Shown here piece by piece: positions 1-64,000 of a stretch of DNA of 64,000 nt. The translations under genes and the position numbers were made by a program. Every line of letters starts with the position of its first letter. Position 1 is the stretch's first letter. The notes under the pieces are model-generated. The model searched no databases, was not told the origin of the DNA, and worked only from the letters and a program-made list of their open reading frames with translations. This DNA is from Pseudogemmatithrix spongiicola (lineage in GTDB: Bacteria > Gemmatimonadota > Gemmatimonadetes > Gemmatimonadales > Gemmatimonadaceae): the NCBI RefSeq assembly GCF_030623445.1, contig NZ_CP130613.1, positions 496,001-560,000 on the forward strand. The letters run 5' to 3'.

Positions 1-54
1 CGCCGGCGCCGCCGCCATCACGAGTGCCATCACCACTGCCATTGCCTGCCGCAT
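1..54 (-). CDS. N-terminal fragment of an exported protein
   Basis: Only the first 18 codons are in the window. They read MRQAMAVVMALVMAAAPA, a short basic start followed by a hydrophobic Ala/Val/Met stretch, which is a Sec signal peptide. An in-frame ATG lies seven codons upstream (position 75), but the start at 54 gives the better signal peptide. The gene follows the response regulator on the same strand 25 bp after its stop, so it could be the last gene of that operon. The function cannot be told. Confidence 0.5.
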   Translation of the reverse strand, partial: MRQAMAVVMALVMAAAPA

Positions 55-79
55 CGGTCGCTCCACGTAGGTCATGGCG

Positions 80-1456
80 TCACTCTACCCCGGAAATGCC
101 GAGTCGGCGCATCCGGCGATACAGGTTCGGACGGTCCGTCTGCAGCCGCCGCGCCGCCTCGGCCACGACGCCGTTCGCCGCCTGCAGCGCGCGCTGGATG
201 AGGAGGCGCTCGTACTCGTCGAGCTGGTCGCTCAACCCCATCTCCAGTCGGTCGGCGGCAGGCAGGGCCGCCGGTGCCGACGTCGCGATGTCCAGCGTCG
301 GCAGCACCTCGAGCACGTGATCGGCCGTGATCTCCTGGCCCGCGTGCAGGATTGCCAGGCGCTCCACGATGTTCGCCAACTCGCGCACGTTGCCCGGCCA
401 GCGGTACCGCGTCATCGCGTCCACGGCGGCGCCACTCCACGTCGGCGCGGGCTGGCCGCTGCGGCGTCGGTGCAGCGTCGCGAAATGCAGGACGAGGTCG
501 GGGATGTCGCCCGGATGCTCGCGCAGCGGCGGCACGGACATCGGGATGACGTTCAACCGGAAGTAGAGATCCTCGCGGAATCGCCCCTCGCGCACTTCCT
601 TCGCCAAGTCGCGGTTCGTCGCCGCGAGCACGCGCACGTCCACCTTGATGTGCCGCCCGCCGCCCACGCGCTCGATTTCCCGCGCTTCGATCGCGCGCAG
701 CAGCTTGGCCTGCGCCTCGGCCGAGAGTTCGCCGACTTCGTCGAGCAGCAGCGTGCCCGTGTGGGCCATCTCGAAGCGGCCGATGCGACGCTCCGTCGCG
801 CCGGTGAAGGCACCGCGCTCGTGGCCGAACATCTCGCTCTCCACGAGGTCGCGGGGGATCGCCGCGCAGTTCACGCGCACGAACGGCTTCTCGCGCCGCG
901 GGCTCTGCGCGTGGATCGCGGCGGCCACCAGCTCCTTGCCCGTGCCGCTCTCGCCCGTGATCAGCACGCGCGCGTCGCTCGGGGCCACGCGCGCGATCAT
1001 CGCCTTCACGGCGTCCATCGCCGGGCTCGTGCCGACGAGCTGACCCGCGAGCCCGAGGTCGGCGCGCAGTGCGCTGCGTTCGCGGCGGGCCTGACGCAGT
1101 TCAAGCGCACCGGAGATCGCCAGCAGCACCCCCTCGGGCGTGAGCGGCTTCTCGAGGAAGTTCACCGCGCCGAGCCGCGTCGCCTTGACCGCGTCCCCGA
1201 GGCCCGCGCGCCCGGACATCATGACGACCGGCAGGTCCGGGATGCGCTCCCGCAGTTGCTCGAGCAATACCAGCCCGTCCGTCGGGTTCGGCATCATGAG
1301 GTCGAGCAGCACGAGATCGGGATCGGTCTCCGACGCCTTGTCGAGGCCGCTGCGCGCATCGGCGGCCTCGTGGACCTCGTAGCCCTCGGCGCCCAACAGC
1401 GCGCCGACCATGCGGCGGATGTTGGGTTCGTCGTCGACGATGAGTACGGATGCCAT
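80..1456 (-). CDS. Sigma-54-dependent NtrC-family response regulator
   Basis: This 458-aa protein has the three classic NtrC modules. The receiver domain covers about residues 1-120, with acidic residues D8/D9 and the phospho-acceptor Asp52 in the LVLLDLMMP stretch. The AAA+ domain covers about 140-370, with Walker A GESGTGKE, the sigma-54 contact loop GAFTGA and Walker B LLLDEVGE. A C-terminal Fis-type helix-turn-helix follows (VAEAARRLQTDRPNLYRRM). It should activate sigma-54 promoters when phosphorylated. It ends a minus-strand operon after a histidine kinase and a small membrane protein, so the kinase is the likely partner. Resemblance to NtrX is an inference from that pairing; the target genes are unknown. 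Confidence 0.93.
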   Translation of the reverse strand: MASVLIVDDEPNIRRMVGALLGAEGYEVHEAADARSGLDKASETDPDLVLLDLMMPNPTDGLVLLEQLRERIPDLPVVMMSGRAGLGDAVKATRLGAVNFLEKPLTPEGVLLAISGALELRQARRERSALRADLGLAGQLVGTSPAMDAVKAMIARVAPSDARVLITGESGTGKELVAAAIHAQSPRREKPFVRVNCAAIPRDLVESEMFGHERGAFTGATERRIGRFEMAHTGTLLLDEVGELSAEAQAKLLRAIEAREIERVGGGRHIKVDVRVLAATNRDLAKEVREGRFREDLYFRLNVIPMSVPPLREHPGDIPDLVLHFATLHRRRSGQPAPTWSGAAVDAMTRYRWPGNVRELANIVERLAILHAGQEITADHVLEVLPTLDIATSAPAALPAADRLEMGLSDQLDEYERLLIQRALQAANGVVAEAARRLQTDRPNLYRRMRRLGISGVE

Positions 1457-1490
1457 GGGGAACCGGGGTGGGAGAGGATCCGCCGTGCCG

Positions 1491-1766
1491 CTAGCGCGAC
1501 TCGGACTGCGGCAACGCCTTCACCGGCTGCTCGCGCTCGGCCAGGAGCTTCGTCACGAAGCGCTGGCCTTCGCTGATGCGCTCGATCTCGACCGCCATTG
1601 TCTCCAGCGCCTGTTCCATGCGCTCGAGGCGTCGCTCCTGGGCCAACGTGCTCGCGGCCGGCTCGGCTTCGCGCCGCCGCACGTACGCGCGCACGAGCGG
1701 TAGGCCGAGCGTCACCACGATCACGGTGAAGAAGAAACCGCCGATCGCGAGGATGTCTTCGTTCAT
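1491..1766 (-). CDS. Small membrane protein with coiled coil
   Basis: This 91-aa protein has one N-terminal transmembrane helix (about residues 5-25, IGGFFFTVIVVTLGLPLV). A basic RRR turn follows, then a long charged heptad-like helix (about 40-75) that should form a coiled coil. No named family is recognised. Its start codon overlaps the stop of the upstream kinase by four bases, and the response regulator starts 34 bp downstream. Translational coupling inside a two-component operon suggests it is a membrane accessory or scaffold of that system. That role is inference from position only. Confidence 0.7.
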   Translation of the reverse strand: MNEDILAIGGFFFTVIVVTLGLPLVRAYVRRREAEPAASTLAQERRLERMEQALETMAVEIERISEGQRFVTKLLAEREQPVKALPQSESR

Positions 1767-3067
1767 GCGGGCTCCGTGGCCGTTGCGGCGGCCGCTGCGG
1801 GAAAGATGAGTCGGATCTCGGTACCGGCGCCCGGCGCGCTCTCGGCCTCGACGCTGCCGCCGTGCGAGACCACCGTCTGCTTCACGATGGCCAGCCCGAG
1901 CCCGGTGCCGCCGGTCTTGGTCGTGACGTAAGGCTCCCAGATGCGCGCGAGCGCATCGGCGGGGATGCCGACGCCGTCGTCCCGTACGGCCAGCGTCACC
2001 ATGCCGTTTCGCCCGATGATGCGCAGGCTCACCGTGCCGCGGGCCTGCGTGGCATCGACGGCGTTCAGCAGGACGTTGGTGAGCGCGCGCTGCAGCGCGT
2101 CATGCTGACCGCGCACGACGAACGGGCCGCCATCGGTCTTCACTTCCTGCGTGACGCTGCGGGGTAGGGTGGCGCGCGCGGTCTCCCGGGCCAGCTCCGC
2201 GAGGTCGACGTCGGCGACGGGCCCTTCGGGCAGCCGGCCGAACTGCGCGAAATTCTTGGCCATCGCCTCGAGCCGCGTCGACTCCGCATCGAGCACCTCG
2301 ACCGTGTCGCGCAGCTCCGGCGGCACCTTGCTGCGCAGCGTCGCCACGGCGAAGCGGATCGGCGTGAGCGGATTCTTCAGCTCGTGCGCCACCTGTCGCG
2401 CCGACTCACGGAAGGCCGCAAGGCGCTCCGCTTCGATCGCGCTGCGCCGCCCCGCTTCGAGATCCACGGCCATCGTCCGCATGCGCTCGCGCAGCGTGCC
2501 GAACTCCGGCGCGCCCTTCGTCTGCTCGTCGCCGGGTGCCGGCAGCGCCTCGCCGCGCGCGATGCGCTCGGTCCACCCGACCAGTTCGTCGAGTGGGCGC
2601 GAGAGCTGGCGGCTCAGGTGGCCCGCGACGCGCGACGCGATGTAACTGATGATCACCATCACGAGCAGGCCGAGCCCGAGCAGGACCGCCGCCGTGCGGT
2701 TCACGAGGAATCGGAAGCGACGGGCCTGCACGCGGGATTCGCCGAGCTCTTCTTCGTGGCGGCGGAGCAGGGAATCGGTCCGCGCCGCACCCGGGGCCTC
2801 GCGGGCCGCGCGGATTGCCGCCTCGCCGCTCTCCGCCACCTGGTCCCAGGCCCCCACGCTCGAGAGCCGCGGGAGGATGCGCGCCGTCATCCCGCTCCAC
2901 GCCAGCGTCAGCACCAAGGCTGGCAGGAACGCGAAGGCGGCGAGGATGAGGAAGAGGCGGGTCCGGAACCGCGGCGTGCGCACGTTCCAAATCTGCGCCC
3001 ATCCGCACCTCCGCGCAGGGGTTTGGCGACCTCGGTTTCGGCCCCCAAGTGCCCACCCCACTGCCAT
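1763..3067 (-). CDS. NtrY-like membrane sensor histidine kinase
   Basis: This 434-aa protein has two transmembrane helices (about residues 37-58 and 125-147) flanking a short periplasmic loop of about 65 residues. A HAMP-like linker follows, then a HisKA domain whose phospho-acceptor is His228 in ARQVAHELKNPLTPI, and a HATPase_c domain (N box NVLLNAVDA, G1 box DDGVGIP, G2 box GGTGLGLAI). The small loop suggests it senses within or near the membrane. It is first in the operon with the small membrane protein and the NtrC-type regulator. The start is uncertain: a GTG at 2983 would begin just before the first helix and give about 406 aa. Confidence 0.88.
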   Translation of the reverse strand: MAVGWALGGRNRGRQTPARRCGWAQIWNVRTPRFRTRLFLILAAFAFLPALVLTLAWSGMTARILPRLSSVGAWDQVAESGEAAIRAAREAPGAARTDSLLRRHEEELGESRVQARRFRFLVNRTAAVLLGLGLLVMVIISYIASRVAGHLSRQLSRPLDELVGWTERIARGEALPAPGDEQTKGAPEFGTLRERMRTMAVDLEAGRRSAIEAERLAAFRESARQVAHELKNPLTPIRFAVATLRSKVPPELRDTVEVLDAESTRLEAMAKNFAQFGRLPEGPVADVDLAELARETARATLPRSVTQEVKTDGGPFVVRGQHDALQRALTNVLLNAVDATQARGTVSLRIIGRNGMVTLAVRDDGVGIPADALARIWEPYVTTKTGGTGLGLAIVKQTVVSHGGSVEAESAPGAGTEIRLIFPAAAAATATEPA

Positions 3068-3225
3068 TTGGCCCGTTTCGCGCTAGCTTTCCCGTCCGGG
3101 ACGCGCTCGGCGCGTCGATGATCCGCAGCCCTCCTGGCGCGACCATCGGCACGTCGAGCTGGCGCCCCCCTCGCGGGTGATACTCCCCCGCGGGCACTCA
3201 CACGGCGATTCACGCCAGGATACAG

Positions 3226-4908
3226 ATGCACCCTCGTTCCGCTTCACCGGCCGCCGCGCGTGTTCCGCGCGGCCCGGTCGCCCCGTTGCACAGGGGCCCG
3301 CAGGCCAGCGCACTCGGCGGCACCTCCGCCCACGCGCCCAACGCCGCACTCCTCATCGACTTCGACAACGTCACGATGGGGATCCGCTCCGACCTGCAGA
3401 CGGAGCTTCGCAACCTCCTCAGCAGCTCCATCATTTCCGGCAAGGTCGCGGTCCAGCGCGCCTACGCCGACTGGCGCCGCTATCCGCAGTACATCGTCCC
3501 GCTCAGCGAGTCGTCGATCGACCTCATCTTCGCGCCGGCCTACGGCTCGTCGAAGAAGAATGCCACCGACATCCGCCTCGCCGTCGACGCCATCGAGCTC
3601 GTCTTCACGCGGCCCGAGATCGGCACCTACATCCTGCTCTCCGGCGACAGCGACTTCTCGTCGCTGGTGCTCAAGCTCAAGGAGTACGGCAAGTACGTCA
3701 TCGGCGTCGGTATCCGCGAGTCGTCGAGTGACCTGCTCGTCCAGAACTGCGACGAGTACTACAGCTACAACGCCCTCGCCGGTCTCGTGAAGACGGGCGA
3801 CGAGAACGGGGCGGCCAAGAAGTGGGATCCGTGGGAGCTGGTCACGGAGGCCATCGGCCGCATGCAGAAGAACGGCGACGTCATGCGCGCTGACCGTCTC
3901 AAGCAGGTCATGCAGGAGATCGACGCGACCTTCGACGAGAAGGATCTCGGCATGTCGAAGTTCTCGCGCTTCTGCATGGAGGCCGCGCAGAAGGGCCTCC
4001 TGCACGTCGCGAAGCTCGAGAACGGTCAGCTCGAGGTCGGCCCGCCGAAGGGTGGCGTCGCACCGGTCGCCGCTGCCGCGGCACCTGCGGCTCCCCGCGC
4101 CGAAGGTGAAGAGCGCGAGGGTGGTCGGGGCCGTCGGGGCCGTCGGGGCCGCGGGGGTCGTGGTCGCGACCGTGACGATCGTCCGGCGACGCCTGCACAG
4201 GGCGAGCTCGCCGTCGCCGACGCGCCGGCCGCTGCTGCCGCACCGGCGCCGCGTGAAGAGCGCGGTGGCCGTCCGGACCGCGGTCCGCGCCCGGCGCCTG
4301 CGCCCAAGGTCGATGAAACCATCGGCGTCGCCGGCATTCGCCTCACGCGTGACGAGGCCTTCGGCCTGGTCCGCGATGCCGTGAACGCCGTCGCCGCCGG
4401 CGACAACCCGGTGCCGTCGGAGACCGTGCGTGCGAAGGCTTTCGCGCTGCTCGGCCGCGATTCCGAGTCGCTCTCGGCCAAGAACTTCGCGCGCATCCTC
4501 AAGGACGCGCACGACGCCGGCATCCTCGACCTCCGCAAGCGTGGCGAGGCCTTCGAGGTCACGGCTGTTGCGGACGCGCCGAGCATCGCCGATCAGTTGA
4601 GCGCGGCGGAAGCTGCGCATACGCCGGCTCCGGTCGCGACGACGCCGGTGCCGCGCGGCATGGGCGCGCGTGGCATTCCGTCCAAGGGTGGCGCGCGTGG
4701 TGCGAAGCCGGTGCCGCCGTCGCTGCTCCTCCTCGGCGTCGTCGAGCACGACGAGCCGACGCCGAAGGCTGAAGAGCCGAAGGCCGAGGCGACTGAGGCC
4801 AAGGGCGCGAAGAAGAAGGCCGCGCCGGCCAAGAAGAAGGCCGCCAAGGCGGAGGGCGATGCGCCCAAGGCCAAGAAGCCGGCGGCGAAGAAGAAGGCTA
4901 AGGTCTAG
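3226..4908 (+). CDS. NYN-domain / OST-HTH (LOTUS) RNA-binding protein
   Basis: This 560-aa protein starts with a LabA-like NYN (PIN-fold) domain, about residues 40-190. Its acidic residues are visible in LLIDFDNV, ATDIRLAVDA and SGDSDFSSLV, the usual metal-binding set of this nuclease fold. An OST-HTH/LOTUS-like domain follows (about 200-275). Next come an Arg/Gly-rich RGG stretch (about 295-320), a second OST-HTH-like segment (about 365-450) and a Lys/Ala-rich tail resembling histone H1 (about 515-560). NYN and OST-HTH domains are known to act on RNA. Nuclease activity is likely but not shown. The gene stands alone, divergent from the kinase operon, and is followed by a strong hairpin. Confidence 0.88.
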   Translation: MHPRSASPAAARVPRGPVAPLHRGPQASALGGTSAHAPNAALLIDFDNVTMGIRSDLQTELRNLLSSSIISGKVAVQRAYADWRRYPQYIVPLSESSIDLIFAPAYGSSKKNATDIRLAVDAIELVFTRPEIGTYILLSGDSDFSSLVLKLKEYGKYVIGVGIRESSSDLLVQNCDEYYSYNALAGLVKTGDENGAAKKWDPWELVTEAIGRMQKNGDVMRADRLKQVMQEIDATFDEKDLGMSKFSRFCMEAAQKGLLHVAKLENGQLEVGPPKGGVAPVAAAAAPAAPRAEGEEREGGRGRRGRRGRGGRGRDRDDRPATPAQGELAVADAPAAAAAPAPREERGGRPDRGPRPAPAPKVDETIGVAGIRLTRDEAFGLVRDAVNAVAAGDNPVPSETVRAKAFALLGRDSESLSAKNFARILKDAHDAGILDLRKRGEAFEVTAVADAPSIADQLSAAEAAHTPAPVATTPVPRGMGARGIPSKGGARGAKPVPPSLLLLGVVEHDEPTPKAEEPKAEATEAKGAKKKAAPAKKKAAKAEGDAPKAKKPAAKKKAKV

Positions 4909-4935
4909 GCCTTCTTCGCGGTTACACCAGGCAAA

Positions 4936-4968
4936 CGCGCGGGGCGCCCTCTGAGGGTGCCCCGCGCG
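4936..4968 (+). terminator. Strong hairpin after the NYN gene
   Basis: A 15-bp stem with a single G-U pair closes on a 3-nt CTG loop (arms 4936-4950 and 4954-4968). It lies 27 bp after the NYN stop codon and ends 40 bp before the restriction enzyme gene. No U-tract follows, so termination may be Rho-assisted. Confidence 0.7.
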
Positions 4969-5008
4969 CTGCGTTGAGAGCGTCAGTCCCCATGGCTAGC
5001 TTCTGAGA

Positions 5009-8000
5009 ATGACTGCACTCGTAGAGTTGCTGGACAGCTTCCGCGCTGCCGCTGTGAGCGAGCGTGAGAAAGGGACGTACTTCGAGGAGCTGATCCTTGC
5101 GTACCTGCGGCACGAAGCCAACTACAAAGACCTCTACAGCGATGTCTGGACCTTCGCCGACTGGGCCAAGTCCGAAGGGAGGGTCGCGAAGGACGTCGGC
5201 ATCGACCTCGTCGCGAAGACACGCGACACGGATGAGATCCACGCCATCCAGTGCAAGTTCTACGCGCCGGATTACCGCATCCAGAAATCCGACATCGACA
5301 GCTTCTTCACGGCGTCGGGGCAGAAGCCGTTCTCGCATCGCGTGATCGTCAGCAGCACGGATCACTGGTCCGAGAACGCGGAAGCAGCCCTCGCGGGCCA
5401 GCAGATCCCCGTCAGCAAGATCACCCTCTACGATCTCGAGACCAGTCAAATCGACTGGGCGCAGTTCAAGCCGAAGGCCAAGGCGGCGCCCGCCCTGAAG
5501 CCCAAGAAGTCGCCGTTCCCGCACCAGCGCTCGGCGATCGAAGACGTCATCACCGGGCTCAAGAAGGCCGACCGCGGCAAGCTCCTGATGGCCTGCGGCA
5601 CGGGTAAGACCTTCACGGCCCTCAAGATCGCCGAGCGACAGGCCGGTGAAGGCAAGCGCGTGCTGTTCCTAGTGCCGAGCCTCGCGCTGCTCTCGCAGAC
5701 GCTCACGGAGTGGACTCAGGAGAGCAACGTCGGCCTGCACAGCTTTGCCGTGTGCTCCGACAGCGACGTCGGCAAGAAGAAATCCGCCGACGACGACAGC
5801 ATCCAGACCGTCACGCACGAGCTGCGCTTTCCGGCAACTACTGACGCCAAGCGCCTCGCCGCGGAGGTGAAGGCGCGGCACGATGCGCAGCATATGACCG
5901 TCGTGTTCAGCACCTATCACTCGATCGAGGTCGTGCATCAGGCGCAGGCCGAGCACGGGTTGCCGGAGTTCGACCTCATCGTCTGCGACGAAGCCCACCG
6001 GACCACGGGTGCGACCTGGGCCGATGCGGACGAGAGCAGCTTCGTGAAGGTCCACGACGCTGGCTACATCGTGGGCGGCAAGCGGCTCTATATGACGGCG
6101 ACGCCGCGCATCTATGGGAATGCGGCGAAGGCGACTGCCGACAAAGAGAGCGTCACGCTGGCCTCGATGGACGACCCCGCGCTGTTCGGCGAGGAGCTGC
6201 ACCGCCTCAGTTTCTCCGACGCCGTGCAGCGCAACCTGCTCGTGGACTACAAGGTCGTGGTGCTGGCCATCGAGGAGTCACACGTCAACAAGCGCCTGCA
6301 GGGGCTGCTCGCCGACCCCAACAACCAGCTCAAGGTGGACGACGCGAGCAAGATCGTCGGCTGCTGGAAGGCCTTGGCCAAGCAGGGCTTCAGGGAGTAC
6401 GGCAACTACGGCGACCCGATGCGCCGCGCGGTCGCCTTCTGCCAGGTCATCAAGCCGAGCACGGGCAAGAAGCACAAGGTCAGCTCGATGAACATCGCCT
6501 CGATGTTCCAGGCGGTAGTCGAGGCCTATCAGCAGTCCGCGCCGCCCGAGGAGCAGGCCGTCACGCTGCGCTGCGAGGCGCAGCACGTGGACGGCGGGAT
6601 GAACGCCAGCGAGAAGGAAGCCAAGCTCGCCTGGCTCAAGTCGCCGGCGCCCGCCGACACCTGCCGCATTCTCAGCAACGTGCGCTGCCTCAGCGAAGGC
6701 GTGGATGTCCCCGCGCTCGATGCCGTGCTCTTCCTCACCCCGCGCAATTCGCAGGTGGACGTCGTCCAGTCGGTGGGCCGCGTAATGCGCAAGGCACCCG
6801 GCAAGGACCTCGGCTACGTCGTGCTGCCTGTCGTGATTCCTGCCGGCGTTGCGCCAAACGAGGCGCTCGACAACAACGAGGTGTACAAGGTCGTCTGGCA
6901 GGTGCTGCAGGCCCTGCGTTCGCACGACGACAGCTTCGACGCGATGGTCAACAAGCTGGACCTGATGAAGGTGCCGCCCAGCAAGATGGAAGTCATCGCC
7001 GTCACCGACCGCATCCAGCAGAAGCCGCGCAAGAAGGGCACGGCCGAGAGAGCCAAGGGCGCGTTCGGGATTGGCGCGAAGCCGTCACCCAAGGAGGACG
7101 CCGAGCTTAACCAGACGCAGATCGAGTTCGAGATCGGCGAGATCGAGCGCGCCATCTACGCCAAGCTCGTCCAGAAGGTCGGCAACCGGCAGCACTGGGA
7201 AGAGTGGGCCAACGACATCGCGAAGATCGCCCAGACGCACATCGACCGCATCACGCTCCTCGTGCAGGACCCCAAGCACGAGCGGGAGCGGGCGGCCTTC
7301 GCCGAGTTTGCCAAGGAGCTGCGCGACGACCTCAACGACAGCATCTCAGATGCCGAGGTGATCGAGATGCTCGCGCAACATCTCATCACCAAGCCCGTGT
7401 TCGATGCCATCTTCGCGGGGCAGGGCTTTGCGGATCGCAACCCGATCAGCCGGGCGATGCAGAAGGTGCTCGATGTGCTGCAGGAGCATCATCTGGAGAA
7501 GGAGGCCGATACCCTACAGGGCTTCTATGCCAGCGTGAAGATGCGCGCGGAGGGGATCGACAGCGCCGAGGGGCGGCAGAAGATCGTCGTGGAGCTCTAT
7601 GACAAGTTCTTCCGCGGCGCCTTTCCGAAGCTCACCGAGCGGCTGGGCATCGTGTACACGCCGGTGGAGGTGGTGGACTTCATCATCCACAGCGTGGCGC
7701 ACCTGCTGGAGAAGGAGTTCGGTCAGACCTTGGGCAGCGAGGGGGTGCACATCCTCGACCCGTTCACGGGGACGGGGACGTTCATCACGCGGCTACTGCA
7801 GAGCGGGTTGATCTCCAAGGAAGAGCTGCAGCGGAAGTATCGGAAGGAGATTCACGCTAACGAGATCGTGCTGCTCGCCTATTACATCGCTGGCGTGAAC
7901 ATCGAGTCCGTGTATCACAGCATCGTGGGCGGGGAGTATGAGCCGTTTCCGGGCATCCTGCTGACGGACACGTTCCAGATGTATGAGAAGGAGGACCTGC

Positions 8001-9934
8001 TCAGCGAGCTGTTAGTGGACAACAGTGCGCGGCGGAAGCGGCAGAAGAGGCTGGATATTCGCGTGATTGTGGGGAATCCGCCGTACTCGGCTGGCCAAAA
8101 GGATGCAGCAGACGACAACCAGAACGTGGCTTACCCGCACCTGGACGAACGCATCGCTGAGACCTACGTAAAGCGCTCCACGGCGACGCAGAAGAAGGCG
8201 TTGTACGACAGCTATATCAGGGCATTGCGCTGGGCGACTGAGCGTGTCGGCAAGAGTGGGGTCGTAGGATTTGTGACCAACGCGGGGTTCCTTGAAGGGA
8301 ACGCCGGCTCGGGTATCAGAAGGTCGCTCGTCGATGAGTATAGCAGCATCTACGTCTTTCACCTGCGCGGCGACGCCCGCACACAGGGTGAACGGCGACG
8401 CAAGGAGAAGGACAATGTCTTCGGAGCCGGAACACGGACGCCGGTAGCTGTTACCCTGCTTGTGCGGAACCCAGACGCTCGTGTGAGCGGTCGGGTGTAC
8501 TTCTATGAGATTGGCGACTATCTAAGCCGCGAGGAAAAGCTCGAGAAGCTCCAAGGCCTCGCAAGCATCGCAGGCATCGAGGCTGCGGGCTCGTGGCAGT
8601 CGATTACGCCGGACGAGCACGGTGACTGGTTGAACCAGAGAGTGCCTAGTTTCGAGCGGTTCTTGGCAATCGGTGACAAGCGTGGGTCTGATCCGTCGAT
8701 GTTCGAGAATTACTCTCTTGGCGTGAGTACTAATCGGGATGTTTGGGCGTACCAGGACTCGCAGGAGATGCTCGCGAAGAACTTTCAGTCTGCGGTGCAG
8801 TTTTTCAACGGCGAGGTCAAGCGCATCGCCAACGCCAAGGCCGCCGGTCAGGAACTCACGCTCGACGACGTCCGGGGCTTCGTTGACACGGACCCCTCAA
8901 AGTTCGGATGGGACGACAAGATGTTCCGCTCGGCGTTAAGCGGACGTAGAGGCGAGTTTAGCCAGGATCACTTGCGGCCGAGCCTGTATCGGCCTTTCAA
9001 CAAGCGCTGGCTGTACTTCGACCGTGCATTCATCACCCGGCCAGGCCAACATCCTCGAATCTTTCCGGATGGGCAGGACAACAGAGTCATCCTGGTGAAC
9101 GCTGCGTATAAGATGACCGGCTTTGTCGCGTTGATGTCTGATATCATCCCGGATCTTCACGTCAACGGCGATGTGCAGGCCTTTCCGCTCTATTGGTACG
9201 GTGCGGATGCAGAGGACAAGGACGACGTCACTGCTCCGCAACTCCTGCTTGGTGCTTCTGCACCCTCTTCTGCAGTGGGCGACCAGAAGCTCGCCATCAC
9301 AGACGCCGCCCTCGCCCACTTCCGCGCCGCCTACCCCAACGACCCCTCGCTCGACAAGGAATCCATCTTCTACTACTGCTACGGCATCCTCCACCACCCG
9401 GAGTACCTCCGCAGCTTCAAGGACAACCTCGCCAAGGAACTCCCCCGCATCCCTCGCGTGAAGTCCCGCGAGGACTTCTGGGACATCCACAACATCGGTC
9501 GCACCCTCGGCGAGTGGCACGTCAACTACGAATCGTTCGACTACAACCGCTGCCCCGAGGTCGTCGTCGACACCAAAGGCAAGACGCTCACCGACGAGCA
9601 CTACCGTGTCGAGAAGATGCGGTACAGCAAGGTCGAAGGCGCCAAGGACCTCACGACGATCCACTACAACGAGTTCATCACAGTCCGCAACATCCCGGAT
9701 CACGCGCACAGTTACGTGATTGCCGGCCGCTCGGCCATCGACTGGGTCGTCGAGCGCCAGGGCGTCCGCACCGACAAGGACAGTGGCATCGTCAACGATA
9801 CCAACGCCTGGGCCATCGAGACGATGAAGAATCCTAAGTACCCGCTGGAGCTGCTCCTGCGCGTCATCGCGCTCAGCGTCGAGACGCTCAAGCTGGTGGA
9901 CCAGCTCCCGAAGCTGGACGTGCTGGAGAGCTAG
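5009..9934 (+). CDS. Type ISP restriction-modification enzyme (nuclease-helicase-methyltransferase)
   Basis: This 1641-aa single polypeptide combines nuclease, helicase, methylase and specificity parts, as in the LlaGI/LlaBIII type ISP family, whose members are of similar size. An Mrr-like PD-(D/E)XK nuclease lies at about residues 10-120 (Asp66, then Q81-C-K83). A superfamily 2 motor follows with Walker A ending at Lys200, DEAH at 327-330 and motif VI QSVGRVMRK. The gamma-class N6-adenine methyltransferase has motif I DPFTGTGTF (917-925) and catalytic NPPY (1023-1026). The C-terminal third should hold the target recognition domain. Such enzymes methylate one strand of an asymmetric site and cut unmodified DNA after translocation. 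No separate S or M gene is needed. All catalytic motifs look intact. Confidence 0.93.
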   Translation: MTALVELLDSFRAAAVSEREKGTYFEELILAYLRHEANYKDLYSDVWTFADWAKSEGRVAKDVGIDLVAKTRDTDEIHAIQCKFYAPDYRIQKSDIDSFFTASGQKPFSHRVIVSSTDHWSENAEAALAGQQIPVSKITLYDLETSQIDWAQFKPKAKAAPALKPKKSPFPHQRSAIEDVITGLKKADRGKLLMACGTGKTFTALKIAERQAGEGKRVLFLVPSLALLSQTLTEWTQESNVGLHSFAVCSDSDVGKKKSADDDSIQTVTHELRFPATTDAKRLAAEVKARHDAQHMTVVFSTYHSIEVVHQAQAEHGLPEFDLIVCDEAHRTTGATWADADESSFVKVHDAGYIVGGKRLYMTATPRIYGNAAKATADKESVTLASMDDPALFGEELHRLSFSDAVQRNLLVDYKVVVLAIEESHVNKRLQGLLADPNNQLKVDDASKIVGCWKALAKQGFREYGNYGDPMRRAVAFCQVIKPSTGKKHKVSSMNIASMFQAVVEAYQQSAPPEEQAVTLRCEAQHVDGGMNASEKEAKLAWLKSPAPADTCRILSNVRCLSEGVDVPALDAVLFLTPRNSQVDVVQSVGRVMRKAPGKDLGYVVLPVVIPAGVAPNEALDNNEVYKVVWQVLQALRSHDDSFDAMVNKLDLMKVPPSKMEVIAVTDRIQQKPRKKGTAERAKGAFGIGAKPSPKEDAELNQTQIEFEIGEIERAIYAKLVQKVGNRQHWEEWANDIAKIAQTHIDRITLLVQDPKHERERAAFAEFAKELRDDLNDSISDAEVIEMLAQHLITKPVFDAIFAGQGFADRNPISRAMQKVLDVLQEHHLEKEADTLQGFYASVKMRAEGIDSAEGRQKIVVELYDKFFRGAFPKLTERLGIVYTPVEVVDFIIHSVAHLLEKEFGQTLGSEGVHILDPFTGTGTFITRLLQSGLISKEELQRKYRKEIHANEIVLLAYYIAGVNIESVYHSIVGGEYEPFPGILLTDTFQMYEKEDLLSELLVDNSARRKRQKRLDIRVIVGNPPYSAGQKDAADDNQNVAYPHLDERIAETYVKRSTATQKKALYDSYIRALRWATERVGKSGVVGFVTNAGFLEGNAGSGIRRSLVDEYSSIYVFHLRGDARTQGERRRKEKDNVFGAGTRTPVAVTLLVRNPDARVSGRVYFYEIGDYLSREEKLEKLQGLASIAGIEAAGSWQSITPDEHGDWLNQRVPSFERFLAIGDKRGSDPSMFENYSLGVSTNRDVWAYQDSQEMLAKNFQSAVQFFNGEVKRIANAKAAGQELTLDDVRGFVDTDPSKFGWDDKMFRSALSGRRGEFSQDHLRPSLYRPFNKRWLYFDRAFITRPGQHPRIFPDGQDNRVILVNAAYKMTGFVALMSDIIPDLHVNGDVQAFPLYWYGADAEDKDDVTAPQLLLGASAPSSAVGDQKLAITDAALAHFRAAYPNDPSLDKESIFYYCYGILHHPEYLRSFKDNLAKELPRIPRVKSREDFWDIHNIGRTLGEWHVNYESFDYNRCPEVVVDTKGKTLTDEHYRVEKMRYSKVEGAKDLTTIHYNEFITVRNIPDHAHSYVIAGRSAIDWVVERQGVRTDKDSGIVNDTNAWAIETMKNPKYPLELLLRVIALSVETLKLVDQLPKLDVLES

Positions 9935-9938
9935 CGGC

Positions 9939-9970
9939 TCCTCGCAACGCGGCGCTACCGGCTGCGAGGA
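9939..9970 (+). terminator. Hairpin after the restriction enzyme
   Basis: A perfect 8-bp stem (TCCTCGCA at 9939-9946 with TGCGAGGA at 9963-9970) encloses a 16-nt GC-rich loop, starting 5 bp after the stop codon. There is no T-run, so termination strength is uncertain. Confidence 0.45.
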
Positions 9971-10011
9971 AACGATGTGAGGCACGGTGGCGCGAAGGTT
10001 AGGGTGTTCCG

Positions 10012-10815
10012 ATGGGCCAGTCCGAACTCTTGCGCGTGCTCATCTGGGGCAAGACCTACCCAGAGCTGAGCAGCAGGCACACCGAGACCGTCTGTACCGG
10101 CGCGGTGGACGAGCGTGGTCGGCCCATCCGGCTGTACCCCGTTCCGCTGCGCTATCTCGGGAGCGACAGGGCCTATAGCATCGGCGATGTGGTCGAGGTC
10201 CGCGCAGAGCCGAATCCCAAGGACAATCGTCCAGAGAGCCATCGGATTGACCCCGCATCGCTCAGGATTATCCGCAACATTCCGACCGATCGGGATGAAT
10301 GGGCGGGGCGCGCCGAGTGGATCAACCGGGACCGGTCCTGGCACTACGAGAGCATCGCCGATCTCGAGGCGGCGAGGCTGCGCGACGACAGCTCAATTGG
10401 ACTTATCCGTCCCGGTGCAGTGGAACGAGTCTACCTTAGCCGGAAGCCCGCCTCCGCCCGTCGCGAATTCGAGGAGAAGTGGGCGAGCGTCACCGCCCAA
10501 CGGGACTTCTTCCTGCCCGAGTACAAGGAGCTGGAGTTCCTCGAACACGAAATCCGCATCGCGTGGCGCTGCGCGGTTGCCTGTGACACCTGCGCCAAGA
10601 ATCCCCACGATATGATGGTGCTGGATTGGGGCTTGCTCGAGCTCGCCCGTCGCGATCGGGACTGGGAGAAGGCGCGGCAGAAGCTGGAGAGCATTTCCAA
10701 TCTCGAGACGCGCGACTTCCGCCTCTTCATCGGCAACTTTCGCCTGCACCAGCAAACTTGGGGCGTCATCGGACTCTGGTACCCGAAGCGCCAAGCCCAA
10801 CAGCGGCTGTTCTAG
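10012..10815 (+). CDS. Conserved protein of unknown function next to DUF488
   Basis: This 267-aa soluble protein has no signal peptide or membrane segment, and I do not recognise a named family. The N-terminal half is rich in beta-strand-like stretches (LRVLIWGKTYPE, YSIGDVVEVRAEP) and could be a small barrel. The C-terminal half has a CDTC pair followed by KNPHDMMVLDWG and a charged helical region. It lies 77 bp after the type ISP enzyme on the same strand and converges on a DUF488 gene. The two genes share the palindrome CTAG as both stop codons. A role connected with restriction or defence is inferred from position only. Confidence 0.75.
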   Translation: MGQSELLRVLIWGKTYPELSSRHTETVCTGAVDERGRPIRLYPVPLRYLGSDRAYSIGDVVEVRAEPNPKDNRPESHRIDPASLRIIRNIPTDRDEWAGRAEWINRDRSWHYESIADLEAARLRDDSSIGLIRPGAVERVYLSRKPASARREFEEKWASVTAQRDFFLPEYKELEFLEHEIRIAWRCAVACDTCAKNPHDMMVLDWGLLELARRDRDWEKARQKLESISNLETRDFRLFIGNFRLHQQTWGVIGLWYPKRQAQQRLF

Positions 10816-11279
10816 GCGGGAATCAGCCGCTTGCAGCCCTCGGGCCCGAGGTGCAGAACCTCACTTTCGTTCTGTTCCGCCCAGAGCTCAGCCAAGATCC
10901 CGCGATGACAGTCCTCGGGATGGCGCTCAAAGCAAGTCAAGGCGATTCGGCGATGCACAACTCCGTGTTCCCGGAGGGCATTGCTGAGCACTTCAAGCAC
11001 CTCGGGATGGTGCCTCACGTAGGAGCGGTACAAGGCCAAGCACTCGGCGTGGCTCGCAGCGGCCTCGCGGAGCCACTTCGGGTTCCCAGCCGCCGGTACG
11101 TGGACGTAGGCGATGCCTGCGGCCCTCAGGCCGGAGGCGAAGGCCGTCTTGGAGAATCCTGGCTTGTGTGACCACGCCGTTTCGCGCACGTCCACCACAA
11201 CCTCGACGCCGTCCTCAAGCAGGAGGTCGATGTACTCGTCGAGCGATCGCTTCTCGTATCCGATCGTGCACAGCGGCAT
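10812..11279 (-). CDS. DUF488 family protein
   Basis: This 155-aa protein has the family hallmarks: N-terminal TIGYEKRSLDEYI, a VVVDVRE strand, and near the C-terminus the ALTCFERHPEDCHR segment with conserved Cys, Glu and His. DUF488 proteins are small Rossmann-like proteins of unproven activity, often found near restriction and defence genes. The start at 11279 is preferred over longer options because a GAGG lies about 8 nt upstream and the rhodanese gene ends at 11290. It converges with the unknown gene on the other strand, sharing CTAG as stop codons. Confidence 0.85.
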   Translation of the reverse strand: MPLCTIGYEKRSLDEYIDLLLEDGVEVVVDVRETAWSHKPGFSKTAFASGLRAAGIAYVHVPAAGNPKWLREAAASHAECLALYRSYVRHHPEVLEVLSNALREHGVVHRRIALTCFERHPEDCHRGILAELWAEQNESEVLHLGPEGCKRLIPA

Positions 11280-11289
11280 TGGGTTCCCC

Positions 11290-12171
11290 TCAGCGAGGTG
11301 TCTCCTGACGTACCCAATCTTCATACGACCCATCATAAAGCGCCACATCCCGCCCGATGTGCCGCAGCGCCAAGTACACCCAGCTCGCCTGCAGCCCGAT
11401 GTGGCAGTACGTCACCGTCGCTTCGCCGGGAATCACGCCCGTGGCGATCAGCAGGCGCTCGATCTCCTCGCGCGGCTTGAAGCGTCCTTCGGCATCGGTC
11501 ACGCTCGTGAACGGCAGACTCACCGCGCTCTCGATGTGCCCGCCGTTCGGACCACCGCCAAGTGCCGTGGGCGTGAAGAACTGTTCCGTGCGGGCGTCGA
11601 TGAGCTGCCGACCGCCATCGGCGATCGCCGCACGCACACCGTCGCGCGTCACGAGCCGCGAGGTATCCGGCACGATGCGCACATCGCCACTGATGGGGCT
11701 GCGGCCTGCGCCGCTCGCGACAGTGCGCGCCACCGACGAGCGCCACGCGGGCAGCCCGCCGTCGAGCACCGCCACGCGGCCACGGAGGCCCGCCCACTCC
11801 AGGGTATAGAATGCGCGTCCGGCCTGCAGCATGCGCGCGGGTCCATCGAACACGAGCACGATGCGCGAATCGTCGCGCACGCCGAGGTCACGGAGCCCGG
11901 CTTGCAGGGCCTCGACTGTCGGCAGCTGCAGGCGTAGGCCGCCAGGCACCATCGGCGCCACCATCACACGCTCGAAGTCCAACCGCAGCGAGCCCGGCAC
12001 GTGCCCGGCGCGATACGACGAGTCGCTCCCGACGTGCAGCACGACCACGCCCGGCCGCGCGAGCTGCAGCGCGAGCCACTCGGCGCTGACCACCGGCGGA
12101 AGCGCCGACGCCTGCGCGTCGAGTGTGGTCGCATGTCCGAGAAGGGCCGCCGCCGCGAGCAACGCGCGCAT
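11290..12171 (-). CDS. Exported rhodanese-type sulfurtransferase
   Basis: This 293-aa protein begins with a clear Sec signal peptide (MRALLAAAALLGHATTLDAQA) and has two rhodanese domains, at about residues 30-145 and 165-290. The second domain carries the active-site loop with a Cys in VTYCHIGLQAS, so it should be the catalytic one. The first lacks an equivalent Cys (LVFDGPARML), as is usual in two-domain members such as thiosulfate or 3-mercaptopyruvate sulfurtransferases. Its start was placed at the signal peptide because longer readings run into kbl. It follows kbl by 8 bp, so the two are probably cotranscribed. Donor and acceptor are unknown. Confidence 0.88.
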   Translation of the reverse strand: MRALLAAAALLGHATTLDAQASALPPVVSAEWLALQLARPGVVVLHVGSDSSYRAGHVPGSLRLDFERVMVAPMVPGGLRLQLPTVEALQAGLRDLGVRDDSRIVLVFDGPARMLQAGRAFYTLEWAGLRGRVAVLDGGLPAWRSSVARTVASGAGRSPISGDVRIVPDTSRLVTRDGVRAAIADGGRQLIDARTEQFFTPTALGGGPNGGHIESAVSLPFTSVTDAEGRFKPREEIERLLIATGVIPGEATVTYCHIGLQASWVYLALRHIGRDVALYDGSYEDWVRQETPR

Positions 12172-12179
12172 GGTCTGCC

Positions 12180-13382
12180 TCACTTGATGACGCCGGTCTT
12201 CAGGCCCACGCGACGAATCGCCGCCACCGCGAACTCGAGATCCGCCTTCGTGTGGCTGGCCGAGATCTGGCAGCGCAAGCGCGCCGTGCCCTGCGGCACC
12301 ACAGGGAATCCGAAGCCCGTCACGAAGATGCCTTCTTCCAGCAGCAGTTCGCTCATGCGGATGGCATCGGCCGTCTCGCCGATGATGATCGGCACGATCG
12401 GCGTGTCGCCCTCGAGCGGATTGAAGCCCGCCTCGACGATCGCCCCGCGGAAGAATGCCGTGTTGTCGCGCAGCTGTTGCACGCGCTCCGGGTGCTGCTC
12501 GATGAACTCCACGCTCGCCAGGGCCGAGGCCGCGACCGTCGGCGGCAGGGCGTTGGAGAACAGCTGCGGCCGCGAGCGCTGCGTGAGCGTGTCGCAGAGC
12601 GCCGTCGGTCCGGCTACGAAGCCACCCGCCGCACCGCCCAGCGCCTTGCCCAGGGTGCTCGTGATCACGTCCACTTCGCCCAGCACGCCGAAATGCTCCG
12701 CCGTGCCGCGGCCCGTCTTGCCGAGCACGCCGGTGGCGTGCGAATCGTCCATGATGAGGATCGCGTCGTGGTCCTTGGCGATCTGCAGCAGCTGCGGCAG
12801 CTTCGCCACGCTGCCTTCCATCGAGAACACGCCGTCCGTCCAGATGAGCCGACGCTTCGCCGCCTTGTTCGCCTTCAGCTTCTCGACCAGGTCGTCGAGG
12901 TCGCTGTGCTTGTACACGGCCGTCGTGCACTTCGTGATGGCCTTCGCGAGGCGGATCGAGTCGATGATCGACGCGTGATTCAGCGCATCCGAGATCACGA
13001 AGTCGCCTTCCTGCACCACGCTGGCCGTCAGGCCCTCGTTCGCGTTCCACGCCGACACGTAGCTCATCGACGCTTCCGTGCCCACGAAGCGCGCCAGTGC
13101 CGTCTCGAGCTCGCGGTGCACCGTGAAGGTGCCGCAGATGAAACGCACGGAGCCCGTACCCGCGCCGTACTTCTTGAGCCCGTCGATGCCCGCCTGCACC
13201 ACGCTCGGCTCGTCGCAGAGGCCGAGGTAGTTGTTGGACGAGAGGATCAGGACCTCCCCGCGGCCTTCCATCTGCACGCGGGCCGACTGCGGGGAGTCGA
13301 GATGGTTGAGCTTCTTGTAGGTGCCGGCGGCCTTGAGGGCGTCAATGCCGGACTGGAGCTCGGAGACGAAGTTCGAATTCAT
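12180..13382 (-). CDS. kbl: Glycine C-acetyltransferase (2-amino-3-ketobutyrate CoA ligase)
   Basis: This 400-aa fold-type I PLP enzyme of the alpha-oxoamine synthase family cleaves 2-amino-3-oxobutyrate with CoA into glycine and acetyl-CoA. The PLP lysine is in VITSTLGKALGGAAGGF, and the cofactor Asp and His are in ILIMDDSHATGVLG. Length matches E. coli Kbl. The start was set at 13382 (MNSNFVSEL). The open frame continues 35 codons upstream, but those codons come from an intergenic repeat with a 7-nt period and are unlikely to be translated. tdh lies just upstream on the same strand, completing the threonine to glycine pathway. Confidence 0.95.
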   Translation of the reverse strand: MNSNFVSELQSGIDALKAAGTYKKLNHLDSPQSARVQMEGRGEVLILSSNNYLGLCDEPSVVQAGIDGLKKYGAGTGSVRFICGTFTVHRELETALARFVGTEASMSYVSAWNANEGLTASVVQEGDFVISDALNHASIIDSIRLAKAITKCTTAVYKHSDLDDLVEKLKANKAAKRRLIWTDGVFSMEGSVAKLPQLLQIAKDHDAILIMDDSHATGVLGKTGRGTAEHFGVLGEVDVITSTLGKALGGAAGGFVAGPTALCDTLTQRSRPQLFSNALPPTVAASALASVEFIEQHPERVQQLRDNTAFFRGAIVEAGFNPLEGDTPIVPIIIGETADAIRMSELLLEEGIFVTGFGFPVVPQGTARLRCQISASHTKADLEFAVAAIRRVGLKTGVIK

Positions 13383-13387
13383 CGAAT

Positions 13388-13498
13388 AACTGCAGTTGAA
13401 AGTTGGCAGTTGGTAGTTGAAAGCACTGGACGAGGGGAGATGCGCGCCGGTCGCAGTTACTCCCAACTCCCAACTCACAACCCGCAACTGCAGTTGTG
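13388..13498. repeat. Inverted arrays of a CAACTCC-like heptamer between tdh and kbl
   Basis: The right arm (about 13453-13498) reads as consecutive heptamers CAACTCC, CAACTCA, CAACCCG, CAACTGC. The left arm (about 13388-13422) is the same kind of array on the other strand (CAACTAC, CAACTGC, CAACTTT, CAACTGC when reversed). Each arm ends in the palindrome CTGCAG. The central 30 bp show no strong hairpin. The element fills the 132-bp spacer between two genes of one pathway. Confidence 0.75.
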
Positions 13499-13514
13499 AG
13501 CCAGTGCATGAGAA

Positions 13515-14573
13515 TCAGGAGATCTCGAACACCACTTTCCCGGCCTCACCGGACTTGATCGCCGCGATCGCCTCTGCGTGCGCCTCAAGCGGGAACCGGT
13601 GCGTGATGACCGGCGTCGGATCGAACTGCCCCGCGCGCAGGAACTGCGTCATCTGGATCCAGGTGTCATACATGCGGCGGCCGACCACGCCGTACACCGT
13701 GATGCCCTTGAAGATGATCTCCGTCGCGAAGTCCACGTCCATCGGCTTCGCGGGGATCCCGAGCATTTGCACGCGGCCGCCCACGCGCACGAGCTTGAAG
13801 CCCTGGTGCACCGCCGCCGGCACGCCGCTCATCTCGAGCACCACGTCCACGCCGAGTCCGTGCGTCGCCTTCTGCACTGCCGCCTCGGCGTCCTGCGGGT
13901 GCACCGCGCTGTGCGCGCCCATCGTCGTCGCCAATGCCAGGCGCTTCGGGTTCACGTCGCTGGCCACGATGTGCGAGGCCCCCGCCGCCTTCGCGATGCC
14001 CACCGCGAAGATGCCGATCGGGCCGCAGCCGGTGACCAGCACCGTCTTGCCCGAGAGCTCCGTCCCGTGCAGCGCCGTGTGGAAGGCATTGCCCATCGGG
14101 TCGTGGATGCCGCCGATCTCGAAGGGGATGTTCGCATCCAGCTGCCACACGTTCGTCGCCGGCATCGCGATGTAGTCGGCGAAGGCGCCGTCGCGGTCCA
14201 CGCCGATGATCTTCGTGTTCGGGCACACGTGCGCGTTGCCTGTGCGGCACAGATGGCACATCCCGCAGACGATGTGGCCCTCCGCCGTCACGCGGTCGCC
14301 GACCTTTACGTCGGTCACCAGCGCGCCGACCTTCTCCACTTCGCCGGCAAACTCATGGCCGACGATGAACGGCGGCTTGCAGCGACCCTGCGCCCAGGCA
14401 TCCCACTCGTGGATATGGACGTCGGTGCCGCAGACGCCGGCGCGCCGGACGCGGATCAACACCTCGTCGTCGCGGATGGTGGGGACGGGGACTTCCTTCA
14501 GCGTGAACCCCTGGGTCGGGGCGGATTTGACGAGAGCGCGCACGGAATGGCGGGGCAGGGCCGATACTCCCAT
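13515..14573 (-). CDS. tdh: L-threonine 3-dehydrogenase
   Basis: This 352-aa zinc-dependent medium-chain dehydrogenase oxidises L-threonine to 2-amino-3-oxobutyrate with NAD+. The catalytic zinc region is RRAGVCGTDVHIHEWD and GHEFAGEV. The four structural zinc cysteines are in VCGMCHLCRTGNAHVC. The NAD-binding loop is VTGCGPIGIFAVG, with an Asp after the second strand (VASDVN) favouring NAD+. The product is unstable and is normally passed to Kbl, whose gene is next downstream. The gene heads a minus-strand run tdh, kbl, rhodanese, DUF488. A MASE1 kinase diverges 82 bp upstream. Confidence 0.95.
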   Translation of the reverse strand: MGVSALPRHSVRALVKSAPTQGFTLKEVPVPTIRDDEVLIRVRRAGVCGTDVHIHEWDAWAQGRCKPPFIVGHEFAGEVEKVGALVTDVKVGDRVTAEGHIVCGMCHLCRTGNAHVCPNTKIIGVDRDGAFADYIAMPATNVWQLDANIPFEIGGIHDPMGNAFHTALHGTELSGKTVLVTGCGPIGIFAVGIAKAAGASHIVASDVNPKRLALATTMGAHSAVHPQDAEAAVQKATHGLGVDVVLEMSGVPAAVHQGFKLVRVGGRVQMLGIPAKPMDVDFATEIIFKGITVYGVVGRRMYDTWIQMTQFLRAGQFDPTPVITHRFPLEAHAEAIAAIKSGEAGKVVFEIS

Positions 14574-14655
14574 CGGCGTCGTGGTGTACCTTCAGCATAG
14601 AAACGTCACCCTCTCGCCCCCTCGAAGAAAGGGGGCCCCTCGAGTTCCGCCAGCG

Positions 14656-16677
14656 ATGTCCGTCGGCTCCATTCCGCGCCACGCCTATCGGCCCTACAGC
14701 ACGCCCGCCCTCGTCGCCTGGATCGCGATGGCGGGACTCGTGACGTATGCGGCCGGGCCCGTGCTGCGACACATGGAGTTCGCGGTCATCCCGTGGCCGT
14801 TGCACGGCCTCGCCGTCGCCATCCTCTTCAGCAGCCGCGAGCGGGATCGCCCCTGGACCGCCATCGCGCTCTCCGTCGCCATCATCCTCGGCGCGGGCGG
14901 CCATAGCGGCGACTGGATGCGTTCCATCACCGGCACGGCCCAGCTGATGGCGCAGACCATCGCCGTCGTGCTGTTCCATCAGTGGCTGAGCGGCGGTCGG
15001 CACCCGCTCCGCGGCGCACTCTCCTATGCGTGGCTGGGCGTCGTCGTGCTCCTCGGCTCGCTGCCGACGACGCTGCTCGCGACGTTGATTGTCGAGATCG
15101 TCGGCCCCCAGATCGCGCCAGGCTATACCACGGGCGAGTGGTGGGTCTCGGCGGTCTCCTCGATGTACGCGATCGCACCGATCCTGCTGGCCCAGAGCGC
15201 GCCGGCCCGCATCGAGGTACGTGCCAGCACGACCTGGCGCTGGGAGCTGCCGTTGCTGGCCGCGGTCTATGCCATCGCGCTCGTCTGGGCGTTCTTCGAG
15301 CCGGCGTGGCCGCGGCTGCAGCTGCCCGCCGCCGTCGCGACCGTGCCGTTCCTCGTGTGGGCCGGTCTGCGCTTCGGCGTGCGCGGCTACGCCGTCTTCG
15401 CCGCCATGTTCGTCGTCGCCGTCATCGCCTCGACGGTGCTCGACGTCGGGCCCTTCGGCCAGTTCGGCGACGACCCCATCGTCCGTGGGCGCCGAGCCTG
15501 GATCTACGTCGCCTCGCTCGCGGGCCCGACGATGATCTTCCCGCTCACGCTCGTCGAACGCGCCATCGCCGAGGCGCGCGCCCGCGGCGCCTTCGCCCAG
15601 CTCGCCGCCATCATCGAAAGCTCCGGCGACCCCATCGCCGCCATCGACCACGACCTCGTCATCATCGCCGTGAACCCCGCCTGGGTGCGCGGATTCCATC
15701 GCATCTCCGGCGTGACCGTGCGCCCCGGCATGCGCATGGACGACGTGCTCGAGAGCCTGCCGATGGATCGCGACGAATCGGTGGCGCACTGGCGCCGCGC
15801 CCTGCAAGGCCACCGCTTCACCGCCATCCGTGAGGTCGGCGATCCGGCGCTCGCGCGCGACGAGTTCGAGATCACCTACAGTCCCGTGCGCGACGAGCAG
15901 GGCGACATCGTCGGCGCGAGTCAGGTGGTCCGCAACGTCACCGACCGCCGCAAGCACGAGTCGGCCGAGGCCGAGACGCGTCGCCTCGAGGCCCTCGGGC
16001 GCCTTGCCGGCGGCGTCGCGCATGACTTCAACAACCTGATGACCGCCGTTGTCGGGTATGCCGGCATCCTCGCGCAGTCGCTGCCCGCGCACGACCCGCG
16101 CCAGGCGGACCTTGCCGAGATCGAACGCGCCGCGACGCGGGCCGGCGAACTCACGCAGCAGCTCCTCGCCTTCGCCAGGCGCCGCGTCGTCGCCCCGAAG
16201 GTCGTCGATGTCGGCGATCTCGTGGGTGGCTTCATGCGACTTCTCGACCCGCTGCTCGGCAGCACTGTGCGCCTCAATGTGCGCATCGGCACCGACCTGC
16301 CCGATGTCCGCATCGATCCCGCACAGTTCGAGCAGGTGCTCATGAACCTCGCGGTCAACGCCCGAGATGCGATGCCGAACGGCGGCGAGTTGGGCGTGGA
16401 TGTCGTGCGGACCCGCTACCGCGACGGCGTCGGCGTCCGCGTCTCCGTGCGCGACACGGGCACGGGCATGGAACCGGAAGTGGTCGCGCGCATCTGGGAG
16501 CCGTTCTTCACGACCAAACCGCAAGGCAAGGGCACCGGCCTCGGCCTCGCCACCGTGCACGGCATCGTGCACCAAGCGGGCGGGGAGATCGGCGTCGAGT
16601 CGACGCTCGGCGTCGGGACGACCTTCAACGTCCTGCTGCCGGGCGTGGACCCAGACGACAGCGCGGTCGCCGGCTGA
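14656..16677 (+). CDS. MASE1-PAS hybrid-type sensor histidine kinase
   Basis: This 673-aa protein has an N-terminal membrane domain of about eight helices resembling MASE1 (about residues 15-300). A PAS domain follows (about 310-430; AIDHDLVIIAVNPAWVRGF). The HisKA domain has phospho-acceptor His456 in GGVAHDFNNLMTAV, and a HATPase_c domain closes the protein (LMNLAVNARDAM, RDTGTGM, GKGTGLGLATV). The HDFNN box is typical of kinases that often carry or pair with a receiver domain, but no receiver is fused here and no regulator gene adjoins, so its partner lies elsewhere. The ATG at 14656 was chosen over longer readings because the upstream part is antisense to tdh. Confidence 0.88.
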   Translation: MSVGSIPRHAYRPYSTPALVAWIAMAGLVTYAAGPVLRHMEFAVIPWPLHGLAVAILFSSRERDRPWTAIALSVAIILGAGGHSGDWMRSITGTAQLMAQTIAVVLFHQWLSGGRHPLRGALSYAWLGVVVLLGSLPTTLLATLIVEIVGPQIAPGYTTGEWWVSAVSSMYAIAPILLAQSAPARIEVRASTTWRWELPLLAAVYAIALVWAFFEPAWPRLQLPAAVATVPFLVWAGLRFGVRGYAVFAAMFVVAVIASTVLDVGPFGQFGDDPIVRGRRAWIYVASLAGPTMIFPLTLVERAIAEARARGAFAQLAAIIESSGDPIAAIDHDLVIIAVNPAWVRGFHRISGVTVRPGMRMDDVLESLPMDRDESVAHWRRALQGHRFTAIREVGDPALARDEFEITYSPVRDEQGDIVGASQVVRNVTDRRKHESAEAETRRLEALGRLAGGVAHDFNNLMTAVVGYAGILAQSLPAHDPRQADLAEIERAATRAGELTQQLLAFARRRVVAPKVVDVGDLVGGFMRLLDPLLGSTVRLNVRIGTDLPDVRIDPAQFEQVLMNLAVNARDAMPNGGELGVDVVRTRYRDGVGVRVSVRDTGTGMEPEVVARIWEPFFTTKPQGKGTGLGLATVHGIVHQAGGEIGVESTLGVGTTFNVLLPGVDPDDSAVAG

Positions 16678-16684
16678 GCCGGCG

Positions 16685-19639
16685 CTACACCAGCGCTGGC
16701 TTCACCGCCTCCACGCGCACGGCGCAGACCTTGAACTCCGGGATCCCCGACGGGCCGTCGAACGCGGGGTTCGTCAGCAGGTTCGCGGCCGCCTCGCGGT
16801 AGTGCATCGGCACGAACACCTGCCGGCGCGCCACACGATCCGAGAGCCGCACCGCGATGCGGATCGTGTTGCGGCGCGAGGTCAGGCTCACTTCGTCGCC
16901 GTCCTGCACGCCGAGTTCCGCGGCATCGAGCGGGTTCAGCTCCACCGTCGCGGTGCTTTCGCGCGCGTCCAGCGCCGTCGAACGCCGCGTCATCGTGCCG
17001 GTGTGCCAGTGGTACATCTGGCGGCCCGTGTTCATGAAGAACGGGAACTCCGCGTCCGGGAGCTCGGCGGGCGGCAAGTACTCCGTCGCCACCAGCAGGG
17101 CCTTGCCGTCCGGCGTCGGGAAGCGATCCGCGAACAGGAACGCCATGCCTTCGCTCGACGCGTCGGGCACGGGATACTGGAGGCCAGCCGGCCGCTCCAT
17201 CAGGCGCCGATACGACACCCCACGCCAACTCGGCGTCACACGCGCGATCTCATCGAACACCTCGGACGCGGTCGCGTAGGGCGTCGGCACGCCCAGCCGC
17301 CGCGAGAGATCCAGCACGATATCGAGATCGCCGCGCGCCTGGCCCGGCGGCTCCACGGCCTTCCGCGCCAGCTGGATGCGGCGCTCCGTGTTCACGTAGG
17401 TGCCGTCCTTCTCAGCGAAGCTCGCCCCCGGCAGCACCACGTCCGCGCAGCGCGCCGTCTCCGTCAGGAACAGGTCCTGCACCGCGAGGAACTCGAGTCC
17501 GAGGAACCAATCCTCGGCGTGCGCCACATCCGGGTCCGAGATGATCGGATTCTCGCCCATGATGTACATCCCGCGCACCGGCGAGTCCTTGCCGACGATC
17601 TCGGTCACCTTGCGGCCTGGCTTCGCGTCGAGCTTGGCCGGATCCACGCCCCAGGCCTCGGCGTACAGCGTCCGCACCTGCGGATCATCCACGCGGCGGT
17701 AGTCGGTGAACGCAAACGGAATGGCGCCCATGTCCGACGCGCCCTGCACGTTGTTCTGCCCGCGGATGGGAATCATCGGTGCGCCCCAGCGGCCGATCAT
17801 CCCGCAGGCCAGCATCAGGTTGAGCAGCGACGTGACGATGTCCGTGCCCGTGTGATGCTGCGTGAGGCCCATCGCCCAGAGCGTCGCCGAGTTGGGCCCG
17901 CGGGCGTACAGCTCGGCCGCGCGGCGGATCGTCGCCGCCGGCACACCGGTGATGCTCTCCGCCAGCTCAGGGGTGTAGCGCTGCACCGCCGCGCGCACCT
18001 CGTCGAAGCCGCGCGTGCGCTTGGCGATGAAGTCCTTGTCCTCGAGGCCCATCGCGAGGATGTGGTGCAGCATGCCGTTCAGCAGCGCCACGTCCGTGCC
18101 GGGCAGCAGCTGCAGGTGCACGTCGGCGCGGGCGGCGAGTTCGATGCGGCGGGGGTCGGCGACCATCAGTGTCGCGCCGCGCTTGAGGGCGCGCTTGATC
18201 GCCGCCCCGAACACCGGGTGGCTCTCCGTCGTGTTGGCGCCGAGGATGAAGATGACGTCGCTCTCGTGCTCGACCTCGCGCATCGAGCCTGACGAGGCAG
18301 AGGTGGCGAGGGCGCGCTGCATCGCGCTCACCGAGCTGGAATGGCAGAGCCGGGTGCAGTGGTCGACGTTGTTCGTGCCGATGCCGGCGCGGAACAGCTT
18401 CTGGAGCACGTAGTTCTCTTCGTTCGCGCACTTGGCGCTGGCGAAGGTGGCAAGGGAATCGGGGCCCCGCGTGTCGCGCAGCCGCGCCAACTGCTGCGCG
18501 CTGAGCTCCATGGCCTCGTCCCAGGTCGCTTCGCGGAAGACGTCGAACCACTCGCGCGGCGTGGCGATGCGGTCGCGCGGATCGGCAAGCGCCGCGTCGG
18601 CGCCGGGGTCCATGCGCTTGCGCAACGGATTGGTGCGCGGGCGGCGATCCTTGGCCGCGGCGCCTTCCTCCTCGACGAGCTCCCACGGGCCGCCACGGCG
18701 CGGGAACTGCGTCGCCACCGCGTCGCTGGCGGCATCGTAGCGCCACTGCCCGTCGGCGCCGCGCTGCCAGCCGCGACGGATCAGCGGCGTGGTGAGGCGG
18801 TCGCGGTGCAGGATGAAATCCGTGCCGAAACGCCCCTTCACGCAGGTGCTGCCTTCGTTCGGCGTCTCCTCCTCGATCCACGGCGAGACCACGCGCGTGA
18901 CTTGGCCGCCGCGCACCTCGAGGTCGAGCTGGCAGCCCACCGCACAGTACGGGCACACGCTGCGCACCGTCTCCTTGGGCTGCTCCATCACGCCGGCCTT
19001 GAGCTTCGCCATCGGCAGGATGTCGTGGATCGCGCCGGTCGGGCACACCCGCACGCACTCGCCGCACCAGGTGCAGCCGGCGTGCTCCGGGTTCCCGTCC
19101 GCGCCGACGACGATCTGCGCGTGTTCGCCGCGCTCGGCGACTTCGAGCACGCCCACCACCTGGATGTCCTCGCAAGCCCGCACGCAGCGCGTGCAGAGGA
19201 TGCAGGTGGACATGTCGTGCGTGATGATGCCGTCCGTCGGGCGCTCGTCGCCCGTGCGCAGCGGCAGTTCGCGCGAGCGCGTCCGCGGCACCTCGTAGCG
19301 GTGCACGAGGTCTTCGAACTCGTTGCGGCCTCGGTCCGCGGGGATCTCCTCAGCCGGATACCGCTCAAGCAGCAGCGACAGCACACCTTGGCGGTTCTTC
19401 ACCGCCGCCTGCGATTCGGTGTGCACGACCATGCCCTCGGCGGCCGGCGTCGCGCAGGAAGGCAGCAACTTCGCCGTCCCCTCGACGCTCACGAGGCAAA
19501 TGCGGCAATTGCCGACCGTCGGAAGCTTGGGGTACCAGCACAGCGTGGGCACGTCGATGCCAGCGGCACGCGCGGCATCGAGAATCGTCGCGCCATCCGC
19601 GACCGCGCACTCGCGGCCGTCGATGGTCAACTTTGGCAT
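16685..19639 (-). CDS. Formate dehydrogenase, molybdopterin (alpha) subunit, cysteine type
   Basis: This 984-aa protein starts with a [2Fe-2S] ferredoxin domain (Cys34, 45, 48, 62). Two [4Fe-4S] ferredoxin motifs follow (CILCTRCVRAC and CTWCGECVRVC), then the molybdenum-pterin domain with its own cluster (CPYCAVGC). The Mo ligand position is Cys432 in RLCHSSSVSAM, where E. coli FdhF has selenocysteine. Two oddities stand out. The NuoG-like His-Cys3 cluster normally between the 2Fe and 4Fe domains is replaced by a Cys-free stretch. An extra segment of about 50-60 residues, rich in charged residues and Pro, is inserted near the start of the catalytic domain. A GGAG about 9 nt upstream supports the start at 19639. 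No beta or gamma subunit gene is nearby, so the electron partner is unknown. Confidence 0.88.
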   Translation of the reverse strand: MPKLTIDGRECAVADGATILDAARAAGIDVPTLCWYPKLPTVGNCRICLVSVEGTAKLLPSCATPAAEGMVVHTESQAAVKNRQGVLSLLLERYPAEEIPADRGRNEFEDLVHRYEVPRTRSRELPLRTGDERPTDGIITHDMSTCILCTRCVRACEDIQVVGVLEVAERGEHAQIVVGADGNPEHAGCTWCGECVRVCPTGAIHDILPMAKLKAGVMEQPKETVRSVCPYCAVGCQLDLEVRGGQVTRVVSPWIEEETPNEGSTCVKGRFGTDFILHRDRLTTPLIRRGWQRGADGQWRYDAASDAVATQFPRRGGPWELVEEEGAAAKDRRPRTNPLRKRMDPGADAALADPRDRIATPREWFDVFREATWDEAMELSAQQLARLRDTRGPDSLATFASAKCANEENYVLQKLFRAGIGTNNVDHCTRLCHSSSVSAMQRALATSASSGSMREVEHESDVIFILGANTTESHPVFGAAIKRALKRGATLMVADPRRIELAARADVHLQLLPGTDVALLNGMLHHILAMGLEDKDFIAKRTRGFDEVRAAVQRYTPELAESITGVPAATIRRAAELYARGPNSATLWAMGLTQHHTGTDIVTSLLNLMLACGMIGRWGAPMIPIRGQNNVQGASDMGAIPFAFTDYRRVDDPQVRTLYAEAWGVDPAKLDAKPGRKVTEIVGKDSPVRGMYIMGENPIISDPDVAHAEDWFLGLEFLAVQDLFLTETARCADVVLPGASFAEKDGTYVNTERRIQLARKAVEPPGQARGDLDIVLDLSRRLGVPTPYATASEVFDEIARVTPSWRGVSYRRLMERPAGLQYPVPDASSEGMAFLFADRFPTPDGKALLVATEYLPPAELPDAEFPFFMNTGRQMYHWHTGTMTRRSTALDARESTATVELNPLDAAELGVQDGDEVSLTSRRNTIRIAVRLSDRVARRQVFVPMHYREAAANLLTNPAFDGPSGIPEFKVCAVRVEAVKPALV

Positions 19640-19757
19640 TGCGGCAAACTCCGGAGGGGGGATCCAGTGTCTGAACGTTGGCACTGCGCCCGCGCGTACA
19701 CAACGTGTCAGGTCGTATATTCGCTGGGCAGGTCATCTCCCCTACCGAGGGTTCCGC

Positions 19758-21383
19758 GTGAGCACGTCCCGTCGTGACTTCCTCCGCAGCTCGGCCGCCG
19801 CCGCGGCCGCTGCGAGCCTCCTCACCGCCGACCGCGCGCAGGCCGCCGCCCTCGAGGCGCGGCAACCGCTCTGGAGCGGCGACAGCGATCACCGCGAACT
19901 CGCGATGCGCGCCATCGACGCCGCCCGCGCCGCCGGTGCCTCCTACGCCGACTGCCGCATCTCGTCGGCCCGCTCACAGAACATCGGCACGCGCGAGCGT
20001 CGCGTCACCAACATCGGCGACAACGAGACCTTCGGCTTCGGCGTCCGCGTCATGGTCGAGGGCACCTGGGGCTTCGCCGCGTCCAGCGAGCTCAGCGCCG
20101 ACGAAGTCGCCCGCGTCGCGCGCCAAGCCGTGGCGCAGGCCCGCGCCAACCGCCGCGCGATGGTGAAGCCGCTCGAGCTGGCGCCCATCCACCACCCGCC
20201 CGTCCCCAATGGGCAGTGGCGCTCCCCGGCGCGCATCGATCCATTCTCGGTCGCCATCGAGGACAAGGTCGCGTACCTCATGGACGCCAACGCCGCCGCG
20301 CTCGCCGCCGGCGCGCGCTTCGTGAACTCGCAGATGTTCTTCCTCAAGGACGAGAAGACCTTCGCGAGCACCGAAGGCACCGTCACGCAGCAGACCATCT
20401 TCCGCGCCCAGCCCGGCATGACCGTCACCATGGTCTCCGCCGACAACCGCGACTTCCAGACGCGGCAGAGCACCGACATCCAGCCCAAGGGCTTGGGCTA
20501 CGAGCACGTGCTCGACTCGAACATGAAGGCGCACGCCGCCCGCTGGGTCGAGGAAGCGCGGCAGAAGCTCAGTGCGAAGCCGGTCGAGGTGGGCCGCTAC
20601 GACCTCATCCTGCACCCCACGCACCTCTGGCTCACCATCCACGAGGCCATCGCGCACCCGACGGAGCTCGACCGCGCCTATGGCTTCGAAGCCAACTACG
20701 CCGGGACCAGCTTCCTCGCGCCGCCAGAGCAGTTCCTCGGCAAGTTCCGCTACGGGCCCGACTTCATGAACGTCGTGGCCGACCGCTCGGCGCCGGGCTC
20801 GCTCTCGGCCTGCGGCTGGGACGACGAAGGCGTCGCGCCGGAAAGCTTCCACATCATCAAGAACGGCATCTTCGTCGACTACCAGACCACGCGCGAGCAG
20901 GCGATGTGGCTCGACTGGTGGTACAAGTCGCAGAACATGCCGACGCGCTCGCATGGCTGCTCCTACGCCCAGACCTGGGCCGATGTGCAGTTCCAGCGCA
21001 TGCCGAACGTGAACCTCATGCCCGGCGAGCGCGATCTCGTGTGGGAGGATCTCATCGCCGCCACCGAGAACGGCATCGCCATCGTCGGCGATGGCTCGTT
21101 CTCGATCGACCAGCAGCGCTACAACGCGCAGTTCGGCGGCCAGCTGTTCTACGAGGTGAAGAACGGCAAGATCACCGGCATGCTCAAGGACGTGGCCTAC
21201 CAGATCCGCACGCCGGAGTTCTGGAACGCCATGGACATGATCGGCGGCCAGCGCAGCTACGAGCTCGGCGGCGCCTTCGGCGACGGCAAGGGCCAGCCCT
21301 CGCAGTCCAACGCCGTCTCGCACGGCTGCCCCCCAACCCGGCACAAGCAAGTGAACGTCATCAACACCGGGAGGCAGGCCTGA
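19758..21383 (+). CDS. Tat-exported TldD-family metalloprotease, copy 1
   Basis: This 541-aa protein starts at a GTG and opens with a twin-arginine signal (STSRRDFLRSSAAAAAAAS). The TldD zinc motif HExxxH is present as HEAIAH (His295-Glu296-His300). The glycine-rich C-terminal segment GDGSFSIDQQRYNAQFGGQ is typical of the family. TldD works with TldE/PmbA as a heterodimeric peptidase; known substrates include microcin B17 leader peptides and CcdA. E. coli TldD is cytoplasmic, so a Tat signal implies action outside the inner membrane. The stop overlaps the start of the TldE-like gene. It heads a four-gene operon that diverges from the formate dehydrogenase gene. Confidence 0.92.
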   Translation: MSTSRRDFLRSSAAAAAAASLLTADRAQAAALEARQPLWSGDSDHRELAMRAIDAARAAGASYADCRISSARSQNIGTRERRVTNIGDNETFGFGVRVMVEGTWGFAASSELSADEVARVARQAVAQARANRRAMVKPLELAPIHHPPVPNGQWRSPARIDPFSVAIEDKVAYLMDANAAALAAGARFVNSQMFFLKDEKTFASTEGTVTQQTIFRAQPGMTVTMVSADNRDFQTRQSTDIQPKGLGYEHVLDSNMKAHAARWVEEARQKLSAKPVEVGRYDLILHPTHLWLTIHEAIAHPTELDRAYGFEANYAGTSFLAPPEQFLGKFRYGPDFMNVVADRSAPGSLSACGWDDEGVAPESFHIIKNGIFVDYQTTREQAMWLDWWYKSQNMPTRSHGCSYAQTWADVQFQRMPNVNLMPGERDLVWEDLIAATENGIAIVGDGSFSIDQQRYNAQFGGQLFYEVKNGKITGMLKDVAYQIRTPEFWNAMDMIGGQRSYELGGAFGDGKGQPSQSNAVSHGCPPTRHKQVNVINTGRQA

Positions 21384-22753
21384 TGTCGAGCCGCTCCCTG
21401 CGCGCCGTCGCGCGCCATCTTTCCCGCGCCGAAGCCGAAGCCATCTGCAAGCGCGTCCTCGAGTTCTCCACGGCCGACGAGTGCCGGGTGACGATCAACT
21501 CCGGCGTGCGCGCCAACACGCGCTTCGCCGTGAACCAGATCTCCACCGCCGGCGACAACTACAACGCCGCGGTCTCCATCCGTGCCGTGTTCGGCAAGAA
21601 GGTCGCGAACGTCACGGTGAATCGCCTCGACGAAGCCGCCCTGCGCGACGCCGTGCAGAACGCCGAGCGCATCGCCAAGCTCGCGCCGGACGATCCGGAG
21701 CTGTTGCCCGAACTCGGGCCGCAGACCTACCAGGATGCCGTCGTGTGGAACGACGCCACGGCGTCCCTGGAACCCGACGCCCGCGCCGATGCCGTCCGCC
21801 AGATCACGGAGCGTGCGCGCGCCGCCGGCCTGGTGAGCACGGGCTACCTCGAGGCCCAGGCGCAGGCCTTCGCGATTGCGAACTCGAAGGGCCTGTTCGC
21901 CTACCAGCGCAGCACGGGCGTCGCCTTCACCACCACCGTGCGCACCGAGGACGGCCAGGGGTCCGGCTGGGCCGGCGCGTCGGACAACGACTTCACGCGC
22001 ATCGACCCGCGCCAGCTCGCCGAGCGCGCCATCGAGAAGGCCCGGCGTTCGGTGAACGCCGCCGCCATCGAGCCGGGCCGCTACACCGTCGTGCTGGAGC
22101 CCACGGCCGCGGCGAATCTCATCCAGCTCATCGGCGGCGCGCTCAACGCCCGCAACGCCGACGAAGGCCGTTCCTTCTTCTCCAAAGCCGGCGGCGGAAA
22201 CAAGATCGGCGAGAAGGTCGTAGACGAACGCGTGACGCTCTACTCCAACCCGCTGGACCCGCGCGTCCCGGCCAACACCGTCAACGGCGACGGCTCGCCC
22301 GTCGGCGCGACCACCTGGATCGAGAACGGCGTCGTCAAGAACCTCGCCTACGATCGGTTCTGGGCCCAGCGCACCGGCAAGCAGCAGTCGAGCACGGGCG
22401 GCACGCTGGCGATGAACGGCGGCAACGAGACGGTCGAGTCGATGATCGCCTCGACGCAGCGTGGCCTGCTCGTCACGCGCTTCTGGTACATCCGCGGCGT
22501 CGATCCGCGCACCATCCTCTTCACCGGCCTCACCCGCGACGGCACCTTCCTCATCGAGAACGGCCGCGTCACCCGTCCGGTGAAGAACCTGCGTTACAAC
22601 GAGTCGCCGATCTTCATGCTCAACAACCTGCTCGCGATGGGTCGGCCGGAGCGCGTCAGCGCCTCGGAGTCCGGCGGTCCGGGCCAGGCCATCATGATCC
22701 CGGCCATGAAGGTCCGGGATTTCAACTTCACCTCCACGAGTGACGCCATCTAA
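21383..22753 (+). CDS. TldE/PmbA-family protein, copy 1
   Basis: This 456-aa protein is the partner-type subunit, related to TldD but without the HExxxH zinc motif. Recognisable PmbA/TldE stretches include RFAVNQISTAG, IEPGRYTVVLEP, GEKVVDERVTLYSNP and RTILFTGLTRDGTFLIENG. It starts on the A of the TldD stop codon (TGATG), so the two are translationally coupled and should form a heterodimer. Unlike its TldD neighbour it has no obvious signal peptide, so it would have to be carried out with TldD in the folded state by Tat. That would fit a hitchhiker export mechanism but is inference. Confidence 0.9.
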   Translation: MSSRSLRAVARHLSRAEAEAICKRVLEFSTADECRVTINSGVRANTRFAVNQISTAGDNYNAAVSIRAVFGKKVANVTVNRLDEAALRDAVQNAERIAKLAPDDPELLPELGPQTYQDAVVWNDATASLEPDARADAVRQITERARAAGLVSTGYLEAQAQAFAIANSKGLFAYQRSTGVAFTTTVRTEDGQGSGWAGASDNDFTRIDPRQLAERAIEKARRSVNAAAIEPGRYTVVLEPTAAANLIQLIGGALNARNADEGRSFFSKAGGGNKIGEKVVDERVTLYSNPLDPRVPANTVNGDGSPVGATTWIENGVVKNLAYDRFWAQRTGKQQSSTGGTLAMNGGNETVESMIASTQRGLLVTRFWYIRGVDPRTILFTGLTRDGTFLIENGRVTRPVKNLRYNESPIFMLNNLLAMGRPERVSASESGGPGQAIMIPAMKVRDFNFTSTSDAI

Positions 22754-24376
22754 ATGACGGACCGCCGCGATTTCCTCCGGACCACCGGAGCAGCAGCGGC
22801 TGCGGCCATCGCCTTCGCGTCAGCACCACGACCCGTCGGCGCCGCCCCGGCCCTGGACGACCTCGACCGCTTCCAAAGCGGACTCTCGAAGGAACTCCTG
22901 ATGGACGCGATCAACGCGGCCAAGATGGCCGGCGCCTCGTACGCCGACGCCCGCATCGCGCGCATCCGCCAGAACTTCGTCGTCACCCGCGAACAGCAGA
23001 TCGTCAACGTCGTGGACACCGACACGCTCGGCTGCGGTGTCCGCGCCCTCGTCGACGGCTGCTGGGGCTTCGCCGCGACCCGCACGCTCACGCGCGAGGC
23101 CATCACCTCTGCGGCCCGCGAGGCCGTCGCCATCGCCCGCGCCAACCGCGTGGCCCGCGACCGCTCCGTCGAGCTCGCGCCGGTGCAGGCCTACCCGAAC
23201 GCCACCTGGCGCTCGCCGGTCACGCGCGATCCCTTCGACGTCCCGCTCGAGGAAAAGGTCAACCTCCTCCTTTCGGCCAACGCCGAGGCGATGAAGGTCC
23301 AGAACGTCCGCTTCGTGAACAGCATCCTGTTCTTCGTGAAGCAGGAGAAGCTGTTCGCGAGCACCGAAGGCACCGTCACCGACCAAACGCTCATCCGCAG
23401 CTGGCCGCTGTTCACGGCGACCGCCGTGAAGCCGGACTTCTCGGACTTCCAGAGCCGCACCGGCGCCGAGGCCGCGCCGATGGGCCGCGGCTTCGAGTAC
23501 GTGCAGCAGTGCGACCTGCCCGGCAACGCGCGGAAGTGGGCCGAGCAGGCCAACGAGAAGCTCTCGGCCAAGCCGGTGGATGTGGGCCGCTACGACCTCG
23601 TGCTCGCGCCCAGCAACATGTGGCTTACCATCCACGAGTCCATCGGCCACCCGACCGAGCTCGACCGCGCGATGGGTTACGAGGCCAACTACGCCGGCAC
23701 CAGCTTCATCGCGCCGCCGGAGCGCCAGCTCGGCACGCTCAAGTACGGCCCGAGCATCATGAACGTGCAGGGCGACCGTTCGCAGGAAGGCGCGCTCTCG
23801 ACCATCGGCTACGACGACGACGGCGAGCGCCCGGATGACTTCCTGATCGTGAAGGAGGGCATGTTCAACGACTACCAGACCACGCGCGAGCAGGCGCCCT
23901 GGCTGCGGGACTGGTACACCAAGAGCGGCAAGCCCGTCCGTTCGCACGGCTGCTCGTACGCCGACAGCTGGGGCAGCGTGGCGTTCCAGCGCATGCCGAA
24001 CGTCTCGCTGATGCCGGGCAACGACAACAAGACCTGGAACGACCTCATTGCCGGCGTGGACCGCGGTATCGCCATCGTCGGCGACGGCTCGTTCTCGATC
24101 GACCAGCAGCGCTACAATGCGCAGTTCGGCGGCCAGGTCTTCTACGAGATCAAGGGCGGGAAGATCGAAGGCATGCTCAAGGACGTCGCCTACCAGATCC
24201 GCACGCCGGACTTCTGGAACTCCATGGACGCCATCGGCGGCCGCGCGAGCTACGAACTCGGCGGCAGCTTCTTCGACGGCAAGGGACAGCCGCCTCAGGT
24301 CAACGCGGTGAGCCACGGCTCGCCGCCGGCGCGGTTCCGCCAGGTCAACGTGATCAACACCGGGAGGCAGGGATGA
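22754..24376 (+). CDS. Tat-exported TldD-family metalloprotease, copy 2
   Basis: This 540-aa paralogue of copy 1 has the Tat signal TDRRDFLRTTGAAAAAAIAF and the zinc motif HESIGH (His294 to His299), closer to the usual TldD HExxGH form than copy 1. The glycine-rich GDGSFSIDQQRYNAQFGGQ segment is identical in the two copies, and both end in a Gln-Val-Asn-Val-Ile-Asn-Thr-Gly-Arg-Gln tail. It begins immediately after the previous stop codon with no gap. The order D-E-D-E points to tandem duplication of a gene pair followed by clear divergence. Both zinc sites look intact, so both are probably active. Confidence 0.92.
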   Translation: MTDRRDFLRTTGAAAAAAIAFASAPRPVGAAPALDDLDRFQSGLSKELLMDAINAAKMAGASYADARIARIRQNFVVTREQQIVNVVDTDTLGCGVRALVDGCWGFAATRTLTREAITSAAREAVAIARANRVARDRSVELAPVQAYPNATWRSPVTRDPFDVPLEEKVNLLLSANAEAMKVQNVRFVNSILFFVKQEKLFASTEGTVTDQTLIRSWPLFTATAVKPDFSDFQSRTGAEAAPMGRGFEYVQQCDLPGNARKWAEQANEKLSAKPVDVGRYDLVLAPSNMWLTIHESIGHPTELDRAMGYEANYAGTSFIAPPERQLGTLKYGPSIMNVQGDRSQEGALSTIGYDDDGERPDDFLIVKEGMFNDYQTTREQAPWLRDWYTKSGKPVRSHGCSYADSWGSVAFQRMPNVSLMPGNDNKTWNDLIAGVDRGIAIVGDGSFSIDQQRYNAQFGGQVFYEIKGGKIEGMLKDVAYQIRTPDFWNSMDAIGGRASYELGGSFFDGKGQPPQVNAVSHGSPPARFRQVNVINTGRQG

Positions 24377-25758
24377 GCGCCGACAATACGCTCAAGCGGC
24401 TGAAGCAGGGCGTGCCGGCCGGCGCCGTTCTCTCGCGCGCCGAGGCGCAGGCCATCTGCGAACGCGTGATGCGCTTCTCGAAGGCCGACGGCATCGACGT
24501 GCAGCTCGGCTCCAACCACACGACCAACGTCCGCTTCGCCGACAACCAGATGAGCACCGCGGGCGCCGTCACCGACGGACAGCTGGCCGTGCAGAGCTGG
24601 TTCGGCCCCAAGCACGCCGTCGTGACGACCAACGACCTGTCGGAAGCCTCGCTGCGCCGCTGCGTCGAGCAGTCGGAAGTGCTGGCGCGCCTCGCGCCGG
24701 ACGATCCGGAAGCGATGCCGCTGCTCGAGCCGCAGCAGTACGTGCCGGTCGAGTCGTACTTCGACAGCACCGCCGCCACCGATGCCGGCACGCGCGCCCG
24801 CGCGGCGCTCACCGCGCTGCAGCCCGCGCGCTCCGCCGGCGACCTCAAGGCGGCGGGCTATCTCGTCGTCGGCGCCGGCTGCACCGCGCTGGCGAACAGC
24901 AAGGGCATGTTCGCGTATCACCGCGCGACGAGCACCAACTATACGCTGACCGTCCGCACGGCCGATGGCACGGGCTCGGGCTGGGCCGCGGCGGATCATC
25001 CGGATTGGCGGCAGATCGATTTCGCCAAGGTGTCGCAGCGCGCCATCGACAAGGCCCGGGCGTCGCGCGAACCGCGCGCCGTCGAGCCCGGGCGCTACAC
25101 CGTCATCCTCGAGCCGCAGGCCGTCGGCGACCTCGTGCAGCTCATCGCGTTCTACGCCGACGCGCGCCTCGCCGACGAAGGGCGCTCGCCGTTTTCCAAG
25201 CAGGGCGGCGGCAACAAGCTCGGCGAGAAGATCGTCGACGAGCGCGTCACCTTGTTCTCCGACCCGCAGGACCCGCAGCTGCTCGGCCAGCCGTTCGACG
25301 GCGAAGGCATGCGCCTGGCGCGCCAGGTGTGGGTCGAGAACGGCAACTTGAAGACGCTGCAGACCTCGCGCTTCTGGGCGCAGAAGCAGAATCGTGTTGC
25401 GACCGGAGGTGCTACGTCGTTGAAGATGCAGGGCGGGTCGAGTTCGATGGACGAGATGATCCGAAGCACCGAACGCGGGATTTTGGTCACCCGACTTTGG
25501 TACTTACGCGAAGTCGATCCACGCACCATTCTTTATACGGGCTTGACACGCGACGGAACTTTTCTTATCGAACAGGGAAGAATTTCGCGTTCAATTCGGA
25601 ATTTGCGGTTCAATGAGTCGCCGCTGTTCATGCTGAACAATCTCGAAATGCTCGGCGCGCCAGAGCGACTCGCAGGGACGGAAGCCGGTGGAAGCGTAGT
25701 GATGCCGGCGCTGAAGGTCAGGGATTTCAACTTCACCAGCCTGTCCGAGGCTGTCTGA
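24373..25758 (+). CDS. TldE/PmbA-family protein, copy 2
   Basis: This 461-aa paralogue of the copy 1 TldE has the same family stretches (FADNQMSTAGA, VEPGRYTVILEP, GEKIVDERVTLFSDP, RTILYTGLTRDGTFLIEQG). It overlaps the TldD copy 2 stop by four bases (ATGA). Codon choice changes from about 25385 to the end: A/T-ending and rarer codons (TTT, AAT, CTT, AGA) replace the GC-rich codons seen earlier in the gene, although the protein stays closely similar to copy 1. This suggests that the 3' part was acquired by recombination from a lower-GC relative or is under different nucleotide constraints. The gene ends the operon before two short leader-like hairpins. Confidence 0.9.
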   Translation: MSADNTLKRLKQGVPAGAVLSRAEAQAICERVMRFSKADGIDVQLGSNHTTNVRFADNQMSTAGAVTDGQLAVQSWFGPKHAVVTTNDLSEASLRRCVEQSEVLARLAPDDPEAMPLLEPQQYVPVESYFDSTAATDAGTRARAALTALQPARSAGDLKAAGYLVVGAGCTALANSKGMFAYHRATSTNYTLTVRTADGTGSGWAAADHPDWRQIDFAKVSQRAIDKARASREPRAVEPGRYTVILEPQAVGDLVQLIAFYADARLADEGRSPFSKQGGGNKLGEKIVDERVTLFSDPQDPQLLGQPFDGEGMRLARQVWVENGNLKTLQTSRFWAQKQNRVATGGATSLKMQGGSSSMDEMIRSTERGILVTRLWYLREVDPRTILYTGLTRDGTFLIEQGRISRSIRNLRFNESPLFMLNNLEMLGAPERLAGTEAGGSVVMPALKVRDFNFTSLSEAV

Positions 25759-25790
25759 TTTCTGGTCCGGGATGCTCCGGATCGCACGAA

Positions 25791-25843
25791 ATGCGAAAGT
25801 CGTGAGGCTTTCGCATGAACCCACCGATCCACCGGGGGATCGG
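25791..25843 (+). promoter_or_regulatory. Two leader hairpins before the 21-aa Lys/Ala-rich gene
   Basis: The first hairpin pairs ATGCGAAAG (25791-25799) with CTTTCGCAT (25808-25816) around an 8-nt loop. The second pairs CCGATCC (25824-25830) with GGATCGG (25837-25843) around a 6-nt loop. They begin 32 bp after tldE copy 2 and end 33 bp before the small gene. They could be the operon terminator or processing signals, or structure in the leader of the small gene. There is no U-tract after either. Confidence 0.5.
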
Positions 25844-25876
25844 CCGGGAAGACCACTCCTTTAAGGAGATAGTACA

Positions 25877-25942
25877 ATGGCTGCCAAGAAGAAGAAGGCC
25901 GCGAAGAAGGCCACCAAGAAGAAGGCCGCGAAGAAGAAGTAA
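25877..25942 (+). CDS. 21-aa lysine/alanine-rich peptide
   Basis: This very short gene encodes Met-Ala-Ala followed by runs of Lys broken by Ala pairs (12 Lys and 7 Ala in 21 residues), like the tail of histone H1-like proteins. A strong AAGGAG (25863-25868) sits 8 nt before the ATG, and a 10-bp hairpin follows 17 bp after the stop, so it has its own start and end signals. Such a basic peptide would bind DNA or RNA, but no function is known to me. It lies directly after the TldD/TldE operon. The NYN protein in this window ends in a similar Lys/Ala tail. Confidence 0.7.
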   Translation: MAAKKKKAAKKATKKKAAKKK

Positions 25943-25958
25943 GCTGGCCAGCTTCACA

Positions 25959-25996
25959 CACACGGGGATCGTCGCGAGAGCGGCGGTCCCCGTGTG
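25959..25996 (+). terminator. Terminator-like hairpin after the 21-aa gene
   Basis: CACACGGGGA (25959-25968) pairs with TCCCCGTGTG (25987-25996). The 18-nt loop can itself pair weakly. No T-run follows. Confidence 0.65.
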
Positions 25997-26010
25997 CTAT
26001 TACGGCGGTC

Positions 26011-26106
26011 GGGAGTTGGCAGTAGTGAGTAACGAGAAAAAGCGCGAAGCCTATGGCCTCGCGCTCTCTTCCAACTCCCAACTCACAACTTCCAACTGCA
26101 GTTGTC
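26011..26106. repeat. CAACTCC heptamer arms around a hairpin, convergent intergenic region
   Basis: The right arm (26071-26106) reads CCAACTC, CCAACTC, ACAACTT, CCAACTG and ends in CAGTTG. The left arm (26011-26030) is a looser inverted copy (GGGAGTTGGCAGTAGTGAGT). Between them, AGCGCGA at 26041 pairs with TCGCGCT at 26059-26065 with further GCC/GGC pairing, giving a terminator-like hairpin. The element lies between a plus-strand and a minus-strand small gene, so it can serve both directions. Confidence 0.7.
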
Positions 26107-26108
26107 AG

Positions 26109-26264
26109 TTACGCAGCTTCTACAGACGCCGGCTCGGATTCCTCTGGCACCGGCCCCCACACATATGCCGTAAACCGCGGCGCCGCTTCCGCCCGGCTCC
26201 CGCGCGAAATGACAATCCCCACCGGTTCCTGCTCAAGCTCTGCCTGCATCGCGATATCCACCAT
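26109..26264 (-). CDS. 51-aa hypothetical protein with strong ribosome binding site
   Basis: The product is a 51-aa acidic peptide (MVDIAMQAELEQEP...), with a central IVISRGSR stretch and a C-terminal TAYVWGPVPEESE segment. No family is recognised. The ATG at 26264 was chosen because AGGAGGGG stands about 8 nt upstream, one of the best ribosome binding sites in the window. A longer reading to 26342 has no such signal. The binding site lies inside a possible hairpin. The sequence does not look like a membrane or secreted protein. It stands alone between the Tld/Lys-rich locus and the methyltransferase operon. Confidence 0.6.
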   Translation of the reverse strand: MVDIAMQAELEQEPVGIVISRGSRAEAAPRFTAYVWGPVPEESEPASVEAA

Positions 26265-26269
26265 ATGAA

Positions 26270-26315
26270 GTCCCCTCCTATTGGGGACGGAGTCCTCGCG
26301 CCGCACGTCGGCGCG
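26270..26315 (-). promoter_or_regulatory. Leader hairpins covering the ribosome binding site of the 51-aa gene
   Basis: Reading on the minus strand, CGCGCCG pairs with CGGCGCG (26297-26303 with 26309-26315, loop CACGT). GTCCCC then pairs with GGGGAC (26283-26288 with 26270-26275), which partly buries the AGGAGGGG ribosome binding site. This arrangement could hold translation off until melted or bound by a ligand. Function is not shown. Confidence 0.4.
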
Positions 26316-26464
26316 TTCATATGATAGACTCCGCAACTTCAATGCCAGTTTCCGCGTGGCATATCACCTTGCAGTATATAGACTTACGGCGATGGTCGGC
26401 GAGACCTGAAGTGACGCTTGTCGCAGAATGACACCGTGAGCCAGCGCACATTCGTGTCGCTCAG

Positions 26465-27244
26465 CTACGCCACCTGCTTCTTCGCCATGAACGTCCGCGT
26501 CGCGCCAGGCTCCGGCACGAGCTTGATCTCCCAGCCGTCGTAACGCTGCCGCAGCTCTTCCTCGCTGAGCACCGCCTGACCGGCCACCAGCGTCTCGATC
26601 AAGTGCACGCCCCCGTCCTGCGTCGCCTGCTGCAGCAACTGGATCACGCGCTCGCGCTCGAACGCCGACAGCTCGGCGAACGCAGCCGGTGTGCACACCA
26701 CCGCCGCCAACGGACCGTCCGGCGTGAAGCTCACCAAGTCGGCCACGAAGCCGCGCAGCTTCTCCGTGAGGCCCGCGTCCTTGGCCGACTGCAGCACCTT
26801 GTTCACCACCGCGACCTCGCTCTCCACCGCCATCACCTCGCAGCCGTTGGCCGCGAAATACAGCGCCGAGCCCTCGATGCGCGGGCCGGCGACCAACACC
26901 GACGCCGAGGAGTGGTGCGCGGGAATCGCCTGCTTGAGCGGCGTGTCCGGACGCAGGCCCCAATGCTCCGGCTTCCGCAACTCGTTCGCGTTCTTGAGCA
27001 GCCGCTTCCGCCACGTCTCGTAGGTCGGGAGCCGCAGGCGCTTCGCGATGATGCGGTCCACCTCGTCGGCGAGAAGCACGTCACGCATGCCGAGCTGCGC
27101 CGCGCCGCCTAACGCGACGTCAGCCTCCGCCGCGATGCTGTACAGGAACTCGCGCGAGACGGAGTTCTTGTAGTCCTCGATCTCGCGCTCCACGAACTCC
27201 TGGTACTCGGCGCGGAGCGACCGGGGCGATTGGCGCGCAGCCAT
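26465..27244 (-). CDS. Probable class I SAM-dependent methyltransferase
   Basis: This 259-aa soluble protein has an N-terminal helical, charged region (about residues 1-105). A Rossmann-like fold follows with a SAM-binding first strand and loop (SVLVAGPRIEGSALYFAANG), an acidic residue at the end of the second strand (VMAVESE) and a later DGGVHLIETLV strand, a layout like TehB-type methyltransferases. The usual GxGxG loop is degenerate (AGPRIEGSA), so activity is less certain. The substrate is unknown. It lies 17 bp after the CDF transporter gene on the same strand and is probably cotranscribed with it. Confidence 0.65.
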   Translation of the reverse strand: MAARQSPRSLRAEYQEFVEREIEDYKNSVSREFLYSIAAEADVALGGAAQLGMRDVLLADEVDRIIAKRLRLPTYETWRKRLLKNANELRKPEHWGLRPDTPLKQAIPAHHSSASVLVAGPRIEGSALYFAANGCEVMAVESEVAVVNKVLQSAKDAGLTEKLRGFVADLVSFTPDGPLAAVVCTPAAFAELSAFERERVIQLLQQATQDGGVHLIETLVAGQAVLSEEELRQRYDGWEIKLVPEPGATRTFMAKKQVA

Positions 27245-27261
27245 GATGCCACCAAGCTAGC

Positions 27262-28122
27262 CTAGCTTGGCTCCACATGCACCGTGACGTCCGCCGTGCC
27301 GCCGAGCGCGGCGCGCACGGAGTCCTCGACTTGGTCTGCGATCGTGTGGCTGTCCGCGACGCGTACGTCGCCGGCCACGGTGATCGTCACGTCGGCGAAC
27401 ACCAGACCCGAGCTGATCGTGCGGCTGCGCACGAGGCGGCAGCCAGTCACGCCGTCCACGCGACACGCCGCCGCCGCGATCCGCTCGGCGTCCGCCCCGC
27501 GCTCGTCGACGAGCACCGGCACCGTGACGCGCAGGATCTGCCAGCCGCTGTGCGCAATCACGCCTGCCACCAGCACGGCCAGGAATGGGTCCGTCCACGA
27601 CAATCCGATCCGCGCCGTCAGCAACGACGCCACCGCGAGGCCGGTCACGAACAGGTCGCCGCCCGTGTGCGCGGCGTCGGCCGCCAGCAGTGGCGATTTG
27701 AGCCGCGCCGCCTCCCGCTTCTCGTAGAGCACCACGGCGACGTTGATCAGCGCGGTCGAGGCCAGCAGAAGGATCTCGCCCATCGCCGGCGCCGGCGGGG
27801 CGGGGGCCCCCATCCACCGACTCGCCGCGCCGCGCAGCAGTTCGTAGCAGGAGATCGACAGGAACACGACGATGCCCAGCGCGCCCACCGTCTCGAACTT
27901 GTCGTGGCCGTACGGATGGTCGTCGTCCGGACCGCGGGCGGCAAGCGCCACGACGACCATCGCGATGATGTTGTTCGCCGCGTCCAGGAAGCTCTCGAAG
28001 GTCGCGCCGAGCACCGTGAGGTTGCCCGTGCGCAGCGCGACGACGAGCTTCACCGCGACGACGATCGCGTTGAGCCCGAGGATCAGCGCCAGGGTGCGCT
28101 GGATTCCCGCGGAGCGAGACAT
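27262..28122 (-). CDS. Cation diffusion facilitator (CDF) family transporter
   Basis: This 286-aa inner-membrane protein has six predicted helices and a C-terminal ferredoxin-like cytoplasmic domain (about residues 205-285). The family motif DHPYGHDKFE is present between helices 2 and 3. The helix 5 metal site is HTGGD (HxxxD). The helix 2 site reads ESFLDAANN instead of the more usual SxxxD or HxxxD, so metal choice cannot be predicted. CDF proteins export Zn, Mn, Co or Fe in exchange for protons. The gene diverges from mutM with only 16 bp between start codons, so their promoters overlap each other's coding regions. Confidence 0.9.
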   Translation of the reverse strand: MSRSAGIQRTLALILGLNAIVVAVKLVVALRTGNLTVLGATFESFLDAANNIIAMVVVALAARGPDDDHPYGHDKFETVGALGIVVFLSISCYELLRGAASRWMGAPAPPAPAMGEILLLASTALINVAVVLYEKREAARLKSPLLAADAAHTGGDLFVTGLAVASLLTARIGLSWTDPFLAVLVAGVIAHSGWQILRVTVPVLVDERGADAERIAAAACRVDGVTGCRLVRSRTISSGLVFADVTITVAGDVRVADSHTIADQVEDSVRAALGGTADVTVHVEPS

Positions 28123-28138
28123 TCCTGAAATTCACCCA

Positions 28139-28924
28139 ATGCCTGAACTGCCGGAAGTCGAATTCGCCGTCCGCCGCCTGCGCCGCGCAGTTCGCGGGCG
28201 CGAAATCGCGCGCCTGCGCGCCCACCACCCCTCCCAACGCCGCGGCGTGACCAGCCGCGTCGCCGCCGCCGTCGCCGGGCGGCGCGTCGCGCGCGTCGAG
28301 CGCCGTGGCAAGCACCAGCTCCTGCATCTCGACGATGGGGCGCTGCTCCTCGTGCACTTCCGCATGGACGGCGACTGGGTTTTCGACCGTCGTGACACGG
28401 GCCTGCCGCCGCACGCGCGCGTCACGCTGGACTTCACCGACGGCCGGCGGGCCGTGCTCGTCGACCCCCGCGCGCTGTGCACGCTCACCTGGCATGCCGC
28501 CGACGCGCATCCCGACCTCGGCCTCGGCCCCGAACCCGAGGACCCCGCGCTGGATGCCGCCGCCTTCCGCGCGCGACTCGCCGGGCGGCGGGGTCCGATC
28601 AAGGCGGTGCTGCTCGACCAATCCGTCGTCGCCGGGGTGGGGAACATCTACGCCGCCGAGTCCCTGTGGCACGCGCGCATCTCGCCGCGCGCCGCGGCCG
28701 CGTCGCTCACTGCCGAACGCGCGGCGCGATTGCTCGATGGAATCCGCGCTGCCCTCGCCGACGGGCATGTGAACGCCGGGCGCTACCATCGCGGCGAGCG
28801 ACTCATCCCCTTCAACGTCTACGACCGCGAGGGCGAACCCTGCCCGCGTTGCGGGCACCCCGTCCGCCGCATCGCGCAGGCCGGGCGCAGCACGTACTTC
28901 TGCTCGCGCTGCCAGGCCCGCTGA
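28139..28924 (+). CDS. mutM: Formamidopyrimidine-DNA glycosylase (Fpg/MutM)
   Basis: This 261-aa base-excision repair enzyme removes 8-oxoguanine and related lesions. The N-terminal catalytic MPELPEVE is present with Pro2 as nucleophile. The helix-two-turn-helix region includes VVAGVGNIYAAESLW, and the C-terminal zinc finger has four cysteines (CPRCG and CSRC) with the Fpg-type GRSTYFC stretch. The lysine in the GKHQLL loop matches the conserved beta-hairpin Lys. The start is the MPELPEVE Met because Pro2 must be exposed after Met removal. A repeat with a strong hairpin follows. Confidence 0.95.
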   Translation: MPELPEVEFAVRRLRRAVRGREIARLRAHHPSQRRGVTSRVAAAVAGRRVARVERRGKHQLLHLDDGALLLVHFRMDGDWVFDRRDTGLPPHARVTLDFTDGRRAVLVDPRALCTLTWHAADAHPDLGLGPEPEDPALDAAAFRARLAGRRGPIKAVLLDQSVVAGVGNIYAAESLWHARISPRAAAASLTAERAARLLDGIRAALADGHVNAGRYHRGERLIPFNVYDREGEPCPRCGHPVRRIAQAGRSTYFCSRCQAR

Positions 28925-28931
28925 CGGCGTC

Positions 28932-29092
28932 GCCACAGAGGCACGAAGGCACAGAGCCTTGCGTGCCTCTCGCCAGGATCGGTGAAATCGACCTGAATGC
29001 TGTGGGGCCCGCACCGACAGATTGGCGCGGGCCCCACAGCGTAAGTAGCGGTCGAACCAGCGCAATCCTCCGGGCCTCTGTGCCTCTGTGGC
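28932..29092. repeat. Inverted-arm element with 8-nt-period arms and hairpin core (copy 1)
   Basis: The left arm (28932-28956) begins GCCACAGAGGCAC and repeats an 8-nt word. The right arm (29073-29092) ends with GTGCCTCTGTGGC, inverted, for 13 bp of perfect complementarity. In the middle a 14-bp perfect stem (GCTGTGGGGCCCGC at 28999-29012, partner 29027-29040) closes on a 14-nt loop. It separates convergent mutM and rlmI and so could terminate both. A related copy lies at 53944-54079. Confidence 0.8.
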
Positions 29093-29104
29093 ATTAGTCG
29101 CCCA

Positions 29105-30277
29105 TCAGTCACCAGCTTCGAGCAACGCGCCCTTGAGATAGCCCGTCTCCGGCACGGTCAGCAGCTCCGGGTGATCCACCGGCTGCCCCGTGATCGCCCG
29201 CAGGATCATCCGCCGCCCCGAATGCGCCGCCGCCTCGCGCAGCATCGCGAGAAAGTCCGGCTTGGTCAGGTGATACGAGCAGCTGGCCGTGTACAGCATC
29301 CCGCCGGGGGCGAGCAGCTTCATCGCCCGCAGGTTGATGTCCCGGTATCCGCGGATCGCGCCCGCCAGCGACGCCCGGTTCTTCGCGAAGGCCGGCGGGT
29401 CGAGGACGATCGTATCGTAGCGAGCGCCGCCCCGCTCCTCCTCGCGCAGGAAGTCGAACGCGTCCGCCTCCACCGCCTCGATGTTCGGCAGGCCGTTCAA
29501 CGCCGCGTTCGCCTCGACGCGCGCCAACGCCGCCGCACTCGCATCCACCGCGCGCACGTGCTCGGCGCGCCGCGCCAGGTGCAGCGCGAACGAGCCGTGG
29601 TAGCTGAACACATCCAGCGCCCGGCCCCGCGCGACGCTGCCGATCAGCACGCGCGCCTCCCGCTGGTCGAGGAAGGCACCGGTCTTCTGTCCCGTATGCG
29701 GGGCGGCGAGGTAGCGCACGCCATGCTCCCGCACCTCGATCGTCTCCGGCACGCTGCCCGAGAGCGGCTCCACGGTCTTCGCGAGGCCCTCCCGCGTGCG
29801 CACGCTCGCGTCGTTGCGCGCCAGCACGCCCGCCGCATCCGTCAGCGTCACCAGCGCGTCCACGATCTCGGCGCGGTACGCCTCCAGCCCCGCCGACAGC
29901 AGTTGCACCACCAGCCAGCGGTCGAAGCGGTCCACGACCAGCGACGGCAGCCCGTCGCCTTCGCCATGCACCAGGCGGCAGGCATTCGTCTCGCCGTCGA
30001 GGATGCCCTGCCGTCGCGCGATCGCCGCGCCGATGCGCGCCCCCCACCACGCGCCATCCAACGTGACCTCGTCGCGCGCGACGAAGCGCAGCGAGATCTC
30101 CGATTGCGGGCTCCACAGCGCCGTGCCCAACGTGCGCGCCTGCACATCGCGCACCGTCACCGCGCCGGCCGCTGCCGCGGGCGGCGTCACGACGTCGGAC
30201 TTGAAGATCCACGGATGCCCGTCCTGCCACCGCCGGGCGCCGCGGCTCGAGATCACCGCCACTGGACGCTGGGTCAT
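29105..30277 (-). CDS. rlmI: RlmI-like 23S rRNA (cytosine-C5) methyltransferase
   Basis: This 390-aa protein has an N-terminal PUA-like RNA-binding domain (about residues 1-75; GHPWIFKSDV) and an EEHEE-like middle region. A class I methyltransferase domain follows, with motif I LDVFSYHGSFALHLA, acidic VRAVDAS, motif IV VLDPPAFAKN and a SCSYH stretch carrying the likely catalytic Cys. In E. coli RlmI methylates C1962 of 23S rRNA. The start at 30277 (MTQRPVAVIS) was chosen over a longer frame because it places the PUA domain at the N-terminus and clears the aroH start on the other strand. Confidence 0.88.
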   Translation of the reverse strand: MTQRPVAVISSRGARRWQDGHPWIFKSDVVTPPAAAAGAVTVRDVQARTLGTALWSPQSEISLRFVARDEVTLDGAWWGARIGAAIARRQGILDGETNACRLVHGEGDGLPSLVVDRFDRWLVVQLLSAGLEAYRAEIVDALVTLTDAAGVLARNDASVRTREGLAKTVEPLSGSVPETIEVREHGVRYLAAPHTGQKTGAFLDQREARVLIGSVARGRALDVFSYHGSFALHLARRAEHVRAVDASAAALARVEANAALNGLPNIEAVEADAFDFLREEERGGARYDTIVLDPPAFAKNRASLAGAIRGYRDINLRAMKLLAPGGMLYTASCSYHLTKPDFLAMLREAAAHSGRRMILRAITGQPVDHPELLTVPETGYLKGALLEAGD

Positions 30278-30332
30278 GCCGCGCAATCTAGGTGCGATGG
30301 ACAGCGTACGCCCGCCACGCCATCTTCGGTCC

Positions 30333-30719
30333 ATGCCGAAGCCCTCGCGTCCCCGCAGCGTGCGCGCCGTCCGCGGCGCGACCACGGTCAGCGCCGATCA
30401 GCCCGTGCTGATCCGCGAGGCCGTGCACGAGATGCTCGACGCGATGCTCGACGACAACGACCTCGTCCCCGCCGACATCATCTCGGCCGTGTTCACGGCC
30501 ACGCCGGACTTGGTCAGCGAGTTCCCCGCGCACGCCGCCCGCCTCTACGGCTGGACCGACATCCCGCTCATCTGCGCGCAGGAACTGCCCGTCGTCGGGG
30601 CGCTGCCGCGCTGCCTGCGCGTGATGCTGCACGCCGAGACCACGCGGGCCAAGCATGAGATCCGTCACGTCTACCTCCGTGACGCGATCCTGCTCCGCTC
30701 GGACCTGCTCGCCGATTAG
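30333..30719 (+). CDS. aroH: Chorismate mutase, AroH type
   Basis: This 128-aa protein of the monofunctional AroH (Bacillus-type) fold converts chorismate to prephenate for Phe and Tyr synthesis. The family start VRAVRGATTV, the ISAVFTATPDL strand and the C-terminal HVYLRDA with the active-site Arg are visible. The length fits the roughly 127-aa family. An in-frame ATG 36 bp upstream would add 12 residues, and the choice between them is not settled. It diverges from rlmI and overlaps the stop of mltG tail to tail by four bases. Confidence 0.92.
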   Translation: MPKPSRPRSVRAVRGATTVSADQPVLIREAVHEMLDAMLDDNDLVPADIISAVFTATPDLVSEFPAHAARLYGWTDIPLICAQELPVVGALPRCLRVMLHAETTRAKHEIRHVYLRDAILLRSDLLAD

Positions 30720-31789
30720 GGGCTGCGCGGCGGGAGTCCGACCGCCGCAATCGCCGAATCCACCGCCGCCTGCGCCGCACGCCGGCGGCGCTCCAGCGAA
30801 TCCTGGCGCGCCACGGACCGCACGAACTCGATGGCGCGCAGGTGCTCGGCGTAGGTGTTGCGGAACTCGTGGTGCCCGTCGGGATGCGCCACGAAGTAGC
30901 GGAAGCTCACGTTCGCCGGATACAGCGCCGCTTCGAGCGACGCCGCGCCCGGGCTGGCGATCGGACCCGGCGGCAGGCCCGTGCGGCGATACGTGTTGTA
31001 CGGCGAGTCCACGCGCAGGTCGCGGTAGAGCACGCGGCCCGGCCGACGCCGGCCAAGCGCGTACTGCACCGTCGGGTCCGCTTGCAGCGCCTGGCCGATC
31101 TTCAGGCGGTTGTGATAGACCGCGGAGACCGTCGGACGCTCCGCGCCCTTCCGCACTTCCTTCTCGACGATGCTCGCCAGCGTCACGACCTGGTGCCGCG
31201 TCAGCTTGAGCTCCACCGCGCGCGCGTTCCACTCCGGCTTCCACGTGCGCTCGAAGCGCTGCACCATGATCTCGATCGCCTGGCGCGCCGTCGCGCCGTC
31301 GGGGAAGTCGTACGTGTCGGGGAACAGGTAGCCTTCGAGCGTGCGCGTGCCCCGCGGCGCCGCCACGCGCCGCAACAACGCGGTATCGCGGACCGCGGCC
31401 ATCACGGAGTCCTCCGGCACGCTGAGCTTCGTCGCGATCTCCGGCACGATGTCCCATACCGCCCAGCCCTCGGGCACCACGACGCGATGCACGATCCCGC
31501 GGCCCTGCTCGAGCGCGGTGAGGATCTCGTTCCAGCTCGCGCCGCGGCGGATGATGTACCGGCCGTAGCGAATGGTCCGGTCTCGCTTCGAGAACTTGGC
31601 GTACTGCCGGAAGAAGAACGGCGAACGGATCAACTCGTGGGCGTGCAGCGAGTCGGCGGCCTCCGGGAAGTTCGAGCCCTGGCGGATCGTCACGGCGACG
31701 GATTCCTGTTCCGACGTGCCGCAGCCGAGCAGGCTCCACGCCAGGAGTGCCGCGCAGATGGCGAGTGGCACACGCATCCGCTTATTCAT
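30716..31789 (-). CDS. mltG: Endolytic murein transglycosylase MltG
   Basis: This 357-aa YceG-like protein should cut nascent glycan strands at the inner membrane. The N-terminus is hydrophobic and ends in a lipobox-like LLGC, so it may be a lipoprotein rather than the usual single-pass form. A LysM-like region follows (about residues 30-110), then the catalytic domain with the Glu in LASIVEKEV and the typical SAVYHNRL and MALQADPT-like (QALQADPTVQYALG) stretches. It overlaps ruvX by 8 bp at its start and is the last gene of the rho-ruvX-mltG run. Confidence 0.92.
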   Translation of the reverse strand: MNKRMRVPLAICAALLAWSLLGCGTSEQESVAVTIRQGSNFPEAADSLHAHELIRSPFFFRQYAKFSKRDRTIRYGRYIIRRGASWNEILTALEQGRGIVHRVVVPEGWAVWDIVPEIATKLSVPEDSVMAAVRDTALLRRVAAPRGTRTLEGYLFPDTYDFPDGATARQAIEIMVQRFERTWKPEWNARAVELKLTRHQVVTLASIVEKEVRKGAERPTVSAVYHNRLKIGQALQADPTVQYALGRRRPGRVLYRDLRVDSPYNTYRRTGLPPGPIASPGAASLEAALYPANVSFRYFVAHPDGHHEFRNTYAEHLRAIEFVRSVARQDSLERRRRAAQAAVDSAIAAVGLPPRSP

Positions 31790-32249
31790 TGCGCGCCTCC
31801 GGTCCGTGTGCCGTGTCCGTGCGGAGCTCCATCGAGCGCAGCGCGTGCTGCAGCAGGATCGTCGCCGCCAGCGCATCGACATCGCCTTTGCGGTCGCGCG
31901 TCGTGCCCTCCATCGCCTGCACGGCTCGCAGCGCCGCCGCCGTCGTGAATCGTTCGTCCACTAACTCTGCAGGCAAGCCCGTGCGCGTCGTCAGCTCCTG
32001 CGCGAGGCGCCGCGCCTCTTCCGCCCGCGGGGTATCCTCCCCCTGCTGGTCCAGGGGCAGCCCCACGATGAATCCCTCGGCCTCGAGCTCGGTCGCCTTC
32101 GCCAGCAGTGCCGTGAGCGGGGGCCGCTTGCCCGCGCGGCGTTCGACGAAGCCCGCCGGCGACGCGATCATGCCGGCGGGATCGCTCACCGCGAGCCCCA
32201 CGCGGCGATCCCCCAGATCGATCGCGAGCCAGCGCCGGCGCCACGTCAT
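31782..32249 (-). CDS. ruvX: Putative pre-16S rRNA nuclease / Holliday junction resolvase RuvX (YqgF)
   Basis: This 155-aa RNase H-fold protein has acidic active-site residues in LAIDLGDRRVGLAVSD, the FIVGLPLDQQGE stretch, DERFTT and the C-terminal DVDALAATILLQ. In E. coli YqgF takes part in 5' end maturation of 16S rRNA; the resolvase role is older and less certain. It begins 2 bp after the rho stop and its 3' end overlaps mltG, so the three genes are probably one transcript. Confidence 0.92.
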   Translation of the reverse strand: MTWRRRWLAIDLGDRRVGLAVSDPAGMIASPAGFVERRAGKRPPLTALLAKATELEAEGFIVGLPLDQQGEDTPRAEEARRLAQELTTRTGLPAELVDERFTTAAALRAVQAMEGTTRDRKGDVDALAATILLQHALRSMELRTDTAHGPEARNE

Positions 32250-32251
32250 GC

Positions 32252-33508
32252 TCAGCCGCCCTCGGCCATGCGCTGGAAGAACTCTTCGTTCGTCGCCGTC
32301 GCGGCGAGCTTGCGCAGCAGGAACTGCGTCGCGTCCTCCGGCGCCATGTCGCCGAGGAAGTGGCGCAGGAGGAAGATCCGGTTCCGTTCCTTGTCGGAGA
32401 GCAGCAGCTCTTCCTTGCGCGTGCCCGACTTGTTGATCTCGATCGCCGGATAGATGCGGCGGTTCGCGATGTCGCGGTCGAGCACGATCTCCTGGTTGCC
32501 CGTGCCCTTGAACTCCTCGAAGATCACTTCGTCCATGCGCGAGCCGGTGTTCACCAGCGCCGTCGCGACGATCGTCAGCGAACCGCCGTTCTCGATGCGC
32601 CGCGCGGCGCCGAAGAACCGCTTCGGCTTCTCCAGCGCCTTCGCATCCACGCCGCCCGAGAGGATCTTGCCGCTCATCGGCGTCACCGCGTTGTGGGCGC
32701 GGGCGAGGCGCGTGATCGAGTCGAGCAGGATCACCACGTCGCGGCCCTGTTCCACCAAGCGCTTGGCCTTCTCGATCACCATCTCCGCCACCTGCACGTG
32801 GCGCTTCGGCACTTCGTCGAAGGTGCTCGCCACCACTTCGGCGCTCGGCACCGTCGCGATGAAGTCCGTCACTTCCTCCGGCCGCTCGTCGATCAGCAGC
32901 ACGATGAGTTCGATCTCCGGATGGTTCTCGGCGATCGCATTCGCCATGCGCTGCAGGAACAGCGTCTTGCCGGCCCGCGGCGGTGCGACGATCAACCCGC
33001 GCTGGCCCTTGCCGAGCGGCGCGATGAGGTCGGCGACGCGCATCGCGAGCCCGCCTGACTTCGATTCCAGCCGGATGCGTTGGTCCGGGTACTTGGGCCG
33101 CAGCGTGTCGAAGTTGCCGCGCGCCAACGCGGCTTCCGGCGCGGCGCCGTTCACCGATTCCACCTGCGCCAGCGCGAGGAACTTTTCCCAGGGCTTCGCC
33201 GGCCGCACCGTGCCGCGCACCACGTCCCCCGTGCGCAGGCCGAAGCGCTTCACCTGCGCCGGCGCCACGTGGACGTCGTCGGGTCCCGCGAGGTAGCTGT
33301 GCGCGGGCTGGCGCAGGTAGCCGTTGCCGCCCTTCACCAACTCCAGGGTGCCCTCGGCGATCAGCGTCTCGCCGCGCCCGAGCAACGCCTTCTCCACGCG
33401 CAGCAGCAGGTCGCCGTGGGCGATCGTCGGGGTGGGCGCGAGCGACAGTTGCTCGGCGAGGGCGCGCAGCTCGGCCTCAGGAAGGCGGCGCAGGGACGCG
33501 GTTTCCAC
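32252..33508 (-). CDS. rho: Transcription termination factor Rho
   Basis: This 418-aa hexameric RNA helicase has an N-terminal helix bundle (about residues 1-45). A cold-shock-type RNA-binding domain follows (about 50-125; [15 protein letters not shown]). The ATPase has Walker A PPRAGKT, Walker [11 protein letters not shown] and the P-loop partner [13 protein letters not shown]. Length equals that of E. coli Rho if translation starts at the GTG at 33508. The open frame runs on upstream but would enter the tRNA-Arg gene, so a longer start is ruled out. No clear Shine-Dalgarno site is seen before the GTG. Confidence 0.95.
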
Positions 33509-33600
33509 GCAGGATGTGGGGAGGAGGGAGCGGAGGCGGCGCCGGGCCCGCGCACACGGGGCGGGGAGGTGAGGGGCGCGACCTAGAGGGATACGTGCAG

Positions 33601-33674
<74 letters not shown>

Positions 33675-33846
33675 GAATGGTGAAAACTATCGCCCCCACC
33701 CCCCTTCCGGGTAGGCCGCTCGGGCAAAATCCCGGGGCGCCGGGGATGCGGATTGAACGCGCGCGTCGTATAGTTGCGGAACCCTCCGGATCCCACCGCG
33801 CACTCCGTGCCCCCCGGAGCTACCTGACCCACACGAGGACCACGCG

Positions 33847-35103
33847 ATGCCGGCTACTTTCGCCCCGATCGACCAGGCGACGATTTCCGCACTCAACGCC
33901 GGCGGTGAGCGGGCGCTGGAACAGATCTTCCGCGACCACTACGACTGGATCCTCGAGAAGGCGCTCGAGCGCCTCAAGGGTGAGAACGCCGCCGCACCGA
34001 AGCTCATCGTCAACACCGTGCGCGAGTTCTGGGAAGAGCGCGATGGCTTCCACTCCAGCGCCGAGATCGAGGCCTTCTTCAACGAGGAGCTCCGGCACCG
34101 CGCCCGGGCCATCCGTGCGCGCATGACCGCCGTGCATCGCTTCGAGAAGGCCGAGGGCGTGCATGTCGCGCCGCCGCCGGCCGCCCCGAACGCCGATCAA
34201 CTCTGGACCGAGATCGCCGCCGAGCTGCACAAGCCCGTCGTCGATCCCGCCACCGCGGCCAAGCGCCGTCGCGAGCACCGCTCGCATGAAGTCGCCGAGC
34301 ACATCCAGACGGTGACGCAGCGTGCCGCGTGGAAGACGCCCATCATCGTCGCCGTCGTCGCGACCGTCGTGGCGCTGGCCAGCGCCTGGTGGTTCGGTGA
34401 GAAGTCGCGTGCCGAGGTCATCAACCAGATGCTCGGCTCGGCCGAGGCGCAGCAGGTGAACACCCGCGCCGGCCAGCTCGGCAGCGTCACCCTCGCCGAC
34501 AACTCGACGGCGCGCCTCGGGCCCGAGACGCGCCTCGTCATCGTCGACCAGTTCGGCAACGAGTATCGCACCCTCAGCCTCTCCGGCACCGCCGTGTTCA
34601 CCGTCACGCCGGGCAACATGAATGCCTTCGAGGCGCGCTTGGGTGACATCTCCGTGTTCTCCGAGGGCGGCGTCTTCACCGCGCGCGACTACGGCGACGA
34701 GATGCAGCGGGTCGTGCGTGCCGACGAGGGCACGCTGCGCCTCACCGTCGGTGGTGCGGAGCGCACGCTGGCGCAGGGCGAGGCTGTCACCGTCGATCGC
34801 AGCGGCGCCATTGCCGCGGCCGATCCCGCCACCGTCGAGCGTGAACTCGCCTGGACCGCGGGCCGACTGGTCCTGCGTGACGTGACCGCCGGCACCGCCG
34901 TGCAGGCCCTCTGGCGCTGGTACGGCATGGATATCGCGCTCACCGATTCCGTCGCTGCCGCGCGCAGCGTCTCGCTCGACGTGCCGCTCGGTTCGTCGCA
35001 GGCCGCCATCACGGCGCTCGAGGGTGCCGCGCAGCTCCGCTTCCAGTGGATCGAAGGCAAGATGACCCTCCAGCCGCAGGCCGCGGCGCGCGGCCGCCGC
35101 TGA
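33847..35103 (+). CDS. FecR-domain membrane protein with sigma-region-2-like N-terminus
   Basis: This 418-aa protein has three parts. Residues about 10-93 follow the pattern of region 2 of ECF sigma factors (a GGERALEQIFRDHYDWI helix, then an IVNTVREFWEERDGF helix and a basic AxxxRARAIRARM helix). A transmembrane helix lies at about 164-183. Periplasmically there is a FecR domain (about 205-300) and a C-terminal STN/DUF4974-like segment (about 340-410; GTAVQALWRWYGMDIAL). FecR proteins transmit signals from TonB receptors to sigma factors. Fusing a sigma-like head to a FecR body is unusual. No region 4 for -35 binding is seen, so the head may be regulatory. It overlaps the DsrE-like gene by one base. 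Confidence 0.8.
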   Translation: MPATFAPIDQATISALNAGGERALEQIFRDHYDWILEKALERLKGENAAAPKLIVNTVREFWEERDGFHSSAEIEAFFNEELRHRARAIRARMTAVHRFEKAEGVHVAPPPAAPNADQLWTEIAAELHKPVVDPATAAKRRREHRSHEVAEHIQTVTQRAAWKTPIIVAVVATVVALASAWWFGEKSRAEVINQMLGSAEAQQVNTRAGQLGSVTLADNSTARLGPETRLVIVDQFGNEYRTLSLSGTAVFTVTPGNMNAFEARLGDISVFSEGGVFTARDYGDEMQRVVRADEGTLRLTVGGAERTLAQGEAVTVDRSGAIAAADPATVERELAWTAGRLVLRDVTAGTAVQALWRWYGMDIALTDSVAAARSVSLDVPLGSSQAAITALEGAAQLRFQWIEGKMTLQPQAAARGRR

Positions 35104-35660
35104 TGCGGGTCGCCCGCGCACTCATCGCGGCGATGGTCCTCACGTCGGCGGCCGGGGCGCAGCAAGCGCCTCGGCCGTCGTCGATGACCATGAGCGGGCC
35201 GCTGATCATGAGCGCCGGTCCCTCGCTCGAGGTGCCCGACGCGAACTTCGCCGTTCCGCCGGGCCACGTGTTCCGCGTGATGTGGGAGATCAACGCGCTG
35301 CCCGACTCGTCCGCGGTGAGCCCGCAGATCACCACGATCGCGCGCTTCTACAACCTGCACGCGCGTCACGGCGTGCCGAAGGCGAATCTCTTCGGGGCGG
35401 CGGTCGTCCACGGGACCGGGTGGCGCGCGTTGCTCACCGACGAGGCCTATCAGCGTCGGTACGGCCGGCCCAATCCGAGCAAGGCGTTGGTCGAGGAGCT
35501 CATCGCCAACGGCGCCAAGTTCGCCGTCTGTGGCCAGACGGCCGGCTCGATGGGCGTCACTCGCGAGGAGCTCCTGCCCGGCGTGCAGCTCGCCATCTCC
35601 GCGATGACGGCACTCAACGTGTTCTACGCCGAAGGCTATCGCCTGCAACCCTGGCGCTGA
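35103..35660 (+). CDS. Exported DsrE-family protein
   Basis: This 185-aa protein has a Sec signal peptide (MRVARALIAAMVLTSAAGA). A DsrE/F-like fold follows, marked by the nucleotide-like helix region VSPQITTIARFYNLHARHG, the AVVHGTGWRALL strand and the Cys in ANGAKFAVCGQTAGSMG. That Cys is in the usual DsrE position and could carry a persulfide. Exported DsrE proteins of this kind are common but have no assigned reaction. It is coupled to the FecR-like gene (TGATG). Confidence 0.78.
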   Translation: MRVARALIAAMVLTSAAGAQQAPRPSSMTMSGPLIMSAGPSLEVPDANFAVPPGHVFRVMWEINALPDSSAVSPQITTIARFYNLHARHGVPKANLFGAAVVHGTGWRALLTDEAYQRRYGRPNPSKALVEELIANGAKFAVCGQTAGSMGVTREELLPGVQLAISAMTALNVFYAEGYRLQPWR

Positions 35661-35678
35661 CGCGCCAGGCGCGACGCC

Positions 35679-35897
35679 TTACGGCGTGACCGCGCCGCCC
35701 AGCTGCAGCAATCCCGTCATCCCGCGCATCGCGTGCGGCGTCGCCGAGGCCGGCGCCGCCGCGACCGCCTTGGCGACGACCGGCGCGCCGACCTTCGGCG
35801 CTTCGGTGCGCTCCGCCTCGACGCCAAGGGCGAATCCCGCGAAGAACATCACGATGGCGACGATTTCGGTGCTGGGGCCGGATTCCTGCTGCAACAC
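35679..35897 (-). CDS. Small Ala-rich membrane-type protein
   Basis: A GTG at 35897 with GGAG 7 nt upstream opens a 72-aa frame. It has a hydrophobic segment early on (EIVAIVMFFAGFALGVEA, about residues 10-27), an Ala/Val/Pro linker, and a C-terminal GMTGLLQLGG. It converges with the DsrE-like gene, whose stop is 18 bp away. No family is recognised. The reading is supported by the start signals and the sensible membrane segment only. Confidence 0.4.
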   Translation of the reverse strand: MLQQESGPSTEIVAIVMFFAGFALGVEAERTEAPKVGAPVVAKAVAAAPASATPHAMRGMTGLLQLGGAVTP

Positions 35898-36005
35898 GGG
35901 GATGCTCCGCGAGCGATGTGGGCGTCGAGTGCGGACAGGCGCCCACGCGCCACGCAGTTCGACGACGCCTTGATTCTGCTGCCGACCGAGTGCGCGCGCA
36001 ACTGG

Positions 36006-36666
36006 ATGCGAAAGGCGACTTCGCGTGACTTTCAGCCGAGCACCGCGGCGGCGCTCTTCCTCCGGGTCTCGACCGAAGAGCAGGCGCGGGAGGGCGTCTC
36101 GCTTGACGCCCAGGAGGCGCGCCTGCTGGGCGACGCCGCAGCGCACGGGCTCGACGTGAACGTGACTTACCGTGACTCTGGGGTCAGCGGGTCGGTGCCG
36201 CTGGGCGAACGGCCGCAGGGCGCCGAGCTGCCGACGGCGCTCGATCGCGGCGAGTTGCAGCGAGTTCTCGCCTTCAAGCTCGACCGGCTCTTCCGCGACG
36301 CGGTGGATTGCCTGCGCACCGTTCGGCAATGGGACGATGCGGGGACCGCGATGCACCTCGTCGATCTTGGCGCCCAGGCGGTGAACGCCGGCTCGGCGGT
36401 GGGGCGCTTCTTCCTCGGGATGCTCGCCGGCGTCGCTGCGGGACGAGGTGGCGCGGGGAGAGCGGGTGGGAGCGCCGCCCTATGGCTATGCGGCCACGGG
36501 GGACGGCGCGGCTTGGGTGCCGGTGCCGGAGGAGCAGGCAGTGCTTCGTCGCATTCGCTCACTGAGTAGGGGTGGACTCACCCGGCTCGCCGCTGAGGCC
36601 GACGCCCTCAACCGGGACGGGGTGCCAACGAAACGAGGCGGCAGCTGGCACCCGTCTACCGTGTGA
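36006..36666 (+). pseudogene. Decayed large serine recombinase
   Basis: The first frame gives a resolvase catalytic domain with the nucleophile Ser in LFLRVSTEEQ and the EGVSLDAQE and FKLDRLFRD stretches that mark phage-type serine recombinases. After GRFFLGMLAGVA (about 36440) the frame changes, and the recombinase domain continues in the +1 frame with GERVGAPPYGY and LNRDGVPTKRGGSWHPSTV, then stops. The helical link between the two parts is also shorter than in intact proteins. Intact members continue for at least another hundred residues. This is a remnant of an integrase and marks the left side of the island. Confidence 0.8.
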
Positions 36667-36772
36667 AGGGTCCTCTCACAGAGTGCGCTCGCCATCGCCT
36701 AGCAGTTGCTTCTGCTGGCCCGTATGTTTCACGTCGAGGGTAGGTTGAGACAGCAGACGCCTCGTTACCGGG

Positions 36773-37522
36773 ATGCCAGATATCTCGCAGCTTCCGCGCG
36801 CGCCGATCGTCGAGGCGCTCCTAGATATTCGCTCCGAGCACGATCGTCCAATCTCGGAGGAGGTGCTGGACGGCTTTGGATCGGTCTTAGGACCTGAGTT
36901 TTCCAACAAGCTCGTACGACAAAGCGTGACGGGGAATCTCAAGGTTGATCGGAACTCAGCGGCCACGGCCTCGGCCCAGGTATCGACCGTGGCCTACCTG
37001 TTCAGGTCCAACGACGGAAAGTGGGTTGTTCAGGTGCGCAAGGACGGCTTCGCGCTGAGCCGACTTGCTCCCTATGTGTCCTTTGAAGAGCTGAGGGCGA
37101 CCGCGGAGAGGCTCTGGGGCCGCTTCGCGGCCGAAACCAAGGCACGTAAGGTCACCAGAACTGCGCTTCGCTACATCAACCGCGTCGTGGTTCCTCGCCC
37201 GGTGGAAAGACTCACCGACTATTTCGCCTCGGGTCCGATGGTTGGAGAAGGCATTCCGCACGGATTGCTCAACTTCTTTGTGCACCTTGAGCTCTCGGAT
37301 CCGACGTCAAGCATCCAGACGGTCGTGAATATGACGGTCGACACCGCCGCGACAACTCCATCAGAGCTTCCCATCATCTTCGACATTGACGTCTTCCGTC
37401 TGACGTCACTTCCGGCCAAGGGAAAGGATCTCTTTTCCCAGTTCACCGCGTTGCGCGAGCGGAAGAATGTCGTCTTCTTCGAGAGTCTGACCGAGTCAGC
37501 CCTGGAGTTACTGAGACGATGA
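36773..37522 (+). CDS. TIGR04255 family protein
   Basis: This 249-aa soluble protein matches the TIGR04255 pattern: N-terminal LPRAPIVEALLDIR, the strand WVVQVRKDGFALSRLAPYVSFEEL and the central TRTALRYINRVVVP followed by a VHLEL segment. The family is sporadically distributed and its function is unknown. It is first in a tight operon: its stop overlaps the next start by four bases, and a DUF7689 protein follows. This grouping in a mobile region suggests a defence or toxin-type module, which is inference. Confidence 0.75.
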   Translation: MPDISQLPRAPIVEALLDIRSEHDRPISEEVLDGFGSVLGPEFSNKLVRQSVTGNLKVDRNSAATASAQVSTVAYLFRSNDGKWVVQVRKDGFALSRLAPYVSFEELRATAERLWGRFAAETKARKVTRTALRYINRVVVPRPVERLTDYFASGPMVGEGIPHGLLNFFVHLELSDPTSSIQTVVNMTVDTAATTPSELPIIFDIDVFRLTSLPAKGKDLFSQFTALRERKNVVFFESLTESALELLRR

Positions 37523-37947
37523 TACCAGCAGTTGACGTGCCGCCCACAATGCCAGCCGTGTATCGCAGCGCCACCGCCACCGGTGTCAGCGCGAGCGCGG
37601 TGGCGGTCTGGGATAGCTGGCAGGGGGCGAGCGCGCACTCCACCTACCCCGTTAGCCGTCAGCCCCTGGCGGAAAAGTTCAGGGACTTAGCGGAGACTTG
37701 GAGGCGTGGTCGGGGACCGCACTCCTCCCACGAAGCACTCGTATTGTCCGTGCCATACCAGCGGATCATCGCGCTAGGGCCAGTAGCGATTCCGCTTATC
37801 ATAAACGAGATGCGCCGCAACCCCGACCACTGGTTCTGGGCGCTGCACGTGTTGACCGGCGTCAACCCGGTCATTCCGCAGCACTACGGGGATCTCAGGG
37901 CTATGACTGCCGACTGGCTCACCTGGGCAGCGGCGAACGGCTATTAG
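37519..37947 (+). CDS. Hypothetical protein with HWFWAL motif
   Basis: This 142-aa protein has an N-terminal region of about 60 residues with no clear features. Its C-terminal domain (about 65-142) is helical: YQRIIALGPVAIPLIINEM, then NPDHWFWALHVLTGVNP and a final AMTADWLTWAAANGY. I have no family name for this C-terminal domain, although it looks like a recurring short domain of accessory regions. The start overlaps the TIGR04255 stop (ATGA), and a DUF7689-type gene starts 2 bp after its stop, so the three are probably translated together. Confidence 0.65.
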   Translation: MIPAVDVPPTMPAVYRSATATGVSASAVAVWDSWQGASAHSTYPVSRQPLAEKFRDLAETWRRGRGPHSSHEALVLSVPYQRIIALGPVAIPLIINEMRRNPDHWFWALHVLTGVNPVIPQHYGDLRAMTADWLTWAAANGY

Positions 37948-37949
37948 AG

Positions 37950-38387
37950 TTGCCTCGTTCGATCATCTTCAGGGAGTTTCCGCGGCTGCGGACGACTCTC
38001 TTCTCGATCACCAGCCCGGATACGCAGCAATACAACTGCATTGCCTGGGCTGCTGGCGACGACTCTAGGTGGTGGTGGCCTAGTGGCTTCGGATACTGGC
38101 CGCCGGGCGTCGTGAGGGAGGTGTCACTGCGCCGGTTCGTGGAAGCGTTCGAGAGCCTCGGCTACAAGCAGTGCCCTGATGGTGCACATGAAGATGGCGT
38201 GGAGAAAGTAGTAATCTACGTTGATTCAGTGGGTATCCCTACCCACGCAGCCCGCCAGCTTCGCAACGGGCAGTGGACGAGCAAGCTCGGTGGCTGGGAG
38301 GACGTTCGACACACTGTCTTCGGGCTGACAGGCACAACATACGGAGAGGCCGCGGTCTACCTTTCTCGCGAGTTCGCTGCTCCCTGA
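37950..38387 (+). CDS. DUF7689-like protein
   Basis: The 145-aa product begins at a TTG 2 bp after the previous stop. The pattern NCIAWAAGDDSRWWWP, then YWPPG, FVEAFESLGY, EKVVIYVDSVGIPTHAARQL and WTSKLGGWEDVRHTV is typical of the DUF7689 type. The Cys and the later His-Ala-Ala-Arg could form a papain-like Cys-His pair, which is only a suggestion. It is the third gene of the TIGR04255 operon. The long frame continues upstream, but that part overlaps the preceding gene and is not credible. Confidence 0.7.
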   Translation: MPRSIIFREFPRLRTTLFSITSPDTQQYNCIAWAAGDDSRWWWPSGFGYWPPGVVREVSLRRFVEAFESLGYKQCPDGAHEDGVEKVVIYVDSVGIPTHAARQLRNGQWTSKLGGWEDVRHTVFGLTGTTYGEAAVYLSREFAAP

Positions 38388-38681
38388 TTGGTGATCCTGC
38401 ATAGCCGAAGCGTCGGGTTCGACTACAGCGTCGTCCAGCCGACGCTCGACGTGTCGCCCATTACAAGCGCGCTCGTGGTGCAGACCGACCGCACCATCGC
38501 CGTCGCCAACGCGCCGCTCGCGGTGCAGCAGGGAGGCTTCCTCGCCGTGCAGAAGGCCGTGCAGAACGGCCTCATGTCGGTCGGCATCCAGCTCGCGGCG
38601 ATAGGGTGGGCCATCCGCAACGGCACCGTCACGGGAGTCGAGCCCGTCGACGTGCCCTTCGACTCCGGACGCACGAAGTAA
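38388..38681 (+). CDS. Hypothetical protein
   Basis: This frame of about 97 aa opens with TTG-GTG directly after the DUF7689 stop and ends one base into the next ATG. The sequence has beta-like alternation in the first half (FDYSVVQPTLDVSPITSALVV) and a helical Ala/Gln-rich second half. No family is recognised. Tight spacing on both sides suggests it belongs to the same transcript. The start is uncertain because no ribosome binding site is visible and neither start codon is common. Confidence 0.45.
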   Translation: MVILHSRSVGFDYSVVQPTLDVSPITSALVVQTDRTIAVANAPLAVQQGGFLAVQKAVQNGLMSVGIQLAAIGWAIRNGTVTGVEPVDVPFDSGRTK

Positions 38682-39091
38682 TGCGCGTCCTCGTCATGCT
38701 CACCGCCTACGACCCCGCGCTGCCGGGCACGCGGACGTTCTACCTCACGACCGGCACCGCGCTCGAGGAGCTCGCGCGGCGCTTGGAGGAGCAGCTGCGG
38801 CTGCAGGCGTTCGAGCGACAGACGGCGGCCGAGAGGATCCGCCGCCTCCAGGTCACGGTCACATATGGGCCGGTGGTGCTGGGCACTGCGCGCTCGCTCG
38901 TCGACGCGCAGGGTGAGCAGCTAGAGCCGGAGCGCGCGCGACGCAGCTGGTGGCGATCGCTCCTGCGCGGCGCGCGTGTGGCTGGTCCGACCGCGGGTGG
39001 GGCCGCCGCTGGGACGTTGGCGGCGGGGCCCGGAGGTGCCGCTGTCGGTGGGACGGTCGGGCTCGCGTCGGGCGCCGCGCCCTGTCGCTGA
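38681..39091 (+). CDS. Hypothetical protein with C-terminal glycine zipper
   Basis: This 136-aa protein begins on the last base of the preceding stop (TAATG). The first 85 residues are soluble and mixed (VTVTYGPVVLGTARSLVDAQ). The last 35 form a Gly/Ala-rich hydrophobic segment (GPTAGGAAAGTLAAGPGGAA...) of the glycine-zipper type, which often inserts into membranes. No family is recognised. It is the last gene of the plus-strand run and converges with the Clp-fold protease gene. Confidence 0.55.
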   Translation: MRVLVMLTAYDPALPGTRTFYLTTGTALEELARRLEEQLRLQAFERQTAAERIRRLQVTVTYGPVVLGTARSLVDAQGEQLEPERARRSWWRSLLRGARVAGPTAGGAAAGTLAAGPGGAAVGGTVGLASGAAPCR

Positions 39092-39109
39092 CGAACTAGC
39101 GCGGTCCCC

Positions 39110-40090
39110 CTACCGAGCAGCCGGGGCCGGAGGCGTCGGTATCATCTGCATTTGCATCTGCTGCATCGGCAAGAACTGGTGCTTGACAAACGCGCGGTCA
39201 CGTTGGTTCTCGATCAGCTTGGCAGCAGACGGATTCATCGAGAAGACGTGCATTGTCGCGTGGAACACGGACAGCACCTTGTCCTGCAGCTCTTGGTCCG
39301 CCTCAAGATCTCGGACGACGAACCCAAGTGTCCGCGCAAGTTCGCGATGGACCGGTCGCCCGTGGCTCTTAAATGAACCGTGGTCGGCGAGCTTGAGTGC
39401 GATCTTCTCGGCTCGCGTCTTTGCGTCCGGCATACCCTTGAACATCCAGCGCTCCAACCAAGTCGCGACCAACTCCGCCGCCAGGCCCGATGCGTTCTCG
39501 CATTGCGCGAGTAGCGCGGGTCCGTACTGCGGCAGCATGGGAGCCCAAGCCCCGAGCTTCTTCGGGTCGGCGCACTCGTTGAGGGCGCGCTCAAACTGCT
39601 GCAGGATCGCCTGGGCCGGAATCGCGCCCATCGGCGTGATCAGCTGTGGGTCAATCGGACCGAGGGACGAATGTGCGCCCATCACGATCTCGTCTGCGGC
39701 GCACGAGAGCATCGTGGCGGCCGACATTGCTGCCTGCGGTACGATGACGCGGATGTTGTCGAACTTCTGCCGGAGGTAGTGCACCATCATCTCTGCGGCA
39801 TCCGGCGAGCCGCCGGGGCTGTGCAGGATCAGGTCGAGTGCGGCCTCCCGCTTCAGGCCGTTGACGACTTCCATCAGGCCATGCACGTCCTCGTCGACGA
39901 TGGAAATCGCCTGGGAGTCCGTGACCATGCCTTGGACCCACCGCGACGCGTAGAGAATGACGTTGCGCCCGGTGTAAGCGTGCAGGGCGGCGATGTGCTT
40001 TCGACGAATCTGGTCGAGCAGCGGAACGCCGTTATGCGCAGCCGCGCTCTCCTGGATTTCCTCCAGGACGCCACCCCACGTCGGCGACAC
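39110..40090 (-). CDS. SDH family Clp-fold serine proteinase
   Basis: This 326-aa protein of the SDH_protease family belongs to the ClpP/SppA crotonase fold. The oxyanion region is LILHSPGGSPDAAEMM (SPGGS at 91-95) and the nucleophile is likely Ser123 in PQAAMSAATMLSCAADEIVMG; SSLGPIDPQ is the conserved third element. The N-terminal leader and the C-terminal Met/Gln/Pro-rich tail are extra. Members of this family occur alone or in accessory regions and their substrates are unknown. The GTG start lies directly after the stop of a small upstream gene, so the two are coupled. Confidence 0.85.
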   Translation of the reverse strand: MSPTWGGVLEEIQESAAAHNGVPLLDQIRRKHIAALHAYTGRNVILYASRWVQGMVTDSQAISIVDEDVHGLMEVVNGLKREAALDLILHSPGGSPDAAEMMVHYLRQKFDNIRVIVPQAAMSAATMLSCAADEIVMGAHSSLGPIDPQLITPMGAIPAQAILQQFERALNECADPKKLGAWAPMLPQYGPALLAQCENASGLAAELVATWLERWMFKGMPDAKTRAEKIALKLADHGSFKSHGRPVHRELARTLGFVVRDLEADQELQDKVLSVFHATMHVFSMNPSAAKLIENQRDRAFVKHQFLPMQQMQMQMIPTPPAPAAR

Positions 40091-40309
40091 TCAGGCCGTG
40101 GTGCTGGAGGTCGCGAAGGAGCCCATCGGCCGCCGCGGCGTAGCGGCGCGCACGGCCTGAATCGCCACCTGGTACGCCGCGTAAGCGCGAATGACGTCTG
40201 CGACTCCAGGGTGGGCCTTGGCGCGCTCTTGTAGTTCTGCGGCAGCTTCGGAGGCCTTGGACGAACGACCGGTCGCGTCGTCGCGGCCGGCTGTAGGACG
40301 GGTCTTCAT
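40091..40309 (-). CDS. Small helical protein coupled to the Clp-fold protease
   Basis: The 72-aa product has a basic, low-complexity first 20 residues. A helix-forming middle follows (SEAAAELQERAKAHPGVADVIRAYAAYQVAIQAVRAA). No family is recognised. It ends exactly where the protease gene starts, so it is probably an adaptor, regulator or substrate of the protease; this is inference from coupling. The frame is open further upstream, but the start at 40309 is the last Met before the conserved-looking region. An IS256 element sits 82 bp upstream and may have replaced its promoter. Confidence 0.55.
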   Translation of the reverse strand: MKTRPTAGRDDATGRSSKASEAAAELQERAKAHPGVADVIRAYAAYQVAIQAVRAATPRRPMGSFATSSTTA

Positions 40310-40391
40310 AGCGTTAGGGCGAGTCGGAAGGGTGGTGCAGCCGGGGGGACTGCTCGCTCTGTTCGCAAACAATACGAGGCGGTCCGGGCCC

Positions 40392-41718
40392 GGGCCTATC
40401 CGGAATTCTGTGTGTGAGGCCATACTGACCCTGAGGAGGGGCGATGGCCAAGCCGAAAGAGGAGTTCCCCACGTTTGACCCGGCGGCGCTGGACGCGCTG
40501 ATCGGGGACGCGCGTTCGCCGGAGGATTTCACCGCCGTGATGCGCGCGTTGCAGAAGCGACTCGCGGAGCGGATGCTGGCCGGCGAACTGAGCGCGCACC
40601 TGGGCTACGCGCCCGGCGAGGCGAAGCCGGCCGGGCAGACGAACCATCGCAATGGCGCGACGCCGAAGACGGTGCTGACCGGGACCGGCGCCGTGCCGCT
40701 CGAGATCCCGCGCGACCGCGAGGGCACGTTCCGGCCGCAGTTGGTGCCCACGGGCGTGCGCCGCCTGCCGCAGTTCGATGCGAACGTGCTCTCGCTCTAC
40801 GCGCGGGGCGTCAGCGTGCGCGAGATCCAGGCCCACCTGGAGCAGCTGTATCAGGTGGAGGTCGCGCCGAGCGTCATCAGCGTGATCACCGACGAGGTGG
40901 TGGCCGAGGTGCAGGCGTGGCAGCAGCGGCCGCTCGAGCGGATGTACCCGGTGGTCATCTTCGACGCGCTGCGGGTGAAGATCCGCGACGAGGGCACGGT
41001 CCGGAACAAGGCGGTCTACCTCGCGCTCGGCGTGGACCGCGAGGGGCACAAGGAGGTGCTGGGCCTCTGGATCGAGCAGACGGAAGGCGCGGGCTTCTGG
41101 CTGCGCGTGATGAGCGAATTGAAGGCGCGCGGCGTCGACGACATCCTCGTGGCGCTCGTCGATGGGCTCGTCGGCTTCCCGGACGCCATCACGACGGTCT
41201 TCCCGCAGGCGCAGGTGCACCACTGCGTCGTGCATCTCGTGCGGCAGAGCCTGGCGTACGCGAGCTGGAAGGACCGCAAGCCGATCAGCGCCGCCCTGCG
41301 GGCCATCTACAAGGCGCCCACCGAGGCGGCCGCCAGCAGTGCGCTCGAGACCCTCGCCGCCGGCCCGTGGGGCACGCGATATCCCGCCATCGCGGCGCTG
41401 TGGCGCCGGCACTGGCCGCACGTCGTGCCCGTCTTCGCCTACCCGCCCGAGCTCCGGCGGCTGCTCTACACGACGAACGCCATCGAGAGCCTGCACATGC
41501 AGCTCCGGAAGATCGTGAAGACCCGCGGCCACTTCCCGACCGACGAAGCCGCGGCCAAGTTGCTCTATCTCGCGCTGCGGAACATCCAAGCGAAGTGGAA
41601 GCGCGGGAGTCACGCTTGGAAGGCCGCGATGCCGTATCTCGGGATGCTGTTTGGTCCGCGCTTCACCGATCATGCGTGATCCCCACGACGCCTCGCACAC
41701 AGAAATCCGTACAGGCCC
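40392..41718 (+). mobile_element. Intact IS256-family insertion sequence with 8-bp target duplication
   Basis: The 1327-bp element has terminal inverted repeats that match at 25 of 30 positions (left starts GGGCCTATCCGG, right reversed starts GGGCCTGTACGG). It is flanked on both sides by the perfect 8-bp direct repeat CCGGGCCC (40384-40391 and 41719-41726). IS256 elements usually duplicate 8-9 bp. A single full-length transposase lies inside. Complete ends and an unmutated target duplication suggest a recent insertion. It landed just upstream of the Clp-fold protease operon. Confidence 0.93.
40444..41679 (+). CDS. IS256-family (mutator-type) transposase
   Basis: This 411-aa DDE transposase is full length for the family. 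The catalytic residues can be placed in VVIFDALRVKIRD (first Asp), VALVDGLVGFPDAI (second Asp) and TTNAIESLHMQLRKI (Glu), with the family C/H signature VHHCVVHLVR between them. GAGGAGG lies about 6 nt before the ATG. No frameshift or stop is present, so the enzyme is probably active. Confidence 0.95.
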   Translation: MAKPKEEFPTFDPAALDALIGDARSPEDFTAVMRALQKRLAERMLAGELSAHLGYAPGEAKPAGQTNHRNGATPKTVLTGTGAVPLEIPRDREGTFRPQLVPTGVRRLPQFDANVLSLYARGVSVREIQAHLEQLYQVEVAPSVISVITDEVVAEVQAWQQRPLERMYPVVIFDALRVKIRDEGTVRNKAVYLALGVDREGHKEVLGLWIEQTEGAGFWLRVMSELKARGVDDILVALVDGLVGFPDAITTVFPQAQVHHCVVHLVRQSLAYASWKDRKPISAALRAIYKAPTEAAASSALETLAAGPWGTRYPAIAALWRRHWPHVVPVFAYPPELRRLLYTTNAIESLHMQLRKIVKTRGHFPTDEAAAKLLYLALRNIQAKWKRGSHAWKAAMPYLGMLFGPRFTDHA

Positions 41719-41870
41719 CCGGGCCCGCGCAACGCAGGTACGCGCCGGCGTGCGTGTCAGTTAGACTCGTGCCGCCTCGATATGGTTCCTGTAGAGAGTA
41801 TCGGTCGTTCTCGTGAAGCGCTTCACGGTGGGCCGCGAACGCGTCGTTCGCCAACTCAATGTGCGGGTCG

Positions 41871-42455
41871 CTACTCGTCTGCGCGCAGCTCGCGCTCGCC
41901 GGCGCCGGTCACGCTGACATGCCACTCTCGGTCCCGGCCGCGCACCGGGACGCACGAGACCCACCCCTGACGCTGGCAATGCAAGAGCAGCGCCTCGAAG
42001 GCCTCGGCGCTGTCCGCATGAAACAGGCTGTAGTCGCTCCACCGGAGCGTGCTCGCGGAGTAACCGCGCGGACGACGCTCGAGCAGCTTTCGGACGAGGC
42101 CAAGTTCAACCTCGGCGGCGGCCGCACTGCCCAGCGAAGGTCCTGTGCCCGGTGTAGGGCGGTTCCACGGCTGGGAGCGTGCCCACGTGAATGCCTCGCC
42201 CCACTCCACGTCTGCGTACGCGCCCTCACCATGCTGGCGGACGGCGGTCTCGTAGCGCTCCCGCACGTAGGTGGAGAGATATGCGCGCACCGGCGCCGGC
42301 TCGCGTGCCGCGGTGCGGTCCACCGCCTCGTTGATCTTGAAGGTGTATCGGCCGCAGACGGGACAGTGAATCGCCACGGGCCCAAGGTCGGCGCGATCCG
42401 CAGCGACAAGGCCACACACGGGGCAGTCGACGGTCGTCATACTCGCTTCATTCAT
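41871..42455 (-). CDS. Hypothetical zinc-ribbon protein
   Basis: This 194-aa soluble protein has an N-terminal zinc ribbon with two CPVCG knuckles (about residues 11-35; the second reads CPVCGRYTF). The remainder is helical, with a central WARSQPWNRPTPGTGPSLG segment and a C-terminal winged-helix-like part (VSCVPVRGRDREWHVSVTGAG), as in small nucleic-acid binding or modification-sensing proteins. No family is recognised. Met6 (42440) is an alternative start just before the zinc ribbon. A KTSC-like protein gene follows 46 bp upstream on the same strand. Confidence 0.6.
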   Translation of the reverse strand: MNEASMTTVDCPVCGLVAADRADLGPVAIHCPVCGRYTFKINEAVDRTAAREPAPVRAYLSTYVRERYETAVRQHGEGAYADVEWGEAFTWARSQPWNRPTPGTGPSLGSAAAAEVELGLVRKLLERRPRGYSASTLRWSDYSLFHADSAEAFEALLLHCQRQGWVSCVPVRGRDREWHVSVTGAGERELRADE

Positions 42456-42501
42456 GAGAGAGTTATTGGATGCGTGGGTGATCTCACGAACCGATCATTC
42501 A

Positions 42502-42726
42502 TCACAGCTTCCGGCTGTACCCCTTCCGCGCATGCTTCATGATGTAGGCGTTCAAGCCGTCTCCGGCGTCCGCCCGCCGCTGCATCTCTCTGATGTGGTG
42601 CGCACCGGCGCTCGCGTCCGTGTACTCGTAGGCCGCGCCGGTGTCGAACTGTACGTGAATCCAGCCGGGCCCGTACTCGTAGGCGAAGACGCCTGAATCG
42701 TTGTCGACGTCGGCATAGCGCTTCAC
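42502..42726 (-). CDS. KTSC-like domain protein
   Basis: The 74-aa product starts at a GTG one base after the stop of the upstream gene, with GAGGG as ribosome binding site. It reads VFAYEYGPGWIHVQFDTGAAYEYTDAS and then ends in a helical LNAYIMKHARKGYSRKL. This resembles the KTSC domain, a small fold found next to or fused to lysyl-tRNA synthetase or nucleases, whose role is unclear. The longer frame in the same phase overlaps the secreted protein upstream and is not credible. Confidence 0.6.
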   Translation of the reverse strand: MKRYADVDNDSGVFAYEYGPGWIHVQFDTGAAYEYTDASAGAHHIREMQRRADAGDGLNAYIMKHARKGYSRKL

Positions 42727-42727
42727 A

Positions 42728-43138
42728 TCAGCACCCTCGCTGAGAGGACCGTCGGTAGCCCGCGGCCTGGGCTTCCTCCTCGGTCCTGAAGTAGATCCGG
42801 TTCTGGACGGCGAGCGAGTTTCCGCCGCTGCAGCCATTCCGGTAGTACGTAGAGCCGCGCCGCGAGGCGACCCACGGACCAATCGTCGCTGGCGCGGATG
42901 CCCTGGTCTCGCCCTCAGCGCTCGTCGGCGGTGCCGCCGGCGCAGGGCGTGAGGTCGGCGGTGGCGTCGGGTTCGCCGGGGGCGTCCCGACCCTGCAGGT
43001 CCTGTTCTGGGCGATGCACGTGTTGCCGCAGGGCTTGCCCTTCACGCACCCGCGCTGTGCCTCGAGGTCGCGCGCGGCAACCAGAGAGAGGCCAAGCAGC
43101 ATCGCAACCGCCACTGCGAATCGAGAGGTACGCTTCAT
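42728..43138 (-). CDS. Secreted protein with GKPCGxxCI motif and Ada-like metal-binding domain
   Basis: This 136-aa protein has a Sec signal peptide (MKRTSRFAVAVAMLLGLSLVAA). After it comes a four-cysteine block (GCVKGKPCGNTCIAQNRTCRVG), then a Pro/Ala linker of about 35 residues. The C-terminal domain (WVASRRGSTYYRNGC...YFRTEEEAQAAGYRRSS) resembles the zinc-binding Ada N-terminal domain. The cysteine block is shared with the next gene upstream. A metal-binding or disulfide-stabilised envelope role is likely, but the function is unknown. It overlaps almost directly with the KTSC-like gene. Confidence 0.65.
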   Translation of the reverse strand: MKRTSRFAVAVAMLLGLSLVAARDLEAQRGCVKGKPCGNTCIAQNRTCRVGTPPANPTPPPTSRPAPAAPPTSAEGETRASAPATIGPWVASRRGSTYYRNGCSGGNSLAVQNRIYFRTEEEAQAAGYRRSSQRGC

Positions 43139-43225
43139 CGGATGCTCCCGGATGACTGATTCGCAATACTGCGGTCTCCGCCCGTTGGTGCGCCAGAGAC
43201 GCCCTAGGCCGTCGAGCCGTCGGGC

Positions 43226-43432
43226 TTAGCCGTTGCACGCACACCCGGCTCCGACGCGGCAGGTCGAGCTCCTGGAGATGCAGCTGTCACCACACGCTTT
43301 GCCGGTGGTGCACACCCGACAGCACCCGCCGCTTCCACCGGCAGTTGGGGATTCAGAGCATCCGCTGACTGGCAAGCTGCCGAGAAGAAAAAGTATAGGG
43401 AGCAATCGCAAGACGTATCGAACGACTGTCAC
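43226..43432 (-). CDS. Small lipoprotein with GKxCGxSCI cysteine motif
   Basis: The GTG start at 43432 was chosen because GAGG lies 9 nt upstream and it gives a proper lipoprotein signal (VRYVLRLLPILFLLGSLPVSGC). The mature part is only about 45 residues with eight cysteines in CCRVCTTGKACGDSCISR and TCRVGAGCACNG. This GKxCGxSCIxxxxxC block is the same as in the neighbouring secreted protein and resembles a motif seen in small exported proteins of many bacteria. No function is known to me. Metal binding or a disulfide-rich fold is likely. Confidence 0.6.
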   Translation of the reverse strand: MTVVRYVLRLLPILFLLGSLPVSGCSESPTAGGSGGCCRVCTTGKACGDSCISRSSTCRVGAGCACNG

Positions 43433-43597
43433 CGGACCCGTCCTCGTCGATGATTCAAGCGTGCGTATCGAAAGATATCTCTGCGGCATGTCCGATCGTG
43501 TGGCAATTGACGTCCGCAATGTCAACCACGAAAACCAAGCGGGTACGGGATCGCCACTTGCTGATCCCGTCCCCGCCGTGCATCCAGCCTCCGTGAT

Positions 43598-44068
43598 CTA
43601 CTCTCCCGCCGCGAGGTGGGTTGGCACTCCGCGCAGGCGTGCTGCAGCGAGCTGACGGGTCACGCCCTCCACGGGAATCGAGGCTATGATCGTGGCCTTG
43701 TCGCAAGACAGGATCTGAACGGACGAGCGCTCCGAGTTGAAGAGCGCGAACTCTCGGGCGACTGCTGCGGCGTCGATCACGCCCTGTACGTCCATTGCCG
43801 CGGCCGAGGCGACCATTCGGGTGTAGTCCACTTTCTTTCCCGCGTCCACCTCAAAACATCCCGCGTGGCAGCCTCCTTCGACTAAGCAAACTCTACAGTC
43901 ACCGTGGTGATCCCGGTACGCGCCGATCGGTCCCGGGAGCATGTAGTGGCCGCCGGTGCAGTACCACATGCCGTAACAGCCACCCTGCGCAGGCGCGGAA
44001 GGCGCGGGCGGTGGCGAGTCCGCCGCCACCACCGTAAGCGCAGCAATCAGGGTCATGAGAATCTTCAT
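43598..44068 (-). CDS. Secreted Cys-rich hypothetical protein
   Basis: This 156-aa protein has a Sec signal peptide (MKILMTLIAALTVVAA). A Pro/Ala spacer leads to a compact Cys-rich block (CYGMWYCTGGHYMLPGPIGAYRDHHGDCRVC and a following GGCHAGC) with seven cysteines and three histidines. A C-terminal helical/beta domain without cysteines other than one (SVQILSCDKATIIASIP) completes it. No family is recognised. It is the third small Cys-rich exported protein in 1.4 kb on the same strand. Confidence 0.55.
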   Translation of the reverse strand: MKILMTLIAALTVVAADSPPPAPSAPAQGGCYGMWYCTGGHYMLPGPIGAYRDHHGDCRVCLVEGGCHAGCFEVDAGKKVDYTRMVASAAAMDVQGVIDAAAVAREFALFNSERSSVQILSCDKATIIASIPVEGVTRQLAAARLRGVPTHLAAGE

Positions 44069-44141
44069 GAGAGGTGCTCCTGTTGAGGTGTGCTGTTGCC
44101 GGGGAACTGCGATTGACCGTTACGTGTGGGGGCCGCGGTCG

Positions 44142-45245
44142 CTAGGGCCTTGTCAGGCGCGGTCGGAGCACGCTGATCTCTGGCAATCCGTCTGCGACCG
44201 TGCGGTAAGTGACGAGGTCGCCGTTATCCAGTACGTCGAAGACGAACTCCCGTAGCATTTGGCGAGCGACCACTCTTCCTCGGTCGGGGTCAATGACTTC
44301 GACCTGAACCTCGAAGAGCTTAGCGAAGTCGATGGAGCGCGATGACAGTTCTCGAACTCCCTCTTGCACTCGGGGCCATCCGGCTCGCCAGTTGGCCCTC
44401 GGTACGCGAATGTAGACCCACAACAGCCCTTCGGTGTCTTCCGCAATGCCGATCACACTGGGCGGCGGCGGCGTGTTCGGGTTTCCAATCCACGCCTGTG
44501 AACGTCCGCGAAACCACTCCGGAGACCGACGAAGCTCGGCGAGGTGCTGTCCCGAGGCACTCCATCGCGCTAGGCGATACTCCAACGGGTCCGACATCCA
44601 GAAGTTCGCCTGCTTCGGAGTCGACACGTTCTGCGGGATGGTCGCGTTCCCTCCTGGCACCATGCGGCCACGCTCCCAGCCGAACGACGTGAGCACCCTT
44701 GCGCGAGGACCGGAAAGGTCGAGCACGTGCATCTGAAATCCGGCGGCCTCTGGCGATCCAAGAAATCCGGTAGCAAGCACCCGGCTCGGCCACTCGACGA
44801 CTTTGAGCGGGGCAAGGGGAGTCGGAAGTGTGACCTCCCGACGCGGTACGCCTGACGGGTCAATGACGAGCACGCGGCCGTCGATTTGAACGGCGAGTGT
44901 ACTGTCCCCGGGTGCCTGTGCGAGGCCAACGGTTCCTGCGAACTCGTTCGGGCCACGTCCCGCAGTTCCCACCACCCCCAAGAACTGTCCGTCTCGGGAG
45001 AACCGTCGCGGGAGCTCTCCCACCTCGATGACGTATACCGCCCCGCTCTGCGTAAGTAGCACGTCGCCGGGGATCCACGAGACGGTGCTGTCTCCGGTCT
45101 TCAGGGTCAGCAGTTGCCGCAGATTGATGACGCATCGTGAACACGTCGGTTGGTCAGGAACGATGCGGGCATCCGCCTGACCGTACGTGACGCTAGCGGA
45201 CAGCACGAGCGCGGCGAGGGCCGAAGACGCAATGATTGCACGCAT
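44142..45245 (-). CDS. Exported six-bladed beta-propeller-type protein
   Basis: This 367-aa protein has a Sec signal peptide (MRAIIASSALAALVLSASVTYG). Repeated beta blades of the NHL/BF3164 kind follow: VYVIEVGELPRRFSRDGQFLGVVGTAGRGPNEF is a classic propeller blade, and FVFDVLDNGDLVTYR is another. Two early cysteines (CSRC) could bind metal or pair. Proteins of this type are abundant in the envelope of Gemmatimonadota and Bacteroidota; their ligands are mostly unknown. The gene is upstream of the Cys-rich secreted genes on the same strand. Confidence 0.7.
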   Translation of the reverse strand: MRAIIASSALAALVLSASVTYGQADARIVPDQPTCSRCVINLRQLLTLKTGDSTVSWIPGDVLLTQSGAVYVIEVGELPRRFSRDGQFLGVVGTAGRGPNEFAGTVGLAQAPGDSTLAVQIDGRVLVIDPSGVPRREVTLPTPLAPLKVVEWPSRVLATGFLGSPEAAGFQMHVLDLSGPRARVLTSFGWERGRMVPGGNATIPQNVSTPKQANFWMSDPLEYRLARWSASGQHLAELRRSPEWFRGRSQAWIGNPNTPPPPSVIGIAEDTEGLLWVYIRVPRANWRAGWPRVQEGVRELSSRSIDFAKLFEVQVEVIDPDRGRVVARQMLREFVFDVLDNGDLVTYRTVADGLPEISVLRPRLTRP

Positions 45246-45272
45246 CTCGATAGATTAGGAGGAAGGCGGCTC

Positions 45273-45365
45273 ATGGGTTGCAGCGCGAGCTACGCTGGGG
45301 ACGGGAGCGTGAACTGTCAAGATGGCCTAGGTCTTATTGCTCAGGAGGTTGTTCACAGGGCGTAG
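45273..45365 (+). CDS. Possible 5' fragment cut by the IS481 remnant
   Basis: AGGAGG (45257-45262) precedes an ATG at 45273 by 10 nt. The frame runs MGCSASYAGDGSVNCQDG and then into the left end of the IS481 remnant, where it stops after 30 codons. It could be the start of a gene interrupted by the insertion. Nothing identifies it further. Confidence 0.25.
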   Translation: MGCSASYAGDGSVNCQDGLGLIAQEVVHRA

Positions 45366-46225
45366 CCTCACCAAGCTGGGGTTGTCGAGACACTCAACCG
45401 GCAACGCCAGCGGCCCCATGAACACCCACAAGAATGCACGCTTGACGCCGTATCTGCGACGGGAGGCGTGCCGCCGCGTGGCGGCGGGCATCCCCGTGGC
45501 CCAGGTCGCCCGCGAGCTCGGCGTCTCGCGCCAGACCATCCACGCCTGGCTCGAGCGCCCCGACGACGTCGAGACGCGCTCGTCCAAACCGCATCACTCG
45601 CCGACGTGGATCCTGCGGCGCTAGCGCCGGCAGATCCGCAAGCGGCGCGGCCAGCGCTGGTCCGGCCGGCGCATCGCGCAGCACTGCGGCATCCCGCTGT
45701 CGACCGTCGGCCGCGAGCTGCGCCGCCTCGGCCTGGGCCGCCTCCCGGCGGTCGACGGCCCGCGGCGGATCGTCCGCTACGAGCGCGACAGGCCCGGCGA
45801 GCTCGTGCATCTCGACATCAAAAAGCTCGGCCGCATCAGTCTCGTGGGGCATCGCATCCACGGCGACCGGCGCCGCCGCACGCACGGGCGGGGCTGGGAG
45901 GACGTGCACGTCGTCGAGCGCATCCTCACCGACAACGGCAGCTGCTACCGCGCGCTGCCCTTCGGCGAGCAGGCCCTCGCGCTCGGGATCGGCCAGCGCT
46001 TCACGCGGCCCAATCGCCCGCAGACCAACGGCAAGGCCGAGCGCTTCATCCGCACGCTTATCAATGAACGGGCGTACAACCGCGCCTACGCCCGCTCCGG
46101 CTGGCGCACCCGCGCACTATCCGTCCTTCTACAACACGGAGCGCCGGCAGAGCGCGCTCGGCCACCAGACCCCGGCGATGCGGCTCGCCCAGTATCTGTC
46201 AACAACGTGCTGAGTCACTACAACT
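45331..46225 (+). mobile_element. Decayed IS481-family insertion sequence
   Basis: The ends can be placed by matching imperfect inverted repeats: the left contains CTCAGGAGGTTGTTCACAG and the right, reversed, CTCAGCACGTTGTTGACAG. At about 895 bp it is shorter than the usual 1.0-1.1 kb because of an internal deletion in the transposase. No target duplication was clear. Confidence 0.65.
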
Positions 46226-46227
46226 AG
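45418..46227 (+). pseudogene. IS481-family transposase remnant
   Basis: The frame begins MNTHKNARLTPYLRREACRR with an intact helix-turn-helix (VAQVARELGVSRQTIHAWL). An in-frame TAG interrupts it at 45622-45624. The same frame then continues with GIPLSTVGRELRRLGLG and the first catalytic strand ELVHLDIKKLGRI. About 40 codons between WEDVHV and VERILTDNGSCY are missing, which removes part of the DDE core. Near 46113 the frame changes, so the NTERRQSALGHQTP segment with the catalytic Glu region is out of frame. Stop, deletion and frameshift together make it inactive. Confidence 0.8.
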
Positions 46228-46406
46228 GTTAGAAGGTGACTCCCGGCCTCGTGCCACTAGCACATTCCCTTGGCGTTTCGGCAGGCCTCGCCGCCCGCCG
46301 AGTCCGCTGTTGCACGCCGCGATTTCGCTTCTCATATTCTCGAAGCTGAGGGTAATCCGGCGGCCTTCTGAAAGCGACTAGCCCGAAACTGACTAGCGGA
46401 GGGGGA

Positions 46407-47015
46407 ATGCAGGTTCGCTCGCTCAATCGGATTATGTGGGTGACCACACTCGTGCTTCTGCTCACAGGAGCGCATCGAATCTCCCTTCTCGACGACAGCA
46501 TCTCGGATGACTTCGAAGGTGCCCCGGTGCTTTGTCCGCAAATGCTGCCACCAATCGATGGTCACTATTCCAGCATGACGGGAATCACGTTCAATGTGCA
46601 GAAGTGGCAGCAACCGGCCGGAGCTGAGGTGCCGTTCCGGCCTCACACGTTTTCGCTGACGACGAGAATTCAGCCTGTCCTTTTCGGCCAAGGCTGGTAC
46701 GAAGTCTTTCCCAAAGAGACTCAGTATGAGGGGAAGACATGGTACTGGCAGGCAAGTAGTGGCGTGCCTGGAGTATTGGCGAGTTGTACAAGAACCTGGA
46801 CGTTTTTTTATGGCTGGGTCACACGGGTGGCTTGGATGGGGCCGGTGTGGGGACACGCCTTTCCAAGCGACTTTGAACCCACCACGGTGACGAGGCTGAG
46901 ACCCGGAATGTCCGGACTGGAATGCTGGGAGTTGGTGCTTGTCGGATATGATAGCTACGGTGCGTATTACGAGATTGTACTCGACAGCTGGTGCAACCCA
47001 GTTTTCGAGGAATGA
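46407..47015 (+). CDS. Hypothetical exported protein
   Basis: The 202-aa product starts after a strong GGAGGGGG ribosome binding site. Its N-terminal hydrophobic segment (IMWVTTLVLLLTGA) is a signal peptide or membrane anchor. The rest is rich in aromatic residues (WYEVFPKETQYEGKTWYW, TWTFFYGWVTRVAWMG), as in beta-sandwich secreted proteins, with four cysteines. No family is recognised. Base composition is lower in GC than the core genome. A lipoprotein gene starts 4 bp after the stop, so the two form an operon. Confidence 0.55.
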   Translation: MQVRSLNRIMWVTTLVLLLTGAHRISLLDDSISDDFEGAPVLCPQMLPPIDGHYSSMTGITFNVQKWQQPAGAEVPFRPHTFSLTTRIQPVLFGQGWYEVFPKETQYEGKTWYWQASSGVPGVLASCTRTWTFFYGWVTRVAWMGPVWGHAFPSDFEPTTVTRLRPGMSGLECWELVLVGYDSYGAYYEIVLDSWCNPVFEE

Positions 47016-47019
47016 ACAC

Positions 47020-47790
47020 ATGACCCGTAGAATCCCCGCAATATTCGCCATGCGGCTTCCCCTCTTGGTTTGCGCTCTCACGTTTTGCTTGCTTGTGAGC
47101 TGCTCCGACAGTCGAGCGTTTGCCGTCGACGGTGCCGGACGCACTGCGCGACTGATTGATGAAGCAAGTCCTCGTGCGTTGGCTGTTCTGTCTTCGACGG
47201 CTCTGGCTGCCCTTGATTCGCAAATAGTGAGTTCACTCCTGGAGCAGGTGCCACCGGAGTCCCGGGAGCGTGAACGAACGATCTTGGTTCCCTCGCCAAG
47301 AACAGTCGCGATCATTGCATCCACACCGGCAACCGAGTACGAGCCGCTCTTGAATGCTCTGGCAAACGTCCGAGCTGAGAGAGCAAGAAGGATTCGGGGC
47401 GCCGCCGTCGAGAGAAGGGCTCAGCGAGTTCGAGTAATCCTCAGTCCGTCGATCGATAGAGATTCGGCGACTGTCGCTGTCGTGATCAAGCGCCCGACTG
47501 ATCCCGCGGCGCCCCTTGTGCTCGTTTTGCGTGCTTCCGACGCGGGGCCGCGCGAGTTGGCGATGGGGCTTCGTATGGCAGCTCGAATCGCGTCGGACAC
47601 GCTTGTCGGGAGCAGAGAGAGACGAGTGCGGTTCAGGAGAGATCCAGCGTACGACTCGCCCGCCACGAGCTCGTTCTCGCGAGCCGCCGGCATCCTTGAA
47701 ATGCTCAGCGAATCGCCCGAGCGCGACCTTGTTGGTTTCGGGAGGGTTCGTATGCTCGATGTGTACACCACGCTTGAGGACGGACGCTGA
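47020..47790 (+). CDS. Hypothetical lipoprotein
   Basis: This 256-aa protein has a lipoprotein signal ending in LLVSC (about residue 27). The mature part is helical and charged with a run of Arg/Glu (LANVRAERARRIRGAAVERRAQRVR) and a later RMAARIASDTLVGSRERRVR stretch. GAGG lies 8 nt before the ATG at 47020. An internal Met before RLPLLVCAL is an alternative start. No family is recognised. It follows the aromatic-rich exported protein by 4 bp and probably acts with it. Confidence 0.5.
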   Translation: MTRRIPAIFAMRLPLLVCALTFCLLVSCSDSRAFAVDGAGRTARLIDEASPRALAVLSSTALAALDSQIVSSLLEQVPPESRERERTILVPSPRTVAIIASTPATEYEPLLNALANVRAERARRIRGAAVERRAQRVRVILSPSIDRDSATVAVVIKRPTDPAAPLVLVLRASDAGPRELAMGLRMAARIASDTLVGSRERRVRFRRDPAYDSPATSSFSRAAGILEMLSESPERDLVGFGRVRMLDVYTTLEDGR

Positions 47791-47867
47791 CTGGACCGCC
47801 TAGATGCGAGCGCTGCGCCGCGCCGGCAACCTCGGTTCTATGGTGCTACGAGGGCCGCGCGGCTGGG

Positions 47868-48128
47868 ATGCGCGTGTACTGCGAGAGTTGCATTGGCGTC
47901 CAAAGGCTGACGGCTGGCTCTGAACTCCTCGAGGGGCCGCTCAACTGGGGGCGCGACTGGAGCGAGGTTGCTGCCTGGTTGGGTCGGGCTCGCAGCAGCT
48001 CGTCCTCACGAAAGGAACACAAACTGCTCGCACTCGAGATTCGTCGGATTCTACCGCTTCTAGGAGCCGACATCCCGGAGTCCGTTAGGGAGTTCTTGAA
48101 CCAACACGGAAGCCTGAATAGCGAGTGA
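47868..48128 (+). CDS. Hypothetical protein
   Basis: This 86-aa frame contains GPLNWGRDWSEVAAWLGRAR and a C-terminal helical KLLALEIRRILPLLGADIPESVREFLNQHG. No family, signal peptide or membrane segment is seen. The start is uncertain because the ribosome binding site is weak. A bidirectional terminator hairpin lies downstream before tRNA-Pro. It could be a fragment of a larger gene left at the island edge. Confidence 0.35.
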   Translation: MRVYCESCIGVQRLTAGSELLEGPLNWGRDWSEVAAWLGRARSSSSSRKEHKLLALEIRRILPLLGADIPESVREFLNQHGSLNSE

Positions 48129-48263
48129 CTGCGCGCGCATCTCGCGCCTGCCATTCTTCCTCCCGAGAGGTGATTCGTCGGCAGTCCAGCTGCGACGCCA
48201 AGCTTAACCGAGATGCGGACAGACACTTGGCGGACACTGGAGGGTCTTGTGGACACTGAACCG

Positions 48264-48303
48264 ATGAAGCCCTGCAACGACCAATGTCATTGCAGGGCTT
48301 CAT
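48264..48303. terminator. Bidirectional terminator hairpin next to tRNA-Pro
   Basis: ATGAAGCCCTGCAA (48264-48277) pairs perfectly with TTGCAGGGCTTCAT (48290-48303) around a 12-nt loop, and TTT follows on the plus strand. It lies 11 bp beyond the 3' end of tRNA-Pro and 135 bp after the last island gene. Confidence 0.8.
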
Positions 48304-48312
48304 TTTACGTAC

Positions 48313-48388
<76 letters not shown>

Positions 48389-48407
48389 ATCATTCGGTAA
48401 AGACTCT

Positions 48408-48440
48408 TCCAACTCCCTACTGCCAACTCATCACTGCCGT
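48408..48440. repeat. CAACTC heptamer array between tRNA genes
   Basis: The array reads CCAACTC, CCTACTG, CCAACTC, ATCACTG, CC with a 7-nt period. Only this one arm is present, without an inverted partner or hairpin, so it looks like a half copy of the elements at 13.4 and 26.0 kb. It fills the space between tRNA-Arg and tRNA-Pro. Confidence 0.6.
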
Positions 48441-48445
48441 TTCCA

Positions 48446-48519
48446 TGCGCCCGGAGAGACTCGAACTCCCAACCTTCTGATCCGTAGTCAGATGCTCTAT
48501 CCAATTGAGCTACGAGCGC
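48446..48519 (-). tRNA. tRNA-Arg (ACG)
   Basis: The cloverleaf on the minus strand has acceptor GCGCTCG, anticodon stem TCTGA/TCAGA with loop CTACGGA (anticodon ACG, read as ICG after A34 deamination) and T arm with AGTTCGAGTCT. CCA is not encoded. Confidence 0.95.
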
Positions 48520-48614
48520 ATCCTGCGCCTCGATGCCGGTCACGCGCTCCGAGGGAATCCGAAAGATAGTGGCCCCCTGAGGAGGCGTCAACGCATCGAG
48601 ACCACCGGAAATGC

Positions 48615-48650
48615 GAAGGGGTGGGCCCGAGTCCTCGAGCCCACCCCTTC
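48615..48650 (-). terminator. Terminator hairpin of the TPR gene
   Basis: GAAGGGGTGGGC (48615-48626) pairs perfectly with GCCCACCCCTTC (48639-48650); the 12-nt loop can extend the stem by CGAG/CTCG. It begins 18 bp beyond the TPR gene stop on the minus strand. No clear T-run follows. Confidence 0.75.
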
Positions 48651-48667
48651 ACCCTGCGTCGCGTGCC

Positions 48668-50203
48668 CTATGGCAGGGCCTTGTAGCGCCAGGCCACGAT
48701 CCCCGGCTTGGTCGCGATGATCTCGAAGCCACCCGTCGCGCCGCCGGCGATCGACTCCGTCGTCGCGGTCAGCGTCTCGAGCACTTCACCGGCGGCGTTG
48801 AGGAACGACATCTCCACCGTGTAGGTCTTGGCCGCCTGCGTGCGGTTCTCGATCGTGCCGTTCAGCTTCGCGCCCTCGGGACGGCGCTCGAAGCCGATGA
48901 CCTGCACCTTCTGCGGCATGCCCGATTCCTTCGCGCCCAGCGAGTCGGCCTGGGCGGTCAGGGCGCGGATCTCGCGCAGCAGCGTCTGCCGCTGCGTGGC
49001 GTCACGCGTGGCGTCGCGGCGCGTCTGGGCGGCCGTCGCGCGGTTGCGGATGACGATCGACTTGAGCAGGTAGTTGTCGCCGTTCGACGGATCGATCTCG
49101 ATCAGGCGGTCCAGCAGCGGCAGCGCTTCCTCGCCGCGATTGGCGTCGATGAGCAGGTACGCGAGGAAGTAGTTCGCATCGCGCGCGTTCGGGTTCTTCT
49201 TCAGCGTTTCCTGGTACAGCGTCATCGCGTTCGGCAGGTTGCCGCTCATGCGGCTCACCTCGGCGCCGATCAGCAGCGCGAGGTCGGCATAGGGCGCCGG
49301 GTTCTCGAGCATCGGCTTGAGGCCTTCGAGCGTCAACACCGAGTCCTGCACGAGCATCGCGATGTCGAGGCCCACCGAGACGAACATCGCCGTCTGCTCA
49401 TGCTCCGGCGACTCGTGGCCGAGCGCGAGGAACTCGCGCGCGGCGCGCGACAGGGCGGCCTTGCGGGCCGCGATGTCCTCGAGGCCGCCGCCCCACTCCT
49501 GGATGATGCTCGCGCGCTGGATGCGCATCTGGCGCCGCGTGTCCGCCAGCGCCGTGTCGGCCGCGGCGAGGGCGATGGCCGTGTCGAGCTCGGCGACGGC
49601 CGTCTCCTGCTGGCCGCGCTTCAGCGCGATCTGGGCCCGCGCGTTGAACAGGTACGGCGAGCTGCGGTCGAGGCGGGCGGCCTGCGTGAGGTAGTGCTGC
49701 GCCGAGTCCAGCTCGTCGGCGTTGATGAGGCGGTACGCCGCCGCGATCCGGTCGTTCCAGGGCTTCGACTGCCGCCAGCGGAGCGTCTCGTCCTTGCACT
49801 CTGGCATCGCCGACTCGACGACGCGCAGCAGCGAATCCGCCATGCCGATGAGGTCGACCGGCGTCGTGCGGTCGCGCCCGAGGTTGAGGTCGGCCTGCGT
49901 CATCGTGGCCGGGGTGTCGTCGCGGTGCAGCCAGACGATGGCCAGCTGCGCGCGCGCGTAGGCGTAGCCGACGGGGTTGCCGACGAAGCGGCGCGCATCC
50001 TGAAGCGAGCGGGCGGCGTCGCGCAGGGCGCGGGGCGTGCCCTCGCCGGCCGGATCGCCGGCGGCGCGCTGGATGGCGATGTTCGCCGTGAAGAGCTGCG
50101 TCGGCTGGGTGAAGTCGACGGCGCACTCCTGCGCGGCGAGGCCGGCGGGGAGCGCCAGTGCGAGGCCGGCGGCGAGTGCGGGGACGCGGAGCGAGGTAAG
50201 CAT
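48668..50203 (-). CDS. Exported TPR-repeat protein
   Basis: This 511-aa protein has a Sec signal peptide (MLTSLRVPALAAGLALALPAGLAA). Helical TPR-type repeats cover about residues 150-400, for example ELDSAQHYLTQAARLDRSSPYLFNARAQIALKRG and ALPLLDRLIEIDPSNGDNYLLKS. The C-terminus (about 425-511) is a beta-sandwich of the FxLYD kind (KLNGTIENRTQAAKTYTVEMSFLNAAGEVL). Such proteins are envelope scaffolds; no partner is evident. It is flanked by tRNA genes on the same strand. Confidence 0.82.
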   Translation of the reverse strand: MLTSLRVPALAAGLALALPAGLAAQECAVDFTQPTQLFTANIAIQRAAGDPAGEGTPRALRDAARSLQDARRFVGNPVGYAYARAQLAIVWLHRDDTPATMTQADLNLGRDRTTPVDLIGMADSLLRVVESAMPECKDETLRWRQSKPWNDRIAAAYRLINADELDSAQHYLTQAARLDRSSPYLFNARAQIALKRGQQETAVAELDTAIALAAADTALADTRRQMRIQRASIIQEWGGGLEDIAARKAALSRAAREFLALGHESPEHEQTAMFVSVGLDIAMLVQDSVLTLEGLKPMLENPAPYADLALLIGAEVSRMSGNLPNAMTLYQETLKKNPNARDANYFLAYLLIDANRGEEALPLLDRLIEIDPSNGDNYLLKSIVIRNRATAAQTRRDATRDATQRQTLLREIRALTAQADSLGAKESGMPQKVQVIGFERRPEGAKLNGTIENRTQAAKTYTVEMSFLNAAGEVLETLTATTESIAGGATGGFEIIATKPGIVAWRYKALP

Positions 50204-50304
50204 CGGTCGCGATCTGGAAGGAGGGCCGGGCGCAGACGGCGCGACGGCCGATGGGGGCCAACGAACCTGCTATGGAACCTGCATCCAACGGGGCCGGAAA
50301 CAAA

Positions 50305-50330
50305 CGCCCCACGAGTGACCTCGCGGGGCG
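50305..50330 (-). terminator. Hairpin after tRNA-Val
   Basis: CGCCCCACGAG (50305-50315) pairs with CTCGCGGGGCG (50320-50330) around a TGAC loop with one A-C mismatch. It lies 1 bp beyond the 3' end of tRNA-Val and probably ends the tRNA transcript. Confidence 0.65.
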
Positions 50331-50331
50331 A

Positions 50332-50405
50332 TGGGCGGTACAAGACTCGAACTTGTGACCTCCACGATGTCAACGTGGCGCTCTAACCAACTGAGCTAAC
50401 CGCCC
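50332..50405 (-). tRNA. tRNA-Val (GAC)
   Basis: The minus strand gives acceptor GGGCGGT, anticodon stem CCACG/CGTGG with loop TTGACAT (anticodon GAC) and T arm AAGTTCGAGTCTT. It is the last of a three-tRNA run (Ala, Gly, Val) transcribed leftward. CCA is not encoded. Confidence 0.95.
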
Positions 50406-50479
50406 TTCACTACCCGATCGGCTCTTGAACGTTCCGGAGCCGTCAAGCGTTGACCATCAGCCGCCGATACTGGCGGCAG

Positions 50480-50552
50480 AGCGGGAAACGGGACTCGAAC
50501 CCGCGACCCCAACCTTGGCAAGGTTGTGCTCTACCAACTGAGCTATTCCCGC
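50480..50552 (-). tRNA. tRNA-Gly (GCC)
   Basis: The minus strand gives acceptor GCGGGAA, anticodon stem CAACC/GGTTG with loop TTGCCAA (anticodon GCC) and T arm GGGTTCGAGTCCC. The discriminator base is U. Confidence 0.95.
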
Positions 50553-50587
50553 GTGTATCCACACCGCCCGCTGTCCTGGGTCGGCAG

Positions 50588-50660
<73 letters not shown>

Positions 50661-50835
50661 GCAGCAGCAACGCCCGGTGTTCTGGACGTGTCTGACAGGA
50701 ACCGAGGAAGCTATCCGAGAGTATGTAGATGGTCAAGGCATGAAACTGGCGCCGACGCAGGAAACGCTTATCTTAGGGCTCGCTCCACCCCTCCGAATTT
50801 CGCCGGGCTGCACCACGGCCCAGGACTGCATAGCC

Positions 50836-51726
50836 ATGGCAACTGAAGTCAAGAAGCGGAAGCGCCGCACGGCCCCCGCTGGCATCGCCCCGAGCGAGCC
50901 CGAACGCGACATCCTCGACCAGTACCTCTACGAGGTCTCCACCTACCCGCTGCTCAAGGGCAACGAGGAGATCGAGGTCGCCCGGAAGATCCGGGCCGGC
51001 GACCAGGATGCGCTCCAGGAGCTCGTGAAGCGCAACCTGCGCTTCGTCATCTCCGTCGCCAAGAAGTACCAGAACCGCGGCCTGCCGCTCATCGACCTCA
51101 TCGGCGAGGGCAACGTCGGCCTGCTCACCGCCGCCCGCAAGTTCGATCCGGACCAGGGCGTGAAGTTCATCTCCTACGCCGTGTGGTGGATCCGCCAGGC
51201 GATCCTGAGCTCGCTCGCGCGCCAGGGCCGCACCGTGCGCGTGCCGCTCAACCGCACCGCCGACCTCTCGCGCATCATCAAGGCCTCCGAGATCCTCCGC
51301 CAGAAGCTCCGCCGCGAGCCCACCCCGGAAGAGCTCTCGCAGGTCACCGGCCTGTCCGTCGACGTCGTGCAGTCGCTCGCCGCGCTCAACACCGGCGACG
51401 TCCGCCTCGACGCCCCGATGGATCCCGACGGCGATCGCTCGCTCATCGAGCGCTTCGTCGCCGACGAGATGCCCGACACCGAGGAAGAGGCCATGAACCG
51501 CTTCCTCAACGACGAGATCGAGCACGCGCTCAACACGCTGCCCCCGCGCGACGCCAAGGTGCTGCGCCTCTACTTCGGCCTCGAAGGCGGCCGCGAGCAC
51601 ACGCTCGAGGAAATCGGCTCCATGCTCGGCGTCACGCGCGAGCGCGTCCGCCAGCTGCGCGACCGTGCGCTCAAGCGGCTGCGCGAGGGGGATGTGGGAC
51701 GCGCGCTGGGCAGTTTTGCGGCCTAA
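50836..51726 (+). CDS. RpoD/SigA-type sigma-70 factor
   Basis: This 296-aa protein has a basic N-terminus (MATEVKKRKRRT) and no long region 1.1. Region 1.2 follows (DILDQYLYEVSTYPLL), then region 2 (NLRFVISVAKKYQNRGLPLIDLIGEGNVGLL with the -10 recognition KFDPDQGVKFISYAVWWIRQAI), region 3 (PTPEELSQVTGLSV) and region 4 with its helix-turn-helix (LEEIGSMLGVTRERVRQLRDRALKRL). It is short like group 1/2 factors of this phylum and is probably the housekeeping or a closely related sigma factor. The start at MATEV was preferred over upstream frames that run into tRNA-Ala. A perfect terminator follows. Confidence 0.92.
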   Translation: MATEVKKRKRRTAPAGIAPSEPERDILDQYLYEVSTYPLLKGNEEIEVARKIRAGDQDALQELVKRNLRFVISVAKKYQNRGLPLIDLIGEGNVGLLTAARKFDPDQGVKFISYAVWWIRQAILSSLARQGRTVRVPLNRTADLSRIIKASEILRQKLRREPTPEELSQVTGLSVDVVQSLAALNTGDVRLDAPMDPDGDRSLIERFVADEMPDTEEEAMNRFLNDEIEHALNTLPPRDAKVLRLYFGLEGGREHTLEEIGSMLGVTRERVRQLRDRALKRLREGDVGRALGSFAA

Positions 51727-51728
51727 CT

Positions 51729-51870
51729 GCAGATGTGAGATGTAAGATGTGAGATGTGAGATCGGCGGCCGGTGTTACCGGCCGCCTTTTTCACAGGCGT
51801 AGATGCGAGTGGCCTCACAAAGCTGCATATTCCGTTCACTTACATCTCACATCTTACATCTCACATCTGC
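51729..51870. repeat. 29-bp perfect inverted arms of a GATGTGA heptamer around the sigma factor terminator
   Basis: The left arm (51729-51757) and right arm (51842-51870) are perfect 29-bp reverse complements. Each is a heptamer array (GATGTGA, GATGTAA, GATGTGA...). They enclose a perfect Rho-independent terminator at 51764-51791. The left arm starts 2 bp after the sigma factor stop and the right arm ends 8 bp before the GTG start of the ABC ATPase. Confidence 0.85.
51764..51791 (+). terminator. Rho-independent terminator of the sigma factor gene
   Basis: GGCGGCCGGT (51764-51773) pairs perfectly with ACCGGCCGCC (51777-51786) around a GTT loop, followed by TTTTT. It lies 37 bp after the sigma factor stop codon. 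Confidence 0.92.
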
Positions 51871-51878
51871 TCCTTGCC

Positions 51879-52637
51879 GTGATCGTCTTCGAGAATCTCC
51901 ACAAGGCCTTCGGCGAGAACCGCGTCCTCCGCGGCTTCTCCCTCGAGGTCAACGAAGGCGAGACGATGGTCATCATCGGCTTCTCGGGCACCGGCAAGTC
52001 GGTCGCGATCAAGCACATCGTCGGCCTGCTCGAACCGGACGAAGGCCGTGTCATCGTGGACGGCGTCGACCCGCAGACCCTGTCGCGCCAGGACCTCTAC
52101 GCCCTGCGCGGCAAGATCGGGTACGTGTTCCAGTTCGCCGCCCTCTTCGACTCCATGTCCATCTACGACAACGTCGCGATGGGCCTCCGCAAGCAGGGGC
52201 AGTTGACCGAAGCGCAGATCAAAGATCGCGTGCACGAATCCCTCGGGCTCGTGGACCTCGACGACAACGTCGCCGACCGCCTGCCCTCCGAGCTCTCCGG
52301 CGGCATGCGCAAGCGCGTCGGCATCGCGCGTTCCGTCGCGCTGCGCCCCAAGTACCTCCTCTACGACGAACCGACCACCGGCCTCGACCCCGTCACCAGC
52401 GCCGTCATCGACGCGCTGATGGTGCGCATGCAGAAGCAGCTCGGCGTGACCGGCATCGTCATCACGCATGACATGCGCTCGGCCTACACCGTGGGCACGC
52501 GCATCGCGATGCTCTACGAGGGCCGCGTGCAGCAGGTCGGCACCGTGGACGAGATCCAGCACACCACGGATCCCGTCGTGCGGCAGTTCATCGAAGGGCG
52601 CCCAGAGCTCGAATCGGGCGCGGGCCTCACGCGGTGA
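51879..52637 (+). CDS. mlaF: MlaF-like ABC transporter ATP-binding protein
   Basis: The 252-aa ATPase has Walker A GFSGTGKS, signature LSGGMRKRVGIAR, Walker B YLLYDEPTTGLDP and the H-loop ITHDM. The SGGMRKRV form and the VFQFAALFDSMSIYDNV Q-loop are typical of MlaF, the ATPase of the outer-membrane lipid asymmetry transporter. MlaE and MlaD genes are not in this window. The GTG start at 51879 is just 8 bp after an inverted-repeat arm, so there is no room for a normal ribosome binding site outside the repeat. The stop overlaps the Nudix gene by four bases. Confidence 0.88.
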   Translation: MIVFENLHKAFGENRVLRGFSLEVNEGETMVIIGFSGTGKSVAIKHIVGLLEPDEGRVIVDGVDPQTLSRQDLYALRGKIGYVFQFAALFDSMSIYDNVAMGLRKQGQLTEAQIKDRVHESLGLVDLDDNVADRLPSELSGGMRKRVGIARSVALRPKYLLYDEPTTGLDPVTSAVIDALMVRMQKQLGVTGIVITHDMRSAYTVGTRIAMLYEGRVQQVGTVDEIQHTTDPVVRQFIEGRPELESGAGLTR

Positions 52638-53122
52638 CGCGCAAGAAGAAGCCGCGGGAGGAAGTGAGCGCCGGCGGCATCGTGTTCCGCCGCGATGGCG
52701 AGCGCACGTTCTTCCTGCTGATCCGCGATCCGTACCGCAACTGGGGATTCCCCAAGGGGCACCTCGAGGACGGCGAGGCCCCCGACGCGGCGGCGGTACG
52801 CGAGGTCGCGGAGGAAACGGGTATCGCGGACGTGGAGCTGCGGTCGGCCGTCGAGACCATCGACTGGACGTTCCGCTTCCGCGGCCGGAAGATCCACAAG
52901 ACCTGCCATTTCTTCCTGATGGAGACCACGCAGCGCCGCACGGCGCCGCAGGCCAAGGAAGGCATCACCGCCTGCCGCTGGGCGACCTACGAGCAGGCCA
53001 CCAAGATGATCGCCTACGACAACGCGCGCGCGGTGCTCGAGCAGGCGCAGGCGATCCTCGAGGGCCGCGAACTCGCGCCAGCGGACGACGCCGTCGACAC
53101 GCCGCTTCCCGGCGTCTCCTGA
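52634..53122 (+). CDS. Nudix hydrolase
   Basis: This 162-aa protein carries a full Nudix box (GHLEDGEAPDAAAVREVAEETGI, with the REVAEE core) at about residues 42-64. The preceding SAGGIVFRRDGERTFFLLIRD and following HFFLMET strands are standard for the fold. Members hydrolyse nucleoside diphosphates linked to another group; this subtype (basic start, WGFPKGHLE) is often Ap4A or NDP-sugar type, but the substrate is not set. The GTG start overlaps the MlaF stop, and its own stop overlaps the next start (TGATG). Confidence 0.9.
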   Translation: MTRKKKPREEVSAGGIVFRRDGERTFFLLIRDPYRNWGFPKGHLEDGEAPDAAAVREVAEETGIADVELRSAVETIDWTFRFRGRKIHKTCHFFLMETTQRRTAPQAKEGITACRWATYEQATKMIAYDNARAVLEQAQAILEGRELAPADDAVDTPLPGVS

Positions 53123-53931
53123 TGCCCGAGCGTCTCCTCGGGCCCTTGGCCCCACCGACGGTCGTCGCGTTCACCGGGCGTGAACGCTGCCGCGATGCGC
53201 TGCGCCGGGTGCTGCCGCGCCGCCGCGCCAAGCTCGCGTTCGCGCGCGGCCGCGACGAACTGGTCGCCGCCCTGCAGGACACGCTGGTCGACGCCGTCGT
53301 CGTCGACCTCGGTCAAGCCAGCGACGACGCATGGGCGGTGGCGGCCACGGCGCGCGAGTTCCCGAGCATCCCGTTCTTCGCCTATGCCGCGATGCGCCCC
53401 GCGGAAATGCCTGTGCTCTCGCGCGCCTGGGGACTCGAGTTCGCCGACTGCCTCGTGGAGGGCGTCGAGGACGACCTCTGCCGCGACCTCATCCTGCCCG
53501 CGACGTTCACGGTGCGCTTCGCGACCGCGTTGCGCGGGGCGGAGTCCCGCATCGGGCTCACGACGCCGCTGCAGCACGAGGCCTGGCGCTACGTGGTGGC
53601 GCAGGGTGGCCGCACCGTCCGCACCGAGGCCATCGCGCAGGCCGTCGGGCTCACGCGTGAGCACTTGAGCCGCCGCTTCGCCGCCGACGGTGCCCCCAAC
53701 CTGAAGCGCGTGATCGATCTCGTGCGCCTGCTGGCCGCCGCGGAGCTGGCGAAGAATCCCGGCTATGACCTCCCGGACATCGCGCGCGTGCTCGGCTTCG
53801 CCTCGGCGTCGCATCTGAGTGCCAGTTGCCAGCGCCTCGTCGGTGTGAAGAGCGGCTCGCTCACGCGGCTGCGGCCCACCGACTTGATGGATCGCTTCGT
53901 GAAGCAGGGCCGCGGGCGTTCGCGCAGTTGA
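53122..53931 (+). CDS. AraC-type regulator with receiver-like N-terminus
   Basis: The 269-aa protein has an N-terminal alpha/beta domain (about residues 10-125) with a receiver-like AVVVDLGQA strand, but without the other clear acidic and Lys positions of a true receiver. The C-terminal part (about 150-255) is a double helix-turn-helix of AraC type (TEAIAQAVGLTREHLSRRFAA and DLPDIARVLGFASASHLSASCQRLVG). It is probably a DNA-binding regulator that responds to a signal other than phosphorylation. It is coupled to the Nudix gene. A repeat element follows, then the atp genes. Confidence 0.75.
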   Translation: MPERLLGPLAPPTVVAFTGRERCRDALRRVLPRRRAKLAFARGRDELVAALQDTLVDAVVVDLGQASDDAWAVAATAREFPSIPFFAYAAMRPAEMPVLSRAWGLEFADCLVEGVEDDLCRDLILPATFTVRFATALRGAESRIGLTTPLQHEAWRYVVAQGGRTVRTEAIAQAVGLTREHLSRRFAADGAPNLKRVIDLVRLLAAAELAKNPGYDLPDIARVLGFASASHLSASCQRLVGVKSGSLTRLRPTDLMDRFVKQGRGRSRS

Positions 53932-53943
53932 GTCAACGGCGGG

Positions 53944-54079
53944 GCCACAGAGGCACGGAGACACAGAGCGATGCGTGCCTCGCACAGACATCGGCAGCAT
54001 CGACCGCCGCATGAGAGGGCGTCCGCGCCACATCAGGCGTGGCGTCGCGCAATCCTCCGTGCCTCTGCGTCTCTGTGGC
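53944..54079. repeat. Inverted-arm element with 8-nt-period arms (copy 2)
   Basis: The left arm (53944-53968) starts GCCACAGAGGCACGGAG and the right arm (54055-54079) is its inverted counterpart ending GTCTCTGTGGC. The interior matches copy 1 at 28932-29092 in several places (GCGTGCCT after the left arm, ATCGGN then CGACC, GCGCAATCCTCC before the right arm). The core pairs CGCCAC with GTGGCG. It lies between the AraC-type gene and the atp promoter region. Confidence 0.8.
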
Positions 54080-54183
54080 TAAGTAGTTGTCATTGTTCGA
54101 CTTGATTCAAGTCCGGCTAGCCGAGCAAGTGACGCCAGGCAGACCCGCAACTCGGCATGAGACCAGTTGCATCCGCCCCCAGA

Positions 54184-54201
54184 TTGTGATTATTTTCACA
54201 A
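54184..54201. promoter_or_regulatory. CRP/FNR-family operator-like palindrome upstream of atpA
   Basis: TTGTGA-N6-TCACAA is a perfect inverted repeat that contains the exact E. coli CRP consensus TGTGA-N6-TCACA. It lies 92 bp before the atpA start in a region that is unusually AT-rich for this genome. Binding by a CRP/FNR-family protein is inferred from sequence alone. Confidence 0.5.
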
Positions 54202-54220
54202 GCTGTACCAGAACACGCGC

Positions 54221-54240
54221 CGCGTCACAAAACTGACGCG
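54221..54240. promoter_or_regulatory. Second inverted repeat upstream of atpA
   Basis: CGCGTCA (54221-54227) is inverted as TGACGCG (54234-54240) around CAAAAC. It lies 19 bp after the CRP-like site and 52 bp before the atpA start. It may be an operator or a leader hairpin. Confidence 0.35.
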
Positions 54241-54292
54241 CGCGCGTCACCGCAAAATCGCGTTTTCCCTCACGCTCTTTTCCGCTACCGAT

Positions 54293-55858
54293 ATGGCTTC
54301 CCAGACGGCGCTGCGCCCGGGCGAGATCAAGGACATCCTCCTCCGCGAAATCGAGGCGGCTGACCTCAATACCCTCGACGTCGAAGAGGTTGGTTCCGTC
54401 CTCGAAGTGAAGGACGGTGTCGCTCGCATCTACGGCCTCCAGAAGGCGATGGCCGGCGAAATGCTCGAGATCAAGTCCTCCGAGACCGGCGAGACCATCA
54501 CGGCCCTCGCGCTGAACCTCGAAGAGGACAACATCGGCGCCGTCGTGCTCGGCGACTACCTGAAGATCAAGGAAGGCGACGAGGTCCGTCGCACCGCCCG
54601 CGTGCTCGAGGTGCCGGTCGGTCCGGCGATGATCGGCCGCGTCGTCGACGCGCTCGGTCGTCCGATCGACGGCCAGGGCCCGATCGCCACGACGATGTCG
54701 CGCAAGGTGGAATCCGAAGCGCCGGGCATCATCGTCCGTCAGCCCGTCGGCGAGCCGATGCAGACCGGCATCAAGGCCATCGACGCCATGATCCCGATCG
54801 GCCGCGGCCAGCGCGAGCTCATCATCGGTGACCGCGGCACGGGCAAGACCGCGATCGCGATCGACACGATCATCAACCAGAAGGGCCAGGACGTCATCTG
54901 CGTCTACGTCGCGATCGGCCAGAAGGCCTCGACCGTGGCGAGCGTCGTCGAGAAGCTCAAGGCCGCCGGCGCGATGGAGTACACCATCGTCGTCGTCGCC
55001 TCGGCCTCCGACCCGGCCCCGATGCAGTACATCGCGCCCTACTCGGGCGTCGCGATGGCCGAGTACTTCATGTACCACGAGGGCAAGGCCACGCTGGCCG
55101 TCTACGACGACCTCTCCAAGCAGGCCGCGGCCTACCGCCAGCTCTCGCTGGTGCTCCGTCGTCCGCCGGGCCGCGAAGCCTTCCCGGGCGACGTGTTCTA
55201 TCTCCACAGCCGTCTCCTCGAGCGCGCCGCGAAGCTCTCGACCGACCCGAAGATCATCGACAACAAGACGATCTTCGCCGCCTGTGGCTCGCTGACCGCG
55301 CTGCCGATCATCGAAACGCAGGCCGGTGACGTGTCGGCGTACATCCCGACGAACGTCATCTCGATCACCGACGGCCAGATCTTCCTCGAGTCCGACCTGT
55401 TCTTCGCCGGCGTCCGCCCCGCGATCAACGTCGGCATCTCGGTGTCCCGCGTTGGTGGCTCGGCGCAGACCAAGGCCATGAAGTCCGTCGCCGGCCGCCT
55501 GCGCCTCGACCTCGCCCAGTACCGCGAGCTCGAAGCCTTCGCCGCCTTCGCCTCGGACCTCGACGCCGCGACGAAGAAGCAGCTGGAGCGCGGTGCCCGT
55601 ACCGTGGAAGTCCTCAAGCAGGGCCAGTACCAGCCGATGGGCTTCGAGACGCAGGTCATGATCATCTTCGCGGTCTCGAACGGCTACATCGACGACGTGC
55701 CGGTCGCGCAGGTGCGCGACTGGGAAGCCGGGTTCCACGCGTACATGAAGGCCCAGTTCCCGCAGGTCGGTGACGCGATCAAGAAGGACCGCCTGGTCTC
55801 CAAGGACACGGAAGCCGAGCTGCGTCGCGCGATCGAGCAGTACAAGAAGAGCCGGTAA
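54293..55858 (+). CDS. atpA: F1 ATP synthase subunit alpha
   Basis: This 521-aa non-catalytic nucleotide-binding subunit has P-loop GDRGTGKT and the alpha signature [17 protein letters not shown], with the conserved Arg finger in SRVGGS. Length and sequence are standard. ATG at 54293 ([14 protein letters not shown]) was chosen over a longer frame that has no homologous extension. It heads atpA-atpG-atpD-atpC. The delta and F0 genes (atpH, atpF, atpE, atpB), which usually precede atpA, are absent here. Confidence 0.96.
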
Positions 55859-55863
55859 CCGAG

Positions 55864-56727
55864 ATGGCCAAGGGCAGAGAGCTCAAGGGCCGCATCAAGT
55901 CCGTCGAGAACACCCGCAAGATCACGCGGACGATGGAGATGGTCGCCACGTCCAAGATGAAGCGGGCGGTGGATCGCGTCACGGCGGCGAAGCCGTATGC
56001 GCGGGCCCTCGGCGACGTGATCGCGTCGCTCTACAACCCGGAGCTGGCCGAGCGCTTCCCGCTGCTCCGCCAGCCGGAGAAGGTCACGCGCGCGGCGCTG
56101 GTGCTGCTCACGTCGAACCGCGGCCTCGCCGGCGCGTTCAACGCGAACCTCATCAAGGAAGCCCGCACGACGCTCGCGAAGCTCGAAGGGCAGGGCATCG
56201 CCGTCGAGCTGCACGTCGTCGGCAAGAAGGGTCTGGGCTACTTCCGCTACATCGGCCGCGACGTGAAGGTCCAGCGCACGGACATCACCGACAAGCCGAC
56301 GGCCGCGGATGCCGCCTCGCTCGTCGACGAGCTGATGGCGCGCTTCGTCGCCGGCGACCTCGATGCGGTGTACGTGATCGGCTCCAAGTTCAACTCGGTG
56401 CTCTCGACGCCGCCGACCACGGAGCGTGTGCTGCCCGTGGAGCCGCCGGCCACCAAGGGCGCCCAGAAGGATTACCTGCTGTATCCCTCGGCTGAGGAGA
56501 TCCTCACCGAGTTGCTGCCCTCGTACGTGCGCAATGCCGTGTACCGCGCGCTCGTCGAGACGGCCGCCGCCGAGCAGGCGGCGCGCCGCACGGCCATGAA
56601 GAACGCCACGGATAACGCTGGCGAGATGCTCACGCTCCTCCGTCGCACCTACAACCGCGCCCGTCAGGCGCAGATCACGCAGGAAATCGCCGAGATCGTC
56701 GGCGGTGCCGCTGCGCTCCAGGGCTGA
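55864..56727 (+). CDS. atpG: F1 ATP synthase subunit gamma
   Basis: The 287-aa rotor shaft has the conserved N-terminal helix (ELKGRIKSVENTRKITRTMEMVA), the central LLTSNRGLAGAFNANL and the C-terminal helix ATDNAGEMLTLLRRTYNRARQAQITQEI-type ending (ending EIAEIVGGAAAL). It couples proton-driven rotation to the alpha3-beta3 head. The start is 5 bp after the atpA stop. Confidence 0.96.
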   Translation: MAKGRELKGRIKSVENTRKITRTMEMVATSKMKRAVDRVTAAKPYARALGDVIASLYNPELAERFPLLRQPEKVTRAALVLLTSNRGLAGAFNANLIKEARTTLAKLEGQGIAVELHVVGKKGLGYFRYIGRDVKVQRTDITDKPTAADAASLVDELMARFVAGDLDAVYVIGSKFNSVLSTPPTTERVLPVEPPATKGAQKDYLLYPSAEEILTELLPSYVRNAVYRALVETAAAEQAARRTAMKNATDNAGEMLTLLRRTYNRARQAQITQEIAEIVGGAAALQG

Positions 56728-56733
56728 CCATAA

Positions 56734-58161
<1,428 letters not shown>

Positions 58162-58166
58162 ACCTG

Positions 58167-58412
58167 ATGCTCAAGATCTCGGTCATCAGCCCCGAAGCGA
58201 CGCTGTTCGAAGGTGAGGCGCGGCAGCTGGTCGCGCCCGCCTTCGACGGCGAAGTCGGCATCCTCGAGAACCACGCGCCGATGGTGACCGTGCTCGGCAA
58301 GGGCGAACTCCGCATCGGCGACGGCGCGCAGCGCTTCAGCGTCGAGGGTGGGTTCATGCAGGTCGTCGACAACGTCGTGCGCGTCGTGACGGAGAAGGCG
58401 GCGAAGCTGTAA
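58167..58412 (+). CDS. atpC: F1 ATP synthase subunit epsilon, short form
   Basis: This 81-aa protein has only the N-terminal beta-sandwich domain (VISPEATLFEGEARQLVAPAFDGEVGIL and HAPMVTVLGKGELRI). The usual C-terminal two-helix domain of about 50 residues, which inhibits ATP hydrolysis, is missing, because the frame ends at the last strand (VRVVTEKAAKL). Short epsilon subunits occur in several phyla. It starts 5 bp after atpD, and an inverted-arm terminator element follows. Confidence 0.93.
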   Translation: MLKISVISPEATLFEGEARQLVAPAFDGEVGILENHAPMVTVLGKGELRIGDGAQRFSVEGGFMQVVDNVVRVVTEKAAKL

Positions 58413-58418
58413 CCGCTT

Positions 58419-58539
58419 TCACCACGAAGGCACGAAGGGAGCCGCGACAATCGATCGGGCCCGCGACGCCGAAGCAGCGATGCTTCTTGGAGTCGCGGGC
58501 CCGAAAGTCTGCTGGGAGCCCTTCGTGCCTTCGTGGTGA
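58419..58539. repeat. Inverted-arm element with perfect 21-bp arms after atpC
   Basis: The arms (58419-58439 and 58519-58539) are perfect 21-bp reverse complements made of the 8-nt word CACGAAGG. The core has a 13-bp perfect stem (TCGGGCCCGCGAC at 58455-58467 with 58492-58504), and inside that a second hairpin GAAGCA/TGCTTC with a GCGA loop. It begins 7 bp after atpC and probably ends the atp transcript. Confidence 0.85.
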
Positions 58540-58678
58540 GTCGCCGCTGATGTGACGCACCGCACCATTCACGCAGTCACTGAAGGAACGAAACCCCACT
58601 CGCGGGTTATGCGTCTAAGTGTTGGCCGCGCGCGCCACGGTGCCGCGCTGACTGTTCCCCCAAGACCATCATTTCCCT

Positions 58679-59305
58679 ATGCGTAAGCTCTCGCTGGCGT
58701 TCGTCGCACTGCTGATCCTGCCGCTCTCGCTCGCCGCGCAGGCGGGCTTCTATCCGTCGTTCCAGCCCACGCGCGTGGCCGAGCGCGAGTACAACTTCGG
58801 CCTCGTCGACTGGGACGGCGGTTCGGCGCTGCTCTTCCAGTGGCGTGAGGGCCTCGGCACCGCGCGCACGCAGTTCACGGCCGATCTCGGCATCTCCGAC
58901 GGCGACGGCCCGCTAAACGACGACGGCGCGCTGATCATCGGCGGTTCGTTCCACTACCAGCTGATGCGCGCGACGGCCGACCTGCCGTTCGACATGGTGC
59001 TCGGTGCCGGCGTCGGCATCGTCAGCGGCGATCGCTACGATGCCTTCCGGATTCCCGTCGGCGTCGCCATCGGCCATCGCTTTCCGCTCGAGGGCAAGAT
59101 GGCGGTCACGCCGTTCGTGCATCCGCGCCTGTCGGTAGACCGCGTGAAGACCGCCGCCGGCAGCGGCACCGACACGAACATCGACGTCGATCTCGGTGGC
59201 GCCTTCGAGATCAACGAGCGGATGCAGGTGCGCGTCTCCGCCACGATCGGCAACGGCGACGCCTTCGGCCTCAGCTTCGTCTGGTTGCCGCGCGGCCTGC
59301 GCTAG
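58679..59305 (+). CDS. Outer-membrane beta-barrel-type protein
   Basis: This 208-aa protein has a signal peptide (MRKLSLAFVALLILPLSLAAQA). Alternating beta strands follow (FGLVDWDGGSALLFQWREG, FHYQLMRATADL, FDMVLGAGVGIVSGD, VAIGHRFPLEGKMAVTPFVHPRLSV, VDLGGAFEINERMQVRVSATIG) and a C-terminal aromatic-ended strand. It looks like an eight- to ten-strand barrel. Function is unknown. It converges with waaA with a 4-bp overlap of ends. Confidence 0.75.
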   Translation: MRKLSLAFVALLILPLSLAAQAGFYPSFQPTRVAEREYNFGLVDWDGGSALLFQWREGLGTARTQFTADLGISDGDGPLNDDGALIIGGSFHYQLMRATADLPFDMVLGAGVGIVSGDRYDAFRIPVGVAIGHRFPLEGKMAVTPFVHPRLSVDRVKTAAGSGTDTNIDVDLGGAFEINERMQVRVSATIGNGDAFGLSFVWLPRGLR

Positions 59306-60585
59306 GCGCCCAGCAGCTCCGTGACGAGCGCGTAGCTGCGCTCGGCGGCACCCACTCCCTCGCGGACCACGGCGAGCGCGGCCTCCCCGGCGCGCTCGCG
59401 CGTGTCCGGCTCCGTGAACAGGATGCGCAGCGCGCGCACCAACTCCGGGACGTCGCGCACCGGCTCGCCGCCGCGGGCTTCGTAAAGCAACCGCGCGTCG
59501 CGACTCCCGTGATGCCGCGGCCCGAAGAGCACCGGCATGCCGAAGCTCGCGGGTTCGAGCACCGAGTGCAGGCCTGCGGCATGGAATCCGCCGCCGACGA
59601 AGGCCGCATCGCCCAGCGCGTAGAGATCGCCGAGGACGCCGACACGGTCGACGAGCACCACATCATCGTCGGCGCCCGCCGCATCGAGCGTGCTCAGGCC
59701 GATGCCGGCTTCCTGCGCCCAGCGGCGCACCGGTGCGCAATGCGCCTCCGTGGGTTCGTGGGGCGCGATGATGAGTCGCGCCTCGGGCACGGCGACGCGC
59801 AGCGCGCGCCACGCCGGGAGCAGTACGGCCTCGTCCGCGGGCCAGGTCGAGCCCGCGACGAGCGTCGGCCTCGCGCTGCGCAGTGGCGCGAGCAGCGCTG
59901 ACGCGAGGTTCCGCGACTTGGCGCGCGCCGCGACTTGGTCGTAGCGCGTGTCGCCCGTGATCCGGATGCGCTCGCGCCGCACGCCAAGCGCGACGAGTCG
60001 ATCGGCATCGTCGGGATCGATCGCACCCACCGCATCGAGGGCGGCATAGGCGTCGTGGAGGAGCGCGCGGGCCATCGGACCGCTGCGGCCAGAGCGGGAG
60101 GAGAGCGTCGCCGAGACCATGCCAAGCCGGACGCCGCGCCGCGCCGCGGCTGCGGTGAGCATCGGCCACACGTCGAGCTTGCTATACACGAGTGCCGTCG
60201 GGCGCAGCGCGTCGAGCAGGACCTCGGCGTTGTGCGGGCGATCGAAGGGCAGGTACGCCGCGAGATCGGCGTCGAGGCCGCGGGCCATCGCCTCGGCGCT
60301 CGGCGAGAAATGCGTGTATACGAGTTGCACGTCGGGCCGACGTTCGCGCAGCAACTGGATGACCGGCTTCGCCTGCAGGCCTTCGCCGACGGACGGCGCG
60401 TGGATCCAGACGAGCGGTCGCGCGGGATCGCGCCGGATGCGGGCGAACTCGAGGAACGGCCGCAGCGCGTGTCGGCGATGCCGCAGCGATCGCGCGAGTT
60501 TGCCCTGACCCGGCAGCGGCAGCCACGCCAGCCACTCGGCCAGCGCCGTCGTCGCGCGATAGGGCCAGGTCAGGGCGGGGTGCAC
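59302..60585 (-). CDS. waaA: 3-deoxy-D-manno-octulosonic acid transferase
   Basis: This 427-aa GT-B glycosyltransferase adds KDO to lipid A precursor on the inner face of the inner membrane. The N-terminal domain has the conserved WIHAPSVGEGLQAKPVIQLL with the catalytic Glu and YTHFSPSAE; the C-terminal domain has AGSTWPADEAVLLPAW, IIAPHEP and the EPASFGMPVLFGPRHH donor-site segment. Its presence shows the cell makes LPS. A DsbA-like gene lies 34 bp upstream on the same strand. Confidence 0.95.
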   Translation of the reverse strand: MHPALTWPYRATTALAEWLAWLPLPGQGKLARSLRHRRHALRPFLEFARIRRDPARPLVWIHAPSVGEGLQAKPVIQLLRERRPDVQLVYTHFSPSAEAMARGLDADLAAYLPFDRPHNAEVLLDALRPTALVYSKLDVWPMLTAAAARRGVRLGMVSATLSSRSGRSGPMARALLHDAYAALDAVGAIDPDDADRLVALGVRRERIRITGDTRYDQVAARAKSRNLASALLAPLRSARPTLVAGSTWPADEAVLLPAWRALRVAVPEARLIIAPHEPTEAHCAPVRRWAQEAGIGLSTLDAAGADDDVVLVDRVGVLGDLYALGDAAFVGGGFHAAGLHSVLEPASFGMPVLFGPRHHGSRDARLLYEARGGEPVRDVPELVRALRILFTEPDTRERAGEAALAVVREGVGAAERSYALVTELLGA

Positions 60586-60619
60586 GGCGGCGAGCTCGGT
60601 GGCGCGGTGCGAGCGCGCC

Positions 60620-61312
60620 TCAGCGCGGAGCGGCCGCGAGTGCCGCGTCGAGGGCGCGGGCGAATGCGGCGTAGGGTTGTGCGCCGACGATCATCTGCGA
60701 GCCGACGAAGAACGTCGGCGTCGAGCCCACGCCCAGGCGCGTGATGCGCGAGACGTCGGTGTTGATCAGCGCGCGCGTGTGGCCATCGCGGATGCAGGCG
60801 CGGAAGCGCGCCGCGTCGCGCACATGGCGGGTGGCGAGCGAGTCGAAGTAGGGTTCGACCTCGAACTTGGACTTCCACGCGTCCTGCGACGCGAAGAGCG
60901 CGTCGGCGACGGGCCAGAACGCGCCTTGCTCGGAGGCGCACATCGCCGCTTCGTGCGCGGGCTGGGCGTTGCGATGCGTGGAGATGGGCAGGTTGAGGTA
61001 CGCGATGCGGACCTTGCCGGTGCGTACGTACTGCTCGATGAGTTGCGGTGCGGTCTGCTCATGCCAGCGCTTGCAGAACGGGCACTGGAAGTCGGAGATG
61101 ACGACGAGCCAGACTTTGGCGGAATCGCGGCCGCTGATGCGGCCGAGGTCTGCGCGGTTGAGGACGGCGTCGCGCAGGGAGTCGACAGGGGCGGACGCGA
61201 CGGACGCGTCGACGGACGCGTCGATGGAACGGTCCGGCGAGGCTTCGGCGGCGGAGCACCCGGCGAAGCCGAGCGTCGCGACGGCGAGAAGGAGGGCGTG
61301 GGGAAAGCGCAT
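60620..61312 (-). CDS. DsbA/DsbG-like thioredoxin-fold lipoprotein
   Basis: This 230-aa protein has a lipoprotein signal (MRFPHALLLAVATLGFAGC). The thioredoxin fold has the CxxC active site in DFQCPFCKRWHE, an inserted helical domain, and the cis-Pro in GVGSTPTFFVG. It should oxidise or isomerise envelope disulfides, or act as a thiol-disulfide carrier. The start at the lipoprotein signal (61312) is preferred. A -10-like TATAGT touches the start codon on this strand, so the transcript could be leaderless. The gene precedes waaA. Confidence 0.88.
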   Translation of the reverse strand: MRFPHALLLAVATLGFAGCSAAEASPDRSIDASVDASVASAPVDSLRDAVLNRADLGRISGRDSAKVWLVVISDFQCPFCKRWHEQTAPQLIEQYVRTGKVRIAYLNLPISTHRNAQPAHEAAMCASEQGAFWPVADALFASQDAWKSKFEVEPYFDSLATRHVRDAARFRACIRDGHTRALINTDVSRITRLGVGSTPTFFVGSQMIVGAQPYAAFARALDAALAAAPR

Positions 61313-61513
61313 ACTATAAGGATAGTGGTGACCCCCTTCCGCGGGCATGCGTCATTGGGTTTGTGACGCCCTAGGCCCGAGCCCGGTATGGGGAGCAGCG
61401 CCGCCAAAAGCGACGCGGGGCTATTCGGGTTTCGTTTGGCGCGGGTCGTGACGGTAATGGTTTAGTGACTTGCGCCACATGTGACACCCGCGTTACCCTA
61501 AGCGGTCGGCCTA

Positions 61514-61529
61514 CCCCCTTTAGCGGGGG
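61514..61529. promoter_or_regulatory. GC hairpin in the long SusC upstream region
   Basis: CCCCC (61514-61518) pairs with GGGGG (61525-61529) around TTTAGC. The 347-bp intergenic region 61313-61659 holds this hairpin and one perfect palindrome, but I saw no open frame with start signals. Confidence 0.3.
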
Positions 61530-61564
61530 GAAGTTCCTTTGTTCCTATGGTTGCAGTACCTGTG

Positions 61565-61580
61565 ATCGCCCTAGGGCGAT
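61565..61580. promoter_or_regulatory. Perfect 16-bp palindrome upstream of the SusC-like gene
   Basis: ATCGCCCTAGGGCGAT is a perfect inverted repeat without a spacer, 79 bp before the start codon. It may be a dimeric regulator site or a very tight hairpin. Confidence 0.4.
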
Positions 61581-61659
61581 TGCCGTTGTTGTTGGTTCGG
61601 CGGTGAGTGTGATCCGCACGCACCGCACGCGTAGTGAAACCCCTTCACGAGGTATGCTC

Positions 61660-64000
61660 ATGCTGGGACGGAACGGGATGCGGAGGCTTGGCGCCTCCAT
61701 CCTCGGGCTGCTCCTCTCCGTGGGTTCGGCGGAGATCGCGCAGGCGCAGAATGCCGCGACGATCACCGGCCGGATTACGGCAGAGGGTGGACAGCCGCTC
61801 TTCGGAGCCAACGTATCGATCGAGGCGCTTGCGATCTCTGTTGGCACGAACGAAGAGGGACGGTACACCATCGCAATTCCTGGTGCGCGCGTGCGCGGCC
61901 AGCAGGTGGTGCTCCGCGTGCGGTCGTTCGGGTATGTACCGGATCAGAAGACGATCACCCTCGAGGGTGGATCGCAGTCGCATGACTTCACGTTGAAGCA
62001 GGACGTGAACCGCCTCAGCCAGGTCGTCGTGACCGGCGTGACGGGCGCGACGGAAATCAAGAAGCTGCCCTTCGCGGTCGCGCAGGTGAGCGCCGAGGAC
62101 ATGCCGGTGCCGGGGGCGAACCCGCTCTCGCAGATCCAGGGCAAGGTGCCGGGCGCGAACATCGTGTCGTCGTCGGGTCGCCCGGGTGCCGCTCCGGCGG
62201 TGATTCTCCGTGGCCCCCAGTCGATCAACGCGGAGAACCGCGGCCAGGACCCGCTGTACATCATTGACGGCGTGATCTCGCAGGGCTCCCTTGCGGACAT
62301 CAACCCGCAGGACATCGAGAGCATCGAAGTCGTGAAGGGTGCCGCGGCCTCGTCGCTCTACGGCTCGCGCGCCGGCAACGGCGTCATCCAGATCACGACC
62401 CGCTCGGGCCGGAACGCCGGTGAAGGCGTCCGCTTCCGCTCGCAGGTCGAGTACGGCGCTTCGGACATCGAGAACGAGTACAACTATCCGAAGACGCACA
62501 TGATGCTGATGGACAAGGACTATCAGCGCTTCTGCATCAACCAGGCCGGCCAGCCGGCCTGCTCGCGCACGGTCGACATCGAGGCCGAGGCGTTCCGCAT
62601 CAACGACCAGGGTGGTGACTTCGCCCTGCCGCCGTCGCTGTTCCTCAACGACAACGGCATCGGCATCGTGATCAACCAGGCCGGCGCCCGCGGCCTCTTC
62701 CAGAACGTCACCTACCCGACCACGTACAACCCGATCCGGTCGTTCCTGACGAGCGGCGAGACGTACAACTTCACGGTGGACGCGACGGGCCGCATCGGCC
62801 GCACGAACTTCTTCGCCTCCGGCAACCAGTTCCGCCAGCAGGGCGCGGTGAAGTTCCTCGAAGGCTACCGCCGCAACTCGCTGCGCCTCAACGTCGACCA
62901 GACGATGGCCAACGCCTTCAGCTTCGGCGTGCGCACGAGCTTCACGAGCATCGACGACAACAACCAGGGTCTCCGCAATGCGTGGTTCCGCCTGACGCGC
63001 CAGCCGGCCTACGTGAACCTGCTCCGTCGCGACTCCCGCGACCGCCTGTTCATCCGCTCGGTCGTCGTGAACCAGGGCGCGCAGAACCAGAACCCGGCCT
63101 ACGAGGCCGAGAACTTCGACGCGCTCAACCAGATCTCGCGCTTCCTCGGCCAGATCACCACGCGCTGGCAGCCGCTTGCGTGGCTCGACGGCGAGTTCAA
63201 CTTCGGTTACGACGGCCGCGAGAACTTCCAGGCCTCGCAGGGTGACCGCGGCTACCGCACGACGACGCCGAACCCGAATACCAACCTCGGCTTCAACGAC
63301 CGCGACGCCGGCTCGCAGTACTCGATCAACAGCTCGCTCGACGTGACGGCGCGCCGCAGCTTCATGGAGGACGCGCTCTCGGCCCGCCTCTCCGGCCGCT
63401 ACCTGTTCGAGGCCCAGAGCAACACCGACTTCCAGTCGGGCGGCACGAACATCGTGGTGCCGGGTCTCGCCGATCCGGACGCGACGATCCAGAACTGGTA
63501 CTATGACGGCAGCCGCACTGACGTCCGGCAGATCGGTATGTTCGTGAACCTCGACCTCGACTATCAGGGTCGCTACATCGCGAGCGCCCTCGTGCGTCGC
63601 GACGGCGCCTCGCTGTTCGGTTCCGCGAACCGCTGGCAGACCTACGGCCGCGCCTCGTTCGCCTGGCGTGCGTCGGAAGAGTCCTGGTTCAACTTCGACC
63701 AGATCTCCGACCTGAAGTTCCGCGCCTCCGTCGGTCAGGCGGGTAACCGTCCGTCCTTCGCGGCGCAGTACGAGACGTTCAACATCGGCGCCGGCGGTGT
63801 GCTCACGCCGAACCAGCTCGGTAACCGCAACCTCCGCCCGGAAGTGTCGACGGAGACGGAAATCGGCGTGGACGTCGAGATCATGAGCAAGTACGCGCTC
63901 ACGCTCACGAACTCGCGCAACGTCATCAACGACCAGATCCTCCCGGTGCCGCCCCCGTCCTCGGCGGGCTTCAACACCCAGTGGCGGAACGCCGGTCAGC
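61660..64000 (+). CDS. SusC/RagA-family TonB-linked outer membrane protein (partial)
   Basis: The first 780 codons are in the window and the gene runs off the edge. The ATG at 61660 was chosen because GAGG is 7 nt upstream; another ATG 6 bp before is too close to it. A signal peptide leads to a carboxypeptidase-regulatory-like beta-sandwich domain (about residues 25-110; ITGRITAEGGQPLFGANVSI). The plug domain (about 125-250) has the SusC hallmarks PLYIIDGV and DIESIEVVKGAAASSLYGSRAGNGVI. The barrel strands follow. SusC proteins import large ligands with a SusD lipoprotein, whose gene would be expected just downstream. Confidence 0.95.
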   Translation, partial: MLGRNGMRRLGASILGLLLSVGSAEIAQAQNAATITGRITAEGGQPLFGANVSIEALAISVGTNEEGRYTIAIPGARVRGQQVVLRVRSFGYVPDQKTITLEGGSQSHDFTLKQDVNRLSQVVVTGVTGATEIKKLPFAVAQVSAEDMPVPGANPLSQIQGKVPGANIVSSSGRPGAAPAVILRGPQSINAENRGQDPLYIIDGVISQGSLADINPQDIESIEVVKGAAASSLYGSRAGNGVIQITTRSGRNAGEGVRFRSQVEYGASDIENEYNYPKTHMMLMDKDYQRFCINQAGQPACSRTVDIEAEAFRINDQGGDFALPPSLFLNDNGIGIVINQAGARGLFQNVTYPTTYNPIRSFLTSGETYNFTVDATGRIGRTNFFASGNQFRQQGAVKFLEGYRRNSLRLNVDQTMANAFSFGVRTSFTSIDDNNQGLRNAWFRLTRQPAYVNLLRRDSRDRLFIRSVVVNQGAQNQNPAYEAENFDALNQISRFLGQITTRWQPLAWLDGEFNFGYDGRENFQASQGDRGYRTTTPNPNTNLGFNDRDAGSQYSINSSLDVTARRSFMEDALSARLSGRYLFEAQSNTDFQSGGTNIVVPGLADPDATIQNWYYDGSRTDVRQIGMFVNLDLDYQGRYIASALVRRDGASLFGSANRWQTYGRASFAWRASEESWFNFDQISDLKFRASVGQAGNRPSFAAQYETFNIGAGGVLTPNQLGNRNLRPEVSTETEIGVDVEIMSKYALTLTNSRNVINDQILPVPPPSSAGFNTQWRNAGQ

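Follow-up and report, generated by a model that had tools for sequence, protein, structure and literature searches.

Inverted arrays of 7- and 8-nt words at gene 3′ ends in Pseudogemmatithrix spongiicola: sites are retained across the genus and the word follows the genome

The element located at positions 26011-26106 of the analyzed window (the whole stretch of 64,000 nt, corresponding to positions 496001-560000 of the 3.26-Mb single-contig genome of P. spongiicola, labelled G000) is one of dozens in this genome, in which tandem arrays of a short word point at a core from both sides. Comparison with other genomes of the genus revealed that the place, period, polarity and AACNGC terminus of these elements are retained, while the word changes and is characteristic of the genome, not of the site.

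Structure of the element and its genetic surroundings

The left arm of the element (26014-26034, forward strand) is built of three 7-nt units, AGTTGGC, AGTAGTG and AGTAACG (all AGTNRNN), pointing at the core. The core hairpin (26041-26065; AGCGCGAAGCC-TAT-GGCCTCGCGCT) is terminator-like on both strands, as judged from its sequence, its fold and the relatives, and CTCTT lies directly 3′ of it. The right arm (26071-26097, reverse strand) comprises four inverted 7-nt units (CCAACTC, CCAACTC, ACAACTT and CCAACT) and overlaps the palindrome AACTGCAGTT (26094-26103), an AACNGC-type end that forms the right terminus; no clean AACNGC was found at the left end. When compared with dinucleotide shuffles, the RNA fold of the element gave z values of −5.7 (forward strand) and −6.5 (reverse strand). 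Its core region (26041-26070), a GC-rich hairpin followed by a T-rich stretch (−18.4 kcal/mol, z −3.6), has the features by which an intrinsic terminator is recognized, and is predicted from sequence and fold to act as one. The combination of heptamer arms and terminator-like core, proposed for this copy in the initial annotation, was thereby borne out. A known RNA family was rejected, since the best Rfam matches (20.5 and 19.3 bits) were far under the gathering cut-off.

The element occupies a convergent junction and, as had been noted, lies between two tiny genes (identified by our own gene calls). The upstream gene (25877-25942, forward strand) encodes a lysine-rich, histone-H1-like peptide of 21 aa and has a separate terminator hairpin at 25959-25996. 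The downstream convergent gene (26109-26264, reverse strand) encodes a protein of 51 aa which is conserved in relatives and for which no Pfam family was found. Both the 21-aa peptide and the 51-aa protein are well conserved across the genus.

The window had been thought to contain about seven such elements. We found six clear inverted pairs (starting at 13388, 26014, 28932, 51729, 53944 and 58419), while the seventh is a lone half-arm of the AGTTGNN family (F1) at about 48412 (genome position 544412). Another F1 element (13388-13495), located between tdh and kbl, lacks a terminator core and has counterparts in other words at the orthologous site in relatives. The arms of the AGATGTG/AGATGTA element (F2; 51729-51870) surround a terminator and a conserved CATATTC box, and contain no GG at all. 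The remaining three are built of 8-nt words: CACAGAGG/CACGAAGG (28932-29092; hairpin core at 28999-29040), CACAGAGG/CACGGAGA (53944-54079; several relatives have nested arrays there) and CACGAAGG (58419-58539; arms of 21 nt that are 100% complementary, hairpin core at 58455-58504). The folds of the elements are strong on both strands (z from −5.7 to −11.5), and the terminator core is frequent yet optional, being absent from the tdh-kbl element and from several copies with short loops. The view that these elements share a plan but use unrelated words holds for the plan; the words, in contrast, are not wholly unrelated, since AG-N-N-G-N-N describes many of the heptamers, and the AACNGC terminus is common to the families of 7-mers and of 8-mers.

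Abundance and anatomy of the arrays in the genome

The inverted pair AGTTGNNAGTTG-N20..80-CAACTNNCAACT, in which two AGTTG units face two CAACT units at a distance of up to about 80 nt, has 22 matches per strand in the 3.26-Mb genome (overlaps included, so that several matches can belong to one element), and its reversed control has none. The three-unit pattern AGTNGNNAGTNGNNAGT was matched 59 times on the forward and 61 times on the reverse strand, compared with 4 and 0 matches of its reversed control. Sampled sequence of 565 kb contained 33 F1 clusters, nearly all of them pairs, whose units point inward to the core and in no case outward; the modal arm length was four units (27 of 50 arms). 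Further words present in this genome are AGATGTG (7 nt) and CACGAAGG and CACAGAGG (8 nt). As single words, AGTTGGG (28 occurrences in 464 kb versus approximately 33 expected) and likewise AGATGTG were not enriched, and a DNA-uptake or Chi-like word was rejected for this reason.

The F1 units resemble independent draws from the degenerate motif AGT[T>a]G[G>t>a][G>a]. Identity at the variable positions was 0.482 for adjacent units, 0.481 for random units of the family and 0.466 for units facing each other across the core. Neither adjacent nor facing units therefore show an excess of identity, which leaves no trace of slippage, of hairpin copying or of selection for exact pairing. These values led us to reject slippage-generated arms, which the initial annotation had suggested, as well as copying across the hairpin, and they give no support to its idea that the arms are shaped to pair. 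It had also stated that arms no more complementary than random arrays would speak against its reading: their complementarity does not exceed that of two random arrays of the word of the genome, and it arises because both sides carry that word. No four-unit strings common to different F1 loci were found, and there was a weak excess of common two- and three-unit strings. In arrays orthologous with those of the related genome G249, the core positions of the unit had changed in 5 of 124 cases and the variable positions in 14 of 85 (p = 0.003), in a small, hand-aligned set of loci found with a pattern that contains the core.

In most of the elements having an AGTTACG unit (190205, 303769, 1823906, 2020704, 2293678, 2313630 and others in this genome) the unit adjoins an AACTGC terminus at one end only, which makes F1 elements polar and not symmetric. 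Another inverted family, seen in the stretches L051 (5895-6052 and 16780-16925) and L046 (7583-7648), has longer arms; its words are G-rich and centre on AGACGGG and GGTACGGGCGG.

Location at gene 3′ ends

The 27 F1 sites that could be classified with our own codon-score gene caller (five of the 33 clusters, lying inside called frames, were excluded from the junction classes) fell into 18 tandem, 8 convergent and 1 divergent junctions. The depletion of divergent junctions is significant when set against junctions of at least 80 bp (p = 0.0009), in contrast to the comparison with all junctions (p = 0.10). Within tandem junctions the array lies closer to the preceding gene, at a median distance of 11.5 nt from the upstream stop codon versus 55.5 nt to the next start codon (p = 0.02). 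These data support the earlier proposal that the elements are situated at gene 3′ ends.

Same site, different word in related genomes

Seven orthologous junctions were read in genomes of the same genus, several of which are fragmented metagenome assemblies. Arrays of the same plan, mostly in a different word, were present in 38 of 47 cases (counted by eye). Between tdh and kbl, two-armed elements in other words occur in 7 of 14 relatives and a one-sided array in an eighth, the remaining ones having no array or weak traces of it; the words found there are AGGTGGG, AGATGGG, AGGATGA, AGACGGA, GACGGAT, the 8-mer CACAGAGA and a GTGAG-type word. Within the blocks syntenic with the tdh-kbl region, the arrays of the relatives are located almost only at the three junctions that are occupied in P. 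spongiicola. At the junction of the 26011-26106 element, all seven relatives have the hairpin core; in two of them it stands as a bare terminator, and the other five have arms on one or both sides, every one of these genomes using a word of its own; one-sided arrays are thus found among the copies of both of these sites. The site at 51729 has arms on both sides of the common core (the terminator and the CATATTC box) in 7/7 relatives, again each in its own word. Further F1 sites, chosen solely for their position (two stretches with two sites each), were occupied in 6/6, 6/6 and 5/6 relatives, and the fourth, readable in one relative, was occupied there.

The arms were most similar at different sites of one genome (0.807), and their similarity at the same site of different genomes (0.623) was close to that of arms sharing neither (0.616; shuffled arms, 0.550); none of 2000 permutations reached the observed value. 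The arms in this test were picked by hand, and it was repeated in an automatic version based on 8-mers shared by whole intergenic regions, which gave 0.118 for the same genome, 0.036 for the same site and 0.018 for neither (0 of 1000 permutations). The permutations ignore phylogeny, but kinship would raise the same-site similarity, which is the opposite of what was observed, and the direction of the result is therefore robust. The initial annotation had pointed to the same form with different sequence, and the orthologous sites, which keep the form and change the word, bear this out more strongly than had been proposed.

At the junction corresponding to 28932, the genome G073 (L096 3297-3357) carries a direct array of approximately 11-nt GTCGCCGGC-type units in place of the octamer element. 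The strict F1 pair pattern was detected in 2 of 249 genomes of the phylum, namely in P. spongiicola and in G139, which represents another genus of the same family; the AGTTG word thus recurs in G139, even though the strict pattern is missing from the genomes sampled between the two. In G139, AGTTGAG is accompanied by GTGAATC and 9-nt GCCGAGGAC-type words (L156-L159 and L195-L196). Comparable pairs spelt in different words were seen in short stretches sampled from other Gemmatimonadota, e.g. with GTGAATC in G139 and with a G-rich heptamer in G002, and the class of elements may extend beyond the genus.

The AACNGC terminus

The motif AACNGC (or GCNGTT) was counted 40 times in a set of 38 intergenic regions from the relatives, compared with a mean of 11 (maximum 23) in shuffled sequences and a median of 7 for motifs composed of the same letters, among which it ranked highest. 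It immediately precedes the first unit in 32 of 50 F1 arms and accompanies 7-mer and 8-mer words alike, so that the terminus is independent of the word; this supports the suggested link between the 7-nt and 8-nt classes as one architectural class. The site at 53944 has nested arrays with AACNGC separators in several relatives. In the orthologues of 53944 and 58419 (L163, L164 and L170), outer 8-nt arms are followed by AACNGC separators, inner arms of a second word and a central terminator. A search of genome contigs with a pattern of terminus plus arm gave a single match (PNKF01000170.1, Gemmatimonas sp. PR.013). The AAC...GTT ends may resemble those of integron attC sites.

Comparison with known repeats

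DNA uptake sequences form species "dialects" of a short word and occur as inverted pairs at gene ends; the arrays described here differ from them in being tandem and degenerate, with no enrichment of the single words. Like REP/REPIN sequences associated with RAYT, they are extragenic palindromes that occur scattered over the genome and consist of two inverted parts, but their arms are tandem degenerate words and P. spongiicola has no Y1 transposase. A search for literature on Gemmatimonas repeats found nothing relevant.

Among known repeats, the closest kind is found in Xanthomonas, whose paired GGGAATC heptamers (Rehm et al. 2015; PMC4692102) have a period of 7 and mostly four units, form convergent inverted pairs (70-75 per genome), lie at a mean distance of 28 nt from the ORF on their 5′ side and are scarce between divergent ORFs. 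A role in quadruplex formation has been proposed for them, and 83% are found in the same gene context in a sister species, with one word in both (PMC4692102). The elements of P. spongiicola likewise have tandem 7-nt units, approximately four per arm, in convergent inverted pairs; they lie near the end of the upstream ORF, are scarce between divergent ORFs (significantly only against junctions of at least 80 bp) and retain their sites across species. They differ in the use of 8-nt words, in the AACNGC terminus, in the inability of some words to form a quadruplex and, above all, in that each species has its own word at shared sites. What is new relative to the Xanthomonas repeats is this change of the word with the species while site, period, polarity and terminus persist. 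The intergenic G-rich heptamer arrays of Nostoc, GGGGA(C/T)T, are similar but include few inverted pairs (PMC4692102). The TAACTGA arrays of Beggiatoaceae (PMC4679880) are also genome-specific and intergenic (2-6 units, some split by related 7-mers), but almost all of them are single and placed just upstream of start codons, with one inverted pair.

Discussion

We propose, with a probability of roughly 0.4, that the arrays persist at gene 3′ ends because they serve a putative word-specific factor as degenerate sites in multiple copies. The module begins soon after a stop codon with AACNGC, followed by approximately four purine-rich 7- or 8-nt units directed toward a core, in many cases a predicted bidirectional terminator, and then by the inverted copy. 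With such a plan, a transcript arriving from either side would have the word array in the 3′ UTR, immediately ahead of the hairpin. The putative factor, which might be a small RNA or a protein that binds RNA or DNA, would act in trans on these 3′ ends; its specificity would drift from one species to the next, and the arrays would follow at the sites that are inherited, pairing of the arms being a by-product of the same word on both sides. We infer the factor from features that were observed directly, i.e. the anatomy, the 3′-end placement, the retention of sites across the genus and the genome-owned word. Six cases of the same site with different words (tdh-kbl, 26011-26106, 51729 and three further F1 sites) count in favour of it, as do the results of both permutation tests, the independence of the units, the lower rate of change of their core positions and the placement after stop codons. 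Against it count the coexistence of several words in one genome and the clean presence or absence of an element at one site.

That site (2102855), a clean gain or loss, has a whole element between two copies of AACTGCAGTT in G249 and a single copy of this palindrome in P. spongiicola. It fits the alternative of non-autonomous mobile palindromes (MITE- or REPIN-like), with AACNGC as the element end or target, which would insert just after stop codons and excise precisely, so that later families re-enter, the site being kept and the word swapped; we regard this as a serious rival, somewhat less probable than the factor. The same reading would account for the word-independent AACNGC with its excess over shuffled and same-letter controls, for nested arrays with AACNGC separators, for the patchy distribution of the strict F1 pattern in the phylum and for site 3026401, where G249 has an AGATGTG element with a different core in place of the AGTTGGG element of P. 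spongiicola, which looks like replacement rather than drift. It is harder to reconcile with the lack of four-unit strings common to F1 loci (and the weak excess of shorter ones), with the 51729 site, where the arms have changed around a core common to all relatives and the core has not been replaced, and with the occupancy of 38 of 47 orthologous junctions, which would demand extreme site preference. Nor did the search for mobility enzymes, which covered two Pfam profiles, provide a candidate: the Y1/RAYT transposase (PF01797) is absent from P. spongiicola, and RAYT-driven mobility was rejected; arrays written by a reverse transcriptase (PF00078) were rejected as well, this profile being found in 1 of 17 genomes of the genus and not in P. 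spongiicola.

Neutral turnover, in which slippage arrays are homogenised by gene conversion or by template switching at hairpins, is unlikely. The tandem arrays do adjoin hairpins, strand switching would yield inverted arms, and the two- and three-unit strings common to loci agree with it, but adjacent units are no closer than random ones, facing units bear no sign of copying, and slippage alone cannot give dozens of unlinked sites one word. The last point, the common word, is also something that pairing does not need, and some copies have an array on one side only; together with the lack of refinement of pairing at the variable positions, this makes it rather improbable that the elements are purely structural 3′-end hairpins, in which any complementary arms would suffice to protect mRNA ends or to strengthen terminators, in spite of their strong folds on both strands and their location at gene ends. 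The G-richness of the units and their number, approximately four to an arm as in Xanthomonas, would suit the G-quadruplex suggested for the repeats of that genus; the complete lack of GG in AGATGTG led us to reject it as a general function, and we consider such elements very improbable here.

Taken together, the word-specific factor seems to us the most likely explanation, with mobility and re-use of places a close second, and the two could coexist. On a broader scale we can only tentatively envisage a genus-wide, possibly phylum-wide gene-end system with inherited sites, whose dialect is rewritten genome-wide in each species by a fast-evolving putative factor. If true, this would be a bacterial case of concerted motif turnover. 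Earlier descriptions of paired (Xanthomonas) and single (Nostoc, Beggiatoaceae) heptamer repeats established neither a function nor a mechanism for them. By comparing members of one genus, the constant traits (place, period, polarity and AACNGC) could be told apart from the variable word, and since the word belongs to the genome, the old question of the heptamer repeats becomes testable. If a word-specific factor exists, it would add a new layer to 3′-end biology; if the elements are mobile, they would constitute a new class of very small elements.
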